DNA from: Lachnospiraceae bacterium
GTDB taxonomy: Bacteria > Bacillota > Clostridia > Lachnospirales > Lachnospiraceae
Reading direction: 5' to 3'
Assembly (NCBI GenBank): GCA_017622845.1
Contig: JAGAQJ010000050.1
Coordinates: 118,028-182,027 of the forward strand
Length of the DNA stretch: 64,000 nucleotides
Shown in pieces: positions 1 through 64,000 of this stretch; position 1 is the stretch's first letter; each line of letters begins with the position of its first letter. The position numbers were made by a program, and so were the translations under genes. Under the pieces are notes generated by a model. It ran no database searches. It was not told the DNA's origin and worked only from the letters and a program-made list of their open reading frames with translations.

Positions 1-647
1 TCCCACCTGATATCGCTTCCATCTGAAAAACTCAGCGTCACAGCTTCCCACCAGTTGTCATGCGGAAAATCCGCTCTGGTATACAGGATGATCCGATCCG
101 TCTCTATATCCCTTCCAAAATCAACCGTAATCTGTGCATCCTCCTGCTGATTAATACCCCATGACGCATATGGCCACTCTCCATGCGAATTGTTCACAAC
201 CACACCGTCAATCGCATTCTGTGCTGCAAAGACAGCTTCGCCGCGCGTCTCAACATTGGCATAAGCATGCGGATACATATTGTTCATATGATGCTGATCC
301 CACACATTCAATGCCAGATTGCGGTATGACTCTACTTCATATGTACGCGCCTTTCTTACGGTAAGTAAATGTTTTGCGCCGCAGAATGCCTTAGGTGAAA
401 TATTCAGCCTTGCGTCCCCGAACGGAATAACATAGCTTACATTTCCTGTAAGATACACCAGGCTCTTTTCCCGTGCATCATCCAACTGCACCCAGTAATG
501 CGCCGGTACTTCGGAAAGCTCCACCAGTATCACATCGCCCTGGCAGTATTCTCCGTCATATACAAGCGCCGTCTCACCCTCTGAACAATTCTCAGCAAGG
601 AGCTTTCCAGCCGCATTCACGATTTTGATTGCAATCTTATCTTTCAT
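1..647 (-). CDS. Partial carbohydrate-binding-like protein (C-terminus beyond window)
   Basis: The minus strand is open from an ATG at 645-647, preceded by a GGAGG nine bases upstream, to the window edge, giving about 215 residues without a stop. The protein begins MKDKIAIKIVNAAGK and later reads NALDV-type text: a segment around NLALNVWDQHHMN, then AQNAIDGVVVN and QITVDFGRDIETDRIILYTR. The order 'ID-G ... WGIN ... I-VDFG ... I--I-LYTR' is what discoidin (F5/8 type C) carbohydrate-binding modules look like, so sugar or glycan binding is likely. It starts 31 bases after the stop of the GH43-like gene, on the same strand, so the two are probably co-transcribed and act on the same polysaccharide. 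No signal peptide is visible, which points to a cytoplasmic or unconventional role. The C-terminal half is not in the window. Confidence 0.7.
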   Translation of the reverse strand, partial: MKDKIAIKIVNAAGKLLAENCSEGETALVYDGEYCQGDVILVELSEVPAHYWVQLDDAREKSLVYLTGNVSYVIPFGDARLNISPKAFCGAKHLLTVRKARTYEVESYRNLALNVWDQHHMNNMYPHAYANVETRGEAVFAAQNAIDGVVVNNSHGEWPYASWGINQQEDAQITVDFGRDIETDRIILYTRADFPHDNWWEAVTLSFSDGSDIRW

Positions 648-678
648 CTCTAACCCTCCGTCTGCGGAATCCATCCTT

Positions 679-1581
679 TTATCCTACAAGCTTCTCAAGG
701 CGCTCATACTCCTCATCTGTGACAGGCAGCACGCCTCCGTGGCGTTTGCGCGTCGCTCCCATGTCATATTCTTCCTCCGGCAGAACTGTCAGGACACCGC
801 TTTCCAGATTTTCTGTTATCATAGGAAGATAGCCCTTTCCGGTCTGGAACTGGTCTGCTATAATACACCATGTCTTTTGGTCAGGAAGCAGATAGCCTTC
901 CGGTCCTTCCAACCCCTCCAGACTGTCAAGCAGCGGAGAATGAATCCGCGTGAAATTCCCTGTAAGGGAATCGGACATTTCTAATATTAGTTTCTTTTCC
1001 GTTTCGTCCTTTGATATGCGGTAATACCGATCCTTATCTTTCAGAATTGTCGTATCGATCACATGGTTCTCTCTTTCCATATAGATAAACGGTTCGGTAA
1101 ATTCCCTGAAATCCTTAGTATATGCTGCATAGATTCTGTGCTTTCCTTCTATATCTCCCGCTCTTTTCACTTTAGAGGCAAAGAACACAAAAAATGCATC
1201 TTTCTCCTCATCAAAAACTGCCTCCGGCGCCCACACACATCCCGCCTGCTCAATTCCTGCCATGCAGGCACGCTCCCTGCTCCAGTGGATTAAGTCCTTT
1301 GTCTCCCATACAATCAGCATGCGGCTTCCATGCTCCTGCGCCGCTGTCCAGCCGTTCCCTGCTTCAATCCGCAAATCCGTGGCAATCAGATAAATCGTGC
1401 CGTCTATCGGATTTCTTACCAAAAAAGGATCTCTCACGCCGCAGGTTCCTATATGAGAGTATAACACCGGTCTGCCTCCGTTTAAGTCTCTCCAGTGCAG
1501 TCCGTCTTTGCTCAGGGAAAAGTAAATCTGTTCCCCATCTTTTTCTTCACCAATAAAATGCGTAAACAAATATCCTGCCAT
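679..1581 (-). CDS. Glycoside hydrolase family 43-like five-bladed propeller protein
   Basis: A 300-residue protein without a signal peptide. It shows the GH43 pattern: early GVRDPFLVRNPIDGTIYLIATD, then a GCVWAPEAVFDEEKDAFFVFF segment, which is the usual 'W-APE' blade carrying an acidic residue. A later LEGPEGYLLPD supplies the expected C-terminal acid. GH43 and related GH117/GH32-like propellers hydrolyse arabinosides or xylosides, or bind them; the exact substrate cannot be read from the sequence. An AAGGA precedes the ATG. The next gene downstream begins 31 bases after the stop and looks like a glycan-binding protein, so this is probably a two-gene plant-polysaccharide or host-glycan unit transcribed leftwards. 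Confidence 0.75.
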   Translation of the reverse strand: MAGYLFTHFIGEEKDGEQIYFSLSKDGLHWRDLNGGRPVLYSHIGTCGVRDPFLVRNPIDGTIYLIATDLRIEAGNGWTAAQEHGSRMLIVWETKDLIHWSRERACMAGIEQAGCVWAPEAVFDEEKDAFFVFFASKVKRAGDIEGKHRIYAAYTKDFREFTEPFIYMERENHVIDTTILKDKDRYYRISKDETEKKLILEMSDSLTGNFTRIHSPLLDSLEGLEGPEGYLLPDQKTWCIIADQFQTGKGYLPMITENLESGVLTVLPEEEYDMGATRKRHGGVLPVTDEEYERLEKLVG

Positions 1582-1632
1582 TTCTTAATCCTTTCATTAC
1601 AGCAGTTCAGTCATGCGGCTTCCTGCTGCCTC

Positions 1633-3348
1633 TCACTGATTCATGTATTCTTCTATCGCATCCCACACGGAAGGCGTCTCAAGTCCGAGCTTCCAGCTTG
1701 CCACCCCTTTAATTCCCTGGCTCTGCATTACCTGAAGCTTGACCCTGATGGATTCATCATCTTCCAGCCAGCACTGATAAAGCGTATCATTTACCTGGTA
1801 TTCCGCATAGTACTGACAGAACTCCTCCACCCATGCCGGGGTCACTCCTGTCCTGCTCACCCAATCCGCCTGTGAAGCCATCGTAAGCGTTGACGCTTTC
1901 AGACCGTCAGGTCCCGACTCCCATACTCTTGTATAAAACGGGACTGCATTGATAATTTTCTCTGCAGGCACAACCTGCTTCGTGTTGACAATACCGTTCT
2001 CCACAAAGTCTATTGATGCATTGGAGCCTGCCACTCCGCCTCCGACATAATGCTCATCATAACCCATAATGATAAAATAATCGACTATGATTCCCTGTTC
2101 CTTGCGGTTGTAATGCGCCGTGTATTCTGACGGCACATAATTGTCCACGGAAAGCACGACGCCGCGCTTTCTGGTCTCAATCGAAAGCTCGCGCAGAAAC
2201 TGCACAAAATGAGTTCCGGAATCGCTTCGCACCTTCTCAAAATCTATATTAATGCCGTCAAGCCCATAGCGGTCCACCTGCGCCATAAGTCCGTCAATCA
2301 GATACCTGCGGTTCGCTGATGAAGACAGCAGCTCTACAAAATCAATCTCTGCGCCGTACAAATCCATGCTGTCCACATCTGTAACCAGCGCCCAGACTTC
2401 CACTCCGCGTTCATGTGCCGCTGCCACATAGGAAGCATTTGCAAGACTTGTAAAATCACCGCTGCTGTTGCTGAGCCTGAACCATGTCGGCGACACTACA
2501 TTGACTGCTTTGGTATTTGCAAGCGCTGCGGCAAGCGTATCACCGCCTGCTTCATCAAATACCTGATGGAAGGCAAGATTAATCTTTCCGTCTTTTTTGA
2601 CATTATGATATACAATCTCCTGAAATGGCGTGTCCTGCATACGCATCACCACCTGTTCGTTTTTCAGGTATTTGTTTTCAACATATCCGATGACCGCATC
2701 TGCTGTCTTAACCTTTGACCAGTTCTCCATCTGTTCCAGCACTGTCACTTTATCTCCGGCAGCAAGCTCCGCCAGAATATCACTCTTGATGCCGCCCTGA
2801 TAACGCAGTGCAGTCTTTCTGGAAAGCTCCATCACCGTCTCATTATCCCACTGTGTATAGACCTGCATGCGCAGCGGATTCTCATAAAGATGGTACTCAA
2901 AAGCAGCATACCTCTGTACATAATCTGCTGCAATATATAAGACCTCTCCCTCGTAAAAGGCGGCCTGATATCCAAGCTCCTCGCCCGCATCAGATAGATA
3001 CATGACATTGCTTCCTTCACCAATATTGATGCGCACTACATCTGTGTCCGTAGTAAAAAGAAGCACCTGCTCCACGCTGTTGACATAAAAACGGTCCGTA
3101 AAATACTTTTCAACCGTGGAAAGCGTAAAATAGCTCATGCCGTCCTTAAGCTTTGCTTTTTCTTCAACAATCGCATCCTGAACCACCATCGCCACATCAT
3201 CTGCCTGCGCAATCCCATAATACGCATTTAAATCCGCTTTGTTCTTAGAATAAGTATATCGTTCAATCAATTTGCTTCCAAATGCCGCCGCTGCCACAAT
3301 GATAATGAGAACAATCGGCACAAGCACCGTAAATACACGTTTTTTCAT
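1633..3348 (-). CDS. Membrane-anchored SH3 and glycosyl hydrolase family 18 protein
   Basis: A 571-residue protein starting MKKRVFTVLVPIV. A GGAGGTAGCCGG immediately before this ATG favours it over an in-frame start five codons upstream. Residues 1-25 form a signal anchor. The middle has an SH3-like stretch (LRYQGGIKSDILAELAAGDKVTVLEQ ... WSKVKTADAVIGYVENKYL). The C-terminal 300 residues are a GH18 TIM barrel with the catalytic DxxDxDxE motif as YGLDGINIDFEKV, and a later FIIMGYDEHY. The combination matches YaaH/SleL-like spore or cell-wall chitinase-fold enzymes that cleave peptidoglycan or N-acetylglucosamine polymers outside the membrane. An N-terminal copper-amine-oxidase-like region may lie before the SH3 domain. 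The function is clear at the family level only. It stands about 50 bases upstream of the GH43-like gene on the same strand. Confidence 0.85.
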   Translation of the reverse strand: MKKRVFTVLVPIVLIIIVAAAAFGSKLIERYTYSKNKADLNAYYGIAQADDVAMVVQDAIVEEKAKLKDGMSYFTLSTVEKYFTDRFYVNSVEQVLLFTTDTDVVRINIGEGSNVMYLSDAGEELGYQAAFYEGEVLYIAADYVQRYAAFEYHLYENPLRMQVYTQWDNETVMELSRKTALRYQGGIKSDILAELAAGDKVTVLEQMENWSKVKTADAVIGYVENKYLKNEQVVMRMQDTPFQEIVYHNVKKDGKINLAFHQVFDEAGGDTLAAALANTKAVNVVSPTWFRLSNSSGDFTSLANASYVAAAHERGVEVWALVTDVDSMDLYGAEIDFVELLSSSANRRYLIDGLMAQVDRYGLDGINIDFEKVRSDSGTHFVQFLRELSIETRKRGVVLSVDNYVPSEYTAHYNRKEQGIIVDYFIIMGYDEHYVGGGVAGSNASIDFVENGIVNTKQVVPAEKIINAVPFYTRVWESGPDGLKASTLTMASQADWVSRTGVTPAWVEEFCQYYAEYQVNDTLYQCWLEDDESIRVKLQVMQSQGIKGVASWKLGLETPSVWDAIEEYMNQ

Positions 3349-4284
3349 CCGGCTACCTCCCAATTGTTCTCATTATATCAAAAGTTTGTTATGAAGTACA
3401 CCAAAATCTTATAAAATCATCAGCCAGTGTATTGTCTGACTGATATTCAGGCAGACAGCACACTGGCCGGTGTCTTATCTCATACCATTCTGTTGTTGTT
3501 TCAGACCTCTGTTCTTATAATGGTGATTGAACAGGCGGAGCAATACCGGCTTCCTGAATTTACCTGAAAAAAGCTCCTATCGCGATTCGCCTGCATATGA
3601 TAAAATATATCTGTACTCATTGCCGTAAAATTTTCACGGCGCCGCGGCAGTGTACAGCCGGCTGTAATGAGCTGCATAAAGGGGTCTTATTATCTCATGA
3701 CATATTTTACCAGATGCGCTCCAAAGCCCAAAAGGTTTTTAATTGTGATATATAAATATAGAAATCTTTCAAAAAGATGTCAGAACATGTACCTTTTCTT
3801 CGAAAAATATTGTATAATAGATATGTAAACGCAAAAAGCCCTGAAAGATACATCTTGAAGAAACCTCTTGCAAGACTTGGAAAAATATTTTTGAGCTATC
3901 AGCACAAGCTAATAAGACAATGAGAAAATTATCGCGAAGCCTCCTTTCCGTACTGTTTTGTTCTCGTTACACCTTACACAAGCATTATTAGCATATACAA
4001 AATATTTATGCAAATCGAAATGTAAAAATTCGTCCGAAATGTAAAAATTAATACAACTTTCTTAAAGAAACATCTGTTATTTTGGCATTTCAGACGATAT
4101 ACAGGAAAGAACCGGATTTTGCAGACTGTGTTAAGATTCGGTTTCAATATAAATAAATTTTTTAAAAACTGTTGTCCCATGCTATTGACTTGTGAACCTT
4201 TGCATTATAATATATGTGAAAGACGGACAATACATGGACATTATATCTCAAAGCAATCATTATTAGTGAGGATGTGAATATAAT
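3349..4284. other. 936-base gene-free spacer with hairpin and promoter-like sites
   Basis: No convincing coding sequence is visible. A short minus-strand ORF at 3974-4180 has no ribosome site or family features. The spacer contains an inverted repeat at 3424-3468 (CCAGTGT with ACACTGG, and GTCTG with CAGAC inside it), a TATAAT at 3813-3818 without a good -35 box, and the mecA promoter near its right end. The AT-rich 3690-4160 part could hold an untranslated RNA, but nothing in it was recognised. Confidence 0.4.
4185..4211 (+). promoter_or_regulatory. Candidate mecA promoter
   Basis: TTGACT at 4185-4190 and TATAAT at 4206-4211. The spacer is 15 bases, shorter than ideal, but both boxes are close to the sigma-A consensus. 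The leader to the mecA ATG is about 70 bases. Confidence 0.5.
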
Positions 4285-5085
4285 ATGAAAATCGAAAAAG
4301 TTAATGACCATCAGATTCGCTGCACGCTTACAAAGGCTGATTTGGCAGATCGCGAACTTAAAATCAGCGAGCTTGCTTACGGTACAGAGAAAGCCAAAAG
4401 TCTTTTCCGTGACATGATGCAGCAGGCTTCATATGAATTCGGATTTGATGCTGATGATATACCGCTTATGATAGAAGCAATTCCGCTCAATTCAGAATGT
4501 ATCGTGCTGGTTATCACCAAGGTCGAGGATCCCGAGGAGCTGGATACACGCTTCTCTAAGTTTGCTCCTTCTGTCCACGATGAGGAGGACGAAGAGACCG
4601 ACGAGCTTGGAAACACGATTGACAACGTGCTTCAGAGTCTCACCGGAGGCGCTGATGATGTACTGGATTTATTTAAGAAAATTCATGAAAGCCATATGAC
4701 GGAGACTGCAGCGGGTTCTAACAGCAATTTAAGCATTCCTGGCAGGGCTGATTCGCAGAATGCCAATGGCACAAGACCCGATGTCAGCATCGACCTGACA
4801 CGTATCTACAGCTTTGAATCCCTGAACCAGGTCGCACGGCTTGCCCATATTCTTGCGCAGCATTACAACGGCAAAAATTCTTTATATAAAAATGATAAGA
4901 AGTCCGGTTATGTGCTGGTAGTCACACAATCTGACCATACGCCGGAGGAATTTAACAAAATCTGCAATATTCTTTCTGAGTACGGCAATCCTGAAAAGTT
5001 TGCTTCCGCAAGTGAGGCATATATGGAGGAACACTTTGATCCGATCATAAAAGACAAAGCAATTCAGTCATTATCACTTGTATAA
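4285..5085 (+). CDS. mecA: Adaptor protein MecA
   Basis: A 266-residue protein. Its first 40 residues (MKIEKVNDHQIRCTLTKADL with ELKISELAYGTEKAKSLFRDMM) match the substrate-recognition N-domain of MecA/YpbH. The acidic linker around residues 95-150 (DEEDEETDELG) and the C-terminal half ending in PIIKDKAIQSL are the typical adaptor layout. MecA binds unfolded or regulatory proteins and delivers them to the ClpC-ClpP protease in the cytoplasm. A GAGG lies about 13 bases before the ATG. The gene stands alone between its own promoter and a strong bidirectional terminator. Confidence 0.9.
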   Translation: MKIEKVNDHQIRCTLTKADLADRELKISELAYGTEKAKSLFRDMMQQASYEFGFDADDIPLMIEAIPLNSECIVLVITKVEDPEELDTRFSKFAPSVHDEEDEETDELGNTIDNVLQSLTGGADDVLDLFKKIHESHMTETAAGSNSNLSIPGRADSQNANGTRPDVSIDLTRIYSFESLNQVARLAHILAQHYNGKNSLYKNDKKSGYVLVVTQSDHTPEEFNKICNILSEYGNPEKFASASEAYMEEHFDPIIKDKAIQSLSLV

Positions 5086-5177
5086 AACAGGGCATTTCTG
5101 CTGCCGGCTTGTGCAGCTTATATGGAATGATATAAAACGAGCAGGGAAACTTATTTCTTACCTGCCCGCGCGTATCA

Positions 5178-5216
5178 AAATAAAGCAGCAGGTTCATAAT
5201 ACCTGCTGCTTTATTT
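5178..5216. terminator. Bidirectional terminator between mecA and the DUF1858 gene
   Basis: A perfect 16-base stem runs from AAATAAAGCAGCAGGT (5178-5193) to ACCTGCTGCTTTATTT (5201-5216) with a seven-base loop. T-rich flanks on both sides let it end transcription of mecA (plus) and of the convergent DUF1858 gene (minus). Confidence 0.9.
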
Positions 5217-5234
5217 TATCTTTCCCAAAAAATT

Positions 5235-5429
5235 CTATGCAAGCTCCGCAATCTTTGTCATCAATGCATCAATATCCAGTCCGTGAACCATTGCTGCTTC
5301 TTCTAAAGATTCTCCCTGTGCGGAAGGGCAGCCGAGGCAGTGCATGCCTGCGTCCATAAGTACCGGCGCAATATCCGGATTGGTCCTTAGTATTTCACCG
5401 ATTGTCATATCCTTGGTTATCTCTGCCAT
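5235..5429 (-). CDS. DUF1858 redox-disulfide domain protein
   Basis: A 64-residue single-domain protein, [19 protein letters not shown] and onward. AGGAGG lies eight bases upstream of this ATG but only two bases from an in-frame ATG two codons earlier, so the shorter start is chosen. The fold is the small helical DUF1858 domain with 'T--DMTI-EIL---P' at the start and [17 protein letters not shown] in the middle. The CxxC (HCLGC) is the conserved thiol pair. DUF1858 domains are often found with hybrid cluster proteins and fermentation enzymes and are thought to be redox-active, but no biochemical role is established. It points away from the pyruvate formate-lyase genes and shares their upstream spacer, so a divergent, jointly regulated promoter region is possible. 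Confidence 0.8.
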
Positions 5430-5868
5430 TTTCATTTCCTCCTTTTATCCTGATAATATACTATTGTGTCTGAATTATGCTGTTTTATCCGCTGACATCA
5501 TTAATTACTATAATATATTTTTTTCATTTAATCAAGTCCTATCATTTTGATGCTTGCCACAAACGCAGCAGCCAATATAACCCACTGTAACTAACCTTAT
5601 GTCCGGCATTTAATACTAAGATGAGAACGAAGTAAATTTATGATTCCGTTTTTCTTTTGATATAATTAACAAAATTTTCATAAATTTTTACGTTCTGTAC
5701 ATGAAAAAGTACAAAGTTTAGTGTTGACGTGTATACAAAGTTGAGGATATAATACAGTTATGAATGTTAATCGATTTCATGGTATTTTCGTGACGCATTC
5801 TGATTTGAGTAACTAGCGGTGCTACTGCCGCATATTAAATTTAAATTATATTTAGGAGGCTTTGCAAA
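5430..5868. other. Divergent regulatory spacer between the DUF1858 gene and pyruvate formate-lyase
   Basis: No gene is visible. It contains the pfl promoter (5724-5753), a short inverted repeat GTACATGAAAAAGTAC (near 5697-5712), a weak match to a Rex half-site (TTAACAA near 5667) and a leader of about 110 bases with a small hairpin around GCGGTGCTACTGCCGC. Confidence 0.5.
5724..5753 (+). promoter_or_regulatory. Promoter of the split pyruvate formate-lyase operon
   Basis: TTGACG at 5724-5729 and a perfect TATAAT at 5748-5753 separated by 18 bases. Transcription would begin near 5760 and give a leader of about 110 bases ending in AGGAGG before the ATG at 5869. Confidence 0.75.
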
Positions 5869-7908
5869 ATGAGACCAGAATGGAAAGATTTTGTAGGTGG
5901 CAAATGGGAAAGCGAAATTAACGTGCGTGACTTCATTCAGAAGAACTTCACACCATATGACGGTGATGAGTCTTTCTTAGCAGGACCTACACAGAACACA
6001 AAGGATTTATGGCAGATGGTTCTTGACCTTCAGAAGAAGGAAAGAGAAGCCGGCGGTGTGCTTGATATGGACACAAAGGTTATCTCTACAATTACTTCTC
6101 ATGGTCCCGGATACCTTGACAAGAGCAAGGAGACAATCGTTGGTTTCCAGACAGACAAGCCTTTCAAGCGTTCTTTACAGCCATACGGCGGTATCAGAAT
6201 GGCAGAGAAAGCCTGCTCAGACAACGGTTATGAAGTAGATCCTGAAATCAGCGAGTTCTTCTCAACACACAGAAAAACACACAATGCCGGCTGCTTTGAC
6301 GCTTACAATCAGGAGATGAGAGCATGCCGTTCATCACACATTATTACAGGTCTTCCTGATGCTTACGGACGCGGACGTATCATCGGCGACTACAGACGTG
6401 TTGCCCTCTACGGTATCGACAGACTGATCGAGGATAAGCAGGCTCAGAAGGATTCTACAGGACGTGTTATGACAGATGATGTTATCCGTCTTCGTGAGGA
6501 GCTTTCAGAGCAGATGACTGCTCTTAAGATGATGAAGGAGATGGCTGCATCTTATGGCTGCGATATCTCTAAGCCTGCTACAAACGTACAGGAAGCTATT
6601 CAGGCTACATATTTCGGATATTTATGTGCAGTAAAGGAGCAGAACGGTGCAGCAATGTCACTTGGACGTACTTCTACTTTCCTTGACTGCTACGCTCAGA
6701 GAGACTTAAAGAACGGAACCTTCACAGAGGAGCAGATTCAGGAGTTCGTTGACCACTTCATTATGAAGCTTCGCTGCGTTAAGTTCGCTCGTACACCGGA
6801 ATATAACCAGATTTTCGCCGGCGATCCTGTATGGGTTACAGAGTCACTTGGCGGTGTCGGTGTTGACGGACGTCCATTAGTAACAAAGATGTCATTCCGT
6901 TACTTAAATACATTGACAAACCTTGGACCTTCACCGGAGCCAAACTTAACAGTTCTTTGGTCTACAAGACTTCCTGAGGCTTGGAAGAGATACTGTGCAA
7001 AGATGTCTATCCAGACTTCTTCTATCCAGTACGAGAACGATGACCTTATGAGAGTTACACATGGTGATGACTATGGTATCGCATGCTGCGTATCTTCAAT
7101 GGTTATCGGTAAGGAAATGCAGTTCTTCGGCGCTCGTGCTAACTTAGCTAAGTGCTTACTCTACGCTTTAAACGGCGGTATAGACGAGGTTACAAAGAAG
7201 CAGGTTGGTCCGAAGTATCGTCCTGTAACAGGCGATGTGCTTGATTATGATGATGTTATGAGCAAGTTCATGGATATGATGGAGTGGCAGGCAGATGTAT
7301 ATGTTAATACACTGAACATTATCCATTACATGCATGACAAGTACTGCTATGAGAGAGCAGAGATGGCTCTTCATGACAGAGACGTTAAGAGATACTTTGC
7401 TACAGGTGTTGCAGGTCTTTCTATCGTTGCTGACTCATTATCAGCTATTAAGTACGCTCAGGTTAAGCCTATCCGTGACGAGGACGGCGTTATCGTTGAC
7501 TTCGAGACAACAGGCGACTTCCCTAAGTATGGTAATGATGACGACCGTGTAGACTTAATTGCTCAGGATATCGTTCATAAGTTCATGACAGCTGTAAGAA
7601 GACATCATACCTACAGAAACGGCATTCCTACAACTTCTATCCTTACCATTACTTCTAACGTAACATATGGTAAGGCTACAGGCAACACACCTGACGGACG
7701 TAAGAAGGGACAGCCTTTCGCTCCTGGCGCTAACCCAATGCACGGACGTGATACTCATGGTGCAGTAGCATCTCTGTCTTCTGTATCTAAGCTTCCGTTC
7801 AAGGATGCTCAGGACGGTATCTCAAATACCTTTACAATTATTCCTAACGCACTTGGTAAGGAAGCAAAGGTCTTCTCCGGTGACATTGAGCTTGATTTAA
7901 ATAACTAA
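5869..7908 (+). CDS. pflB: Pyruvate formate-lyase catalytic chain lacking the glycyl-radical domain
   Basis: A 679-residue enzyme body that converts pyruvate and CoA to acetyl-CoA and formate in the cytoplasm. Family hallmarks are clear: [18 protein letters not shown], the adjacent active-site cysteines in [10 protein letters not shown] (Cys406-Cys407, equivalent to E. coli Cys418-419), and the late [23 protein letters not shown]. Full-length relatives are about 750-760 residues and end in a radical domain. This chain stops just after [14 protein letters not shown], so the radical loop is absent and is encoded by the gene at 8230-8472. The start has AGGAGG about nine bases upstream. Codon choice is very uniform, as in highly expressed genes. 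The activating enzyme (pflA) is not adjacent and not in the window. A simple frameshift is unlikely because an 82-base spacer with a stem-loop and another gene separate the two parts. Confidence 0.93.
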
Positions 7909-7930
7909 TTCATTTTACTTGCAATAATTT

Positions 7931-7965
7931 CCGGAAGCCGCGAGGTTTTGCTTTGCGGCTTCCGG
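7931..7965 (+). promoter_or_regulatory. Intercistronic stem-loop after the PFL catalytic chain
   Basis: CCGGAAGCCGC (7931-7941) pairs perfectly with GCGGCTTCCGG (7955-7965) around a 13-base loop. It is not followed by a T-run, so it is more likely an mRNA processing or 3'-stabilising element than a full terminator. It would let the catalytic chain and the small downstream proteins be made in different amounts from one transcript. Confidence 0.6.
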
Positions 7966-7990
7966 ATAATAGAGAGGAATAGGTGTATTT

Positions 7991-8200
7991 ATGGATGAAA
8001 AATCAATGATTGATGACCTTGTATCGCAGCTTGATTCCGGTTTTTCCGGCAATAAGGCCGTCGGACATTTCAATGTAGATGTCAATGAGGACGCTTCCAC
8101 AAAAGAAATCCAGACGCTTGGATGTACAGACTGTTCCAGTAATCCGATGGCATGCAGTGTTCCCACACTTCATGAAGGATTAGATGATAATAATCAATAA
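7991..8200 (+). CDS. Small cysteine-containing protein resembling the N-terminal half of the glycyl-radical chain
   Basis: A 69-residue protein set between the two parts of pyruvate formate-lyase. Residues 8-33 ([20 protein letters not shown] then NVDVN) align by eye with the start of the separate radical chain ([20 protein letters not shown] then NV). The radical loop RVSGY is missing; instead the protein continues into [19 protein letters not shown] with Cys45, Cys48 and Cys55 in a CxxC-x6-C arrangement. I do not recognise a named family. It may be a duplicated radical domain remodelled as a placeholder, stabiliser or metal/thiol-binding companion of the catalytic chain; this is inference. 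The ribosome site (AGGTG) is weaker than that of the flanking genes. The gene lies 82 bases after the catalytic chain and 29 bases before the radical chain, so co-transcription is very likely. Confidence 0.75.
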
Positions 8201-8229
8201 TTGAAATAATTTTTAGGAGGTATATCACA

Positions 8230-8472
8230 ATGGCAGACAACAAGACACAGGTTGATAACTTAGTATCTTTATTAGACGGTTATGCTACAAAGGGTGGTCA
8301 TCACCTTAATGTTAACGTATTGAACAGAGAGACTTTATTAGACGCTCAGGCTCATCCTGAGAACTATCCTCAGTTAACTATCCGTGTATCCGGATACGCT
8401 GTTAACTTCATTAAGTTAACACCGGAGCAGCAGGCTGACGTTATCTCTCGTACATTCCATGAGGCTATCTAA
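8230..8472 (+). CDS. grcA: Stand-alone glycyl-radical subunit of pyruvate formate-lyase
   Basis: An 80-residue protein consisting only of the PFL radical domain. [20 protein letters not shown] is followed by [20 protein letters not shown] and a C-terminal [14 protein letters not shown]. Gly55 in RVSGY is the residue that carries the radical after activation by the SAM-dependent activase. Joined to the end of the 679-residue chain, it completes a canonical PFL with no overlap, so it is an obligate subunit rather than a spare copy. E. coli GrcA/YfiD is a comparable stand-alone radical domain, but there it backs up a complete PFL. A strong AGGAGG precedes the ATG and a terminator follows directly. 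The symbol is given by similarity only. Confidence 0.9.
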
Positions 8473-8484
8473 TTGATAAAGTGC

Positions 8485-8520
8485 AAAGCCCTGAGAAGAT
8501 TTCTCAGGGCTTTGTTTTTG
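8485..8520 (+). terminator. Terminator of the pyruvate formate-lyase operon
   Basis: AAAGCCCTGAGAA pairs with TTCTCAGGGCTTT across a short loop, followed by GTTTTTGTTT. It lies 12 bases after the stop of the radical subunit. Confidence 0.92.
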
Positions 8521-8603
8521 TTTAAATGTACGTATAAGAACAATCCAAATCTATAACATTTTTTTCGTAAATTCTCCGTGCCTTCGTATCGCCTGCATAC
8601 ATC

Positions 8604-9041
8604 TTAGATATTTGTCTTACCGTATTGGTCTGCCTGCAACCGATACATTTCTGCATAGATTCCGTTTTGCTGCATTAACTCATCATGCGCTCCGACTTCT
8701 GCCGCTTTCCCGTCCTCAATAACGATAATCTCATCACAGGTCTTTGCAAGTGCAAGACGGTGTGATATGTAAATTACTGTCTGCTCCTGTACCAACCTGT
8801 CAAATCCCCTGTAGATATCACGTTAATCCACCAGCCCGTTTATCCGGATTTCCCTTACATAAGGCATATCCTTTGTCAGACTCTCATAATACTTTTTCCT
8901 GCGGATTACCGACGGCATCTCATCCATCTGCATCTACGCGCTTTTCTTTTTGTAATGGGAGCTGACAAAGTTATTCAGTACAAGCAACACGAGAAAGCAC
9001 AGCGCTATCCCAATCCGCAGTCTGAGCAGCAGTACAAACAT
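8604..9041 (-). pseudogene. Decayed ABC exporter (membrane-domain fragment joined to the end of an ATPase domain)
   Basis: Reading leftwards from an ATG at 9041, one frame gives a hydrophobic stretch (MFVLLLRLRIGIALCFLVLL), a stop, then EMPSVIRRKKYYESLTKDMP and YVREIRINGLVD, a second stop, and then DIYRGFDRLVQEQTVIYISH, RLALAKTCDEIIVIEDGKAA and VGAHDEL. The first parts are typical of the membrane domain of peptide-type ABC exporters. The last is the D-loop and H-loop end of an ATPase domain (ISHR). The Walker A region and most of both domains are missing. Two in-frame stops and an internal deletion show that this is a dead gene. A 63-residue ORF at its 3' end is only the surviving ATPase tail. 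Confidence 0.8.
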
Positions 9042-9046
9042 GCTGC

Positions 9047-9790
9047 CTAAAGCGACAGCGTGGCCTCCAACTGCTGAAATTGGGCAAAATACATATCATA
9101 CTGCTTTAAATCCGTCAAAGAATTGAAAAGCTCAAGCACAAGACAGTTAAACGTAATGCTGCCAGACAAATACATCGTAAAATTACCAACAGACACGGTT
9201 CCTGTCATGGTGCAGTAAATAAGATAGCCATATGTAATCATCTGCTGAAGCAGACCGAACAGCATGTACGCCATCTTGTTTTTGCACAAAAAGCGGTTCT
9301 TTGTCCTCTCATACTCATTCACCTGCTCTGCTTCTTTCTTGTATTTTCCCAAAATCCAATCTGCCATAGAAAATGTCCGCAGCTCCTTGGCATACTTTGG
9401 TGTCTCAAATATACTCTTGATGTATGCCCTCCTGCGTTCCGCCTCCGCCTTGCTGAGGTCTTCATTAATTATTTTTTTCTTGTTACAGGCATTGAAAAAA
9501 AGATTCAGGAAAGACAGCAACAGATAGACAAGACAAATCCGGTAATCAAAAAACAGAATCACGGAAACCAACAAAGCGGCTGATACAAGACGCCCGATAT
9601 TCATGGTGGTGACCGGAATGATACCTGCAAACCCGTAAGCATTGATATACCGGTCTGCTTTTTGCCGCAAATCCAAAAACTCCAATAAGACGAGAAGGGT
9701 CTGAAACAGCTCAGCCAAAAGCAGCGTAACAATGTATTTTTTCTCCAGTCTGTATACAAGACGAAATAGATATCGGATTCCATGAAACAT
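9047..9790 (-). pseudogene. Truncated ABC exporter membrane domain
   Basis: A 247-residue hydrophobic protein with several membrane segments and the ABC-exporter motif KSIFETPKYAKELRTFSMADWI. It stops at QQLEATLSL, where an ATP-binding domain would normally begin, so it lacks the ATPase half. About 60 residues also seem to be missing after residue 40. The next piece downstream belongs to a second exporter that is plainly broken, so this is probably the remains of a two-gene heterodimeric exporter that has collapsed by deletion. It could still be translated, but transport without an ATPase is not expected. Confidence 0.65.
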
Positions 9791-9954
9791 TTTGAATTTC
9801 TCCTGTTTTTGTTGATATATTCGTTGGCAATTTTATTATATAAGTCACCCCACATTTTGTACAGTGACAATATCGTGCAAAAATCATGTAAAAACGTGAA
9901 TCCTCCAATCAATATGAACGCTTTATAATACTGTTTATCCGTGTTCCATCAATA

Positions 9955-9994
9955 AGAAATCGCAAAAGGCGCAAGCCTTGCAGCATGCGCCTTT
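9955..9994 (-). terminator. Terminator of the pentose/transketolase operon
   Basis: On the minus strand AAAGGCGCA and TGCGCCTTT form a nine-base stem, followed by a T-rich tract. It lies about 50 bases after the transketolase C-terminal subunit stop. Confidence 0.75.
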
Positions 9995-10046
9995 GATTAT
10001 TGCCTATTAATTACATTTCAAAAAAGGTTCGTTTTATATGGTTGAA

Positions 10047-10997
10047 TTATTTTGCCAGAAATTCCTTTACCTGCTCATAAACACCCTTTGCATCAAGCTT
10101 GTACTTCTCAACCAGGGCTGCGGCGGAACCGGATTCGCCAAACATATCCTGCATGCCGATTTTATAAACAGGCGCCGGATAAGACTTACAGAGCGCATCA
10201 CACACAGCGCTTCCAAGTCCGCCGATTACAGAGTGCTCCTCTGCTGTAACAACCTTGCCAGTCTTCTTTGCCGAATTGATAATGATTTCCTCATCAAGAG
10301 GCTTAATCGTACAGATATTGATAACCTCTGCACTGATGCCCTCCTCCTCAAGCAGCTTTGCTGCACCAAGTGCAGAATCAACGCAGATGCCTGTCGCTAC
10401 GATGGTTACATCTGTACCCTCTTTGACCACTGTACCCTTTCCAATCTCAAACTTGTAGTCAGGTCTGTCATTAATTACGGGAACTGCTGCACGTCCAAAG
10501 CGGATATATACAGGTCCTTCGTATTCTACTGCCGCACGCACTGCTGCCTTTGCCTCGACATCATCTGCCGGACACATAACAACCATACCGGGAATGGTAC
10601 GCATCAGAGCAATATCTTCATTACACTGATGAGAAGCGCCGTCCTCACCTACTGTGATGCCTGCATGTGTCGCACCGATCTTAACATTCAGATGAGGATA
10701 TCCGATAGAGTTGCGAACCTGCTCGAAAGCACGTCCTGCTGCAAACATTGCAAACGAACTCATGAACGGAATCTTACCTGTAAGGGATAATCCTGCTGCC
10801 ACGCCTGCCATATTGCACTCTGCGATGCCGCAGTCAATATGTCTTTCCGGAAATGCCTTTTTAAATACGCCTGTCTTGGTAGCTGCTGCAAGATCCGCAT
10901 CAAGAACTACCAGATTAGGATTTTCTTTACCGATTTCAACCAGAGCATTACCGTAGCTCTCTCTTGTTGCGATTTTTGTCGTCTTTACTTCTGACAT
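10047..10997 (-). CDS. Transketolase, C-terminal subunit
   Basis: A 316-residue protein forming the pyrimidine-binding and C-terminal part of transketolase. DCGIAECNMAGVAAGLSL carries the glutamate that activates thiamine diphosphate, followed by FMSSFAMFAAGRAFEQVRN and GEDGASHQCNEDIALMR. It transfers two-carbon units between ketose and aldose phosphates in the non-oxidative pentose phosphate pathway, together with the N-terminal subunit encoded just upstream. The reading frames overlap by 13 bases, indicating translational coupling. A two-polypeptide transketolase is common in Clostridia and archaea. It is the last gene of the operon, followed by a terminator. Confidence 0.93.
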   Translation of the reverse strand: MSEVKTTKIATRESYGNALVEIGKENPNLVVLDADLAAATKTGVFKKAFPERHIDCGIAECNMAGVAAGLSLTGKIPFMSSFAMFAAGRAFEQVRNSIGYPHLNVKIGATHAGITVGEDGASHQCNEDIALMRTIPGMVVMCPADDVEAKAAVRAAVEYEGPVYIRFGRAAVPVINDRPDYKFEIGKGTVVKEGTDVTIVATGICVDSALGAAKLLEEEGISAEVINICTIKPLDEEIIINSAKKTGKVVTAEEHSVIGGLGSAVCDALCKSYPAPVYKIGMQDMFGESGSAAALVEKYKLDAKGVYEQVKEFLAK

Positions 10998-11824
10998 AAT
11001 GCTTCACCTACCTTCTCTAAATCTGCCATAGCAATTGCATACTCCTCATCATTCGGAGCCTTTCCATGCCAGTCCACATTATTCTCCATAAAGGATACGC
11101 CCTTACCCTTTAAGGAATGCGCAATAATCGCTGTGGGCATACCCTTTGTCTCTCTTGCCTCCTGAAAAGCTGCACGAATCTGATCAAAATCATGTGCATC
11201 CGCAAGATTGATTACATGAAAATTAAATGCCTCAAATTTCTTATCAATCGGGTATGGTGAGCATACATCCTCAATCTTACCGTCAATCTGCAGGCCGTTA
11301 TTGTCTACGATGACACAAAGGTTATCAAGCTTTCTATGTCCGGCAAACATTGCAGCCTCCCATACCTGACCTTCCTCAATCTCACCGTCTCCAAGCAATG
11401 TATATACTCTGTAACCAGCATTTGACATCTTAGCTCCAAGCGCCATACCGCATGCTACTGAGATACCTTGTCCAAGAGAACCTGATGACATATCAACACC
11501 CGGAACATGCTGCATGCAGGGATGTCCCTGTAAGTATGAACCAAGCTTTCTTAAGGTCAAAAGATCCTCCACCGGAAAATATCCGCGGTTTGCAAGCGCT
11601 GAATAAAGACCCGGCGCCGTATGCCCCTTTGATAATACAAAACGATCCCTGTCTGCCTTTTTAGGGTTCTTCGGGTCGATATTCATTTCCTCGAAATAAA
11701 GATAAGTAAAGATATCTGCTGCAGATAACGATCCGCCCGGATGACCTGCTTTTGCAGCATGAACACTGCTTACAATACCCTTACGAACTTCATTTGCCAT
11801 TTTCTGAAGCTCTAAATTTGTCAT
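10985..11824 (-). CDS. Transketolase, N-terminal subunit
   Basis: A 279-residue protein, MTNLELQKMANEVRKGIVSS and onward. GGAGG eight bases before this ATG sets the start; an in-frame extension of 50 codons has no support. AGHPGGSLSAADI, DRFVLSKGHTAPGLYSALAN and the thiamine-diphosphate motif GDGEIEEGQVWEAAMFAG ending in VIVDNN are all present. It pairs with the C-terminal subunit to make one active transketolase. The gene follows araD by 157 bases on the same strand, linking xylulose 5-phosphate production with its use. Confidence 0.93.
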   Translation of the reverse strand: MTNLELQKMANEVRKGIVSSVHAAKAGHPGGSLSAADIFTYLYFEEMNIDPKNPKKADRDRFVLSKGHTAPGLYSALANRGYFPVEDLLTLRKLGSYLQGHPCMQHVPGVDMSSGSLGQGISVACGMALGAKMSNAGYRVYTLLGDGEIEEGQVWEAAMFAGHRKLDNLCVIVDNNGLQIDGKIEDVCSPYPIDKKFEAFNFHVINLADAHDFDQIRAAFQEARETKGMPTAIIAHSLKGKGVSFMENNVDWHGKAPNDEEYAIAMADLEKVGEALCQK

Positions 11825-11981
11825 TGCTTTTTCCTCCATATTTTGTGTTAATATGCGAAACACAGCTTTTTGCTGCACACGCTTTGTTATAAATTTACCA
11901 TATCCTGCGCAATCCGTAAATGCTGTAAATTTCACAAAGTTACCATATTTTTTACATATCCGTTCATTTTGCATCAGTTAT

Positions 11982-12680
11982 CTAATTTTCAATTTTATTT
12001 CCATAATAAGCATTTGCACCATGCTTCCTGTAATAATGCTTATCCTGAATGCGCTGCGGTGCAGGCGCTACATCACTTTTGAGCTGTTCCGTGAAAAGCG
12101 CCATCTTTGCAACCTCCTCAAGAACGACTGCATTATGGACAGCCTCCTTCGCATCCTTTCCCCATGCAAACGGTCCGTGATTTTTGCAAAGCACTGCCGG
12201 CACTGCCATCGGGTCCTTGTCCTTGAAAGTCTCTACGATAAGGATTCCTGTATTTTTCTCATATCCCTCATCGATCTCCTCCTGCGTCAAAACTCTCGCA
12301 CAGGGAATCTCCCCGTACATATAGTCAGCATGTGTCGTTCCATAGCAGGGAATCGCCCTTCCTGACTGTGCCCAGCTTGTAGCATAGGTGCTGTGTGTAT
12401 GTACGACGCCGCCAATCTCAGGAAATGCTTTGTAAAGCTCCAGATGTGTCGGGGTGTCTGACGAAGGATTGTATTTTCCCTCCACTTTATTGCCGTTCAA
12501 ATCCATGACAACCATGTCCTCCGGCTTCAATAAATCATAATCTACTCCGCTTGGCTTGATGACAAACAAACCGCTCTCACGGTCAATAGCGCTTACATTT
12601 CCCCATGTAAAAGTGACAAGTCCGTATTTGGGTAAATCCATATTTGCCTCATAGACCTTTTTCTTTAATTCCTCTAACAT
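11982..12680 (-). CDS. araD: L-ribulose-5-phosphate 4-epimerase
   Basis: A 232-residue class II aldolase-fold enzyme that interconverts L-ribulose 5-phosphate and D-xylulose 5-phosphate. The zinc site is visible as [12 protein letters not shown] with the later [10 protein letters not shown] histidine, and the family signature [16 protein letters not shown] follows. An AAAGGAG precedes the ATG. Its place between a FGGY kinase and the transketolase genes makes L-arabinose or L-ribulose catabolism the natural pathway; araA is not in the window. Confidence 0.93.
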
Positions 12681-12741
12681 CTTAATCCTCTCCTTTATTA
12701 TTACAGTTCAGTCCTCTGTTATCCTGCAATTGACTACAAAA

Positions 12742-12926
12742 TAACTGTTCAGCCATGCTCATTCATAAGTTGTCGGATTGTATGTTATTGACAAAAATTC
12801 TTGTTATCTCCGACAACTTATTTCATGTTGGGCGTCCGCCCTATAGAAACGATTGTACAAACTGCCCTTAGTGAGCAAGCTCCCACGGTCATTTTGCACA
12901 ATCATTTCTGCATGGCTGAACTGTTA
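12742..12926. repeat. 185-base palindromic repeat between the kinase gene and araD
   Basis: The ends are perfect 17-base inverted repeats: TAACTGTTCAGCCATGC (12742-12758) and GCATGGCTGAACTGTTA (12910-12926). Inside are further stems, ATAAGTTGTCGGA with TCCGACAACTTAT among them, so the RNA or single strand would fold into a branched structure. It resembles a small non-autonomous mobile element and shares its end motif with other copies in the window. It interrupts the kinase-araD spacing without a stop to transcription that can be seen. Confidence 0.7.
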
Positions 12927-12928
12927 CA

Positions 12929-14524
12929 CTACAGATTTTCAACTGCTGCGCGCTCAATGGCAAGTCCGTTTCTGTACCGCTCTATAAAGGTTTCAAAGCC
13001 TGCTACATCCCTGGGGTCCGGCTCCATGCGGACAGACTGCTCGCCTGCAAATACTTTATTGTTCAGGTAATCGCTCAGGGACTCGCCTTCGCCCTTCTTC
13101 ATCATATAATTTGCAAGAACCGCAATTCCCCATGCGCCGCCCTCGCCTGCCGTTTTCATAACGGAAACCGGTACATTGACTGCTGCCGCAACCACCTTCT
13201 GTCCTACTCCTTCTGTCTTAAATAATCCGCCGTGTCCAAGAAGCTCGTCAAGCGTCACATGCTCCTGCTTGAATAAAATATCCATGCCGATTTTAATCGC
13301 TCCAAGCGCCGTAAACAGATTCACCCGCATAAAGTTTGCAAGGTTGAACTTTGCATCAGGAGTGCGCACAAATAAAGGTCTGCCTTCAGAAAAACCTGTT
13401 ACATGCTCACCTGAGAAATAGCCGTAAGCCAGCAGTCCGCCGCAGTCCGCATCACCCTCAAGCGCCTTTCGGTAGAGAGTGCCGTAAAGCTCATTCATGT
13501 CCGTCTTCTGCCCCATGGACTCCTGAAATTCCTTAAAAATATTTACCCATGCATTTAAATCGGAAGTACAGTTGTTGCAGTGCACCATTGCCACAAGGCT
13601 TCCATCGGGAGTTGTCACAAGGTCAAGCTCCTCATAACATTTTGACAAATCCTTCTCAAGAACCGCCATCGCAAACACCGAAGTACCGGCAGAAATATTT
13701 CCGGTACGCTGCGCCACACTGTTGGTTGCCACCATGCCTGTGCCTGCATCACCCTCGGGAGGGCACATCGGAATGCCTGCCTGAAGCGTTCCTGTCACAT
13801 CAAGAAGCTTCGCACCTGCCTCTGTCAGGGTACCTGCCTTATCGCCGGAAATCAGCACCTTCGGCATAATCTCCGCAAGCTTCCATGGATAATTTTTATC
13901 TGCCACCAGTTCATCAAACTGCGCAATCATTCTTTTATTGAAGCCCTTCGTTTCGATATCGATGGGGAACATACCGGAAGCTTCACCCACGCCAAGCGCC
14001 TTCTCTCCGCTCAGCTGCCAGTGAATATATCCTGCAAGCGTTGTAAAGAAATCTACCTTTTCCACATGCTCCTCTCCATTGAGAATCGCCTGATACAGAT
14101 GAGCAATACTCCATCTCTGGGGAATATGATAGTTGAACAGTGATGTCAGCTTCTCGCTTGCCTCCTGTGTAATCGTATTTCTCCATGTTCTGAATGGCAC
14201 CAGAAGTTCTCCTGTCTTGTCAAATGCCATATAGCCATGCATCATAGCGCTGAAGCCGATTGACCCAAGTGTCCTGATTTCCACACCGTATTGTGTCCTT
14301 ACGCTCTCTGCCATATCCTGATAGCAGTCCTGAAGCCCCTTCCAGATGGCATCAAGGCTGTAAGTCCAGATATTGTTCACGAGCTGGTTTTCCCAATCGT
14401 GATTTCCGATTGCAAGCACTTCATGATTCTCATCAATAAGAACTGCTTTGATTCTGGTTGAGCCAAACTCGATACCAAGCGCTGTTTTTCCGTTTTCAAT
14501 GGCGTATTTTGCCTCAAGTCCCAT
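12929..14524 (-). CDS. FGGY-family pentulose kinase, probably ribulokinase
   Basis: A 531-residue sugar kinase. The N-terminal phosphate-binding segment is [20 protein letters not shown], and the second ATPase segment is [20 protein letters not shown] with GDAGTG just before it. The sequence is distant from classical AraB and XylB and belongs to a variant often annotated only as an FGGY kinase in Lachnospiraceae. Phosphorylation of L-ribulose is inferred from the adjoining araD; xylulose is the main alternative. GGAGG lies ten bases before the ATG, and a clear promoter stands 54-82 bases upstream, making this the first gene of the pentose operon. Confidence 0.8.
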
Positions 14525-14577
14525 AAATTTGTAACCTCCTGTTTTTCACACCGTTTCCCAAAGTTGTTCCTATTGCC

Positions 14578-14606
14578 ATTATATCAATAAGCGCACTGCA
14601 TTGCAA
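14578..14606 (-). promoter_or_regulatory. Promoter of the pentose operon
   Basis: On the minus strand TTGCAA (14601-14606) and TATAAT (14578-14583) are 17 bases apart. A perfect 14-base palindrome, CTAAAATATTTTAG (14625-14638), lies just upstream of the -35 box and is a candidate operator. Confidence 0.7.
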
Positions 14607-14653
14607 CCTTTTGTTTACTCATATCTAAAATATTTTAGTTTGAAAGTAATCTA

Positions 14654-16000
14654 TTATGAAATCTTTTTTAATTCCCATTTTCCCTTATGATAGCGTGCTA
14701 TACTTACAATACTGGTCAGCGCCCATGTAAGGCCAGTGGTTAAAAATATGCCCCACATTCCGATGAATGGTATTTTCGTGAGCGGAACGGCAAATCCCAC
14801 ACGGCCTGCCACTTCCATCAATCCGTTAATCATGGCAAAGGCAGCATCACCTGCTCCGTTGAGCACGCTTCTCGCAACATATATCATGCCAAGGAAGAAA
14901 TAGAAAAAGCTGGTAATGGAAAGTCCCTTCGCTCCGATGGCAATAACCTCCGGCTCGGTGACAAACACTCCTACAATCTGCTTCCCAAAAAGCTGGCACG
15001 GAATCAGCATGACAACGCTGAATACTACAACACTCCAAAATCCTGCTTTATATCCCTGCTTTACCCTGTCAGTCTTTCCTGCACCGATATTCTGGCCTGT
15101 ATAGGTCGTGAGCGCAGCACCAAGTGAATTATACGGCTGCTGTACCAGCTGTTCTATACGTCCAAGCGCCGTATTTGCCGCAACAACGCTCTCTCCAAAA
15201 CCATTGACCACTTTCTGCAGAAAGATGCAGGAAAATGCAATCAATGCATTTTGCAGCGCAATCGGAAGTCCCAGCGTGAAGCAGCGTGCTATAATATCCC
15301 GGCGCACAGAGCGGTTTCCCTTTTTGATGCGAAAACACGGCACTCTGCACAATGCATATGCAAAGGCTCCCAGCGCCGCAATAAGCTGGGCAATCACTGT
15401 CGCCAGCGCCACGCCGAATACAGACCAGCCAAAGCCGACTACAAATAACAGATCCAGAACAATATTAATAAAGCAGGCAGCTACCATAAAATACAAGGGA
15501 GTTTTGGAATCGCCTAACGCCCTTAATACTGATGCCACGCCATTATATGCTGCTATTGCCAGTATGCCTGCGCAGGATACCCTCATATAGATCACCGCAT
15601 CATCCAGAATGACCTCCGGCGTGTCAAGCGCCACAAGCACCCATCGTGCCGAAGCAATTCCTATGATGCCCATAACAGCAGACACCGCTGCCAGCAGGTA
15701 CATGCCATTGATAATGCTTTTCTCTACCATATCCATTCTATCCGCGCCAAAATACTGTGAAACTACAACTCCAACGCCTGCTGAGATGCCAAAGCTCATC
15801 GCAAAAAACAGAAAGTTAAGCGAACCTGTCGCGCCGACCGCTGCCAGAGCGTTCGAACCCACAAAACGCCCGACCACAATGGAATCAACCATATTGTAAA
15901 ACTGCTGAAAAAGATTCCCGATTAACATCGGAAGCGTAAATTTTAGAAGAAGCTTTGCCGGACTTCCTTCAGTCATACTGTAAACTGCCTGTTTTTCCAT
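14654..16000 (-). CDS. MATE-family efflux transporter
   Basis: A 448-residue protein with about twelve membrane segments. The family signature appears twice in related form: LLLKFTLPMLIGNLFQQFYNMVDS near the N-terminus with VGRFVGSNALAAVGATGS, and the second half beginning CFTLGLPIALQNALI with VVAANTALGRIEQL. MATE proteins export drugs or metabolites in exchange for Na+ or H+ across the cytoplasmic membrane. AAGGAG precedes the ATG. There is no adjacent regulator, so the substrate cannot be inferred. Confidence 0.92.
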   Translation of the reverse strand: MEKQAVYSMTEGSPAKLLLKFTLPMLIGNLFQQFYNMVDSIVVGRFVGSNALAAVGATGSLNFLFFAMSFGISAGVGVVVSQYFGADRMDMVEKSIINGMYLLAAVSAVMGIIGIASARWVLVALDTPEVILDDAVIYMRVSCAGILAIAAYNGVASVLRALGDSKTPLYFMVAACFINIVLDLLFVVGFGWSVFGVALATVIAQLIAALGAFAYALCRVPCFRIKKGNRSVRRDIIARCFTLGLPIALQNALIAFSCIFLQKVVNGFGESVVAANTALGRIEQLVQQPYNSLGAALTTYTGQNIGAGKTDRVKQGYKAGFWSVVVFSVVMLIPCQLFGKQIVGVFVTEPEVIAIGAKGLSITSFFYFFLGMIYVARSVLNGAGDAAFAMINGLMEVAGRVGFAVPLTKIPFIGMWGIFLTTGLTWALTSIVSIARYHKGKWELKKIS

Positions 16001-16028
16001 TATCTTTTCTCCTTTATCGTGATACTTT

Positions 16029-16143
16029 ACTGACTGTTAACTGCCCAAAATCCTGCGGATTCTGTCATATTGCCACAATCCGGCCCTGCTATTTCAGAGT
16101 CGTCAAATTGTACAATCTGCCCTGCATGGCTGAACTGTTACAT
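16029..16143. repeat. Degenerate copy of the dispersed hairpin repeat
   Basis: The right end, GCATGGCTGAACTGTTAC, matches the right end of the 12.8-kb element over 18 bases. The left side reads GACTGTTAACTGCC, a decayed partner. The stretch lies between the MATE gene and ylmH. Confidence 0.5.
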
Positions 16144-16259
16144 CATCATATCACGATTGCGCAATAAATCAATCGGGTGTTTGAAAGAAAATTGCTTTTT
16201 ACAAAATAAGAATCGAATTTTACAAAATTTTGCCGCTTCAAAACAGCGGCACAGGCGCA

Positions 16260-17018
16260 TCAGCAATACAGGTCAATCTCTGCATTCAGTTTTCCTTTCC
16301 TCGTCTCTCCTGTAATCCCTGCAAACTGAAATCTGCCAAATCCTCTTACCGATACTTTGTCCAGAGGTTTTAGCTGTCCGCTGTTATTTTCGTTCAGCCT
16401 GCCGTTGACAAAAACCTTTTTCGCCCGAAACAGCTCGACGCTCTCACTTCTCGACAGATGATACAGCTTCGCGATAATACTGTCTGTACGTGCTGCATTT
16501 ACCTGAATGGTTTTTCGTTCGAGCCTCGTCACAGTGCTTTCCGGCACCTTTCCGGCAAGACTGCACCGCACGCTCGTATGGCGCACTTTGTCAAGGTTCT
16601 CAAGAATATAAGGAGCCATCTTCCCGGTACAGAACAAAAAAGCATGTTTTCCGAGAATCACAATATCTCCGAGCGTGCTGCGCTCAATGCCGAGATTCAT
16701 CAGCGCACCCAGATAATCCCTATGACTCAGCTCCTCGCCGAATTTCTCTGCTAATGGTGCAATCTCAATGCATTGGATCGGAAAAGGCTCTTCGTAACCG
16801 CAAAGTTCTTCATCTCCAAACCGAAGCATCACGCGCTCACAGTCTGCCGTTCCGCCAAAAATGGTAACCGGCACATAAGAAAGCTCCCGTTCCATACGAT
16901 AATAGCTGTCAAGCTCCGCTGCTGACAAAAAGCCCGTAAACAAATACTGGCTGTTGCTGTAAGATTTCTTTGCAAGCTCTTCCAGCCTCTTTCTGAATAG
17001 GATTTCTTCCGCGTCCAT
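16260..17018 (-). CDS. ylmH: YlmH-family S4-domain RNA-binding protein
   Basis: A 252-residue cytoplasmic protein. The N-terminal half contains the YlmH signature (YLFTGFLSAAELDSYYR; GALMNLGIERSTLGDIVI), and the C-terminal S4 RNA-binding domain begins near residue 175 with DSIIAKLYHLSRSESVELFR and KKVFVNGRLNENNSG. YlmH binds 50S ribosomal subunits and is linked to ribosome rescue and, in many Firmicutes, to the cell-division cluster; here it stands apart from that cluster. GGGGAG lies before the ATG. Confidence 0.88.
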   Translation of the reverse strand: MDAEEILFRKRLEELAKKSYSNSQYLFTGFLSAAELDSYYRMERELSYVPVTIFGGTADCERVMLRFGDEELCGYEEPFPIQCIEIAPLAEKFGEELSHRDYLGALMNLGIERSTLGDIVILGKHAFLFCTGKMAPYILENLDKVRHTSVRCSLAGKVPESTVTRLERKTIQVNAARTDSIIAKLYHLSRSESVELFRAKKVFVNGRLNENNSGQLKPLDKVSVRGFGRFQFAGITGETRKGKLNAEIDLYC

Positions 17019-17040
17019 TTTCTCTCCCCTTGTTCTTGTT

Positions 17041-17178
17041 TATTCGTAACGATTCAGTACCCTCACAGTTACGAGCATCAAGTTATGCAAAACCACTTCG
17101 TGATGACTTGATGCCTAACAAATTTACGCATTCTCACGCACTCCGCCGCAAGTGCGTAGTACTGTACTGAACAATTAC
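17041..17178. repeat. Dispersed repeat, second type (copy 1)
   Basis: The ends are inverted and related: GTAACGATTCAGTAC and GTACTGAACAATTAC. The inner AACCACTTCGTGATG with CTTGATG matches the element at 58.25-58.39 kb (AACCACTTCGTGGTG with CTTGAG). It lies between ylmH and the Mrr-like gene and probably forms two stacked hairpins. Confidence 0.6.
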
Positions 17179-17180
17179 GT

Positions 17181-17648
17181 CTATTCTTCTTCCATCGCCT
17201 GTATATAGTCCCTGTCCCACAAAAGAATTTTGAGCTTCCTTGCCGCCTCAGCCGCCGGCTTTGTAAAATACTGGTTCGTCAGCACTGCACCGACCATACG
17301 GTCATAATAATCACGGCCTGCATACGCCTCCTGCACTGCTTTCACACCCACCAGTCCGGTGTAGCGCTTGCACTGTATGGCATAAGTGACCCCATCCTTT
17401 TCTGCAAGGATATCAATCCCATAATCACCGCTGCTTTGCGTGACCTGCACCTCAACAAAACCGTTCGCTGCAAGCAAATCCGCACAATAATATTCAAAGT
17501 CAAAGCCGTCCATCCCGTCAAGCTCTCTCGCCCTTGCATTTTTCCGAAACTGCCTGCAAAGCAGCACGCCTGCCGTCACAATCAGTATCAATCCCGCGAT
17601 TACTGCCGCAAGCAGCAGTAATTGCGTACTCGTCTGTAATTCTGCCAT
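17181..17648 (-). CDS. Membrane-anchored Mrr-like restriction endonuclease-fold protein
   Basis: A 155-residue protein. Residues 9-32 form one transmembrane helix. From residue 45 on it is an Mrr_cat-type PD-(D/E)xK domain: MDGFDFEYYCADLLAANGF, then GDYGIDILAEKDGVTYAIQC and KRY, with the catalytic Asp and the Q-x-K version of the motif. Such TM-plus-Mrr proteins are widespread in Clostridia; they may cleave modified DNA or act on other nucleic acid near the membrane, but no function is proven. No methyltransferase or other restriction gene is nearby. Confidence 0.8.
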   Translation of the reverse strand: MAELQTSTQLLLLAAVIAGLILIVTAGVLLCRQFRKNARARELDGMDGFDFEYYCADLLAANGFVEVQVTQSSGDYGIDILAEKDGVTYAIQCKRYTGLVGVKAVQEAYAGRDYYDRMVGAVLTNQYFTKPAAEAARKLKILLWDRDYIQAMEEE

Positions 17649-17934
17649 GGTTTTTCCTCTCTAAAATGTACTTTACTCCGCTACTTTCTCCTGTCAGAAT
17701 TTAAGTTTATCACACAAACATAAGTTCTGCAAGGTGTTTCTTAAAATTATATGCGGTTTCGGTAACATTCCCCCTGCGCCAAAATTAATCCCGTAATGCT
17801 CTTTACAAATGAAACGAATTAGTGTATAGTTACGATAATTGACATGCATTAATATGATTTTGTCAATTCATGTAACGATTCATTATCACAAACGGCGGCA
17901 GTTCAGTGATGCAGAATTGCTGCTGCAAATTAAG

Positions 17935-18056
17935 ATGCAGAGTAGAATCGCGTGCGTTAAGTGCCTTGTGAACAGGGAGTTGTCACAGGGACGAAAAAAC
18001 AAGGAACTGTTTTACTGGTTACTGTTTTGCGGTACGAGGTTCGCATCCCGCTGCTA
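17935..18056 (+). promoter_or_regulatory. Tetrahydrofolate (THF-I) riboswitch upstream of folT
   Basis: The conserved core of the THF aptamer is recognisable: GCAGAGTAGAATCGCG, GCGTTAAGTGCC, GAACAGGGAGTTGTCAC, GGGACGAA, and the 3' segment GAGGTTCGCATCCCGC with a closing CTGC that pairs with the first GCAG. It precedes a folate transporter, the usual genetic context. Downstream, AAGCCTC (18095-18101) can pair with GAGGCTT (18132-18138). That second arm contains the folT ribosome site and runs into a T-tract, so ligand binding could hide the ribosome site or end transcription. Confidence 0.88.
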
Positions 18057-18142
18057 CATATTTGACTAATTAGGATTTTTCTTTTTGAAATCTTAAGCCT
18101 CATTTGTGTAGTTTCAGGTTGCTGCATAAAGGAGGCTTTTTT

Positions 18143-18712
18143 ATGCAAAAAATCAAGAAACTTTATTCTGACTCTCTAAGGGAGTTAAAGCTCACTCACA
18201 ATCTCGTTCTCTGCGGATTGCTGGCAGCATTGGCAGTTGTACTCAACTACACCACTTCTATCTATGTTACCCCCAATATCCGCATCGGGTTTTCCGGTCT
18301 GCCCAACCGCATTGTGGAATATCTGTTTGGTCCGGGCATCGGAGCGATTTTCGGCGGTATGCTTGATATTCTCAAATATCTGCTGAAGCCTGACGGAGGC
18401 GCCTTTTTCTTTGGTTATACCTTCAATGCCATGGCTGCCGGCATCATCTATGGGAGTATCTTATATAAAAAACCGCTGAAAATATGGCGCATTTTCGCTG
18501 CCGAGCTTCTGACCAAAACCATCGTAAACTGCGGTCTGAATACGCTGTGGCTTTCTGTTATGAACGGGAATGCATTTATGGCAATTCTTCCTGCCCGCGT
18601 CATCAAAAATATCATTATGCTGCCAATTGACACCGTAATCCTGTTTTTCACGCTTACCTTTATCACAAAGCTTGTAAACACATCGGAGTTTCAAAGATTC
18701 CGGCACAGATAG
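18143..18712 (+). CDS. folT: Folate-specific ECF transporter S component
   Basis: A 189-residue integral membrane protein, MQKIKKLYSDSLRELKLTHN and onward, with six predicted helices. GGAGG seven bases before this ATG sets the start. The motif LNYTTSIYVTPNIRIGFSGL followed by PNRIVEYLFGPGIGAIFGGM is typical of FolT. It binds folate outside the cell and works with the shared EcfA/A'/T energising module, which is not encoded here. A THF riboswitch controls it. Confidence 0.92.
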   Translation: MQKIKKLYSDSLRELKLTHNLVLCGLLAALAVVLNYTTSIYVTPNIRIGFSGLPNRIVEYLFGPGIGAIFGGMLDILKYLLKPDGGAFFFGYTFNAMAAGIIYGSILYKKPLKIWRIFAAELLTKTIVNCGLNTLWLSVMNGNAFMAILPARVIKNIIMLPIDTVILFFTLTFITKLVNTSEFQRFRHR

Positions 18713-18805
18713 TATTCCTGTTATGCCACTTTTTGCCGAATCCGTTTTCGCTCTTTATTCCCGCCTTTAAATGTGTTAGGATAAATAAATCGGAGGAATA
18801 CTAAA

Positions 18806-19708
18806 ATGGAGTATCATTACAACCAATTTTTTGACGAAATCAAACGGCTGGGCAGCAAATCGGCACTGCTGTGCCTGACTTTTATGACATGTGTGTCATT
18901 ATTTGTTGTGATTCTCTGCCTGCTGCATGTCCTGCCGCCATCCGCGGCGTTTTGGGCGCTTGTGTGGATTGTGCCCACATTCTTCTCACTTGGCCTTGCA
19001 GCGCGCTATTTTCACAAAAAGGCGGAAGCTTTGGCACAAAAACAACAGATTGCTGTAATGGCGCACCATACAAAGGAGATTATAGAAAGCATACAGGAGC
19101 AGCTTCCTGACACCTATATCAGCGACTGCAGAATAAAGATGCGCTTTCTTCCCAAGCACGGTATTGATATTGATGCCGCCATGGAAAGGCTGAATCACAA
19201 CGTGGAGGCTTACAATGAACTTGTCCTTGCATTTCTTAGTGAAAGCGACCGGCAGGAGGATACCCTGTTTGATCTGATGCAGCCGGACACACTGATGCAG
19301 TACGGCGCAGCTGCCCATACCTTACGGGTAAAGGCAAATGAACTTGGAATTATCAATCTGACTGACACTGCCTTTTTTCATGAAATTGAAGCATATGCCG
19401 GCGGACTTGATGTGATACGCGACAATTGGAAGAAGCTTTCTTTCGAATTGGATGAAGCTTATGATGTGTTAAGCAAGTACATAAAATCCGTTGGTTTAAA
19501 GGACAATGCCTATGACAAGGACGGAAATTGCATTACATTCAAAAAGTGGGGAGAACAGCTTCAGGAAGCCTTCAACGCGCTTGAAAGCTATGATACCAGG
19601 AAAGCGAAAAAGATTTTAAGTGATTTGACGCAATACCGGCTTGACCCGGATATCACCAATGCCCTGCGCGGAATTATTGCGGGCATTGATGATATCCTGA
19701 CTGTGTGA
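18806..19708 (+). CDS. Membrane-anchored histidine phosphotransfer (HPt) domain protein
   Basis: A 300-residue protein. Two transmembrane helices lie at about residues 20-41 and 46-67, and a coiled linker follows. Residues 118-210 are an HPt domain: HGIDIDAAMERLNHNVEAYN with ELVLAFLSE, then AAAHTLRVKANELGIINLTD. His171 is the expected phospho-accepting residue; the usual glycine two or three positions later (HTLKG) is replaced here by valine. The remaining 90 residues are an unassigned helical tail. HPt proteins relay phosphate between receiver domains, and a hybrid kinase that would need one is encoded at 37.4 kb, though this pairing is only inferred. GGAGG precedes the ATG. Confidence 0.7.
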   Translation: MEYHYNQFFDEIKRLGSKSALLCLTFMTCVSLFVVILCLLHVLPPSAAFWALVWIVPTFFSLGLAARYFHKKAEALAQKQQIAVMAHHTKEIIESIQEQLPDTYISDCRIKMRFLPKHGIDIDAAMERLNHNVEAYNELVLAFLSESDRQEDTLFDLMQPDTLMQYGAAAHTLRVKANELGIINLTDTAFFHEIEAYAGGLDVIRDNWKKLSFELDEAYDVLSKYIKSVGLKDNAYDKDGNCITFKKWGEQLQEAFNALESYDTRKAKKILSDLTQYRLDPDITNALRGIIAGIDDILTV

Positions 19709-19723
19709 AAGCGGCTGCTTTAT

Positions 19724-20377
19724 CTATTCTCCGTCAAACAGTGCTTTTTCGAGTTTTGCCACATCTTCCGCATTAGGGGTGTATACATTGTCCGCCAGCT
19801 CAATCCGGATTATCATGGTTTCCGCTTCATCGTATTGTACCTCTGCAAGCACTGTTTCCATGCTCTTTTTAAATGCAAGAATAACCTCCCTCATCATTTC
19901 TTCCTCAGAGGGCGTCCCGTCATCGGAGACTGCCCACTCATTTGCCATTGCCGCTACATCGCTTTGGTACAGCTCAAGTGCAGGCTTAAAAATATTCATC
20001 TTCTCATAAGACACTGTGACAGCAAAGGAACCGTCGCTTTGCTTTTGGGCGCTGCCGACCGTGTATCTGACTTTTGCAAGCATATCCATATAAATCTGGC
20101 GAAATTCTTCCTGATATTCCTCATCAACTCCAAGACTGCTGCAAAACGCACTGACCCCGGTGTCAATCCCCTGATTGTAAAGCGCCTGTGCCTCCTCCTG
20201 AGTGCCAAGCCTGATCTCCACAAAGGTCTTGGAATCATTCTTATAAGAGGCATCAAGCAATGCCTGCAGATAAGACTCCGCATCTTTGCTTGACGTACAG
20301 CCCCCCAAAAGTCCGACTGTTAATATGCACACAAGCATCAAAACAATTTTCCTGCATTTTTTCAATTTTTCTCTCAT
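19724..20377 (-). CDS. Putative lipoprotein of unknown function
   Basis: A 217-residue protein with signal sequence MREKLKKCRKIVLMLVCILT and lipobox LLGGC, so the mature protein would be lipid-linked to the outer face of the membrane. GGAGG five bases upstream selects this ATG over one four codons earlier. The mature part is acidic and helical (SKDAESYLQALLDASYKND; YQEEFRQIYMDMLAKVRYTV). It resembles small Clostridia lipoproteins of unassigned families, but I cannot name one. It converges on the HPt gene. Confidence 0.65.
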   Translation of the reverse strand: MREKLKKCRKIVLMLVCILTVGLLGGCTSSKDAESYLQALLDASYKNDSKTFVEIRLGTQEEAQALYNQGIDTGVSAFCSSLGVDEEYQEEFRQIYMDMLAKVRYTVGSAQKQSDGSFAVTVSYEKMNIFKPALELYQSDVAAMANEWAVSDDGTPSEEEMMREVILAFKKSMETVLAEVQYDEAETMIIRIELADNVYTPNAEDVAKLEKALFDGE

Positions 20378-20554
20378 CCTTTCCTCCATAATCTTAAGCG
20401 TGAGCTTATTGTTGACGTTCCTATATGATACCTCTCCATATTATCATTTTGTCCGTTTTATATCATATTATCAGAAGCAAGGGCGGCTTCTGAGTTCCTG
20501 TTGTGTTTCCCTGTATTTCAAGGTAAAGAAAATCATGCGCCAAAACTGATAAAT

Positions 20555-21505
20555 TTATGATATCAGACCGAAGCTTTTTAATAAATACAGCCATAATGTA
20601 ATAAACACAGAGCTTAAAAATGTGGTAGATACCACACAGCTTGAGGACAGCACACCCTCATGCCCCATATTTCTTGACATGATATAACAGCTTACTGTTG
20701 TGGGCGCTCCGAGCATAATCAGGATTGCCACCATCTTTTCATCACGAAAGCCCATTGATGCAGCTATTGGCAAAAAGACAGCCGGCATCACAAACAGCTT
20801 TATCAGCGTACTGATGATGGTCGGTTTTATCCTTGCAAGCGCTTTCCTTCCCTCAAAGCCTGCCCCCAGTCCAATCAGGGCAAGCGGTGTTGCAAGCACG
20901 GAAAAATTGTGCAGTGTCTTATTTATGATAAAAGGAAGCTCTATGTGTGCAACAGAAATCACCATACCGATCAAGATACCCCATATAATCGGATTAGTTG
21001 CAATTCCTTTCAGTGATTTCTGAAAGCTTTTTTTATCAAGTCCTGACGTATTGGGGGCGGTAAAGCTCAGCACCATGACTGCCGCTACATTGTACAAGGG
21101 AACCGTAGCAAGAATCATCAGCGGGGCAATCGCACTTGTGCCGTAAATATTCTGCATAAATGCCACGCCCAGCACCGCAGCGCTTCCCCGGTAGGACGCC
21201 TGTATGAACTCCCCCCGGATTGACTTATCCTTCATAAACAGTCTGCAAAGCAGAGAAATTGTCAAGATGCATACAAGCGTGACCCCAAAGCAGAACAGCA
21301 CAAACTTCGTATCCCAAACCGTATAAAAATCTGCCTCGGCAATATCCACTACCAGCAAAACCGGCAGCGTTACCTTGTAATTAAAAGAATTAAGCGTCTT
21401 TACAAAACCATCATCCACAAGTCCTATCTGCCTGAACACATATCCTGCCACCATTACCAAAAAAATCGGAATCGTGGCATTCAGGCTGAATATCAAATTA
21501 TCCAT
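20555..21505 (-). CDS. AEC-family (auxin efflux carrier-like) transporter
   Basis: A 316-residue membrane protein with about ten helices. SLNATIPIFLVMVAGYVFRQ and LVDDGFVKTLNSFNYKVTLP at the N-terminus and ILIMLGAPTTVSCYIMSRN near the C-terminus are typical of AEC permeases, which move malate or related carboxylates in bacteria. The substrate here is not deducible. A hairpin followed by a T-tract lies 48-93 bases upstream. Confidence 0.85.
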   Translation of the reverse strand: MDNLIFSLNATIPIFLVMVAGYVFRQIGLVDDGFVKTLNSFNYKVTLPVLLVVDIAEADFYTVWDTKFVLFCFGVTLVCILTISLLCRLFMKDKSIRGEFIQASYRGSAAVLGVAFMQNIYGTSAIAPLMILATVPLYNVAAVMVLSFTAPNTSGLDKKSFQKSLKGIATNPIIWGILIGMVISVAHIELPFIINKTLHNFSVLATPLALIGLGAGFEGRKALARIKPTIISTLIKLFVMPAVFLPIAASMGFRDEKMVAILIMLGAPTTVSCYIMSRNMGHEGVLSSSCVVSTTFLSSVFITLWLYLLKSFGLIS

Positions 21506-21552
21506 CGTATCTCATAACCTTTCCTCATTTTTAATGCTCTGCTTGCCTGCCA

Positions 21553-21598
21553 TAAAAAAGGCAATCACCCGATTTGTTCCGCAGATGATTACCTTTTT
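21553..21598 (-). terminator. Terminator upstream of the AEC carrier gene
   Basis: On the minus strand AAAAAGG-AATCA pairs with TGATT-CCTTTTTT across a loop of about 18 bases. It would end transcription arriving from the degenerate gene at 21606-21852, or serve as a leader attenuator. Confidence 0.6.
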
Positions 21599-21605
21599 GA
21601 AAGAC

Positions 21606-21852
21606 TCACTTCCATGCTCTGTTTTCAAGCTTTTCCGCTCTCTCAGTCAACTGCTCCGCCATTGACATCACAAGCTTAATTGTATCTTTTTCCCTAACCG
21701 TTCCATATCCCTTTTTGTGTACCCATGCATTCTATCTCTGACAAAATCATCGACTCACTTTTTGTAACCCTCTCATCAATACTTTTCGTTACAAGTTTCT
21801 CAATCGCTTCCAAATCTCTCTCATCTAACATCCGCTTTTTCCTTCTTCTCAT
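21606..21852 (-). pseudogene. Frameshifted remnant of a small coiled-coil protein gene
   Basis: From an ATG at 21852 one frame reads MRRRKKRMLDERDLEAIEKL and VTKSIDERVTKSESMILSEI and then stops near 21700. The continuation KLVMSMAEQLTERAEKLENR is in another frame and ends at 21606. The two parts together look like the small coiled-coil MLDERDL proteins common in Lachnospiraceae, so one frameshift and some loss are likely. Confidence 0.5.
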
Positions 21853-21940
21853 ACTTCATTCCCATAAATGCAGTTTAACATAAAAGCACACAATTATCAA
21901 CACAAAAGAGCCGCCTGACACGGCGGCTCTGTAACAGTTC

Positions 21941-22140
21941 AGCTTTTTATGCATTCCTATCCGGACGAAAACGGCGGATAGTATCCCTTCAGCTGCCATG
22001 GTTCCGAATGGGAATTTCCTTATGGGTGATTCAATACTTCCGCGTAAATCCGCACGGACGCGGATTTAGGACGAAACGCGTCCATGGGCGCAAACTAAAA
22101 ATGGAATGGCATGCGCCATTCCATTTTGTCCAAACGGGAA
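21941..22140. repeat. Dispersed hairpin repeat (partial copy, 22 kb)
   Basis: It begins with CTGTAACAGTTCAGC and contains GGACGAAAACGGCGGATAG and TTCCGAATGGGAATTTCC, both shared with the copies at 50.8 and 60.8 kb and, inverted, at 37.1 kb. A segment with AATCCGCACGGACGCGGATT followed by AGGACGAAACGCGTCCATGG is the reverse complement of part of the 36.9-kb element. The right end motif is not found, so it is probably a deletion derivative. An extra hairpin, AATGGAATGGC with GCCATTCCATT, lies near its end and may act as the oppA terminator. Confidence 0.7.
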
Positions 22141-22165
22141 ATACCAAAGCAATCCTTATCAGCAA

Positions 22166-23974
22166 TTATCTGCCAAACTGACAGTCATTGTTGCCGGAAT
22201 CTGTGGTCCACATTTCAAGCATGTTAATAGGATCGTTGAAGTCTGCTAACCATGCATTACGGCAGATATCATAATTTCCTGACTTTCTCTCATTCAGGAA
22301 CACATTCCAGTCACATGTCTTGATTGTCATAGTAATACCGATAGCAGCAAAATCCTGCTGCATAGCTTCTGCCATTGCTACGTTAGAAGAAGCTTCATTT
22401 GTAAGATACTCAAATGTAATCGGCGTAGAATCTGATAACATATTATCGTCTGTAAACTCATAGCCTGCACTCTTTAACAGCTCAATTGCTTCTGCTATAT
22501 TCTCATCAAGTGCGTAAGGGTCAAAATATCCTGCTGTATCAGCGTTTGGATAGGTATAACTATCACTATTCTCTTTAAACACGCCACCGTTACCATCAGC
22601 CATTCCGGCAGGAATAAATGCATTTGCAGGCTGCTGACCTGTCTGACCGATATTCTCTGTCATATAATCACGGTCTACCAAAAGAGCAAATGCACGTCTC
22701 ATGGCATTCGCCTGAGCTGGTGTCTTATCTGCAAAAAGCTCGCTCTTTACATTGAATGTAACATAAGAAGTTCCCAGATTATCAACAATATGGAACTCCG
22801 GATTGTCTAACAATGCCTGAATCTCATCTGTAGGAACAGTATCAATAAAATCAAGATTATCTGCATTGTAAGCAGCAAAGATTGCTGTATCATCTGCGCT
22901 TAACATCAGTTCCAGCTTTTCTACCTTAACTTCATCTGCTCTGTGATAGTATGGATTCTTTACATAAGTCATAGACTCATCATGCGTCCAAGATTCCAGT
23001 GTGTAGGCGCCGTTTGTAACAAAGCCTGCTTCCTGTGCCCATGCACCCGGGTTTGTCTCCCATCCGTCTACGCTCTCTACTGCGCTCTGTTTTACAGGAT
23101 AATATGCCGGAAATGCAAGAAGGTCAAGGAAGTATGCACAAGGAGAGCCAAGTGTCACTGTAAGTGTCTGCGCGTCCTCACTTGCTTCTACCTTCAATGT
23201 TCCATCATCATTTCTTGCAATTACGTCAAACATATAAGAATAATCTGCTGCTGTCTGCTCTGCTGTTGCACGATTCCAAGAATATACGAAATCATTTGCG
23301 TTTAACTCAGAACCGTCTGACCACTTGAGGTCAGGAAGCAGATTGATTGTATATGTCATGCCATCCTCGCTTACTGTATAATCAGCCGCAAGGTCCATCT
23401 GAACATTTCCGTCTGCATCATAAGTACAAAGACCTGCAAAGCTGTTTACAACAAGGCATGCACCATCAACTGTAGTATTCAATGCCGGATCAAGCTTATC
23501 AGGCTCAGAAGCCAGATTCAGTCTTAACGTATCGCTGTCTGTCTCAGCAAACTGGAAATACTTAAATCCGTAAAGATTAGAATAAATATTAGAAACATTG
23601 CTCTTCAGCATATAAATGTCATTATAATACCAAATCGGCAAAATAGCTCCTGTCTCCATAAGCATATCCTCTGCCTGATGCATGAGGACAACACGCTCTG
23701 CAAAATCAGTTGTTGTCTTAATCTCCTTGATTAAGTTATCATAATCCGTCCAGTTTGTAGCATCAACTACTGCCGTATCAGCTTCCTCATTGTCTGCTGC
23801 CTCTTCTGTTGTGCCGTCTGCTGTTGTCTCAGCTGCTGCATTGTCTGCTGTTGTCTCAGCACTATCTGCTGCAGGAGCGTCTGTTGACGCTGAGTCAGAA
23901 GAACCGCAAGCTGCCAATGTACCCATAGACAGTACAAGTGCCATGGTCATTGCTAAAACCTGTTTCTTTTTCAT
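22166..23974 (-). CDS. oppA: Oligopeptide ABC transporter substrate-binding lipoprotein, circularly permuted
   Basis: A 602-residue family 5 extracellular binding protein with signal peptide and lipobox LAACG (Cys23), then an acidic Ala/Thr/Glu-rich linker to about residue 72. Residues 75-143 (NWTDYDNLIKEIKTTTDFAE; LMHQAEDMLMETGAILPIWY; NLYGFKYFQFAE) are what normally forms the C-terminal end of such proteins. The usual mature N-terminus (LRLNLASEPDKLDPALNTTV) starts only near residue 150, and the protein ends at SGNNDCQFGR, where the moved segment would normally follow. The gene therefore encodes a circular permutation. It binds peptides outside the cell for OppBCDF. It is the last gene of the opp operon, 84 bases after oppF, with its own strong AAGGAGG. 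Confidence 0.9.
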   Translation of the reverse strand: MKKKQVLAMTMALVLSMGTLAACGSSDSASTDAPAADSAETTADNAAAETTADGTTEEAADNEEADTAVVDATNWTDYDNLIKEIKTTTDFAERVVLMHQAEDMLMETGAILPIWYYNDIYMLKSNVSNIYSNLYGFKYFQFAETDSDTLRLNLASEPDKLDPALNTTVDGACLVVNSFAGLCTYDADGNVQMDLAADYTVSEDGMTYTINLLPDLKWSDGSELNANDFVYSWNRATAEQTAADYSYMFDVIARNDDGTLKVEASEDAQTLTVTLGSPCAYFLDLLAFPAYYPVKQSAVESVDGWETNPGAWAQEAGFVTNGAYTLESWTHDESMTYVKNPYYHRADEVKVEKLELMLSADDTAIFAAYNADNLDFIDTVPTDEIQALLDNPEFHIVDNLGTSYVTFNVKSELFADKTPAQANAMRRAFALLVDRDYMTENIGQTGQQPANAFIPAGMADGNGGVFKENSDSYTYPNADTAGYFDPYALDENIAEAIELLKSAGYEFTDDNMLSDSTPITFEYLTNEASSNVAMAEAMQQDFAAIGITMTIKTCDWNVFLNERKSGNYDICRNAWLADFNDPINMLEMWTTDSGNNDCQFGR

Positions 23975-24058
23975 AATAAAATTTCCTCCTTTTAAACTTT
24001 CCGTTTGGAATGATTGTATTAAAATCGGACATGGATTCGTCCGGTAATACCAAAATAT

Positions 24059-25021
24059 TTATCTGTTATGGCAGGCAACCATATGCCCGTTTCCTTTATC
24101 TGCAAGCGAAGGGCAGACCTCTGCACACTTGTCTGTCGCATAGCGGCATCTGGTACGGAAGGCACAGCCTGTAGGCATATTCATAGGACTCGGAACATCT
24201 CCTGAAAGTACGATACGCTGGCTTTTCTTAGCTATAATCGGGTCCGGAATCGGTACAGCGCTTAAGAGCGACTCCGTATACGGGTGTATCGGATGGTCAT
24301 AGACCTCGTCTGCGTCGCCAATCTCCACAACCTTGCCAAGATACATTACTGCAATTCTGGTCGAAATATGTCTCACAACCAGCAAATCATGAGCGATAAA
24401 CAAATATGCTACGCCAAGCTTCTCCTGAAGGTCCTCAAACATGTTGATAACCTGCGCCTGTATGGAAACGTCCAGCGCGCTCACCGCCTCGTCGCACACG
24501 ATAAACTTCGGATTGACCGCAAGTGCACGCGCGATGCCGATACGCTGTCTCTGACCGCCTGAAAACTCATGTGCATAACGTGTTGCATGCTCTGCATTCA
24601 GCCCTACCAGCTCCATAAGCCCCAGAATCTTCTCACGGCGCTCTTTTCTATTGCTGTACAGCTTATGTACATCAAGCGGCTCTCCAATGATGTCCTCTAC
24701 TGTCATTCGGGGATTCAGGGAAGAGTACGGGTCCTGAAAAACCATCTGCATATTCTTTCTGTGCTCCGCCATATTCTTGTCTGTGATAACCTCACCATTA
24801 TATTTGACAGTGCCGGAGGTCGGCTCATACAGTCTCAGTATGGAACGGCCGACTGTCGTCTTTCCGCAGCCTGACTCTCCTACAAGACCTAATGTCTCGC
24901 CGGGTTTTATTTGAAAGGTCACACCATCGACAGCTTTCAGAGGCGTGGTCTTGAAAAATCCTGTCTTAATGGGGAAATACTGCTTTAAGTCTTCCACCTC
25001 GATTAAATATTCACTGCTCAT
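24059..25021 (-). CDS. oppF: Oligopeptide ABC transporter ATP-binding protein OppF
   Basis: A 320-residue ATPase. Walker [17 protein letters not shown], signature [17 protein letters not shown], Walker [13 protein letters not shown] and the switch histidine in FIAHDL are intact. The C-terminal oligopeptide-binding extension contains [14 protein letters not shown], the cysteine cluster typical of OppD/F and DppD/F. It energises peptide uptake with OppD. The start overlaps the oppD stop by four bases (ATGA). Confidence 0.95.
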
Positions 25022-26037
25022 TTTCCACCCTCCTGATTCTGTATCTCAAGCGTTCCGTCTTTCAGCTTTTTGTAGGTCAGCCAGCAGGAAGCAAAATGTC
25101 CGTCGGGCATCTGTACCTGCGGCGGAACCTCTGTCAGACAGATTTTCATTGCCTCATCACAGCGTGCACAGAACGCACAGCCCTTTGGCATATTGAGAAG
25201 ATTGATGGGTGTTCCTGCGATAGGCACCAGTCTTTCCTTGCTTCCGTCGGGTTTGGGTATGGAGCGGAGAAGCCCCTTGGTGTATTCATGTCCTGCGCGG
25301 TAAAAGATATCCTCTGCCGTGCCTCTCTCGCATACGCGTCCGCCGTACATGACGATAATCTCATCGCACATATCCGCAATGACGCCGAGGTCATGGGTCA
25401 CCATGATAATTGCCATTCCGAGCTTCTTCTGCAAGTCCTGCATCAGCTCGAGAATCTGTGCCTGTATGGTTACGTCCAGTGCCGTTGTCGGCTCATCTGC
25501 AATCAGGATATCCGGCTCACAGGCAAGCGCCATGGCAATCATGACACGCTGTCTCATACCGCCTGAAAGCTCATGCGGATACTGCTTAATACGCTTCTGC
25601 GGCTCATTCACGCCTACCAGCTCAAGCATCTCGACAGCTCTTTCCTTTGCCTGCTTTTTATTCTTATCCGTGTGAAGCAGAATTGCCTCCATCAATTGGT
25701 TTCCTATGGTAAATACCGGGTTTAAGCTTGTCATAGGGTCCTGAAAGATAATACTGCAGCACTTTCCGCGAAAGCCCTTCATCTGCTTTTTGTCAAATTT
25801 TGTAATATCCTGTCCGCGGTAAAGCACCTCGCCGCCTACAATACGCCCTGTAGAAGCAAGAATCTGCATAATGGAATATGCTGTAACACTTTTTCCCGAA
25901 CCGGATTCTCCTACGATGCCGAGAATCTTTCCCGGCGCCAGATTAAACGTAACGCCGTTTACTGCCTTTACCTCACCGGAATCCGTAAAAAATGATGTAT
26001 GCAGGTCCTTTACCTGTAAAATGTATTCTTCACTCAT
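25018..26037 (-). CDS. oppD: Oligopeptide ABC transporter ATP-binding protein OppD
   Basis: A 339-residue ATPase, MSEEYILQVKDLHTSFFTDS and onward. An AAAGGA nine bases before this ATG favours it over one eight codons upstream that has no ribosome site. Walker A GIVGESGSGKSVTAY, signature LSGGMRQRVMIAMAL, Walker B ILIADEPTTALD and MVTHDLGV are all intact. The C-terminal CAFCARCDEAMKIC carries the conserved cysteines. It partners OppF. Confidence 0.95.
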   Translation of the reverse strand: MSEEYILQVKDLHTSFFTDSGEVKAVNGVTFNLAPGKILGIVGESGSGKSVTAYSIMQILASTGRIVGGEVLYRGQDITKFDKKQMKGFRGKCCSIIFQDPMTSLNPVFTIGNQLMEAILLHTDKNKKQAKERAVEMLELVGVNEPQKRIKQYPHELSGGMRQRVMIAMALACEPDILIADEPTTALDVTIQAQILELMQDLQKKLGMAIIMVTHDLGVIADMCDEIIVMYGGRVCERGTAEDIFYRAGHEYTKGLLRSIPKPDGSKERLVPIAGTPINLLNMPKGCAFCARCDEAMKICLTEVPPQVQMPDGHFASCWLTYKKLKDGTLEIQNQEGGK

Positions 26038-26070
26038 CGTCTCATGTCCTTTCATTATCATTGCCAGCAG

Positions 26071-27171
26071 TTACTTCTTAAGCTTCGGGTCAAATGCATC
26101 GCGCAGACCATCGCCAAGCAGGTTTAAAGAAAGCACAATCAGGCAGATAACCACTGCCGGAAAGATAAGCTTATAAGGATAGCTCTGAAGTCCTTCTCTT
26201 GCAGTGTTTGCAAGGCTTCCCAAGGAAGGCATGGGTGCCTGTACGCCAAGCCCGATAAAGCTCAGGTAGCTCTCGGTAAAGATTGCCGAAGGAATCTGCA
26301 GTGCAGTGGAAATGATGATAACACTGATACAGTTTGGAATAATATGCTTCATGATAATTCTGCCGCCCTTTGCGCCGGTCGCTTTCGCTGCAAGCACATA
26401 CTCATTATTTTTAATGGTAAGAATCTGTCCGCGGACAAGTCTTGCCATTCCTACCCAATAAAGCAGGCCATATACAATAAACAGGGAAATCATATTGACA
26501 CCGAGCTTCTGAAGAATGGTTCCCTCAAGCAGCGGCTTTAAAGTCTCATTCAGCACAACGGATAACAAAATGATAACCAGCATATCCGGCAGCGAATAGA
26601 TAATATCCACCACGCGCATCATAATCAAATCGACTTTTCCGCCCAGATAGCCCGATATACTTCCGTACAGCAGACCTATTATCAATACAAGAATACTTGC
26701 AAACAGTCCGACGGAAAGGGACACTCTTGTGCCGTATACAACACGGATAAAGTAATCACGGCACTGTGAATCGGTTCCCATGATATGAGGAAATACCTTT
26801 CCGCCCTCCTCCATGTATTTCAATTCGTTCTCCGAATACTCAAAGGGTTTCAGGTTCTTCGCTGTCTTATCACGTTTTCCGTTGACGCTGATAATCTGCG
26901 AATAGCTGTATGGCACTACATGCGGCGCCACAATGATAACGCCTAATATCAGTACCAGCACAATAATACTGGCAACAGCCAGAGGATTTCTCATCAGCTT
27001 TTTCATACCATCTTTAAAAAAGGTGGTTGACTCGCTCATGACGTCCTGCTGTCTTTTTTCTTCCTCTGTAGCCTTCTCAAAGGAAGACTCGTCAAAGTTG
27101 AATTTGGATAAATCAATCTGTGCACTCAGTACATTTTTTTTGAGTGAATTTTTTTCCATCTGCTCTGCCAC
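26071..27171 (-). CDS. oppC: Oligopeptide ABC transporter permease OppC
   Basis: A 366-residue permease that starts with GTG, chosen because AGGAGG lies seven bases upstream. A cytoplasmic N-terminal extension of about 60 residues precedes the first membrane helix (NPLAVASIIVLVLILGVIIV). The binding-protein-dependent transport motif is ATGAKGGRIIMKHIIPNCIS, the EAA loop that contacts the ATPases. The insert with EYSENELKYMEEGGKVFPHI is an extracytoplasmic loop common in Clostridia OppC. It lies 12 bases after oppB. Confidence 0.93.
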   Translation of the reverse strand: MAEQMEKNSLKKNVLSAQIDLSKFNFDESSFEKATEEEKRQQDVMSESTTFFKDGMKKLMRNPLAVASIIVLVLILGVIIVAPHVVPYSYSQIISVNGKRDKTAKNLKPFEYSENELKYMEEGGKVFPHIMGTDSQCRDYFIRVVYGTRVSLSVGLFASILVLIIGLLYGSISGYLGGKVDLIMMRVVDIIYSLPDMLVIILLSVVLNETLKPLLEGTILQKLGVNMISLFIVYGLLYWVGMARLVRGQILTIKNNEYVLAAKATGAKGGRIIMKHIIPNCISVIIISTALQIPSAIFTESYLSFIGLGVQAPMPSLGSLANTAREGLQSYPYKLIFPAVVICLIVLSLNLLGDGLRDAFDPKLKK

Positions 27172-27183
27172 GTTTCTTCCTCC

Positions 27184-28095
27184 TTAGTCAAGCTTAATTC
27201 TAGGGTCAATAATGCTGTATACAATATCCGTAATCAGGTTCATGGTTACCATGATGATGGCAAGGAACAGGGTTGTTCCCATAATCATCGTGTAGTCGCG
27301 GTTTGTAATGCTTGATACGAATTTTGATCCGAGTCCGCCGATTGTGAAAATGTTTTCCACGACAAGGCTTCCGGTAAGAATATACGCAAGCATCGGTCCA
27401 ACATATGTAATAACCGGAATCACCGCATTCCTGAGCGCGTGCTTAAAGATAATCTTCCAGCCTGCAACGCCCTTGGCATTTGCAGTACGCACATAGTCCT
27501 GTCCGAGCGCGTCAAGCATGCTTGTCTTAGTCAGACGTGTAATGTAAGCCATCGGATAAAGCGCAAGTGCGATGACCGGCAGTGTGTAGTGTGTCTCGTC
27601 CGCGCTGAATACAGGCACCCACTGGAGTGCGATACAGAATACATACAGCAGGATTGTCGCCAGCACGAAGCTTGGCACTGCGGTAAACAATGTTGTCACA
27701 AACACGATTAATCTGTCAATTATGGTATTTCGTTTCAGCGCTGCAATGCTTCCGAGCACAAGACCGCAAATCGTAGCTACAAGCGCCGCCATACCTCCAA
27801 GCTTTGCTGATACAGGGAAGGACTCACCGATTACAGTGCTGATGCTTCTTCCGGTCTTTAAAGAAACGCCTAAATCTCCATGAAGAAAATTTTTAATATA
27901 GATAATGAACTGTTCCCCTACGGGCTTGTCGAGGTTATACCGCTCTTCAAGCACCCTCTGTACCTCGGGACTTGGTGCCTTTTCGGAAGCAAACGGTCCG
28001 CCGGGAATCGCGTTCATGGTAAAGAACGTAATCGCTGCGATGATAAAAACTGTTGCAATAGCGAGCAGTACCCGCTTAATGATGTATCTGTACAT
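27184..28095 (-). CDS. oppB: Oligopeptide ABC transporter permease OppB
   Basis: A 303-residue permease with six helices. MYRYIIKRVLLAIATVFIIA and the segment YNLDKPVGEQFIIYIKNFLH are typical OppB/DppB N-terminal features, and the EAA loop is TANAKGVAGWKIIFKHALRN. It forms the membrane channel with OppC. AAAGGAG precedes the ATG. It is the first gene of oppBCDFA, behind a leader with a promoter and a terminator. Confidence 0.93.
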   Translation of the reverse strand: MYRYIIKRVLLAIATVFIIAAITFFTMNAIPGGPFASEKAPSPEVQRVLEERYNLDKPVGEQFIIYIKNFLHGDLGVSLKTGRSISTVIGESFPVSAKLGGMAALVATICGLVLGSIAALKRNTIIDRLIVFVTTLFTAVPSFVLATILLYVFCIALQWVPVFSADETHYTLPVIALALYPMAYITRLTKTSMLDALGQDYVRTANAKGVAGWKIIFKHALRNAVIPVITYVGPMLAYILTGSLVVENIFTIGGLGSKFVSSITNRDYTMIMGTTLFLAIIMVTMNLITDIVYSIIDPRIKLD

Positions 28096-28180
28096 CGTCT
28101 CACTCCTTTAATTCTCTTATGCATCATACCATTAATAATTATACTATACCGCACGCTTTATGCAGCTATAGCGTCTATCC

Positions 28181-28220
28181 AAAAAAAGACGATGATGCCC
28201 TTTTGCCGTTCATCATCGTC
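28181..28220 (-). terminator. Intrinsic terminator in the opp leader
   Basis: On the minus strand GACGATGATG (28211-28220) pairs perfectly with CATCATCGTC (28188-28197) around a 13-base loop, followed by seven T residues. It begins about five bases after the predicted transcription start, so the default transcript would be only about 45 bases. This suggests attenuation of the opp operon or a tiny regulatory RNA. Confidence 0.8.
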
Positions 28221-28230
28221 CGACTTCTGT

Positions 28231-28259
28231 ATCATATAATATTAAAAAAGCTTTGTCAA
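28231..28259 (-). promoter_or_regulatory. Promoter upstream of oppBCDFA
   Basis: TTGACA (28254-28259) and TATGAT (28231-28236) on the minus strand are 17 bases apart. A second TATAAT near 28138 on the same strand, after the terminator, lacks a good -35 and may give basal opp transcription. Confidence 0.75.
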
Positions 28260-28600
28260 TACCGCTTAAATTAAGCTTCATTAACAATTTCTGCATATTT
28301 ATTCATTTTCAGGAAATTGATATACACGTATACAATCCAAACCGTATCCGGAGAGCAGGGATTTCGGGGGAGCATCCAAAGAATCCGCTGATTTACCCTA
28401 CTATTGCTTTACTTCGCTGAAATAAAGCATTTGCAATAATTCTGCCCGGTTATCATCAAGCTTTCCTTTTACAAGGCTTTAGCCCAGCTTCCCGCAAAAA
28501 TTAAAATTTTTTATAAATTTCAGCATTACTTTTGTTTTTTTATGCATTTATAATTTTTTATGATTCCCACTGATTTTATATAACAGGCTGAACGGAACAG
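28260..28600. other. Gene-free spacer between opp and glgP
   Basis: No coding sequence, tRNA or known RNA motif was recognised in this AT-rich stretch between the opp promoter and the glgP terminator. A TAACAGGCTGAACGG near 28580 resembles the end motif of the dispersed repeats. Confidence 0.4.
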
Positions 28601-28641
28601 ACAAAAAGACACATGGAGACCTTCCGGTTCCATGCGTCTTT
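28601..28641 (-). terminator. glgP terminator
   Basis: On the minus strand AAAGAC-CATGGA pairs with TCCATG-GTCTTT, followed by TTTTTG. A second hairpin, AGCCGCAG with CTGCGGCT, lies just before it. Confidence 0.8.
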
Positions 28642-28702
28642 CCATATCAAGCCGCAGCAGCTCAGCCCTGCGGCTCTCTGTTACGTCTCAAGCTATATGC
28701 AG

Positions 28703-31156
28703 TTAGTCCAGTTCTACCTTGTCAAGATGCCATATCTCATCCACGTATTCCTGAATTGTTCTGTCGGAGGTAAATTTACCTGCCTTGGCAACATTGAGCA
28801 TTGCACTCTTTGCCCATCCGCTTGTATTTCTGTAAGCCTTCTCCACTCTCTTGTGCGCTTCTGCATAGGAGCGGAAGTCCTTCAGGATGAAATAGCGGTC
28901 AGCCTTATCCGTATCAAGCGTGTTGAGCAGTGAATTGTAAAGACTTCTGAACAGCTCTCTGTCATCAGCATAAGTGCCGTCTACGAGCTGGTCAACAACC
29001 TTCTTGATATCAGCATCGTTGTTGTAGATATCCATCGGGTTATATCCGCCATAGTTCTCATACCGGATAACATCGTCTGAGCTTAATCCAAAGATAAATG
29101 CATTCTCCAGACCGACTTCCTCAACAATCTCCACATTCGCACCGTCCATTGTGCCGAGCGTCAGCGCACCGTTTAACATAAACTTCATGTTGCCTGTACC
29201 GCTTGCCTCCTTAGACGCTGTGGAAATCTGCTCGGAAATATCAGCGGCAGCAAAAATAATCTCTGCGTTGGAAACTCTGTAGTTCTCTATAAATACGACC
29301 TTTATTCTGTTCTTAACGACAGGATCGTTGTTAATCTTATCCGCAACAGCGTTAATCAGCTTAATCGTAAGCTTCGCATTCTTGTAGCCCGCTGCAGCCT
29401 TTGCGCCGAAAATAAAGGTTCTCGGATAGAACTCCATGCTTGGATTTGCCTTCATCTGGTTGTACAGATACATTACATGCAGAATATTGAGAAGCTGTCT
29501 CTTGTACTCATGAAGTCTCTTAACCTGTACATCGAAGATGGAATCCGGATCAACGTCAATGCCGTTGTGCTCCTTAATATATTTTGCCAGACGTACTTTA
29601 TTTTTGCGCTTAATCTCCATAAATTCCTTCTGCGCCTTCGGATCATCAGCATACTTCGTAATGCCGTCAATCACAGGAAGGTCTACAATCCAGTCATCGC
29701 CGACCTTATCCGTAACCCAGTCTGCAAGAAGCGGATTGCCATGAAGCAGGAAACGTCTCTGTGTGATGCCGTTTGTCTTGTTGTTGAACTTGTACGGGAA
29801 CATCTCATAGAAATCCCTAAGCTCCTGATTCTTCAGAATCTCCGTGTGAAGCCTTGCTACACCGTTGACACTGTAGCCTGCAACAATTGCCATATGCGCC
29901 ATCTTAACCTGTCCGTCAGCGATAATTGCCATTTTCTTAATCTTGTCGGCAGGTTCCGGATATCTGTTTACGATGTCAAGAAGGAAACGGCGGTTAATTT
30001 CCTCAACAATCTGGTAAATTCTCGGAAGCAGTCTCTTGAATAAATCTACCGGCCACTTCTCAAGAGCCTCCGCCATAATCGTGTGGTTTGTGTAGGCGCA
30101 GGTCTTTGTCGTAATCTCCCATGCCTCCTCCCACTCAAGCTTGTACTCATCAAGCAGGATTCGCATCAGCTCTGCAATCGCTACTGTAGGGTGGGTATCG
30201 TTTAACTGGAAGGTCACCTTCTCATAAAAACGATGGATATCATCATGCTTTGACATATATTTCTCAATTGCTGTCTGCACGGAAGCAGAAATAAAGAAAT
30301 ACTGCTGCTTTAAGCGAAGCTCTTTTCCTGAGACATGATTGTCATTCGGGTAAAGCACCTCAACGATATTTCTCGCAAGATTCGTCTGCTCAACCGCCTT
30401 CTGATAATCGCCCTTGTCAAAGGAATCAAGGCTGAAGCAGTCCATCGGCTCCGCATCCCAGATTCGAAGCGTGTTTACGATGCCGTTTCCGTATCCGACA
30501 ATCGGCAAATCGTAAGGCACAGCCTTTACAGACTGATAATTCTCCTGATACCAGATTAATCTGCCGTCTTCTTCCCTGCATGCAACATTTCCGCCAAACT
30601 TAATGACCTTTGTATACTCCGGACGTCTCAGCTCAAACGGGTTGCCATCCCTGAGCCAGTCGTCGGGAACCTCTTTCTGGAAGCCGTCCCTGATCTCCTG
30701 CTTGAACATGCCGTAACGGTAGCGGATACCGCATCCGTATGCGGAATATCCAAGTGTTGCAAGCGAGTCAAGGAAGCATGCTGCAAGTCGTCCAAGACCG
30801 CCGTTGCCCAGCGCTGCATCCGGTTCCTGGTCCTCTATCGTATTGATGTCAAGACCAAGCTCCTCCAGCGCCTCTGCAAACTCCTTGTAAGCCATAAGAT
30901 TAATCATATTGTTGCCGAGGGCACGTCCCATTAAAAATTCCATGGACATATAATATACAATCTTAGGGTCCTTCTCATCATAAGCTTCCTGTGTCTTGAG
31001 CCAGTTGTCAACGATTGCATCCTTTACTGCATAGGACACTGCCTGGAAAATCTGCTGGTCGGTAGCTTCCTCCAGCGTCTTTCTGTACAGCGTCTTGACA
31101 TTGTACAGGACGCTTCGTTTAAACATTTCTTTGTCAATGATTGGCTTTTTAGGCAT
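28703..31156 (-). CDS. glgP: Glycogen/maltodextrin phosphorylase
   Basis: An 817-residue GT35 enzyme, MPKKPIIDKEMFKRSVLYNV and onward. GGGGAGG seven bases before this ATG sets the start, 73 codons inside the longer open frame, and gives the family's normal length. It releases glucose 1-phosphate from alpha-1,4-glucans using phosphate. The PLP-binding lysine lies in EASGTGNMKFMLNGALTLGT, and the substrate region VKRLHEYKRQLLNILHVMYL is conserved. It acts in the cytoplasm on stored or imported glucan. It stands alone between its promoter and a terminator, away from other glg genes. Confidence 0.95.
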   Translation of the reverse strand: MPKKPIIDKEMFKRSVLYNVKTLYRKTLEEATDQQIFQAVSYAVKDAIVDNWLKTQEAYDEKDPKIVYYMSMEFLMGRALGNNMINLMAYKEFAEALEELGLDINTIEDQEPDAALGNGGLGRLAACFLDSLATLGYSAYGCGIRYRYGMFKQEIRDGFQKEVPDDWLRDGNPFELRRPEYTKVIKFGGNVACREEDGRLIWYQENYQSVKAVPYDLPIVGYGNGIVNTLRIWDAEPMDCFSLDSFDKGDYQKAVEQTNLARNIVEVLYPNDNHVSGKELRLKQQYFFISASVQTAIEKYMSKHDDIHRFYEKVTFQLNDTHPTVAIAELMRILLDEYKLEWEEAWEITTKTCAYTNHTIMAEALEKWPVDLFKRLLPRIYQIVEEINRRFLLDIVNRYPEPADKIKKMAIIADGQVKMAHMAIVAGYSVNGVARLHTEILKNQELRDFYEMFPYKFNNKTNGITQRRFLLHGNPLLADWVTDKVGDDWIVDLPVIDGITKYADDPKAQKEFMEIKRKNKVRLAKYIKEHNGIDVDPDSIFDVQVKRLHEYKRQLLNILHVMYLYNQMKANPSMEFYPRTFIFGAKAAAGYKNAKLTIKLINAVADKINNDPVVKNRIKVVFIENYRVSNAEIIFAAADISEQISTASKEASGTGNMKFMLNGALTLGTMDGANVEIVEEVGLENAFIFGLSSDDVIRYENYGGYNPMDIYNNDADIKKVVDQLVDGTYADDRELFRSLYNSLLNTLDTDKADRYFILKDFRSYAEAHKRVEKAYRNTSGWAKSAMLNVAKAGKFTSDRTIQEYVDEIWHLDKVELD

Positions 31157-31346
31157 TTGGTTACCTCCCCTTTTACCCTGTGCTCCGTTCCTTAAGAGTA
31201 TATTTCCGTACAGCTTATACCTGAACGCTTCCTCTGCTTGCGGTGTATCAGGCTCCCCCTGTCTGCGTTTTCTGCTCCGGGAATTGTGAACACGTAATTT
31301 TGTTAATTTAGTTATTTGTTTGTTATTTTTAAAAAATTCCATTTTC

Positions 31347-31375
31347 ATTTTATACATTATATCATATAAAGTCAA
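31347..31375 (-). promoter_or_regulatory. glgP promoter
   Basis: TTGACT (31370-31375) and TAAAAT (31347-31352) on the minus strand are 17 bases apart. A better TATAAT overlaps the spacer but at the wrong distance. The leader to glgP is about 185 bases. Confidence 0.55.
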
Positions 31376-31403
31376 TTTTTAAAATAATTTAATTAACCAA
31401 AAA

Positions 31404-31439
31404 GGAATTTATATGAGAAAATTTTCTCATATAAATTCC
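31404..31439. terminator. Perfect 36-base palindrome after the hexosaminidase gene
   Basis: GGAATTTATATGAGAAAA is followed directly by its exact reverse complement, giving an 18-base stem with no unpaired loop bases by design. On the minus strand it runs into TTTTT, so it can end transcription of the GH20 gene; on the plus strand it runs into GATTTTTT. It lies about 110 bases past the GH20 stop. Confidence 0.7.
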
Positions 31440-31547
31440 CGATTTTTTCTGATTTATTCCAAAACCTTATTATGGAAATTGCATACAAAGCCGCCGGATT
31501 CCTGTACAATTTATCCAACAAAATCATTTTTTCCGCGCTGCGCTCCC

Positions 31548-33341
31548 TTACAGACTGCGCAGGCGGTCCGCCGTCCAGAAGATAAGCTCCTGAACTCTGT
31601 ACAGCTCTGATTCCCTGCTCGTCCTGCGCCATTCCTTCTTGTACCGGTAAAACCACTTTTCCCATGCTTCTGCAAGCTGTCTGTTTCCTTCTTTTACCGC
31701 AAAGGCTTTGCCGGTCTCCTGCAGCAGTATCATACCGTCGACCGCTATGACATACGGACGCATGATATCCTTTCTGCTTCCGTCTAATTTGGCGATGTAT
31801 GCAAGAAGCTGTTTTTTCTTTTCCAGCAGATTCTTTTCAGAGCAGTCCATATCAGCAAGCCTTGATTCGCTCCATGCCGCTTCCTTCTGTTCGCGATAAC
31901 CTGTCAGGTTGCTCCACTGGTATGCCCAAAGCTCTGAGATATCAGCAATCAGCGCTACGAACCCTCCGCATTTGTCATGGTACTCTACCACGGAAATCTC
32001 CTTGTTGATTTCATCGAATGAAGGCGTTTTGCTGTTCCATGAAAAGCAGGCTCCATATATCATTCCCACCAATCCCATGTCAGGATGGTTGATGTGCCCG
32101 AAATCGCCCCAGTCCGTATTCAGGATTCCCTGCACGTGATACTGGTGTCCGTATGCGCACATTCTCCTGATATTCTCATAAGATGCCCCAATCCGGTTGA
32201 CAAACTGGTTCCATCCGGAAACACCGGGGCAGTTATAGATTCGGGCGCCCACATCCGCCAGCTTTTCGGTATTCGTATCATCGACATCAGCATCATAGCC
32301 CCAGTTGAGACAGATTGTCTGCGGCGGAAGCTGCCTGACTGCCTCGGGAAACCTGCAGATGATATCTCCCCAGAACATCGGCGTTTTTCCCTTCTGCACC
32401 AAATACTCGCACAGCCTTTTCACATGCCTGATATACATGCCCTCCTCACCGATTTCATCAGCAAGGGGCTTGCCCTTTCCTTTTCCAAGGTCCATTGTTT
32501 CATCGCCGCAGATATTGAATTTGTCAGAACGGAATAACGGCATATACTCATCAATCAGCGACCTGACAAACTCGAAGCTTTCTTCATTTGAGATATCAAT
32601 CGTATGGTGCTCCATTCTGTCGACAAATCCAAACGGCTGGTCGCACAATTCTTCCATTTCACACAGATGACGGTAGGATTTTGTCCGAAGCACCTTGTAC
32701 AAGTGTCCGAAGGTCGCTATGCTGGGGACAAGCTCTATATTACGCAGGGCACAATATGCATCAAGCTCCAAGATATCCTGTGCCGTCAGCGGCGTGTCAT
32801 CCCGCCATACCTCGCTCAGGTTTTGGAACATATAGGTATGCTCAATATACAACTGTAACTGGTTAATTTTATAATAGGAGAGCTTATCCACAAGCCTTTT
32901 GAGATAGTCCAGCGTCGGGATACGGCATCTTGTAACATCATAATACAGCCCGCGGTATTCCATTTCAGGATAATCCTCAATTGTCATATGGGAAACTGCG
33001 GCTCCCTGCTGCAGCACAATCTGTCTCAGCGTCTGCACGCCATACAGCATTCCTTCTTTTGATGATGCGCGGATTACAATTCCGTCCTCGTCTACGGTAA
33101 GCCCGTATTCCTGTGCGCCGCATTTCGCATCTCTGACCAGCCAGATTCCGCCTCTTGTCTTTTTCCCCCTTCTGATATCCAGCTCAAACCCTGTATGCTC
33201 CAGGATATCCGCCTGAAGAAGACAGGCATATGTATAGGCTTCTGTCTGACAGGTATCGTCAATGACAATCTCGTCGTCATAAGATAAATAGAATACTTCG
33301 TCTGTTGCACTCATTTTCTGTGGTTTTGGCAGTATGTACAT
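31548..33341 (-). CDS. Glycoside hydrolase family 20 beta-N-acetylhexosaminidase
   Basis: A 597-residue cytoplasmic protein (no signal peptide). An N-terminal GH20b-like alpha/beta domain (YGLTVDEDGIVIRASSKEGM, LYGVQTLRQIV) is followed by the barrel beginning IEDYPEMEYRGLYYDVTRCR. The catalytic Asp-Glu pair is in FNICGDETMDLGKG, and the substrate-assisted mechanism of GH20 is expected. It would remove terminal GlcNAc or GalNAc from imported glycans or wall fragments. The C-terminal 130 residues are helical, as in clostridial relatives. GGAGG lies before the ATG. No sugar transporter adjoins it. Confidence 0.9.
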   Translation of the reverse strand: MYILPKPQKMSATDEVFYLSYDDEIVIDDTCQTEAYTYACLLQADILEHTGFELDIRRGKKTRGGIWLVRDAKCGAQEYGLTVDEDGIVIRASSKEGMLYGVQTLRQIVLQQGAAVSHMTIEDYPEMEYRGLYYDVTRCRIPTLDYLKRLVDKLSYYKINQLQLYIEHTYMFQNLSEVWRDDTPLTAQDILELDAYCALRNIELVPSIATFGHLYKVLRTKSYRHLCEMEELCDQPFGFVDRMEHHTIDISNEESFEFVRSLIDEYMPLFRSDKFNICGDETMDLGKGKGKPLADEIGEEGMYIRHVKRLCEYLVQKGKTPMFWGDIICRFPEAVRQLPPQTICLNWGYDADVDDTNTEKLADVGARIYNCPGVSGWNQFVNRIGASYENIRRMCAYGHQYHVQGILNTDWGDFGHINHPDMGLVGMIYGACFSWNSKTPSFDEINKEISVVEYHDKCGGFVALIADISELWAYQWSNLTGYREQKEAAWSESRLADMDCSEKNLLEKKKQLLAYIAKLDGSRKDIMRPYVIAVDGMILLQETGKAFAVKEGNRQLAEAWEKWFYRYKKEWRRTSRESELYRVQELIFWTADRLRSL

Positions 33342-33409
33342 CTTTTAACCTCCGCAGCCTGTGACTTGCCTCATTCACCTTCATGCAAATCATCAGGCTA
33401 AATGCAAAT

Positions 33410-33468
33410 ATAACAGCAGCTTCAAAATGTCTGCAGCCGGAGAGACAATGCTCCCCGACTGCTGTTAT
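33410..33468. terminator. Terminator between the siroheme reductase and hexosaminidase genes
   Basis: ATAACAGCAG (33410-33419) pairs with CTGCTGTTAT (33459-33468), with a smaller GGAGAG-type hairpin in the loop. The nearest stop is that of the reductase gene (33471) on the minus strand. Confidence 0.6.
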
Positions 33469-33470
33469 TT

Positions 33471-35060
33471 TTAGTTACCTGTGTAGTTTGAAGCAATTTC
33501 CTTCACTTTTTCAGAATGCTTCTCATAAAATTCCTCATAGCTCATATTTTCGGCAGCTATTGTTCTGCCAAGCTCCACAAAAAACTGCGGAATATCGTCA
33601 ACTGTCATGACGCCAAGCTCCTCTCCCATGCGCTCTGCGCCAAAGCGCTCACAGCCGTTATCATACACCGCAAACGCAGGCTTTGGTCCGTCGGACGTCT
33701 GTTTCATGCCGCCGCGCAGACCGATGCGTGCTGTCTGGTGTGCAGAGCACGAAGACGGACAGCCTGAAATATGAATGGAAGGAAGTACATTTCCCGGGAT
33801 TCCTGCCTCTCTCACTGCGCTGATGCACGCCTCAAGCATGGACTGGGATTTGCCGATTCCGACCTGACATACATCTGCTCCGATGCAGGCCGTTGATGCC
33901 TCAAATGCATTGCGCGCACCGTCTGCCGTAAGCGCCAGTATTTTCTTTGCCTCTGCGGCTGTCAGGTTGATAATATACATGCCCTGCGTCGGAGTGATTC
34001 TGATTTTGATGTCCCCGGGACACAGCATATCGGCAGTTGCCTCATACAGTTTTTTAAAGAAATTCACAGGCACTTTTCCGCCAATGGGCGAATAAGACAC
34101 TGCATATAAGCCTGCCTGCTTCTGCACATAGACAAGGCTGTTTCGTGCAAGCTCCTCATCCATACCGGTGTCTGTCAGCTTTGACTGCTTTGTGATTTGC
34201 TCCATGCCGGCAGCCGCAATCTGCTCCATATCCAGGTCCAGCTTTTCCTTCTTCAGGTTCTCCTCAAGCGTCTCCCTGAATACCTTCTGTAAGCCCTCCA
34301 CGCCAAGCGTCTCCTGCAGGAAACGGCTTCTTGAGGCTGCGCGCTTCTCATAATTTCCATGAGCAGTAAACACGTCTACCATGGTCTTGACCGCATAAAG
34401 CACCTGCTTCGGCTCTAAATCCTCCACAACCTTCACCCCAAATTTCGGCTTGATGCCAAGTCCGCCTGCACAGTAAACGTCAAATCTGCCGTTGTCCTTC
34501 GCCACAAAGCCGAGGTCGCGGAACGTTGCGTGTACGCTGTTGTCATTTCCGTTGGAGAAGCATACCTTAAGCTTTCTCGGAAGCTTTACCTTTTTGATAA
34601 ATCCAAGCAGGTAATCCCCTGCCTCCTTCGCATAGGGAAGCACGTCAAAGTACTCCTCTCTGTCTATGCCGGAAAGTGGTGAGCACATCGCATTTCTTGG
34701 GAAATCACCGCCTCCGCCTCTGGTAATAATGCCGTTCTGCCATGCCTCCTCTATCAATGAACAGACCGTTTTGTCCGTAAGATTGTGAAGCTGGACGGTC
34801 TGACAGGTGGTCAAATGAATCAAATCAATATCATATTTGTCAATGCTGTCAGCAATAAACTTTATCTTCTCTCTGCCGACTTCGCCGCCTGTAAGCCTGA
34901 GCCTGAGCATGCTGCGCCCGCCGCCTCTCTGCGCGTAGCTTCCGAAGCCGCCTGAAAAGCCCTTGTACTCCGGCACTGTGATTTCCTTTTTATAAAATTT
35001 CTCCGTCATCTCGCGGAACTCAGCCAAATCAGCCTTAAATTCCTCATAATGGTTTACCAT
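33471..35060 (-). CDS. Siroheme/[4Fe-4S] nitrite or sulfite reductase-type protein
   Basis: A 529-residue hemoprotein of the NIR/SIR family with two ferredoxin-like repeats (RLTGGEVGREKIKFIADSID; RITPTQGMYIINLTAAEAKK). The four cysteine ligands of the coupled cluster and siroheme are intact: TACIGADVCQVGIGKS (C-x5-C) and HISGCPSSCSAHQTARIG (C-x3-C). It would reduce sulfite or nitrite by six electrons in the cytoplasm, probably from ferredoxin, since no flavin subunit gene adjoins. Nothing near it handles sulfate activation or siroheme synthesis, so sulfite or nitrite detoxification is as likely as assimilation. A GGGG lies before the ATG. Confidence 0.87.
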   Translation of the reverse strand: MVNHYEEFKADLAEFREMTEKFYKKEITVPEYKGFSGGFGSYAQRGGGRSMLRLRLTGGEVGREKIKFIADSIDKYDIDLIHLTTCQTVQLHNLTDKTVCSLIEEAWQNGIITRGGGGDFPRNAMCSPLSGIDREEYFDVLPYAKEAGDYLLGFIKKVKLPRKLKVCFSNGNDNSVHATFRDLGFVAKDNGRFDVYCAGGLGIKPKFGVKVVEDLEPKQVLYAVKTMVDVFTAHGNYEKRAASRSRFLQETLGVEGLQKVFRETLEENLKKEKLDLDMEQIAAAGMEQITKQSKLTDTGMDEELARNSLVYVQKQAGLYAVSYSPIGGKVPVNFFKKLYEATADMLCPGDIKIRITPTQGMYIINLTAAEAKKILALTADGARNAFEASTACIGADVCQVGIGKSQSMLEACISAVREAGIPGNVLPSIHISGCPSSCSAHQTARIGLRGGMKQTSDGPKPAFAVYDNGCERFGAERMGEELGVMTVDDIPQFFVELGRTIAAENMSYEEFYEKHSEKVKEIASNYTGN

Positions 35061-35111
35061 ATGCGTTACCCCTTTTGATTGCAGATTTTCTCATGCTTTA
35101 TTGTGTTCTTT

Positions 35112-36596
35112 TTACTGTTCCGTAACCTTTCCTTTTTCGTGCAAAAGGCTCATCTTTAACTCATAATAATCCGGCGTCATATCCATATAATGTACGTGCG
35201 GATTGATGAAGCGCTGCTCCTCCTCCCAGATTTCCTCATCGAGCTGTTTTCTGACATATGCCCTGATTTCCTCCAGTGCGGGAAGCTCGTACACTCTTTT
35301 TCCGTTTTCAAAGATTTTTACCTGCAGCGGCTTTGCCGTACAATTGGTAAATTTGAGATTTCTCCAAGGCATCTGAGGGTCTACAAAGCGAAACTCCCTG
35401 CTCATATCAATTTCCTCATCCGCCTTTGCAATCAAATCCGCTTTTGCCTTGCCGTTCTGGTCATAAATTCTGTATACCTTCTTCAGTCCCGGGTTTGTAA
35501 TCTTTTCTACGGTTCCGGATATCTTAATACGCGGTACAAATTCACCGTTTTCCTCAACGGCGGCTATCTTGTACACGGCGCCAAGCAATGCCAGCGTATC
35601 ATCGGAGTAGTCGCTTGTTGCCCCTGTAATCAGACGCTCTCCTACGCCGTAGCTGTCAATACACGCCTTCTGTGTATTTAAGGAAGAAATCGTATGTTCA
35701 TCAAGGCTGTTTGACACGATAATCCTGCAGTCCGTAAGTCCTTCCTCGTCCAGCATTTTCCGCACCTTGATGGACTGATATGCCAGGTCGCCGCTGTCAA
35801 TGCGGATGCCCTTCAATCGTTTTCCCATCGGCTCCAATACCTCGTGCGCCACGCGGACTGCATTGGGAATACCGGACTGAATCGTATCATAAGTATCCAC
35901 CAGAAGCACTGTATTATCAGGATAATTCACTGCATAATTTTTGAATGCCTCATACTCATCCTTGTAGTACATAATCCAGCTGTGTGCCATCGTGCCGCTT
36001 ACCGGAATGCCAAACATTTGTCCTGCAAGCACTGTCGCGGTTCCGGCGGCTCCTCCGATATAGGAGGCACGTGCGCCGTACACTGCCGCATCCATATTAT
36101 GCGCACGCCTTGCGCCGAAGTCGGAAACCGTCTTTCCCTCTGCTGCTTTGACGATACGTGCTGTCTTTGTCGCAACAAGCGACTGATGATTGACCTGGGT
36201 CAAAATAGCTGTCTCCACCAACTGCGCATCAATCAGCGGCGCAACTACTGTGATAACCGGCTCATTGGGATACATAATCGTTCCTTCGGGAAATGCATAG
36301 ATATCTCCCTGAAACGTAAAATTCTCTAAATAATCAAGAAACGCATCCGTAAATGTATCCAGGGAACGCAGATATGCGATGTCCTCCTTGGAAAAATGCA
36401 GGTTCTCTATATATTCGACAATCTGCTCCAGTCCTGCAAAAATGGTAAATCCGCCCCTGTCCGGATTTCTCCTGTAAAACACATCAAATGCCACTCTTGC
36501 CTTCCTGTCTCCATCATTGAAATATCCGTTTGCCATGGTCAGCTCATACAAATCCATGACCATAGTCAGATTTCTTTTATCCGCCTGCTTCATCAT
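35112..36596 (-). CDS. pncB: Nicotinate phosphoribosyltransferase
   Basis: A 494-residue enzyme that makes nicotinate mononucleotide from nicotinate and PRPP in NAD salvage. VMDLYELTMANGYFNDGDRK at the start, VSDFGARRAHNMDAAVYGAR, SGTMAHSWIMYY with the catalytic histidine, and KRLKGIRIDSGDLAYQSIKV are family signatures. AAAGGA lies nine bases before the first ATG. The gene is alone in its orientation group, with a palindromic site 70-102 bases upstream that may bind a niacin-responsive repressor. Confidence 0.95.
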   Translation of the reverse strand: MMKQADKRNLTMVMDLYELTMANGYFNDGDRKARVAFDVFYRRNPDRGGFTIFAGLEQIVEYIENLHFSKEDIAYLRSLDTFTDAFLDYLENFTFQGDIYAFPEGTIMYPNEPVITVVAPLIDAQLVETAILTQVNHQSLVATKTARIVKAAEGKTVSDFGARRAHNMDAAVYGARASYIGGAAGTATVLAGQMFGIPVSGTMAHSWIMYYKDEYEAFKNYAVNYPDNTVLLVDTYDTIQSGIPNAVRVAHEVLEPMGKRLKGIRIDSGDLAYQSIKVRKMLDEEGLTDCRIIVSNSLDEHTISSLNTQKACIDSYGVGERLITGATSDYSDDTLALLGAVYKIAAVEENGEFVPRIKISGTVEKITNPGLKKVYRIYDQNGKAKADLIAKADEEIDMSREFRFVDPQMPWRNLKFTNCTAKPLQVKIFENGKRVYELPALEEIRAYVRKQLDEEIWEEEQRFINPHVHYMDMTPDYYELKMSLLHEKGKVTEQ

Positions 36597-36665
36597 ACCT
36601 GTGTGTCCTTTCTGGTTCTATCATGAGTTTCATTCATGATTGTCATTCTCCGCTCATTCCTGTTT

Positions 36666-36698
36666 ATAGTATGGCTTCTTGAGAAGATGCTATACTAT
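36666..36698. promoter_or_regulatory. Imperfect palindrome upstream of pncB
   Basis: ATAGTATGGC (36666-36675) and GCTATACTAT (36689-36698) are inverted around TTCTTGAGAA, which is itself nearly palindromic. Its place in the likely promoter region suggests an operator; I do not have a firm consensus to name the regulator. Confidence 0.4.
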
Positions 36699-36742
36699 TT
36701 TATCATATGCCTATTACGGCTTGATTGGCAAGCATTTTTTGC

Positions 36743-37205
36743 AGCAGTTCAGCCTTATGAATTATTTTAACTGGGACGAAGGGCGGCAGTTCTATGCCGG
36801 TACAGGCGATTGGACTCCAAATGCGAATTTTCTAATGGGTGATGCTAAGCCTTCCAAACTGTCCGCGACCGGACTCTACGCGCCGTCCATGGACGCGTTT
36901 CGTCCTAAATCCGCGTCCGTGCGGATTTTCGCTAATGTATCGAATCACCCATAAGAAAATGTCAGCATTCTCCGCCAGCCTGTTCCGGCATAGGGCTGCC
37001 GCCCTTCTGTGTACTGACAACTGTTCCATTTTATGATTTCACTGAACAGAAAACGACAGATAGTATCCTGCAGGCTGCCCGGTGAAGAATGGTGATATTT
37101 CCTCATCGTATTAGGAAATTCCCATTCGGAACCAATGGCAGCCGGAAGGATACTATCTGCCGTTTTCGTCCGGATAAGAATGCATAAAGGGCTGAACTGT
37201 AACTT
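36743..37205. repeat. Large dispersed hairpin repeat (full copy, 37 kb)
   Basis: About 460 bases bounded by CAGCAGTTCAGCCTTATGAA and the inverted CATAAAGGGCTGAACTGTAA. Two long imperfect hairpins fill it. In the first, GGGCGGCAGTTCTATGCCGG (from 36780) pairs with sequence ending GGCATAGGGCTGCCGCCC (to 37013). In the second, GAAAACGACAGATAGTATCC (from 37046) pairs with GGATACTATCTGCCGTTTTC (to 37165). The whole element is the reverse complement, in outline, of the one at 60.74-61.15 kb. No transposase is encoded. Confidence 0.8.
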
Positions 37206-37327
37206 CCTATCTGCTGTTTCCTGTTCAGTGAAACTGTAAAATTGAACCGTTGCCCATACCCCCTGCAATGTTCCGAATTTCCTTGAACTTATGCCCATAT
37301 TCATGTAAAATGAAATATTATAATGTT

Positions 37328-37381
37328 AGGGTCAAAAGGTATGTTGACATGCAAGCATGCCAAACATGACCTTTTGACCCT
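37328..37381. repeat. 54-base hairpin upstream of the hybrid kinase gene
   Basis: AGGGTCAAAAGGT (37328-37340) and ACCTTTTGACCCT (37369-37381) are perfect inverted repeats, and the interior (ATGTT, CATGC, GCATG) continues the stem. It is not followed by a T-run. It ends 46 bases before the kinase start and may be a leader structure or a short palindromic repeat. Confidence 0.6.
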
Positions 37382-37427
37382 GATATCATTTTATATGTCA
37401 GAATGCAGAATTTGTCCGGAGGTGGGA

Positions 37428-39599
37428 ATGAACAGTAAGAAAAAAAGAGCAGTGATGGTTCTTGCAGTCCTTGGCGTGTTAGTTATCGTTGCGGCGGTTT
37501 CCGTTTTTTATATGAACCTTCTGAATAAAAGCGTTGCAAACAATACCTATGAGGTCATCAGAGAGCTGGCAGAACACGATCAGAAAACGATTCAATCCCA
37601 TGTGGAAACGACATGGGACAGCCTGTCGTATATGGAGGGGCAGTTATTGAGCTATCAATGCCAGACCATTGAGCAGGTACAGGCTTACATGAATGTGGAG
37701 TGCGCCAACAGTGTCTTTTCAGAGCTGTACCTGATCGCAGAAGACGGCAGGGTCTATACGGATAAATACGTTGTCTACAATTCTACTGACAACAGCCCGG
37801 GCAGCCGGTTTGATTTGCTGCCGTATTTTGAAAATGACAGCGAGCACATCGTCGTACGCTTTGATGATAAGGTGACGGGAGCAGGCATTGGAAAAGAATA
37901 TATCCTGTATGGAATCCGTCTTGACAATTTTGAGACCGAAGGCATACAGATGCATGCTTTGGCAGGTCTGTGCTCGACCAACATTATCCAGGATGAGCTG
38001 GTGCTCAACAGCTTTGTGCGGGATGGCGTCAGCAGAGGCTACAGCGCCGTGATTGATAGGAACGGCAATTATCTTGTGAATACAGACAAGAGCATTTATC
38101 TGAATCAAAGCGATAATTTCTTTGACAGAATTAACCGCGGTCAGCAAACCGATTTGAAAAGCGCCGAAGTTGCCGGAAAAATGCAGCAGCAGGAAATTTT
38201 CAGCTTTTATTATACGCGGAAGGAAGGCAGCCGGCGTCTGGTTTATATGATGCCCTTTGAAAGAGATGATATTGACTGGTATTTTCTGATGTCGGTTGAT
38301 GATGTCGTTTTTACGGAACAGAGCAGGGAATTTTTTTGGATGAGCATTGTCATGCTTGGTATTATTCTGCTTGTCGTTGTCGGACTTTTGTGTTTGGTCA
38401 TGCTGGCAGAGCGCAAAACGCTGTCTGCAAAGGCAGATGCAAAAGCACGCAGTGAATTTCTTGCAAACATGAGTCATGAAATCCGCACGCCGCTCAACGG
38501 CGTTATCGGTCTGATACAGCTCATGGAACGGGATTTTGACAGCGAAGATGCAAGGGAGCTTGTACGGGAGCGGCTTACCAAGTCCCGTACGACTGCCAAT
38601 TACCTCTTGTCACTGGTCAATGATATCCTGGATGTGAGCAAGCTGCAGGCCGGAAAAGTAGACCTTGTAAATGAAGCGCTCTCACTGGAGCTTTTGATTG
38701 ATGCCATCTGGTCCATGCAGCGCAGTAACATTGAGAGCCGGGGCGTGGAATTTATCGTCAAAAAGGAGCTTATCGCGCCATGGATTATCGGTGATGAGGT
38801 TCGCATCAAGCAGATACTAATGAATATTGTGGGAAATGCTGCCAAATTTACTCCTGCAGGCGGAAGCATCACATTAACTGTTTCTCAGAGGCAGGAAGAC
38901 GCGGAGCATATCACGACGATATTTACCTGTAAAGATACCGGCTGCGGCATGAGTGAAGAATTTCTGGCTCATATCTGGGAGAGCTTTACCCAGGAACGTA
39001 ATAAAATTTCAGACAGTGTAAAGGGAACCGGCTTAGGACTTGCCATCAGCAAACTGCTGGCAGATGCCATGGGCGGTAAGATTACCGTCGACAGCGAGCT
39101 TGGAAAGGGAAGCACTTTTTCCGTGGAAATTCCTTCACAGCTTGCAAAATCAATCCCTGATTTTGCCCGGCCTGCAGACAAACCGGATGAAGCAGGAGCC
39201 TCGAAAAAAGACAAGCCGCTTAAGATTCTGGCTGTAGAGGATAATGAGCTGAATGCTGAGATTTTAATTGATATTCTCGAGAATGAGGGGATTGATGTAA
39301 TTCATGCGGAGAACGGCCAGATTGCTGTCGAGCGTTTTTGTGCGTCTGCGGTCAATGAAATCGATGCAATCCTGATGGATATGCAGATGCCTGTCATGGA
39401 CGGCTGCACGGCAACTGCAAAAATCCGCCGGCTTGACAGACCGGATGCCAAAACGGTTCCGATATTTGCCTGTACGGCAAATACCTTTAAGGAGGACAGA
39501 GAACGGGCTGTGGAAAGCGGCATGAGTGATTTCCTTACCAAGCCGATTGATATCAAGGCTCTTTTCCGTACATTGGCGGAATGGGAGATACATATTTAA
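37428..39599 (+). CDS. Hybrid sensor histidine kinase with extracellular sensor and C-terminal receiver
   Basis: A 723-residue membrane kinase. GGAGGTGGGA directly before this ATG sets the start; an upstream in-frame extension lacks support and overlaps a hairpin. Layout: TM helix about 7-29, extracellular dCache-like sensor to about 305, second TM (WMSIVMLGIILLVVVGLLCL), then HisKA with the phospho-histidine in ANMSHEIRTPLNGVIGL. The HATPase has NIVGNAAKFT, CKDTGCGMS and KGTGLGLAI, and a receiver has ILMDMQMPVMDG and Asp as acceptor. No HPt or response regulator gene adjoins; the HPt at 18.8 kb is one possible partner. The next gene, 44 bases on, encodes a lipoprotein that could bind the signal. 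Confidence 0.92.
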   Translation: MNSKKKRAVMVLAVLGVLVIVAAVSVFYMNLLNKSVANNTYEVIRELAEHDQKTIQSHVETTWDSLSYMEGQLLSYQCQTIEQVQAYMNVECANSVFSELYLIAEDGRVYTDKYVVYNSTDNSPGSRFDLLPYFENDSEHIVVRFDDKVTGAGIGKEYILYGIRLDNFETEGIQMHALAGLCSTNIIQDELVLNSFVRDGVSRGYSAVIDRNGNYLVNTDKSIYLNQSDNFFDRINRGQQTDLKSAEVAGKMQQQEIFSFYYTRKEGSRRLVYMMPFERDDIDWYFLMSVDDVVFTEQSREFFWMSIVMLGIILLVVVGLLCLVMLAERKTLSAKADAKARSEFLANMSHEIRTPLNGVIGLIQLMERDFDSEDARELVRERLTKSRTTANYLLSLVNDILDVSKLQAGKVDLVNEALSLELLIDAIWSMQRSNIESRGVEFIVKKELIAPWIIGDEVRIKQILMNIVGNAAKFTPAGGSITLTVSQRQEDAEHITTIFTCKDTGCGMSEEFLAHIWESFTQERNKISDSVKGTGLGLAISKLLADAMGGKITVDSELGKGSTFSVEIPSQLAKSIPDFARPADKPDEAGASKKDKPLKILAVEDNELNAEILIDILENEGIDVIHAENGQIAVERFCASAVNEIDAILMDMQMPVMDGCTATAKIRRLDRPDAKTVPIFACTANTFKEDRERAVESGMSDFLTKPIDIKALFRTLAEWEIHI

Positions 39600-39643
39600 A
39601 GATTTATATTGAAGGAATTATACGAAAGAAGGAAATGAAATTG

Positions 39644-40975
39644 ATGAAGAAAAAAACAAGATTCACACTTCTGACCACGATTCTGTCGGTCATTCTGCTT
39701 TCCGGCTGTTCCAATGCTGCCCAGCCGGAAAAGGAAGCAGTAACGCTGCTTATCAAAGTGCCTGTACAGGAAATGAACTGTGTCACCAATGCGGAAATCG
39801 ACTGCTCCGAGGCATTTTTGAGGAAAGCAGGAGAAGCCTTTACTGCCTGGTATGACAAAGCTGATGTCACAATCAACCTGCAGGTATTTGCCTTTACAGA
39901 TGAAAAAGCGGCGGTTCCTGATTGCTTTGATACGGAGGAGGCAGCGGATATTCTCTATGAAGGCTATTTTAATATGGCATCCTATATTCATACGGGCAGA
40001 GTCGTTCCGCTTGACGACATCATTACAGAGGAAATGCGCAGTGATATCGACGACTCTATGTGGCAGATGAGCATGATTGACGGAAAGACTTATATGATGC
40101 CCTATCTCAACCTGCAGAATATTTTGATTTATAACAAAGCGCTGTTCCGTGAATGCGGTCTTGAGCAGTACTTTGGCGAGGGCAGAGAGATTCAGAACTG
40201 GACAATCGGGGAATGGACAGACATTCTGGATACGCTTGCCGCCAGGCTTCCGGAGAATATCTATCCCATGATGATGTATGCCGGAAACAACCAGGGCGAC
40301 ACGCATACCATGTCCCGTCTCAGAGCCTTTGGGGGAAATCCTTTTGACGAAAACGGGAATTTTGATTTCGAAGATGAAAAAATCATTCAGGCATTGGCAT
40401 GGATGCAGGAAGGCGTTGAGCGAGGCTGGTATCCGCCACATGCCGAGAATCTTGAAATGAAAAACTGCAGTGAGCTGTTCAGCAATCAGCAGCTTGCCAT
40501 CTACAATTTTAACAATGCAAATACAACATTGTATCATGATATCGGACAATATGGCTTTGTCAATTATCCGGGCAATGTTGCCACGACATTTCCCACCGGA
40601 TTTGAGGTATTTGATAACGGGGATGAGACAAAGATTCAGACTGCCAAGGATTTCATACGCTTTATCTATGAGACAGACGAATTGCTGGAGCTTTCCGCCG
40701 GAACGATACCTGCAAGTAAAAGGGTGACGGAGAAATATGCAGACCGGATTGTCATGCTGGATGAATTTTCCGCAAACAGCGAACATGTGACAGACTTCAT
40801 GAACAACAGTCCGAATTGGCAGGGCAGTGATGATTCTGTGCGCAGCGTATTCTGGGTGCATATCTATGATTTGCTGCAGGGCACCGCCACGCCTGAGGAA
40901 TGTGCGGCTGCCCTCAATGCCGACTGCAATGCTGCTCTGGAAGCAGGAAGAAGGAACAGCCGTCTGCATGAATAA
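39644..40975 (+). CDS. Extracellular solute-binding lipoprotein (family 1), without adjacent permease
   Basis: A 443-residue binding protein, MKKKTRFTLLTTILSVILLS with lipobox LLSGCSN. Two in-frame ATGs compete (39635 and 39644); the AAGG upstream allows either, and the second gives the cleaner signal peptide. The mature part is of the carbohydrate-binding SBP type: GRVVPLDDIITEEMRSDID, then MIDGKTYMMPYLNLQNILIY, NKALFRECGLEQYF and FGGNPFDENGNFDFEDEKI. Normally such proteins serve a sugar ABC importer, but no permease or ATPase gene is near. Its position directly after a Cache-type hybrid kinase suggests it may present ligand to the kinase. This is inference. Confidence 0.82.
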   Translation: MKKKTRFTLLTTILSVILLSGCSNAAQPEKEAVTLLIKVPVQEMNCVTNAEIDCSEAFLRKAGEAFTAWYDKADVTINLQVFAFTDEKAAVPDCFDTEEAADILYEGYFNMASYIHTGRVVPLDDIITEEMRSDIDDSMWQMSMIDGKTYMMPYLNLQNILIYNKALFRECGLEQYFGEGREIQNWTIGEWTDILDTLAARLPENIYPMMMYAGNNQGDTHTMSRLRAFGGNPFDENGNFDFEDEKIIQALAWMQEGVERGWYPPHAENLEMKNCSELFSNQQLAIYNFNNANTTLYHDIGQYGFVNYPGNVATTFPTGFEVFDNGDETKIQTAKDFIRFIYETDELLELSAGTIPASKRVTEKYADRIVMLDEFSANSEHVTDFMNNSPNWQGSDDSVRSVFWVHIYDLLQGTATPEECAAALNADCNAALEAGRRNSRLHE

Positions 40976-41008
40976 AACTGCTTTTAACGCACGACTTAGG
41001 AGGAATTT

Positions 41009-42319
41009 ATGTTAAGGAACAAAGATATTCTGGAGCTGAAAAGACGCTTTAAGAAAGAAGCCTGCACCATTACAAAAATGTGCGGCTGCTACGTTGATGC
41101 CAATAAAAATAAAATCGTAGAGCTGAATGAAACCTTCTTAAATCTGGAGGACGAGGAATTTTATAAGTACCTTGAAATTGCCAAAAAAACGCTCTCCGGT
41201 ACAATCGGCAACAATTTGCTGGAGCTGAGCTTCGCTCCCGGAGAGGAAGAGGCAGGCGGAAAACAGCAGTATTTGCTTGGTCTGCGTGAAAGCGGACTCA
41301 AAAACCCCGATTTGCTTGAACATTTGTACGATATGATTATTGAGCATTATGATTATGTGGGAAATTACCTGATTCTCGTCTTTCATGATGCCTATGATGT
41401 CATCACCAAGACAAATGATGACCTCAAATTAGACGAATCCGAGGAGGTCTTTACCTATCTGCTGTGTGCTATCTGTCCGGTCAACCTTTCGAAGCCCGGA
41501 CTTGGCTACCGCGCTGATGAGAACCGCATCGGTGTCCGTATACAGGACTGGGTTGTCGGTGTTCCCGATGCAGGCTTCCTGTTCCCTTCGTTTATCGAGC
41601 GCTCCGCGGATATCCACTCTCTCACTTACTATGTCAGGGATGCCAAGGACTCGCACAAGGATTTTGTTGAGGCGGCGCTTGGCTGCGGCGCGAAGAGGAC
41701 TGCGACTGAGGAACAGAACACCTTTCACAGCATTGTAAAAACTGCCATTGCTCCAATCATTGAAAACAGCGACGAGCTGCTGCTTATCATGCAGGAAAAG
41801 CTAGGCGACCTTGCCGAGGAGCATGAGGCTGCCATGGAGGATTTGGTGCTTGTGGAGCCGGAAGAATTTACGCTTACTGCACAAATCATAAAAGATGTAT
41901 TGTCAGACAGCGACCTTCCCGATGCTGCTGTTGCGCAGATACAAGACCATTTCACAGAGGAGTTTCGTGACATGCCTCCGGCAGTTAAAAATCTTGTAAA
42001 CGAAAAGGCAATTGAGAAAAACAATAAGGAAAAAAAGGAACTCAGGCTTCTTGAGGAGGTTGCAAATTTAAAACAGGAGCTTAAAAATACGAAACAGGAA
42101 AATGAGGAAAAAACAGAACAGATAGAAACGCTTGTGAAAATGGAAGCGCCTGTCGACCCGGAAGAAGCGAAAAACTGGGCAGAAGTATTTCTGCGCATGA
42201 AGCCCGACAAAGCAGAGCAAATCAAATACCAGACAATTGACGGTCAAAGATACCTCATGATTCCAGTGGAACAAGACGAACGCGTTAATTTAAACGGCGT
42301 TGAGCAAAAGATTGATTAA
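41009..42319 (+). CDS. DUF4317 family protein
   Basis: A 436-residue cytoplasmic protein of a family found widely in Lachnospiraceae and related Clostridia. MLRNKDILELKRRFKKEACT and ITKMCGCYVDANKNKIVELN at the N-terminus are the characteristic start; the C-terminal third is a coiled coil (EKNNKEKKELRLLEEVANLK). The function is unknown. A GGAGG precedes the ATG. It follows the binding-protein gene by 33 bases and precedes the Gly/Ser/His-rich membrane protein by 15, so four genes here are probably one operon. Confidence 0.85.
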   Translation: MLRNKDILELKRRFKKEACTITKMCGCYVDANKNKIVELNETFLNLEDEEFYKYLEIAKKTLSGTIGNNLLELSFAPGEEEAGGKQQYLLGLRESGLKNPDLLEHLYDMIIEHYDYVGNYLILVFHDAYDVITKTNDDLKLDESEEVFTYLLCAICPVNLSKPGLGYRADENRIGVRIQDWVVGVPDAGFLFPSFIERSADIHSLTYYVRDAKDSHKDFVEAALGCGAKRTATEEQNTFHSIVKTAIAPIIENSDELLLIMQEKLGDLAEEHEAAMEDLVLVEPEEFTLTAQIIKDVLSDSDLPDAAVAQIQDHFTEEFRDMPPAVKNLVNEKAIEKNNKEKKELRLLEEVANLKQELKNTKQENEEKTEQIETLVKMEAPVDPEEAKNWAEVFLRMKPDKAEQIKYQTIDGQRYLMIPVEQDERVNLNGVEQKID

Positions 42320-42334
42320 AAGGAGGATTTATCA

Positions 42335-43456
42335 ATGGGCAGAGCAGGTTCCGGCGGCGGACATTCATCAAGCCGCCGTTCATCAGGCGGTCACTCATCA
42401 TCGCGCAGTTCAGGAGGCCACCGCGTAGGAAGCAGCAGCCACAGCAGGGCAGGAAGCGCACGCAGTTCATCACACCATTCAGGCTCGCATTATGGCAGTT
42501 CCTTTTCTCATGGAGGACCGGGAATGCCTCCACCACCGCCAAGATACGGCGGACCGGGAATGCCTCCGCCACCGCCATACGGAAGAAGAAAATACTATCG
42601 TACCGGAAGATATCATAACAGGAGTTATCGTACTTACGGAAGCGGCGCATTCTCCAAACTATTCTCATATTTTATGATTTTTATGGTATGTGCAGTCATC
42701 CTGGGGATTTTCGGCGCAATGCGGTCAGCCAACGGACATTCAGGCGGTTCTTCAATTCCTGCAAGCACGATAAACCGCGAAAAGCTTGACTCCGGATTAT
42801 CCTTTGACAGTAATTGCATTGTCGATGAGCTTGACTGGTTTGACTCTGTGTCAAAGGCCGGAACAAGACTCAGGACCTTTTACGACAAGACAGGGGTTCA
42901 GCCGTATATTGTATTGTTACAGTATAATCCTGCTCTTACCACAGACGAGCAGAAAGAGGAATATGCTTTGGAATATTATGATAATTACATTGACAACGAA
43001 GCAACCTTCCTCTATATGTACTTTGCGGAGCAGGAGCAGGACAATGATGTGGGTTATATGTGCTATGTTAACGGTAAACAGGTAAATGCTGTGATGGACG
43101 CAGAGGCGGTTGACATTTTCTGGGGATATATTGACAAATACTGGTACTCGGATATGTCCACAGATGAGCTGTTTGAAAAGGCATTTACCAAGACAGCAGA
43201 GACGATTATGGCAAAACCAAGGACTTCGGCAGACATTCTATTTGTTTTGGCAGTGGGTGTTGTCATTATCGGCATTATCATTGCTGTGATTGCTGCCATG
43301 AACACCAGGCGGAGGCATGAGCGCGAAAGGGCTGAGGAGACACAGCGAATCTTAAACACGCCGCTTCCGAATCCGTTAAGTTCGCCGGCAAGTACTGCAT
43401 CAGCCTCTCAGACGAGTTCTAATGCTGTATCAGATGACGTAAATTCCTCAAAATAA
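42335..43456 (+). CDS. Membrane protein with Gly/Ser/His/Arg-rich N-terminus and MPPPPP repeats
   Basis: A 373-residue protein I cannot assign. Residues 1-60 are almost entirely Gly, Ser, His and Arg. Then GGPGMPPPPP occurs twice (residues about 60-82), followed by a basic Tyr/Arg tract (YGRRKYYRTGRYHNRSYRTY). A transmembrane helix lies at about 108-128 (LFSYFMIFMVCAVILGIFGA), a globular acidic domain at about 145-295 (YDKTGVQPYIVLLQYNPALT; YALEYYDNYIDNEATFLYMY) resembles TPM-like domains, and a second helix follows at 302-322. The tail is Ser/Ala-rich. The two-helix topology would put the globular domain on one side and both low-complexity ends on the other. A strong AAGGAGG precedes the ATG. 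It is the last gene before a terminator and is linked to a DUF4317 gene. Confidence 0.75.
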   Translation: MGRAGSGGGHSSSRRSSGGHSSSRSSGGHRVGSSSHSRAGSARSSSHHSGSHYGSSFSHGGPGMPPPPPRYGGPGMPPPPPYGRRKYYRTGRYHNRSYRTYGSGAFSKLFSYFMIFMVCAVILGIFGAMRSANGHSGGSSIPASTINREKLDSGLSFDSNCIVDELDWFDSVSKAGTRLRTFYDKTGVQPYIVLLQYNPALTTDEQKEEYALEYYDNYIDNEATFLYMYFAEQEQDNDVGYMCYVNGKQVNAVMDAEAVDIFWGYIDKYWYSDMSTDELFEKAFTKTAETIMAKPRTSADILFVLAVGVVIIGIIIAVIAAMNTRRRHERERAEETQRILNTPLPNPLSSPASTASASQTSSNAVSDDVNSSK

Positions 43457-43491
43457 ATATCAAACATAAGAAACCATATCGGAATATCAAT

Positions 43492-43530
43492 AAAAAAGCC
43501 TCAACGCAACAAGCTGCGTCGAGGCTTTTT
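43492..43530. terminator. Bidirectional terminator after the Gly/Ser-rich protein gene
   Basis: AAAAAGCCTC-ACGCA pairs with TGCGT-GAGGCTTTTT around ACAAGC. It serves the plus-strand four-gene operon and the convergent alpha/beta hydrolase gene. Confidence 0.9.
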
Positions 43531-43603
43531 ATGATACTAATTACAGATACCGCTAAGCAGGGCATACAGATTGCGGGAGTGTATTTCCAAACACAATATC
43601 ACT

Positions 43604-44665
43604 TTATTTCTCTATCGCCTGCAAATAAAACTCCACAAAACCTGCAAACAGTTCTTCATCCAGCTTCGAATTGAGATTTTTGTCAAGCGCCGCATACCAT
43701 TGCTCATTGATTTCATCAGGAATATCTCCGTCATACGATTTGCTCAGCATATCATATTCTTCGTTCATTTTCTCTATATAATTCAGACGTTCCTCGCTCT
43801 GATCCATCATCAGATCGCCGTGGTCCCGGTTTTCCAAAACTACAAACTGAACATTCGGACTTGTAATTTTGTCCCGGTTGGCATAGATGCAAGGTCCGTC
43901 ATAGCCCACAAAGTCATCTAAATCGCCTTGAACAATGAGCACTGCCGTATCCTCCGCATGGTTGATTCCGTCCACTGCTGTCACATTTACCTTATCGCCG
44001 AATGTGAGATACTGCATCATCCACATAAACGGATACTCTGCATAAACAAACGCTCCCAGAATGCTTTTGCCTACATAGGTCATCTCCTGCATACAGCTAT
44101 TGTACCCTGACAGACTAATCACTGCCGCAATATCATGATCATAATTCAGTACAGCCGTCGTCGCATATCCGCCCCAGCTATGCCCGTACAAACAAACCGG
44201 AAGTCCGTCAAAGACCGGATTCTGCTCCACATATGTCAGTGCATTGTCCAAATCAATCGCAGACTGCGCAAGTCCCCTGCAACTATCCCCCGTCGATGCA
44301 CCACTGCCTGTATTATCATATGCAAACACCATGAAACCGTTGTCCACAAAATACTTTGTCTCGCTGATATACTTTTCTGAAAATCCTCCAAGCCCGTGCG
44401 AAATCACCACAAGTCCCTGTGATGTATTGTTTTTCCCGTAAATATATCCGGTCAGTGTCTCTTTCCCCGACGGAAAAGTCACTGTTTCCCTGTCAAAATC
44501 GTCAAAATCCGCCCACCGCAGATAAGCGGAAAACGACTCAGGTTCCCTTCTGTGAAAATATTGATTAAAAAAATAATTTATCAGGCAAACAGAACCAATG
44601 ACATAAACAGCCAATACAATACCTGCCGCAATCAAGATAAGCCTTCTCCTTTTTCTGGTTTTCAT
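43604..44665 (-). CDS. Alpha/beta hydrolase with N-terminal membrane anchor
   Basis: A 353-residue protein. A basic start (MKTRKRRRL) and one helix (residues 9-32) anchor it to the membrane with the enzyme outside. The alpha/beta hydrolase core shows VISHGLGGFSEKY (oxyanion region), the nucleophile elbow LYGHSWGGYATT with Ser, then LIVQGDLDDFV for the acid and ENRDHGDL for the histidine. It is probably an esterase or peptidase; the substrate is unknown. AAAGGAG precedes the ATG. Confidence 0.85.
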   Translation of the reverse strand: MKTRKRRRLILIAAGIVLAVYVIGSVCLINYFFNQYFHRREPESFSAYLRWADFDDFDRETVTFPSGKETLTGYIYGKNNTSQGLVVISHGLGGFSEKYISETKYFVDNGFMVFAYDNTGSGASTGDSCRGLAQSAIDLDNALTYVEQNPVFDGLPVCLYGHSWGGYATTAVLNYDHDIAAVISLSGYNSCMQEMTYVGKSILGAFVYAEYPFMWMMQYLTFGDKVNVTAVDGINHAEDTAVLIVQGDLDDFVGYDGPCIYANRDKITSPNVQFVVLENRDHGDLMMDQSEERLNYIEKMNEEYDMLSKSYDGDIPDEINEQWYAALDKNLNSKLDEELFAGFVEFYLQAIEK

Positions 44666-44807
44666 ATATCTGAATACTCCTTTTTCTCAATGTATCTCCG
44701 AATATTTTTGTAATTTCGTACCAAAAAATGCAACAGCTTCGTTCCTTCATAATTACTCCGGTATCTTTGATACCTTTCATAAACAGCAGCGCTGCTCTTT
44801 TCCTCTC

Positions 44808-45296
44808 TTATTCGTACACCTTCGTCACCACATTTGTCAGCTTATCCCCATGATACTCCATTTTCATAGAAAACATGCCCTTATTTTCCAATAAGAGCTT
44901 CAAAAAAAGCATGTCGCCCTCCCACAGATTCAGCTCAGGAATCTGCGCCTTCGGAATCCATTGAAGCGTACCTTCAGTACATGCCTTTATTGCCTTTTCA
45001 TCAACTGTCCCGTCAAAGCCGTCCGCCGTATATACAAACATATATTCGAATCCCCAGTCATCCAACAGGAATGTAATAATTCCTCTCAGACGATAGGAAG
45101 TCAGCACAAGCCCTGTCTCCTCCTTTACCTCGCGGAGCAGACATTCTTCCGGAGTTTCTCCCTCCTTAAAATGTCCGCCGACACCAATCCACTTGCCCTG
45201 ATTGATGTCATTTTGCTTCGATGTCCTGTGCAGCATCAGGTATTTGTCATCCTGCTCTATGTAGCATAAGGTTGTTAATATCTTACTGTCGTTCAT
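44808..45296 (-). CDS. NUDIX hydrolase
   Basis: A 162-residue protein, MNDSKILTTLCYIEQDDKYL and onward. A GGAG seven bases before this ATG selects it over one eight codons upstream. The Nudix box GGHFKEGETPEECLLREVKE followed by ETGL is complete. The wider sequence (LHRTSKQNDINQGKWIGVGG) matches the MutT/8-oxo-dGTP diphosphatase-like group common in Clostridia. It would hydrolyse a nucleoside diphosphate derivative in the cytoplasm. Confidence 0.9.
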   Translation of the reverse strand: MNDSKILTTLCYIEQDDKYLMLHRTSKQNDINQGKWIGVGGHFKEGETPEECLLREVKEETGLVLTSYRLRGIITFLLDDWGFEYMFVYTADGFDGTVDEKAIKACTEGTLQWIPKAQIPELNLWEGDMLFLKLLLENKGMFSMKMEYHGDKLTNVVTKVYE

Positions 45297-45380
45297 TTCT
45301 TTTCTCCATCCGTGTTTCATTAACCTTTTTCAGTATAGCGGATTTTCAGATGAATTACAAACCTTTTTCGCTTTCTGCCT

Positions 45381-45640
45381 TTAGATCACTGATTCCCCCG
45401 TATCCGTAATATATCTGACATTAAGGTGATATTCTGCAAATTCCTTTGTTTCTTCATTCACAATCTCTGTTGTCCATACTCCCCAGCTTTCCAGATATGC
45501 GGCAACGCTCAGCCTGTTGTCCTCATTCATGGCAGAGAGTGGTTCCACCACCTCCGCCGCTTCCATTCCCCTACACGCAAAAGGAATATCCTCAAATCCT
45601 ATCGGGACAGAAGCGACAAAGGTAACTGCCTTGATAAAAT
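45381..45640 (-). pseudogene. 5'-truncated gene fragment of unknown family
   Basis: The minus-strand frame is open and protein-like from about 45640 to a stop at 45381: AVTFVASVPIGFEDIPFACR, GMEAAEVVEPLSAMNEDNR, then LESWGVWTTEIVNEETKEFA. No ribosome site or sensible start lies at its upstream end, where the terminator of the Rpn gene begins. A short ORF from the internal ATG is possible but lacks a ribosome site. I do not recognise the family. Confidence 0.4.
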
Positions 45641-45687
45641 AGAAAAGGCAGCGAACTGTTTTTCCGTAGAAAATTCAGCTCACTGCC
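45636..45687 (-). terminator. Terminator of the Rpn-family gene
   Basis: On the minus strand GGCAGTGAGCTG pairs with CAGTTCGCTGCC (two wobble positions), followed by TTTTCTATTTT. It lies 30 bases after the stop at 45717. Confidence 0.7.
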
Positions 45688-45716
45688 CTGCTGTATTTGT
45701 TATTCAGTTGCTGCGA

Positions 45717-46667
45717 TTATACCAGTACAGGCTCATTTTTTTCAATGATAGCTTCTACTTCCTCAATACTCTTTTCAACAATTTCCGCTATCTGTTTAGA
45801 AGTATAACCTTTCTTGTGCATATTGATGACAACTTCTGCTTTTCCAATAGCGATACCATTCTCTTTTATCCCCTGACTCAGATTGCACATAGCGCTCACA
45901 TCCTTTCTCATTTTATCATCTACTGGAATATGATACTCTGTTTCCATAATTCCTAACTTCTCATCAGCGGACAATTCCATTGATAAAATTGTATTCAGCA
46001 AACGATGCAGCTCATACTTCTCATCATACTCAGGAAACTCGTTTGCGATACCAATCATAACGATATTCAGCAAATCAAGACCGCCTTTCCACTGATAAGA
46101 ACTCAACAAATCATCTTTTACTAAATGGACATAAGCCATGCTGTTCTCATCCATGTTCATACAAACCCATATCGAAAATACACGCCTAATGTCATTATAG
46201 TTTGTCTTAACAAAATCCCGTTCCTTTTGCGAGGAAACAAGACGGCTTACATAGAATACTGCCCTGTTCAAAATATAATAGCTTGCAGGCTCGTCTTTCT
46301 GTGCTTCCAGATTGACAATCACCTGAGAAATGCCATCTTTCATCCGCACATAAAAGATAATGTCAAACCGGACAAGCCCCTCATTAACCTCCGCATTCTC
46401 CGTGTTCATGCCTACAATCCGCTGTCCGCCTTTTTCTTTTACCGCATTGGTCAGCCCCGGTTCCACCGGAACCACGCTTATGAACGGATCCCCTTCAATA
46501 TAGGATACTACGTCTTTCGGATTCATTCCATGGAACTCATCAACCGTCTTTACCAAAATATGCGCCAGAATGATTTTATTTCCTAACAGGCGTTTTGCCT
46601 GCTCATCATACTGAGCCTCTCTGTCTGTTGCGCTCACTGCATTTTTTATTTCTGTGTCCGTAGCCAT
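45717..46667 (-). CDS. Rpn-family PD-(D/E)xK nuclease (transposase-like)
   Basis: A 316-residue protein of the PD-(D/E)xK 'putative transposase/Rpn recombination-promoting nuclease' group. The N-terminal part has LLGNKIILAHILVKTVDEFH; the catalytic core has GLVRFDIIFYVRMKDGISQV with IVNLEAQKDEP (Asp, then E-x-Q). The C-terminal helix-turn-helix-like tail is KKGYTSKQIAEIVEKSIEEV. These proteins are multicopy in Lachnospiraceae, and their role (DNA mobility, defence or toxin-like) is unsettled. GGAGG lies just before the ATG. No terminal repeats or second IS gene were seen around it. Confidence 0.8.
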   Translation of the reverse strand: MATDTEIKNAVSATDREAQYDEQAKRLLGNKIILAHILVKTVDEFHGMNPKDVVSYIEGDPFISVVPVEPGLTNAVKEKGGQRIVGMNTENAEVNEGLVRFDIIFYVRMKDGISQVIVNLEAQKDEPASYYILNRAVFYVSRLVSSQKERDFVKTNYNDIRRVFSIWVCMNMDENSMAYVHLVKDDLLSSYQWKGGLDLLNIVMIGIANEFPEYDEKYELHRLLNTILSMELSADEKLGIMETEYHIPVDDKMRKDVSAMCNLSQGIKENGIAIGKAEVVINMHKKGYTSKQIAEIVEKSIEEVEAIIEKNEPVLV

Positions 46668-46757
46668 AACCTCCTTTGTTCAGTGGCAGGAATTGCAAAA
46701 GCCATTCCCTAAAGGTATATGACCTCATAATCATTATACCCTGGAACCGATGCCGAA

Positions 46758-46847
46758 TCAACCAGATTTTTTAGAAAAGAAAATTCGGCTCTTAATATTC
46801 CCGTACAGATGATGCTGTAAAAATGCTCCAATATCTTTTAGGTTCAC
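46758..46847 (-). CDS. Possible 29-residue ORF with a strong ribosome site
   Basis: AAAGGAGGGAAACG is followed by GTG and 28 further codons (VNLKDIGAFLQHHLYGNIKS, then RIFFSKKSG). The ribosome site is very good but the product is too short to judge and may be the start of a gene whose remainder was lost. The rest of 46668-47070 has no visible feature. Confidence 0.3.
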   Translation of the reverse strand: MNLKDIGAFLQHHLYGNIKSRIFFSKKSG

Positions 46848-47071
46848 CGTTTCCCTCCTTTCACATACATCCTGCCAGTTTCCCAAGCAAAAAAAACACG
46901 ACACAAAGCGAGAAATGCCGCTAATTATCCGGTTAGACACAGATGTCTGTTCCTATTTTAATGATTCAGAATAATGCACAATCGGGCAGGTGAATGTCCT
47001 TCTTCACCTACTTATGCACTGGACACTCATCGGTTCTACTAACAATCTTTTTCCAGGTACTCATATGCATA

Positions 47072-47113
47072 AAACGCGGCGGAAATCTTAAATCTAAGAT
47101 TTCCGCCGCGTTT
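47072..47113 (-). terminator. ileS terminator
   Basis: A perfect 19-base stem, AAACGCGGCGGAAATCTTA with its complement, has a four-base loop and continues into TTTT on the minus strand. It lies about 60 bases after the ileS stop. Confidence 0.88.
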
Positions 47114-47169
47114 ATCAACATTTCCAAAATGTTTTAGGATATTTATCCACATTATCTGAATGCAGAATG

Positions 47170-50100
47170 TTAAATTCTCTCCACGCCAATCGTTACATTC
47201 TCACCATTGACATTCCACTCCTTAGCGATACCGCCCTCGCCATATATAAATCCATCAGCAAGAACCTTTTCGCCGATTGGCTTTTCATTTTTCTTCACAA
47301 CCTCAGCAATCTTTTCATTGCCGCTGATGTATACCTTGATATGGTCCATCACCTCAAAGCCGGAATCCTTACGCATGGTCTGCACTTTGCTGATTACCTC
47401 GTAGACAAAGCCCTCCTCAATCAGCTCCTCTGTAAGGTTTGTATCAAGCACAACGGTCACGGTATTATCTGCCTCTGTCACATAGCCTTCCTTCTGTGAG
47501 ATATCAATGAGAAGGTCTTCCTCTGTCAGCTTCACCTGCGTGCCGTTCACATCAAATGCGATAAAGCCGTTTGCCTTCAGCTCATCCATCGCAGCATTTC
47601 CGTCAATTGCAGAAAGGGTCTCGCGGATGCCGCCAAGCTGCTTGCCGTACTTAGGTCCTACGGTCTTAAGCTGCGGCTTGAAGGTGTATGTCGTGAACTC
47701 CCTTACATCATCTGTAAAGACAACCTTCTTGACATTCAGCTCATCCTCAATGATTTCCTGATAAAATGCGCCAAGCGTAAACGGCGCCTTGATAAACATG
47801 GTGCTGATTGGCTGTCTGTTCTTGATGTTTGCCGTATTCCTGCAGGCACGTCCCATAACAACCGTCTTTAACACTGCCTCCATATCCGCCTCAAGCTGCT
47901 TATCAATCAGCTTCTCATCAACGGTCGGGAAGTCGCACAGATGAACGCTTTCCGGAGCAGATTTATCAATGCTGCACACCAGATTTCTGTAGATATCCTC
48001 TGTCATAAAAGGAATCATCGGCGCTGCCGCCTTGGAAATCGTCACAAGGGCTGTGTAGAGTGTCATGTAAGCATTAATCTTATCCTGCTCCATACCCTTT
48101 GCCCAGAAACGCTCGCGGCTGCGTCTTACGTACCAGTTGCTCATCTCGTCAACAAACTCCTGCAAAGCTCTTGCCGCCTCGGGGATTCTGTAATTGGCTA
48201 AATTCTCATCAACCTCTCCGACTACCGTGTTCAGCTTTGACAAAAGCCATTTATCCATAACCGAAAGCTTATCATATTCCAGTGCATACTTGGTCGCGTC
48301 AAACTCGTCAATATTTGCATAAAGCACAAAGAATGCATAGGTATTCCACAGCGTACCCATGAATTTGCGCTGTCCCTCCTGCACTGCCTTGCCGTGGAAA
48401 CGGTTTGGAAGCCACGGAGCAGAGTTGATATAGAAATACCAGCGGATTGCATCTGCGCCATAAGTTTCCAGCGCTTCAAACGGGTCTACGGCGTTGCCCT
48501 TTGACTTGCTCATCTTCTGCCCGTTCTCGTCCTGTACATGACCCAGTACGATAACATTTTCATATGGAGCCTTGTTAAACAAAAGGGTAGACTCTGCCAT
48601 CAGCGAATAGAACCAGCCGCGCGTCTGGTCAACTGCCTCGGAGATAAACTGTGCCGGGAACTGCTGCTCGAACAAGTCTTTATTTTCAAACGGATAATGA
48701 TGCTGTGCAAACGGCATCGCACCGGAATCAAACCAGCAGTCGATAACCTCCGGCACTCTGTGCATCTCCTTGCCGCAGTCAGGACACTTGAAGGTCACTT
48801 CATCGATATAAGGTCTGTGAAGCTCAACCTGCGCAGCTTCCGGATTGCCGCTTCTTTCAGCCAGCTCCTTGCGGCTTCCGATACACTCCTGATGTCCGCA
48901 CTCGCACTCCCATACGTTGAGCGGCGTACCCCAGTAGCGGTTACGCGAGATACCCCAGTCCTGAATATTCTCAAGCCAGTCACCGAAGCGTCCCTTGCCG
49001 ATAGACTCAGGAATCCAGTTTACAGTATTATTGTTTCTTACCAAATCGTCCTTTACGGCTGTCATCTTGATGAACCATGACTCACGCGCATAGTAGATGA
49101 GCGGTGTGTCGCAGCGCCAGCAGTGAGGATACTCATGCTCGAACTTCGGAGCGTCAAATAAGAGTCCCTTATCCTCCAAATCCTTTAATACCATCGGGTC
49201 TGCTTTCTTGACAAATACACCTGCATATGCCGTCTCCTCTGTCATCTCACCCTTTCCGTTGACAAGCTGTACAAACGGCAAATCGTAATTGCGTCCCACC
49301 TTGGCATCGTCCTCACCGAATGCAGGCGCGATATGTACGATACCGGTACCGTCTGTCATGGTAACATAGCTGTCACAGGTAATAAAATGAGCCTTTTTGT
49401 GCTGCTTTTCGATAATGCCTGCCGCAAAGTCAAACAGCGGCTCATACTCTTTTCTCTCTAAATCCGTACCCTTATAGGTTTCAAGCACCTCGTATGCCTT
49501 AGCGCCCTCCTCTGCAAGCTTGCCAAGAACCTTGTCAAGAAGCGCCTCCGCCATATAATACGTGTAGCCATCCACAGCCTTCACTTTGCAATAAGTCTCA
49601 TCAGGATTGACGCAGAGTGCAACGTTAGAGGGCAGTGTCCAAGGGGTCGTTGTCCACACAAGAAAATAAGCGTCCTCGCCGACTACCTTAAAGCGTACCA
49701 CTGCAGAACGCTCTTTTACGGTCTTATAACCCTGTGCCACCTCCTGTGAAGAAAGCGGTGTTCCGCAGCGCGGACAGTACGGCACAATCTTAAAGCCCTT
49801 ATACAGCAGCTTTTTATTCCAAATCTCCTTTAATGCCCACCACTCAGACTCAATAAAATTATCATCATAGGTAACGTAAGGATGTTCCATGTCAGCCCAG
49901 AAACCAACGGTTCCTGAGAAGTCCTCCCACATTCCCTTGTATTTCCATACGGATTCCTTACACTTTTTGATGAAAGGCTCCATACCATATTCCTCAATCT
50001 GCTCCTTACCGTTTAAGCCAAGAAGCTTCTCCACCTCAAGCTCAACCGGAAGACCATGCGTATCCCAGCCTGCCTTACGCGGTACCATATAACCCTTCAT

Positions 50101-50319
50101 CGTGCGGTAACGCGGAATCATATCCTTGATAACACGTGTCAGCACATGCCCGATATGCGGTTTGCCGTTTGCAGTCGGCGGACCGTCATAAAACGTGTAA
50201 GTTTCCCCCTCCTTACGGCTGTCCATACTCTTTTGGAAGATATTGTTTTCTTTCCAAAACTTCCCAACATTTTTTTCCCTGTCCACAAAGTTCAGGTTGG
50301 TGTCTACTTTGTTATACAT
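47170..50319 (-). CDS. ileS: Isoleucyl-tRNA synthetase, eukaryote-like type 2
   Basis: A 1049-residue class I synthetase. PPTANGKPHIGHVLTRVIKD carries the HIGH motif (His55-His58), GWDTHGLPVE is the IleRS signature, and GQKMSKSKGNAVDPFE carries KMSKS. The editing CP1 domain has WTTTPWTLPSNVALCVNP. The length and the opening (VDREKNVGKFWKENNIFQKS) match the longer type 2 IleRS, the form related to eukaryotic enzymes and usually insensitive to mupirocin. It charges tRNA-Ile in the cytoplasm. AGGAGG lies before the ATG. A T-box leader controls it. Confidence 0.95.
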   Translation of the reverse strand: MYNKVDTNLNFVDREKNVGKFWKENNIFQKSMDSRKEGETYTFYDGPPTANGKPHIGHVLTRVIKDMIPRYRTMKGYMVPRKAGWDTHGLPVELEVEKLLGLNGKEQIEEYGMEPFIKKCKESVWKYKGMWEDFSGTVGFWADMEHPYVTYDDNFIESEWWALKEIWNKKLLYKGFKIVPYCPRCGTPLSSQEVAQGYKTVKERSAVVRFKVVGEDAYFLVWTTTPWTLPSNVALCVNPDETYCKVKAVDGYTYYMAEALLDKVLGKLAEEGAKAYEVLETYKGTDLERKEYEPLFDFAAGIIEKQHKKAHFITCDSYVTMTDGTGIVHIAPAFGEDDAKVGRNYDLPFVQLVNGKGEMTEETAYAGVFVKKADPMVLKDLEDKGLLFDAPKFEHEYPHCWRCDTPLIYYARESWFIKMTAVKDDLVRNNNTVNWIPESIGKGRFGDWLENIQDWGISRNRYWGTPLNVWECECGHQECIGSRKELAERSGNPEAAQVELHRPYIDEVTFKCPDCGKEMHRVPEVIDCWFDSGAMPFAQHHYPFENKDLFEQQFPAQFISEAVDQTRGWFYSLMAESTLLFNKAPYENVIVLGHVQDENGQKMSKSKGNAVDPFEALETYGADAIRWYFYINSAPWLPNRFHGKAVQEGQRKFMGTLWNTYAFFVLYANIDEFDATKYALEYDKLSVMDKWLLSKLNTVVGEVDENLANYRIPEAARALQEFVDEMSNWYVRRSRERFWAKGMEQDKINAYMTLYTALVTISKAAAPMIPFMTEDIYRNLVCSIDKSAPESVHLCDFPTVDEKLIDKQLEADMEAVLKTVVMGRACRNTANIKNRQPISTMFIKAPFTLGAFYQEIIEDELNVKKVVFTDDVREFTTYTFKPQLKTVGPKYGKQLGGIRETLSAIDGNAAMDELKANGFIAFDVNGTQVKLTEEDLLIDISQKEGYVTEADNTVTVVLDTNLTEELIEEGFVYEVISKVQTMRKDSGFEVMDHIKVYISGNEKIAEVVKKNEKPIGEKVLADGFIYGEGGIAKEWNVNGENVTIGVERI

Positions 50320-50337
50320 TTCCTTCCTCCTAATTAA

Positions 50338-50665
50338 AATGAAAAGGCTCTCATCCTGTAAATAGGACGAGAGCCTTACTATCGTTTATACCACCTAATT
50401 ACAATGTACTCCGCTTTCTTTCCGTCATAATGATTCTGCTGCTTTCCAAGTATGAGCAAAAAGAAAACTTTTATACCCGTTCCCTGTAACGTAGGAAATA
50501 CGTCAGCGCCTACTCTGCCTGCCGAAGCAATTCGACCGGTTATTTCAGCCTGCAACTCGGGAGTGATATTCCGTAAGCGCTTACTCATACCGGCTTCCAC
50601 CTGTCTCCGGCTCTCTGTGATTTTCCAAGCTTACGTACTGTCTCTGTCATCGTCTTTATTTTATA
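50338..50665 (-). promoter_or_regulatory. T-box riboswitch of ileS
   Basis: The leader runs from about 50665 leftwards. It contains a long Stem I region (AGAGAGCCGGAGACAGG ... GAAGCCGGTATGAG), a T-box-like sequence AATTAGGTGGTATAAACG (near 50381-50400), and a terminator, AAGGCTCTCGTCCT paired with AGGATGAGAGCCTT (50344-50377), followed by TTTTCATTTT. Uncharged tRNA-Ile would pair with the specifier and the T-box to prevent termination. A 73-codon ORF inside the leader is a by-product. The specifier codon was not assigned with confidence. Confidence 0.85.
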
Positions 50666-50671
50666 TATGCC

Positions 50672-50701
50672 ATTATAGACGCACCAATCTTGACTTGTCA
50701 A
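50672..50701 (-). promoter_or_regulatory. ileS promoter
   Basis: TTGACA (50696-50701) and TATAAT (50672-50677) on the minus strand are both perfect matches to consensus, 18 bases apart. Confidence 0.85.
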
Positions 50702-50740
50702 GAAGGTTTTTGAATCGAATATAGCAGTCGGTAACCGCTC

Positions 50741-50815
50741 ATCCTTTTGTGTATTTTTATCCGGACGAAAACGGCAGATAGTATCCCTCCGACTGCCATT
50801 GGTTCCGACTAATTA
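50741..50815. repeat. Fragment of the dispersed hairpin repeat (50.8 kb)
   Basis: CCGGACGAAAACGGCAGATA followed by GTATCCCTCCGACTGCCATT and GGTTCCGA matches the left part of the 60.7-kb element almost base for base and then stops. It separates the ileS promoter from the gamma carbonic anhydrase gene. Confidence 0.7.
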
Positions 50816-50959
50816 TTACTATTGATAAATGCAAACAATTGCGATATGATTTTTATACCTTCCATTTGCAAGAGCACACACGGTCAGAACAGCGTAAATT
50901 TTGTGCCCTTGTAAACTGAGAGGAAACATAATGTGAAACATTTTCAGGAGGTATTTCCC

Positions 50960-51433
50960 TTGTATAAAAATGTATATATTGCGCCGGGTGCCTATGTGGT
51001 GGGCGATGTCTCTTTGGGAGAATCTGTGGGAATCTGGTACAATGCGGTCGTCCGCGGAGATACGAATGCTATTTATATCGGAAATAACAGCAATGTGCAG
51101 GACAACGCTACCCTGCACACCGACGCAGGCTTTCAGGTACACGTCGGAGAGGGCGTCACAATCGGCCACAATGCCATCGTCCACGGCTGTACCGTAGGCG
51201 ATAATACCGTTATCGGAATGGGCAGCATTATCCTCAGCGGCGCCAAAATCGGCAGAAACTGCATTATCGGCGCCGGCTCGCTTGTCACTGGTAAAATGTG
51301 CATTCCCGACAATTCGCTTGCTTTCGGCAATCCTGCCAAGGTGGTAAGAATGGTCACAGAAGAAGAAATTGAAGCAAACAAGCAAAATGCTGCACATTAT
51401 GTGGAGCTGATGCAGCAAAGCCTGCTTCCTTAA
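50960..51433 (+). CDS. Gamma-class carbonic anhydrase family protein
   Basis: A 157-residue left-handed beta-helix protein. The start is taken as TTG at 50960, because AGGAGG lies eight bases upstream and the product then begins YKNVYIAPGAYVVGDVSLG as relatives do; a GTG nine codons earlier has only a weak ribosome site. The hexapeptide repeats are clear (VGDVSLGESVGIWYNAVVRG; VTIGHNAIVHGCTVGDNTVI), and the metal-binding histidines in ATLHTD and GHNAIVHG are kept. It may hydrate CO2 or act as a related acyltransferase-fold protein. It converges on the jet operon, with the two stops almost touching. Confidence 0.9.
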   Translation: MYKNVYIAPGAYVVGDVSLGESVGIWYNAVVRGDTNAIYIGNNSNVQDNATLHTDAGFQVHVGEGVTIGHNAIVHGCTVGDNTVIGMGSIILSGAKIGRNCIIGAGSLVTGKMCIPDNSLAFGNPAKVVRMVTEEEIEANKQNAAHYVELMQQSLLP

Positions 51434-54400
51434 AACAGCAGGCTCTGCTGCCCTACCACTTCAATTTGTGAGCTTACCAGCGTTTCCTCTTCTGCTCCGC
51501 GCAGGTGCTCGCCCCTTACATACTGCATGCCGCCGCGCAGGCTTGAAGCAACCAGATTGAGTACATAAATGTTGTCAAACCTTCCGTATATGGAATCCCC
51601 GCCGAGTCCTGAGAAACAGATAAGCTGGGTATTCATCTTATCAGCCATATCCATCAGCGGCTTTAAAAGGTGCGCCGCATTCGTCTGCGCAAACGGATTG
51701 TCCATGACAAGCACCTTTCCCTCATTGCGGTCTGCAAAAATGTCAGTCTCATCACGGCGCATATAATACAGCAGACTTGAAAGAATGACAAAAGCCGTCA
51801 GGAATCCTTCGCCTCCTGAGTTTTTGGCTGCCTGCGCCCACGTAATCGGATACTCTCTCTGCGCTTCAATCTTATACAGCTTAATCTGCACATTTCCGGT
51901 ACCTACAATGCTGTCGTACAGATTTTTTGTCGTGATTCTTGTGCCGAAATACTCCTGCGGATTTTCATTTCTTTCCAGTATTTCCACACCCTTTACCGTA
52001 AGCTCATCCAGAAAATCATTCAGTCTCAGCAGATACATGCCCTCCTGCTGCGTCCAGTCGGGAAGCTGGAGCTTCAGCATTTTCACCGACTTCTCCCTGA
52101 TAGTGATGGTGGAATTGCTGTCAATCTGTCCCAAATTTCTGTGAACCTCCTGACAATAATCACTTAGAAGCTCCACAATACGCTCCTTTTCTTTCTCCAC
52201 AAGGGAGATGTCCACTGCAAGCTTTTCCATCTGGCTGTTGTAAGACTGCAGGGTTGTGTCAAGCTGCGCAAGCACCAGAGAAGCGCTGTCCACAAGGGAA
52301 AACAGGGATTCCAAGGGCTTTTTGTAATAGTCCTCCTGATACGCCGGCTTCTGCATCATCTTGTATAAGTACGCAGCAAGCCTGCTCTTTTTGTTCTCCC
52401 GCTCCTCCTTGAAATTCCTGTAATCGCGCAGCAGCCTTCCCTGAAAATCACGCAGTGCCTTTGTGTCCAGCAGGGTGAGGTCCGTCTCCCACTGCGGCGC
52501 CTGCCTGCACACAAAATCCTCATATTCTGCAAGGGTGTTCAGCGCCTCTCCCAGACCTTTCAGCTTCCGGTCAGTCTTTGCAATCTCCTTATCAATCGTT
52601 TCCAGCCGGAACTTCATCTGATTCATCGCCGCCTGAAACTCTGTATTTTTAATTTCCTGTCCGGAAAGCGGCTCCTCCTTTTGGCATTTCTCAAGCATAT
52701 CCTTTTTCCGGTTCTCAATCCTGCTCTGGCATACTGCCGTCTTTTTATCTTCCTCATTCCACTGCCTGTCCTTGAGCGCAAGCTTCTTTTTCCTGTCCTC
52801 AAGCAGTATCTCCTGATGCGTCTCTTCTTTTTCGCTGTACTGGATTCCCGACCAGCTCTCCTGTGCAAGACTGTATTTCTTAGCCATTCTGTCAAGCTCC
52901 CGAAGCGCCTTGTCCCTGCTTGCTGCTGTCCTCTGGAGCTGCGCTTCAAGGTCCTGAAGCTGCATCGACATTCTGGAGGTAATCGCTTCGAAACGGACCT
53001 CCTGCTCCTGAGCCGCTGCAGGTATCGGGATATCCTGCTCTGTCACGGCATCTCTGTACTCTTCATATACATGATATTTTTCCCTGTATTCCGAAGTCTT
53101 TTTATGAAGCTGCGCAAGCTCGCCTTCGATGCTCTTAATCCGCTCCCTGCTCTTTTCGAGAGTCTCCCTGATAAGCTTTCTGTTCTGCTCACTCCTCTCC
53201 TGTTCCTTCCGGCAGTGCGCCATCGTCTTCATGCACTCTGTATAAAACTCATACTCCCTGCAGAACAGCTCAAAACTTTTCTCTCTTTTCTGCATTGTTT
53301 CCACCGCGCGCTGTTCCTCAGAAATATCTGCTGCAAGCTTTGCAGCATAAGCCTCGTTTTTCTGCGCATCATTTTTCAGCGCAGTAATGCTCTGGTCAAG
53401 CGTCTCCGCCTTTGCCTTTAATTCTGACATTTGTGTCATATTTTTGTCATAACGTTCCTTTGTGAGCCTTTGATTGCGAAGCCGCTCCTTCTTCTCAAAA
53501 TACTCCTCATACTCACGCTTTCTGACAGCAGTCTGTTCCTTCTTGTCCCGAATCTGCCGTTCCTTCTCCATTACCAAAAGGCGAAGCGCCTCCTCATCCA
53601 GCAGCTTCTCATTGAACCACACAAAAAAGCTGATTCCCGACAGCTCAAGCAGACCGCTGTCCTGTTCCAGAACAGCTTCCTCAAGCCGTTCGCGCAGAAT
53701 GATTGGCACAGGAAAGGAAGTATAAATTTCTCTGTCATGCTCCGAAAGCACCTTCATGTCCTGCCTTGTCAAAATAAGCGCATACGGCAGAAAAGGCTGG
53801 CTGCGCACAAGCCGCTCATTTTCTTGCTGAGAATAGCCGTTTTTCTTAAGCCAGTCCATACCATAGACAATGTTGATATTCAGCCTTTCAAAAAGCTCCT
53901 CAAGCTCTCCCGGAAGCTCAAGCACCTTTCCCTGTGTCAGACGCACAAATTCCTTCTGAAGCCCATCCTCCTCCTTTTCGAGCATTCGCTTTGCCTGCTC
54001 GCACTCAGCAAGCTTACGGTCAGCAGACGCAAGGATTTTATCCATGTTCCACTGTTCCCTGATGTCCAAATCAAAATAGCGCAGGATGACATGCCGCTCG
54101 GAAAGCTCCCTGTCATATTCTGCCTTTTCCTTCTCAAGACCGGACAGCTCATGTTCCTGCCTGATACGCTCCTTCTGCCTGTCATCAATGTCGCGCAGCA
54201 ATGACCTTTGCCGCTCATTTGCTTCCTCAAGCTGTTTCTTGTGGGTAATGCAGTCTCTTTGCTTCTCCTCCAGCTCCTTTTCATACTGCTGCCTTTTGAT
54301 ATCCAGATATCCCGGCTCATACTCACCCATAATATTTCTGGCAAATGCTTCCTTAAAATCCTCATTAAAGCGATCCTCGATACGGTTAAAGCCTTTCATG

Positions 54401-55839
54401 CGCTCCTTGTAAGTACTGATGCTCGCAATCAGCTTTATGATATTTTCTTCCAGCCATTGCTCCTTATCCTCCAGTTCCTGCAGTTTGCTCTCTTCTTCGC
54501 GGCAGGAGGCTTCCTTATCTTCAAGCTGCTGCGCCATATCGGAAATCAGCCCTTCATAATGCTGTTCCAGTGCCTTTCCAAGCGCCCTGCGCTCCGGCTC
54601 CAGCCTGCTTTCTCCCTCACGCAGGACTTTAAGCCGCTCTCGAATCAGGCTTTCCTCCTGCAGTATCTCGTCTGCGTGCTCGTGCAGCTTTGCAAGCTCC
54701 AGCCTGTGAAGCAGTTCTTCAATCTGCGCAGTTTCCGTTTCCAGCGCATCTTTTTCCATACCAATCATGTCCCTGTTGCTTACGTGAAAACGCAGCTCGT
54801 CTATCAGGCCGAGAATTTCATAGGAATACTTCTCATATTCAATGTATGCAAGCTCCTTTTCGCATTCTGACTGTTCATCGAGAAGGCGGTTTCTTACTAT
54901 ATTTTCCTCTTCCTCCATGTGTGTTATGATATCCCTGAAACCTGCAATCCGGTTTTCCTGTTCCTCCACCTTGTTCGTCACAAGCTGATATTCATTGGCT
55001 GCTGCTTCGATTTCCTGTGCGTCCTCCTGAAAACGGCTGATGGTATTTCTGCGTTCAATCTTTGATTTATTTGCCTTGTAGGAGATAACATACTTTTCTA
55101 TGATGCTCTGAAATTCCTTCATTCTGTCTTTTTCCCTGTTCAGCTTGTTCTCCACGGCATCCAGAAACCACTTTTCAATCAGCCCCTTTTCGTCGCGGCA
55201 GTCCGTGAAAAGCTCTGACAGCCCTGATTCTTTGAGATTTACCTTTTTGATGATGTTCTCCCATTCCTTATAATAAATCTGATATTCCGCAAGCTTGTCA
55301 AAATACTGCTTTGACTGGGCGCTGTTGTTCATATCATAGTAATTGAATTTCATTGCACGGTCCTTTTTGTAGGTCTCAAAAAGCTGTCTGCATTCGCGGT
55401 AATTTTTCAGTATGACCTCTTTCCTGCTTTTCTCCACCACCGGCAGGTGATAAATATCCTGTCCGCACCGTGCGCTGTATTCACAGATAAAATTAATCAT
55501 TTCGAGCCTGTCGTCGTTTTCTTCCTCCGTCATCTGGCTTTTGCGTACCATCATTCCTGTCAGGCAGTAGCCTGCTCCGCGGTCAAGCTTCCACTCTACC
55601 ATAATAAAAGTGGGCTTACTGCTCGTAAAATAGCTCTCAAAAGGTCTGTCCTTGGCATCACGGTAGCGCTTGTGCACAAACGGCGCGCTCATCATCTGCA
55701 CCAGCACGGACTTGCCTCCGCCGTTCTGCAGTGACATCAGTGTGCTTTTGCCCTGCATCTGAAAAATGTCGTCACTGATGCGTATGGAATTGTTATTGTA
55801 ATTCAGATTGATAAATCTGACTGCATTGATTTTGCTCAT
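51430..55839 (-). CDS. jetC: Wadjet system SMC-like ATPase JetC
   Basis: A 1469-residue SMC/MukB-type protein. Walker A is SLQNGGGKSVLVQMM (Lys43-Ser44). Residues about 250-1170 are long coiled coils broken by a hinge-like region around GLLELSGISFFVWFNEKLLD. The C-terminal head has the signature AAKNSGGEGFLTAFVILSSL and Walker B VLVMDNPFAQTNAAHLL, in which Asn stands where SMC proteins usually have the catalytic Glu. JetC forms a loop-extruding complex with JetA and JetB that recognises small circular plasmids for JetD to cut. It starts 13 bases after jetB. The C-terminus overlaps the 3' end of the gamma carbonic anhydrase gene by four bases. Confidence 0.87.
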   Translation of the reverse strand: MSKINAVRFINLNYNNNSIRISDDIFQMQGKSTLMSLQNGGGKSVLVQMMSAPFVHKRYRDAKDRPFESYFTSSKPTFIMVEWKLDRGAGYCLTGMMVRKSQMTEEENDDRLEMINFICEYSARCGQDIYHLPVVEKSRKEVILKNYRECRQLFETYKKDRAMKFNYYDMNNSAQSKQYFDKLAEYQIYYKEWENIIKKVNLKESGLSELFTDCRDEKGLIEKWFLDAVENKLNREKDRMKEFQSIIEKYVISYKANKSKIERRNTISRFQEDAQEIEAAANEYQLVTNKVEEQENRIAGFRDIITHMEEEENIVRNRLLDEQSECEKELAYIEYEKYSYEILGLIDELRFHVSNRDMIGMEKDALETETAQIEELLHRLELAKLHEHADEILQEESLIRERLKVLREGESRLEPERRALGKALEQHYEGLISDMAQQLEDKEASCREEESKLQELEDKEQWLEENIIKLIASISTYKERMKGFNRIEDRFNEDFKEAFARNIMGEYEPGYLDIKRQQYEKELEEKQRDCITHKKQLEEANERQRSLLRDIDDRQKERIRQEHELSGLEKEKAEYDRELSERHVILRYFDLDIREQWNMDKILASADRKLAECEQAKRMLEKEEDGLQKEFVRLTQGKVLELPGELEELFERLNINIVYGMDWLKKNGYSQQENERLVRSQPFLPYALILTRQDMKVLSEHDREIYTSFPVPIILRERLEEAVLEQDSGLLELSGISFFVWFNEKLLDEEALRLLVMEKERQIRDKKEQTAVRKREYEEYFEKKERLRNQRLTKERYDKNMTQMSELKAKAETLDQSITALKNDAQKNEAYAAKLAADISEEQRAVETMQKREKSFELFCREYEFYTECMKTMAHCRKEQERSEQNRKLIRETLEKSRERIKSIEGELAQLHKKTSEYREKYHVYEEYRDAVTEQDIPIPAAAQEQEVRFEAITSRMSMQLQDLEAQLQRTAASRDKALRELDRMAKKYSLAQESWSGIQYSEKEETHQEILLEDRKKKLALKDRQWNEEDKKTAVCQSRIENRKKDMLEKCQKEEPLSGQEIKNTEFQAAMNQMKFRLETIDKEIAKTDRKLKGLGEALNTLAEYEDFVCRQAPQWETDLTLLDTKALRDFQGRLLRDYRNFKEERENKKSRLAAYLYKMMQKPAYQEDYYKKPLESLFSLVDSASLVLAQLDTTLQSYNSQMEKLAVDISLVEKEKERIVELLSDYCQEVHRNLGQIDSNSTITIREKSVKMLKLQLPDWTQQEGMYLLRLNDFLDELTVKGVEILERNENPQEYFGTRITTKNLYDSIVGTGNVQIKLYKIEAQREYPITWAQAAKNSGGEGFLTAFVILSSLLYYMRRDETDIFADRNEGKVLVMDNPFAQTNAAHLLKPLMDMADKMNTQLICFSGLGGDSIYGRFDNIYVLNLVASSLRGGMQYVRGEHLRGAEEETLVSSQIEVVGQQSLLF

Positions 55840-55852
55840 ATTCCTACCCCGT

Positions 55853-56551
55853 TTAAAGAATCTTGCGTATGCGCTGATAATTGTTCTGATTCAGCAGATT
55901 CCAATCCATCAGATTATCCAGCTTTTTCGTCGTCTTCAGCATCTCGTCCTCCTGCACATACTCAATCAAGCCCTGATTTTCAAGGAACATAAAAATATGA
56001 TGCAGAAACCCTTCCTTGGTTGTCCTTGCCCGGGAGCCGCGCTCGTCGGAGCGGAGCGCCTCATATGCCTCCTGCATGTTCCGGAATGCAAGCCCCTTCG
56101 CCTCCTCTTCCTCCGCCATGGTATTTTCCACACCGTTTTTGAGTCTGCCTGTCACACAGTTCTGCAGCTCTCCCACTCTGATATAATCCCTTGATTTCGC
56201 GCTTGCTCCCTGCCCGTCATAAAACTCCACTAAGAGTGTCAGTATCACAAACTGCGACAGATAAAAGTCCTTATCCGTGCCGCCTGATTTGCAGAGTATT
56301 TCCTTGAGCTTCGCCTTGGAAAACCCCAGAAAAACATTCTCCTCCCTGGGAATCAGATAAATCACGTCTCCGTACCGCTCTATATTGCTGTCTGCCGCAT
56401 CACCCTGGCTCTTGACCAGAAGCTGGACCTGCTCATTCTCCACATACGCCCTGTACAATCCTGCCGCAGCTTCCTCTTTCAGCTCGAAATGCTCAAGCAG
56501 ATAATAAAATATCTGCTGGCTCAGGCGTATTTCCTCTATCTCATATGCCAT
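55853..56551 (-). CDS. jetB: Wadjet system protein JetB (kite-type subunit)
   Basis: A 232-residue protein, MAYEIEEIRLSQQIFYYLLE and onward. AGGAGG before this ATG sets the start, which overlaps the jetA stop by 11 bases. It has the small winged-helix layout of MukE/MksE-like subunits (QFVILTLLVEFYDGQGASAK; GFLHHIFMFLENQGLIEYVQ). From memory it fits the DUF6063-type JetB of Wadjet type III. It bridges the JetA kleisin and JetC heads. The identity rests mainly on operon position and size. Confidence 0.8.
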   Translation of the reverse strand: MAYEIEEIRLSQQIFYYLLEHFELKEEAAAGLYRAYVENEQVQLLVKSQGDAADSNIERYGDVIYLIPREENVFLGFSKAKLKEILCKSGGTDKDFYLSQFVILTLLVEFYDGQGASAKSRDYIRVGELQNCVTGRLKNGVENTMAEEEEAKGLAFRNMQEAYEALRSDERGSRARTTKEGFLHHIFMFLENQGLIEYVQEDEMLKTTKKLDNLMDWNLLNQNNYQRIRKIL

Positions 56552-58193
56552 GCCGTTCCTCCTGTTTGATGTGCTTTTCATCACATTCTAAGCGAATCTC
56601 TACATTGGTGCAGCGGATTGTCTTCTCATTGCCATGCGCATCTTTGACATTGGCAAATTCCACAATCCTGCCGTCATCAAGCCTGTCTACAATAATCTGT
56701 TTGATTTTCCTTCTGTCTGCATGGTTCTCTGTCAGTCCAAGCAGCATCTCGTTTAGCTGGAAATCCGTTGTCTGCTCCGTGATGTACTCGCTCTTTTCCC
56801 TGCGCAGTGTCTCTATGGAAATCTCACGGTTTCTGATAAGCTCTACCATAATCTCTTTGAATATATCAATAGAAGGTATGCATGTCTCCTGCGCCGCTGC
56901 ATCCTGCTGCAGCTCCTCCCTTAGCTCCTCAAGCGTCAGGCTGCCTTTTTTCAATGCCGCATCCAGGATAAATCCAAGGCTCTCCTCATATCTTTTGAGT
57001 TTTTCCCTTTTTTGGCGGTCCAGCTCCTCCTGCCACTGATGCTCATCGAAATCCAGCAGTTCATCCGTATCCTCCTCAGCCTTTTTTCTGACCGGACGCT
57101 GCAGCTCCATGGATTTATTCAGATTATAAATTTTAGGAATTTCCTGATGAAAAAGCGGTCTTAGGAAGATATCAAGATTATCAAGCGCCTGCGGATTTTC
57201 AAGCACCTTATCATACAGCTCTGTGCGGATTGAAAATCTCTGAATCAGAGACATCTGTGCAAGCGACTGCAGTTCTCTGTCATACAACAGCTTTAAGTCA
57301 AAATGGGAATTGAGTATTTTCTGATGTTCATCAATTGTTCTGTTCAAATATCCTTCTATCATATGAAGGTTGTCAAGCTTTTCCTCCTCATCGGCAGTCA
57401 GCTTTCTCACATTAATATTCTGCTGTTCCAGCTCCTGCGCCCGCTGCTTCACCATCTCACGGTATCCCGTAAACTTTTCCTTTGTGTCGCCAATCGCTGC
57501 AATGTTTTCCAGCATCAGCTCCTCATAATCCGCAACGGAATAGCTCAATGCATTGCGCCTTACCCGGAGTATGGCTTCCTCAATCTTCTGAAGCTGTATG
57601 CGCATATAATTAAACACATTTTTGATTTCGTCCACTGCCTTGTCGTAGCTTTGCTTTTCCAAATGCAGCTTAAAAATCATCTCATGAATCGTCAGCTTCA
57701 TGTTATTCTCAATTTCAAGTGTGGAAAGCATCAGATTATAGCCGTCCTCCGTCAGATAGTAGGAGGTCCGCTTTACTCCCTCGTCTACATAGATAATGCG
57801 GTTTGCAATGTAGCTTATATTCGTGATTTTATATGCCTTGTTTTCAAAATCATAGCAGTCAAAGTACATGGCCTTTCCCTCATTGGAAAGCACAACGTTT
57901 ACAATAAAATCACCGAGCTTCTTGCAGTCATCATAAGACATATTTTTCTGAAAGTAATCCGAATTAAGGCTGTCGATATATGCGCCAATGTCATCCATCG
58001 TACAGCTTTCCTCCCTGAGCGACTGTTCCATGATATAGAGCATCACGGCAAAAATCATATTGAACTGCTCATCTGTCTTCATAAATCCATATTGTTTCCA
58101 GGTCTGCTTTGCAAGACTGTTCTGCAGAAGCAGTGCATACATCCCTGCATGCTTCATCCGCCTTGAAAACTGCTTTAAAAATTCATACTGCAT
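56541..58193 (-). CDS. jetA: Wadjet system protein JetA (kleisin-type subunit)
   Basis: A 550-residue protein, MQYEFLKQFSRRMKHAGMYA and onward. The GGAGG immediately before this ATG excludes a TTG four codons upstream. The N-terminal 200 residues are winged-helix and helical (MSYDDCKKLGDFIVNVVLSN; RTSYYLTEDGYNLMLSTLEI), the middle is coiled coil, and the C-terminus another winged-helix-like unit. From memory this corresponds to the DUF5716 JetA family of Wadjet type III, the MukF/MksF-like kleisin. jetA follows jetD after a 292-base gap that holds a repeat element. Confidence 0.82.
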   Translation of the reverse strand: MQYEFLKQFSRRMKHAGMYALLLQNSLAKQTWKQYGFMKTDEQFNMIFAVMLYIMEQSLREESCTMDDIGAYIDSLNSDYFQKNMSYDDCKKLGDFIVNVVLSNEGKAMYFDCYDFENKAYKITNISYIANRIIYVDEGVKRTSYYLTEDGYNLMLSTLEIENNMKLTIHEMIFKLHLEKQSYDKAVDEIKNVFNYMRIQLQKIEEAILRVRRNALSYSVADYEELMLENIAAIGDTKEKFTGYREMVKQRAQELEQQNINVRKLTADEEEKLDNLHMIEGYLNRTIDEHQKILNSHFDLKLLYDRELQSLAQMSLIQRFSIRTELYDKVLENPQALDNLDIFLRPLFHQEIPKIYNLNKSMELQRPVRKKAEEDTDELLDFDEHQWQEELDRQKREKLKRYEESLGFILDAALKKGSLTLEELREELQQDAAAQETCIPSIDIFKEIMVELIRNREISIETLRREKSEYITEQTTDFQLNEMLLGLTENHADRRKIKQIIVDRLDDGRIVEFANVKDAHGNEKTIRCTNVEIRLECDEKHIKQEERHGI

Positions 58194-58239
58194 CTGTCCT
58201 CCCAATTATATTCCTCATCGCCTACGCTTTTTACGGCTT

Positions 58240-58385
58240 CCTGTTACAGGACTCAAAGCATGGCAGAACCACTTCGTGGTGCCTTGAGTCTTTCAGCTGC
58301 TGCGCTTTTTTACGAGGCTTGCAGCGAGTGCAGACCTCCGGATTGAACTGTTACCAGTGCGCAGCGCTGTGCTGAACAATTACAT
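58240..58385. repeat. Dispersed repeat, second type (copy 2), inside the Wadjet operon
   Basis: AACCACTTCGTGGTGCCTTG and the flanking GTTACAGGACTCAAAGC and GTGCTGAACAATTACA match the 17.05-kb repeat in inner hairpin and end motif. It fills most of the space between the jetD stop (58486) and the jetA start (58193). No promoter of good quality was found in the gap, so jetABC transcription must either pass through it or begin within it. Confidence 0.6.
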
Positions 58386-58485
58386 ATACCACTAATGCCC
58401 AGCAGCTTCAACAGCAGCACATTTTACAGAAATTGATGCTCAACAGCTATAAAATACACATTTTCAAAATTTGAAATACGTCTTC

Positions 58486-59472
58486 TTAAAAATCACCGAT
58501 GTTCAATATCTCCTGCGGAATATATCTGCCTTGTTCGAGGATTTCCCGGATTTCTGCCTGCTGCTCCTGCGAAAAATCTGCCAGAAACATGTTTTGCAGC
58601 CGGTGCCTCTGCCCTTCTTTTGTCATCGGAAGACTGTCCATTTCCATGCGCTCTGCCTTTGCAAGCATTCTCACATATGCGTTCTTAAAAAGCTTTACCG
58701 TATAGCTGCTGCCATATGCTGCCGCAAAATTCTCATAGATGCCAATCCCCTCGTAATCCAAATCCCCAAAATAATAAATCCGGTTGCCCGGCGCAGACAT
58801 ATACGGTTCACCGCTGATGTCAAAATCAGCAAATGCCGCAATAATTCCTTTGCCTGCTCCATAAATCAATGTGTCAATACGCTCCCCGCAAATTGTGTCA
58901 TTGCCCTCAATCAGGAACCTGCGCATACTGTAAAAGGTATCCTTGTTTTCTATCACAAGCAGATTCTGCGGCGTCTGTTTTGCAGCAGAATAATAGGCGA
59001 TTGGCTCCGTTGTCCTGTAAAAATGAAGCTCCTTCGCTTCCATACCGCAGCGCTTCAATATCTTTCTTCCCTGCTCCTGCTTTAAAAACTTCTCCCTGTG
59101 CCAAATGTCAAAGCTGCGTTCATTTTCTGACATCTGTGTCATAAATTTCTCCCGGCTGTTTTTGAGATAGTCATTCAGCAGAAGCACCCATTTTCTGTCT
59201 TGTATATATTGTTCTATGTGTGACCGGTAATAATCTGTTGCAATGGCAGGCACAATCTCATAATTCAGCTCCTCAGCATATTGTGAAATATCCTGCTCCT
59301 CCTCAACCAGCCAGTACTCCCTGTAAAGGGCAGGCGATTTTCCGTTGATGCCTGATGCTTTCACAGGCTTTATCTGATGGCTGTCTATCAGCCCGATAAC
59401 CTTTGCATAAAGCTCTTTGTATTCTGAAAGCTGATATTTTGAGGCAATCTCATCTAATGGAATTTTCTTCAT
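58486..59472 (-). CDS. jetD: Wadjet system nuclease JetD (Toprim, DUF2220-type)
   Basis: A 328-residue protein related to the A subunit of topoisomerase VI/Spo11. The Toprim acidic residues are visible: Glu175 in NLLVIENKDTFYSMRR, and the D-x-D pair Asp237/Asp239 in RIYYFGDLDYEGIGIYENF. The N-terminal helical arm (about 1-130) matches JetD proteins. JetD cleaves plasmid DNA held by JetABC. The gene starts nine bases after the HD phosphohydrolase stop, with GGCGGAG overlapping that junction, so the two genes are translated from one message. Confidence 0.87.
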   Translation of the reverse strand: MKKIPLDEIASKYQLSEYKELYAKVIGLIDSHQIKPVKASGINGKSPALYREYWLVEEEQDISQYAEELNYEIVPAIATDYYRSHIEQYIQDRKWVLLLNDYLKNSREKFMTQMSENERSFDIWHREKFLKQEQGRKILKRCGMEAKELHFYRTTEPIAYYSAAKQTPQNLLVIENKDTFYSMRRFLIEGNDTICGERIDTLIYGAGKGIIAAFADFDISGEPYMSAPGNRIYYFGDLDYEGIGIYENFAAAYGSSYTVKLFKNAYVRMLAKAERMEMDSLPMTKEGQRHRLQNMFLADFSQEQQAEIREILEQGRYIPQEILNIGDF

Positions 59473-59481
59473 CTCCGCCTG

Positions 59482-60279
59482 TTATCCTCTTTGATTCTTT
59501 TCATCGCTGCCTGTTATCCTCCTCATATACGCATTCATCTTCTCGCGTATCCTTTCAAACTGTTCATTTGTCTCAGCAAGCTCAGAATGAAAATCCATCA
59601 GTTTATCCAGATATCCCTGCTCCTGCATGATTCTGCAGCTTACGGGATACACAAGCTCAAACACGAGCGAAATATGACCAACCACATTGTCAACCGGAGT
59701 CTTTTTGAGGCTTCTGAGCACTGCATGCTCCTCGTAAAAAGCCTGCATGACCTCATCGGTTACTTTGCAGTGCTTCAAATCATAAGTCGTCACATTGTAG
59801 ATTTCCTCAAGCGGCACGATAATGTTGACTTTGAGGATATCAATCTTATCAGCATCGCGAAGCAGATTTGCAAACCGCTTCTCACGCTCACTGTAGTCTT
59901 CCGGAATACGGTATGCACTATGACACCGCACTGCCTTTTCCAACAAAGCGTCTTCCGAAGCGTCGTCGATATAGTCCCTGATTTTTCCTTCCTTAAAGAG
60001 AATGTCCGCACCAAATTCCGCATGGTCGATAGACTGTGCGTCAACAAAGGTCCCATACTGCCGAAGCTGTTCAAAGCGTCCCACATCATGCAGCAGTCCT
60101 GTCAGCCATGCAATCTCAGTCTCATCTTTGTCAAAGCCGGACTGTCCGGCAATCTGCTCGCATAACTCACATACTCTGTAGGTATGGTCAATCTTTAATT
60201 TTACTTTTTCGTCTGTCACATCATAATGTTTCACATACTGCCTAAACGCCTGCAGCGCTTTTTCTCTGTCAATAAACAT
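59482..60279 (-). CDS. HD-domain phosphohydrolase upstream of jetD
   Basis: A 265-residue protein, MFIDREKALQAFRQYVKHYD and onward. AAGGAG seven bases upstream selects this ATG, 33 codons inside the longer frame. The metal-binding HD motif set is intact: His32 in DHTYRVCELC, His64-Asp65 in GLLHDVGRFEQ, DHAEFGADIL, RCHSAYR and the late Asp in LLRDADKID. HD proteins hydrolyse phosphate esters of nucleotides; the substrate is unknown. The nine-base gap to jetD suggests shared transcription and perhaps an accessory role in the Wadjet operon, or merely chance placement of a housekeeping gene. Confidence 0.85.
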   Translation of the reverse strand: MFIDREKALQAFRQYVKHYDVTDEKVKLKIDHTYRVCELCEQIAGQSGFDKDETEIAWLTGLLHDVGRFEQLRQYGTFVDAQSIDHAEFGADILFKEGKIRDYIDDASEDALLEKAVRCHSAYRIPEDYSEREKRFANLLRDADKIDILKVNIIVPLEEIYNVTTYDLKHCKVTDEVMQAFYEEHAVLRSLKKTPVDNVVGHISLVFELVYPVSCRIMQEQGYLDKLMDFHSELAETNEQFERIREKMNAYMRRITGSDEKNQRG

Positions 60280-60530
60280 CTTGCATCTCCTTAACCGAAC
60301 CATAACGGCTTTTCTATCACTAATACTACTAACTGCCGGACAACTTGTCAACATCTTGTTCCTGCTGCCAAGAGACAAAGTCTCTTCATTTTACAAGATA
60401 CCATGCACTACGCTGCATGGTATCCGACCAATCAGTAACGCAAGCCAACAAACATTCAGCCCTCTCCGAAGGCAACTTTAAATGGCTGAATCCTATTACC
60501 GGAACAACTGATAAGGAGTGAACCATAACA

Positions 60531-60564
60531 AAATAAAAAGACCAACAGCTTTCATGTTGATCTT
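60531..60564 (-). terminator. Terminator of the tRNA-Gln gene
   Basis: On the minus strand AAGATCAACA pairs with TGTTGGTCTT around a short loop, followed by TTTATTTTG. It begins seven bases after the tRNA 3' end. Confidence 0.8.
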
Positions 60565-60570
60565 CTCCAG

Positions 60571-60642
60571 CAGCGCTACAAGGATTCGAACCTTGAACTG
60601 ACGGAGTCAGAGTCCGTTGCCTTACCGTTTGGCGATAGCGCT
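60571..60642 (-). tRNA. tRNA-Gln (anticodon CTG)
   Basis: A 72-base cloverleaf. The acceptor stem is AGCGCTA with TAGCGCT, the anticodon stem ACGGA with TCCGT encloses the loop CTCTGAC (anticodon CTG, read CUG, codon CAG), and the T arm is CAAGGTTCGAATCCTTG. The 3' CCA is not encoded. A promoter and a terminator flank it, so it is a single-gene unit. Confidence 0.95.
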
Positions 60643-60682
60643 TTATCTATTCTTTTGTGCTTTGCTCCGTAACACGTTATTT

Positions 60683-60711
60683 AGTATATAACATGTCCCG
60701 GAAAAATGCAA
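60683..60711 (-). promoter_or_regulatory. tRNA-Gln promoter
   Basis: TTGCAT (60706-60711) and TATACT (60683-60688) on the minus strand are 17 bases apart, about 40 bases upstream of the mature tRNA. Confidence 0.75.
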
Positions 60712-60741
60712 GTACTTTTTTTAATTTTTTTACTTTTTTTT

Positions 60742-61148
60742 GCAACAGTTCAGCCTTTTATGTATTAACAGCCGGACGAAAACTGCAGATAGTATCCCTC
60801 CGGCTGCCATTGGTTCCGAATGGGAATTTCCTAATACGATGAATCAAGGTTTTTGAATGAGGACGGAGCCAGCTCGAGTCGGCATCCCTGCCTCCATCTC
60901 GCCTAAATTTGCTTCCGTGCAAATTTACTCCTGTTTTGCATATCATCGTATAAGGAAATATCACCATTCTCCACCGGGGCATTCTACGGGATACTATCTG
61001 CAGTTTTCTGTTCATCGAAACCGTAAAGCCGGACAGTTGTCAGTAAACAGGAGGCTGGCGGAGAATGCTGACATTTGGAGTCCAATCGCCTGTACCGGCA
61101 TAGGACTGCTGCCCTTCGTCCCAGATAGAAATCCATAAAGGCTGTACA
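60742..61148. repeat. Large dispersed hairpin repeat (full copy, 60.9 kb)
   Basis: About 400 bases from GCAACAGTTCAGCCTTTTAT to the inverted ATCCATAAAGGCTG. It is the inverse of the 36.7-37.2 kb element: its left hairpin (GAAAACTGCAGATAGTATCC with GGATACTATCTGCAGTTTTC) and its right part (GAATGCTGACATTTGGAGTC, then CGCCTGTACCGGCATAGG) both match that copy in reverse complement. The centre differs (AATTTGCTTCCGTGCAAATT hairpin), so the two have diverged by internal replacement. No ORF of note lies inside. Confidence 0.8.
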
Positions 61149-61178
61149 ACAAAATCATGCGCCAAAGCACCGGATGCT

Positions 61179-61228
61179 AAAACAGCCCATGCACGCCGAT
61201 ATTCCTACAATACGTGCACAGGCTGTTT
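61179..61228 (-). terminator. glnN terminator
   Basis: AAACAGCC-TGCACG (minus-strand 3' arm) pairs with CGTGCA-GGCTGTTT, ending in TTTT on the minus strand, about 50-95 bases after the glnN stop. Confidence 0.75.
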
Positions 61229-61274
61229 CTGTTTTACTGCAATATTAGGGAAGTTTCAAATTTATTTACTGTGA

Positions 61275-63386
61275 TTACACCTCAAACATCAAATCTCCAT
61301 ATGTAGGAATCGGCCATACACTGCTATCTACAAGCATTTCAAGCTGGTCGATTGGTGCACGGAGCGCTTCCATAGCCACCTTAACATCATCCTTATAACA
61401 GAATGCCTGCTCCTTTGCGTCACTCATAGCGGAAGCCTTAGCTTCTACCTCCTTAAGTGTATTGAGTGCTTTCTTAGCCTCTGCGAGAAGCGTGTCAACT
61501 TCATTTAACATCTCAATCTGAGCTGTTGCTGCTGCGCCTGCCTCTTTGACTGCAATAATGGAATTTGCCAAATCTCCTGCATAAGAAGCTACTGCCGGAA
61601 TGATATCCTTGCTTGCCATATCAATCATTGTAAGCGCTTCGATATTGATGGTCTTTGCATAGGTCTCATAGATAATCTCCTCACGGGACTCCAGCTCAAC
61701 CCTTGTGAAGATGCCGAATTTCTCAAACAGCGCAACTGCCTTGTCTGTCGTAATCGTAGAAGCTGCCTCAATCATGGACTTGATGTTTGGAAGTCCGCGT
61801 CTCTCTGCCTCTGCTACCCACTCATCAGAATATCCGTCTCCGTTAAATACGATTCTCTGATGCTTTGTCATATATTCCTTAATCAAATCATGAACAGCAA
61901 GATCAAAATCATCTGCCTTCTCAAGAATATCTGCTGCCTCGCAGAATGCCTCTGCTACGATGGCATTCAAGGTTGTATTCGGGCTTGCGATAGAGTCCGC
62001 AGAACCAACCATACGGAACTCAAACTTATTTCCTGTAAATGCAAACGGCGATGTTCTGTTTCTGTCTGTTGCGTCCTTCTCAAAGTCAGGAAGTGTTGAT
62101 ACGCCTGTCTCAAGCTTTCCGCCTGCAAGAACTCTTGCTGCATCACCTGTTTCAACAAGCTGCTTTACAACGTCCTCAAGCTGATCGCCAAGGAAAATGG
62201 AAATAATTGCAGGCGGTGCCTCGTTTGCGCCAAGTCTGTGGTCATTTCCCACGTCAGATGCAGACTGACGAAGCAAATCAGCATGTGTGTCTACTGCCTT
62301 CATAATGCAGGCGAGTACAAGCAGGAACTGAATATTCTTGTTCGGCGTATCACCCGGCTCAAGCAGGTTCACACCGTTATCTGTTGTGATAGACCAGTTA
62401 TTGTGTTTACCGGAGCCATTGACGCCTGCATAAGGCTTCTCATGAAGCAGACATCTCAAATCATGCTTGTATGCAACACGCTTCATTGCCTCCATTACTA
62501 ACTGGTTATGGTCTACTGCGATATTCGCTGTCTCATAAATCGGAGCCAGCTCATGCTGTGCCGGAGCAACCTCGTTGTGCTGTGTCTTTGCCGTAACACC
62601 TAATTTCCAAAGCTCCTCGTTTAAGTCCTTCATGTATGCGCCGACACGCTCTTTGATAACGCCGAAGTAGTGATCCTCCATCTCCTGTCCTTTCGGAGCC
62701 GGCGCTCCAAACAAGGTGCGTCCTGCAAACATCAGGTCTTTTCTCTGGAAATACAAATCCTTATCTACAAGGAAGTACTCCTGCTCAGGTCCTACGGAAG
62801 CAGTAACCTTGGTAGCCTCTGTGTTTCCAAACAGTCTCACAATACGAAGCGCCTGCTCGCTTAATGCCTCCATGGAACGAAGAAGCGGTGTCTTCTTGTC
62901 AAGCGCCTCACCTGTGTATGAGCAGAAGGCCGTAGGAATGCAGAGAATAACGCCGCAGCCTGACTCTTTCAAAAATGCAGGTGATGTGATGTCCCATGCT
63001 GTATAACCTCTTGCCTCGAAAGTAGCACGAAGACCGCCTGAAGGGAATGAGGAAGCATCGGGTTCACCCTTTATCAGCTCTTTGCCGGAAAACTCCATCA
63101 GCATCTTACCTTCTGAATCAGGATGGGATACGAAGGAATCATGCTTCTCAGCAGTAATGCCTGTAAGCGGCTGGAACCAGTGTGTATAATGAGTCGCGCC
63201 GTTCTCTACAGCCCAGTCCTTCATAGCCTTTGCTACGACGTCTGCTGTTGCCATGGAAAGCTCTCCTCCATGATCCATGACTCTTCTGACCTCCTGAAAT
63301 ACCTTCTTGGGAAGTCTTTCTTTCATCTTTGCTACAGTAAATACCTTCTCGCCAAAGATTTTTTCCACGTTTAATACTTCGCTCAT
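61275..63386 (-). CDS. glnN: Glutamine synthetase, type III
   Basis: A 703-residue enzyme, [20 protein letters not shown] and onward. AGGAG before this ATG sets the start, and the length is normal for GSIII. It joins ammonia to glutamate using ATP. Family hallmarks include [20 protein letters not shown] near the N-terminus, the substrate loop [20 protein letters not shown] and [20 protein letters not shown]. Type III is typical of Bacteroidetes, Clostridia and cyanobacteria. An intrinsic terminator in the leader suggests that expression depends on antitermination. Confidence 0.95.
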
Positions 63387-63480
63387 ATTTCTCCTCACTT
63401 TCTATGATATCCCAAACTCCGCGCCTCCGAAAGATGCTTCTTTAACGTACATCTTGTGCGTTATGCCGTCTGGCACTTAC

Positions 63481-63521
63481 AAAAAAGAGTTCCAAAAAAA
63501 GAGACTATTCTTTTTTGGAAC
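63481..63521 (-). terminator. Intrinsic terminator in the glnN leader
   Basis: On the minus strand GTTCCAAAAAAGA pairs with TCTTTTTTTGGAAC, followed by TCTTTTTTG. It lies about 95 bases before the glnN ATG and starts 15-20 bases after a TATAAT (63543-63548). A -35 box for that TATAAT is poor; a second possible promoter (TTGATT, 17 bases, TATGTT) lies further upstream near 63610-63640. Confidence 0.7.
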
Positions 63522-63667
63522 ACCTTTGTTCACGATATCTTAATTATACAATTTTGTTTCAATCCAAAAGAATCCACCCAGCTCTCCTGACTGATTTCCT
63601 TTACTTGTTATAACATACTATATCTTTTTCAAAAAATCAAGACCTTTCAGAAAATTTTTTCATTATC

Positions 63668-63767
63668 AGGTAACAGTTCGTTACTGTTCAGCCTAATGGA
63701 TTATTTTCATCAGGACGAAGGTTGGCAGTCATGATTAAAACCAACTGCGGAGCTGAGCAGTTACCAA
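63668..63767. repeat. Short copy of the dispersed hairpin repeat (63.7 kb)
   Basis: GGTAACAGTTCGTTACTGTT then CAGCCTAATGGATTATTTTC and CAGGACGAAGG on the left, and GCTGAGCAGTTACC on the right, repeat the end motifs of the larger copies in about 100 bases. It may be a minimal two-ended version. Confidence 0.6.
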
Positions 63768-63769
63768 TG

Positions 63770-63862
63770 TCAAAAAATATTATCGAATAACATTTTCGTA
63801 TCGCTCAATGCCTCAATGATATTATCCGCATCAAGAATGATATCATCATTGATAATCTCCCT
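63770..63862 (-). pseudogene. 3' fragment of a gene cut by an IS element
   Basis: Thirty codons on the minus strand read REIINDDIILDADNIIEALS and DTKMLFDNIF, then a stop. The frame is cut at its upstream side by the IS end at about 63863. The family is not recognised. Confidence 0.5.
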
Positions 63863-64000
63863 AGAGCGTGTTTGAAAAATCATTTCGTTTAGTCATTTTA
63901 TCCAAATCAAAATTGAAGCGATACAAAGGAATCCAAGATAAGTGCATGCCAGTTTGTCATATCTGGTAGCAATCCGCCGAAATGCTTTTAGTTTAAGAAA
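63863..64000 (-). mobile_element. End of an IS5-like insertion sequence with the transposase C-terminus
   Basis: AGAGCGTGTTTGAAAAATCA at 63863-63882 looks like an IS terminal repeat. Upstream on the minus strand a coding frame runs from the window edge to a stop at 63893: FLKLKAFRRIATRYDKLACT then YLGFLCIASILIWIK. This is the usual C-terminus of DDE transposases of the IS5/IS4 group ('F--RR-ATRYDKLA--YL'). Only 35 residues are in the window. Confidence 0.8.

Follow-up and report, generated by a model that had tools for sequence, protein, structure and literature searches.

We found that the pyruvate formate-lyase (PFL) of this Lachnospiraceae bacterium is encoded by two genes, one for a 679-aa catalytic chain that lacks the radical domain (hereafter N) and one for an 80-aa chain that carries it (R), and that split enzymes of this kind are accompanied by a short cysteine element (Cys element), borne either by a small protein, X, encoded between N and R, or by a tail on N itself. 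As judged from their sequences, N and R very probably form a working PFL. The full statement, a split PFL whose empty radical-domain site would be filled by the Cys element as a stand-in, is the best explanation that we can offer, and we regard its being right or wrong as evenly balanced. In anaerobes, PFL is one of the main routes by which pyruvate is converted to formate and acetyl-CoA; the enzyme of the textbooks is a single chain that is irreversibly cut by oxygen.

Two chains complementary over pyruvate formate-lyase

The locus was analyzed within a stretch of 64,000 nucleotides (the window). N is encoded at 5869-7908 (+) and has an adjacent cysteine pair, Cys406-Cys407, in common with E. 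coli PflB (PDB 1h16; TIGR01255), in which the catalytic residues are C418/C419 and G734 (PMC12338860, available part). N alone scores 1095.5 bits with the TIGR01255 profile (cut-off 994.2), and its match covers only positions 2-665 of 744; R, encoded 321 bases further on at 8230-8472 (+) and bearing the radical loop RVSGY with Gly55, covers positions 662-743. On the E. coli structure, N aligns with residues 10-680 and R with residues 677-758, and the two chains are thus complementary. Taken together, they pass the curated PFL cut-off and contain both the adjacent cysteine pair and the glycyl radical loop, but on two genes instead of a single polypeptide. R also matches residues 67-126 of YfiD (6owr) and exceeds the curated cut-off of NF038360, “autonomous glycyl radical cofactor GrcA3” (160.8 versus 158 bits).

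An earlier sequence-only reading of this stretch had described a PFL split into two chains, a 679-residue one ending where the radical domain should begin and a separate RVSGY gene 321 bases on, and all of this agrees with the profile and structure alignments. Its two-component description holds for N and R, and overlooked the third conserved component, X or the tail on N, as well as the second R-like gene described below.

That a glycyl radical can be supplied in trans to a PFL truncated ahead of its radical domain is established (PMC8683613, available part), which is why we consider N plus R very likely to work as an enzyme. According to the same part of that source, an artificially split system, tPFL:truncYfiD, had an apparent kcat of 204 per s versus 105 for PFL once activated, with 2.7 uM of radical installed versus 15.9-17.2 uM for the wild-type systems; the truncated parts were activated more poorly, and their binding was too weak to be measured by calorimetry (tPFL with YfiD; cPFL with truncYfiD).

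A promoter-like site, TTGACG-18-TATAAT, lies 5' of N at 5724-5753 (+); it is a consensus match only (11/12), one of 7 such sites seen in the region versus 7.8 expected by chance in the scan. An intrinsic-terminator-like site with a 15-pair stem followed by a T run lies 3' of R at 8483-8515 (+), in a region with 3 such sites versus 2.1 by chance in the scan against shuffles. Around the locus, a small protein with the hybrid-cluster-protein-associated redox disulfide domain (TIGR03980, DUF1858) is encoded upstream of N at 5235-5435 (-), and the short frames at 8604-9790 (-), as read from the frames alone, resemble fragments of a single ABC transporter and may belong to a gene in decay.

R as a probable obligatory radical subunit

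The genome of this bacterium (3.6 Mb, 76 contigs, 95.3% complete) contains a single PF02901 match, namely N, and a single TIGR01255 match; a further PFL was not found in it, although the missing few percent could hide one. PF01228, the glycyl radical domain, matches at four places, which are the end of N, R itself, a second R-like protein and a weak place on contig C68 (22.3 bits) within a 736-residue frame that is probably NrdD. Only one activating enzyme exceeds the PflA cut-off, and as it sits on another contig (C49), a PflA beside the operon was rejected as a candidate.

That R is obligatory, as the sequence-only reading had proposed, agrees with these single matches and with the absence of an intact PFL (at E 1e-150) from 51 of the 54 split genomes described below; the complete PFL elsewhere in the genome that would have spoken against the proposal was looked for and not found. 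The name GrcA3 implies a spare part, yet the examined genomes mostly have no intact PFL to repair, and R, while passing the GrcA3 cut-off, stands beside no full-length PFL in its own genome or in those 51. We therefore read R, from its sequence and its setting, as best described as an obligatory and presumably exchangeable radical subunit. The accompanying statement that known stand-alone domains repair an intact enzyme broadly holds for GrcA. Formate is reportedly still produced by E. coli that has GrcA together with full-length PflB G734A (PMC12338860, available part).

The split form is widespread

In a sample of 150 genomes of the family, which is associated with the gut, 117 bear a PFL (TIGR01255 match at E 1e-150 or better), and the split form is present in 54 of these. 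We assigned the classes from profile end points (124 rows for the 117 genomes), obtaining 51 genomes with split PFL only, 56 with intact PFL only, 3 with both (G085, G119, G132) and 7 with partial chains placed in neither class (G034, G042, G060, G061, G089, G128, G129). Split chains also occur in families f8, f11 and f22 of an order-wide sample (196 genomes), among the matches listed, and five genomes outside the order have a split PFL in a class sample of 109, in which intact ones were not counted.

The gene order was read from an X-profile scan of genome contigs (473 relatives), from which 80 loci were kept; most of these are titled Lachnospiraceae, and one Roseburia, four Acetatifactor and one Eisenbergiella are included. 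Many of the loci read in this study are metagenome assemblies. The order N-X-R on one strand is kept in 77/77 loci holding all three genes, so that the arrangement does not arise by chance; the incomplete loci lack N (L140, L166) or R (L202), each at a contig end. The earlier reading had called for a survey of related genomes, which shows an identical boundary for 138 distinct N chains. Within the window, N and R share a reading frame, as they would if a sequencing error or a recent mutation had broken one gene, but this has a negligible chance of being right and an assembly artefact that resequencing would mend is ruled out, because the split occurs in 54 of 117 PFL-bearing genomes with the same boundary in all 138 chains, 12 stops (including N's own) separate N from R in their frame, the two share a phase at just 24 of 59 loci, and X and R are conserved.

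A third gene carries a module related to R and a cysteine tail

X, encoded at 7991-8200 (+), is a 69-aa protein composed of a helix-strand module related to that of R, followed by a tail with Cys45, Cys48 and Cys55. It has no family match in NCBIfam and Pfam at E 1 or in PHROGs at E 0.01, and no PDB chain matches it at E 10. Aligned with the module of R by hhalign, X gives a probability of 95%, an E of 3.9e-8 and a score of 43.3 over 30 columns, whereas the best of 200 column-shuffled controls scores 20.4 and none (0/200) reaches the real score. On this profile evidence, the two helix-strand modules are homologous. X thus shares the N-terminal module of the glycyl radical domain (PF01228), and it lacks the radical loop RVSGY as well as the Pfam match.

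The residues D15, G25, H26, N28, C48, A54, C55, P58, T59 and G63 are invariant in 117 distinct X; Cys45 is replaced by Ser in 7 of them, and most have three cysteines. Exceptions are found in a wider set, with the X of L260 and L265 ending after CxxC, without the second half of the motif, and that of L296 having Asn at position 48. The pN/pS of X is 0.25 overall, 0.27 in the module and 0.16 in the tail (81 sequences; a rough ratio, as synonymous change is near saturation), and both Cys codons are in use at the invariant Cys positions; on these two grounds, X as a chance frame was rejected. Among relatives, X is more variable than N or R. We also considered X as a radical domain in which Cys exactly replaces the Gly and dropped this idea, as the spacing varies among relatives; in the window, N28 to C55 spans 27 residues in X and N27 to G55 spans 28 in R.

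Between N and X, a 17-pair RNA hairpin is predicted at 7930-7966 (+) (-33.7 kcal/mol, z -5.39 versus 200 shuffles), which may control how much N is made relative to X and R. In relatives, 31 of 69 N-X spacers fold below -20 kcal/mol, a count taken without control on spacers that differ in sequence.

A gene that we call X2, on contig C63 of the same genome (L308, 3678-3926, -), encodes a protein whose helix-strand beginning is similar and whose tail, YHHGRCDVGSPWA, is invariant. It has no NCBIfam or Pfam family match. Among the matches listed, those above 75 bits occur in 17 of the 150 family genomes, at places unlinked to PFL; X is present as well in 16 of these genomes, and none of the 17 is intact-only.

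The Cys element occurs in cis or in trans

In most members, the Cys element follows the pattern C-x(4-7)-[AS]C-x-[VI]-P-[TN]. Having left out 7 loci in which N is absent and the open-ended locus L103, we examined the part of N beyond residue 664 in 150 split loci; removal of 12 repeats gave the 138 distinct chains. For 110 of these, X lies alongside and the N tail has no Cys; for 23, the tail has at least two Cys and no X lies alongside; the remaining 5 (G002, G130, G282, G297, G334) have neither locally and an X-like gene elsewhere in the genome. Tails on N include CGNQACNIPNIMESID, CGDMACKVPTLHKGIDD and CPDEACRIPNLMEGLD; about half of them (12/23) resemble the element more loosely, either as the CACCEPN type (L255, L256, L261, L263, L264, L268) or otherwise (L262, L266, L270, L271, L359, L360). 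The tail form has no docking part, whereas separate X carries the helix-strand module of the R type; no PDB match was found for the one cis tail searched.

Note that X was called in the genome scan above 50 bits, because weaker matches mostly reflect the module as it occurs in R or in intact PFLs, and that for genomes with X beside N, further X are covered by the genome-wide matches alone. The weak X of G130 (32.7 bits) was accepted from its sequence, which reads GHINVV...MACGVPT, and L295, one of the five chains lacking a local element, carries a lone Cys directly behind the barrel. The split PFL loci from other orders obey the same cis-or-trans rule (5/5), and the 54 split genomes of the family divide into 33 with a separate X and 21 with a tail on N.

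Intact enzymes give a different picture. No X above 50 bits was found in the 56 intact-only genomes, among the matches listed, and among 47 distinct intact PFLs (48 loci read), the segment between the barrel end and the strand has no Cys in 44, one in L101 and L349, and three in L111. Overall, in these sequences, the Cys element goes with the split state and not with PFL in general, and we consider it highly likely to be a genuine part of split PFLs.

Probable history of the split and re-fusion

We placed 132 N-region rows in a tree (quick method, SH-aLRT support, midpoint root used for drawing only), which included 15 of the 80 X-scan loci; L304 and L340 were left out as repeats, cores below 640 residues were dropped, and rows L290 and L305 represent one gene. 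A single group, supported at 99, unites 90 rows, namely the 85/85 split rows, L111 and four nested intact PFLs; many inner branches are weak, 43 of 128 being open. This grouping is consistent with a split that arose once, a Cys element that switched repeatedly between being a tail and having a gene of its own, and chains that fused again on at least two occasions, a direction of events that we infer, given a root chosen for drawing and the weak inner branches.

The four nested intact PFLs have no X, among the matches listed, and no Cys linker, and are apparently re-fused. L111 (L340 in the repeat; genome G096) is a PFL made as one chain, in which a Cys-rich insert, TCGCEEVTCAVDAND, sits precisely where the barrel joins the radical domain, and is a natural fusion of N, the Cys element and R. 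In four further loci (L126, L136, L137, L138), the N-X spacer contains what appears to be a degenerate repeat of N's 3' end in another frame, which suggests a past duplication at the split site.

Possible role of the Cys element

We propose that N would provide the barrel, the substrate site and the thiyl-radical cysteines, and that R would dock non-covalently in the place of the C-terminal domain of an ordinary PFL, with PflA, encoded on another contig, installing the radical on Gly55 of R. While R is absent or cut by oxygen, X or the tail would fill the vacant radical-domain site of N, bringing its cysteines near Cys406-Cys407, perhaps in a reversible disulfide that lasts until new R arrives, and would yield when fresh R docks. 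The sequences themselves show the split and its conservation, the module common to R and X and the cis-or-trans rule; complex formation, the site bound, the cysteine chemistry and the exchange are what we infer. Such a stand-in is the simplest account of the Cys element, although we rate its chance of being correct as slightly short of even.

In its more specific form, which we hold tentatively, a single site would have two alternative partners, the activating R and a cysteine dummy (X or tail) that protects the empty enzyme. With similar reserve, this dummy would be a component that goes with the split, has moved repeatedly between tail and gene, and is lost or reduced upon re-fusion. Because the tail on N and R share one N, the stand-in model must invoke a movement of the tail. 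The explanation is also weakened by the X of L260, L265 and L296 and by the looser tails, which depart from the motif, by the low score of the X of G130, by the greater variability of X relative to N and R, and by the poor activation and weak binding of the truncated parts in PMC8683613.

The sequence-only reading had proposed that the split serves oxygen tolerance, only the cheap radical subunit having to be replaced after a cut by oxygen. This is a real but somewhat less than even possibility. The same cost argument has been made for YfiD (PMC8683613, available part), and the genome itself encodes the second R-like protein (L001, 1540-1779, contig C55; 79 aa), unlinked to the locus and behind a Crp-family regulator. 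A regulator of that family is near 5 of the 20 unlinked R places examined, this genome included (L001, L232-L251). Against this stand the split genomes without a second R, such as G196 and G206, each with one R place among the matches listed, and the at least two lineages that seem to be re-fused. The commonest surroundings shared by unlinked R genes resemble sporulation and pnp genes and may reflect a common chromosomal position; an assignment of function from the neighbors was dropped, as these vary. Oxygen tolerance may be the reason for the split and not an alternative mechanism, and it could hold together with the stand-in.

It is unlikely that the Cys element is a regulatory accessory comparable to the small subunits of benzylsuccinate synthase, which would bind metal or an Fe-S centre on the periphery of N and tune thiyl-radical formation. 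Small Cys-bearing accessory subunits do occur in other glycyl radical enzymes, BSS-beta and BSS-gamma among them, and most X have three cysteines; these subunits are peripheral HiPIP-like [4Fe-4S] proteins (PMC12590467, available part), whereas X has two or three Cys on a module resembling the radical domain. With two Cys invariant in the 117 distinct X, and CxxC alone in two proteins, the cysteines are too few for one [4Fe-4S] cluster per X chain, so that X falls outside the HiPIP-like subunits on this count. The presence of R's module in X, which no PDB chain matched, and the tie of the element to the split state also speak against such a regulator.

We give a similarly low weight to the Cys element as an adaptor, one that would recruit R or PflA to N and aid activation without filling the site. 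Split partners may dock weakly, as the truncated parts did in calorimetry, and the N-terminal half of YfiD helped binding (PMC8683613, available part); an element that accompanies the split would suit this role. However, the conserved cysteines would be left unexplained, and X has the module of R itself, which suggests competition for one site.

Relation to known systems and implications

E. coli PflB is one chain, whereas the present system consists of two chains and the Cys element. YfiD/GrcA and Y06I of phage T4 deliver a glycyl radical in trans (PMC8683613, available part) and occur alongside a full-length PFL; in the present genome, N lacks a radical domain of its own and the search for an intact PFL found none. 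Two PDB chains named “Formate acetyltransferase”, 38LA and 38LB (687 and 739 residues), match N and end without a radical domain, 38LA being either native or a construct; 38LB continues past the barrel, the visible part of its tail holding CDMC. No R-like chain from these two entries was detected at E 0.001.

The split itself is probably known to others, because these two N-type chains are in the PDB and NCBI names the R family GrcA3. The earlier reading could not say whether the arrangement had been described: no paper on it was found, although the name and the two structures already exist. In the literature searched, which covered few subscription papers, we found no description of the three-part system with its cis-or-trans rule, and the available parts of PMC12288474, PMC11528403 and PMC13252398 do not describe the split arrangement.

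Present names, a “truncated” PFL and a “spare part” GrcA3, would hide a two-chain form that is found in 54 of 117 sampled PFL-bearing genomes. The cis-or-trans rule makes it testable what must cover the radical site when the radical carrier is detachable and, if X is indeed a dummy for R, it would offer a tool for studying radical-domain exchange and the recovery from oxygen.
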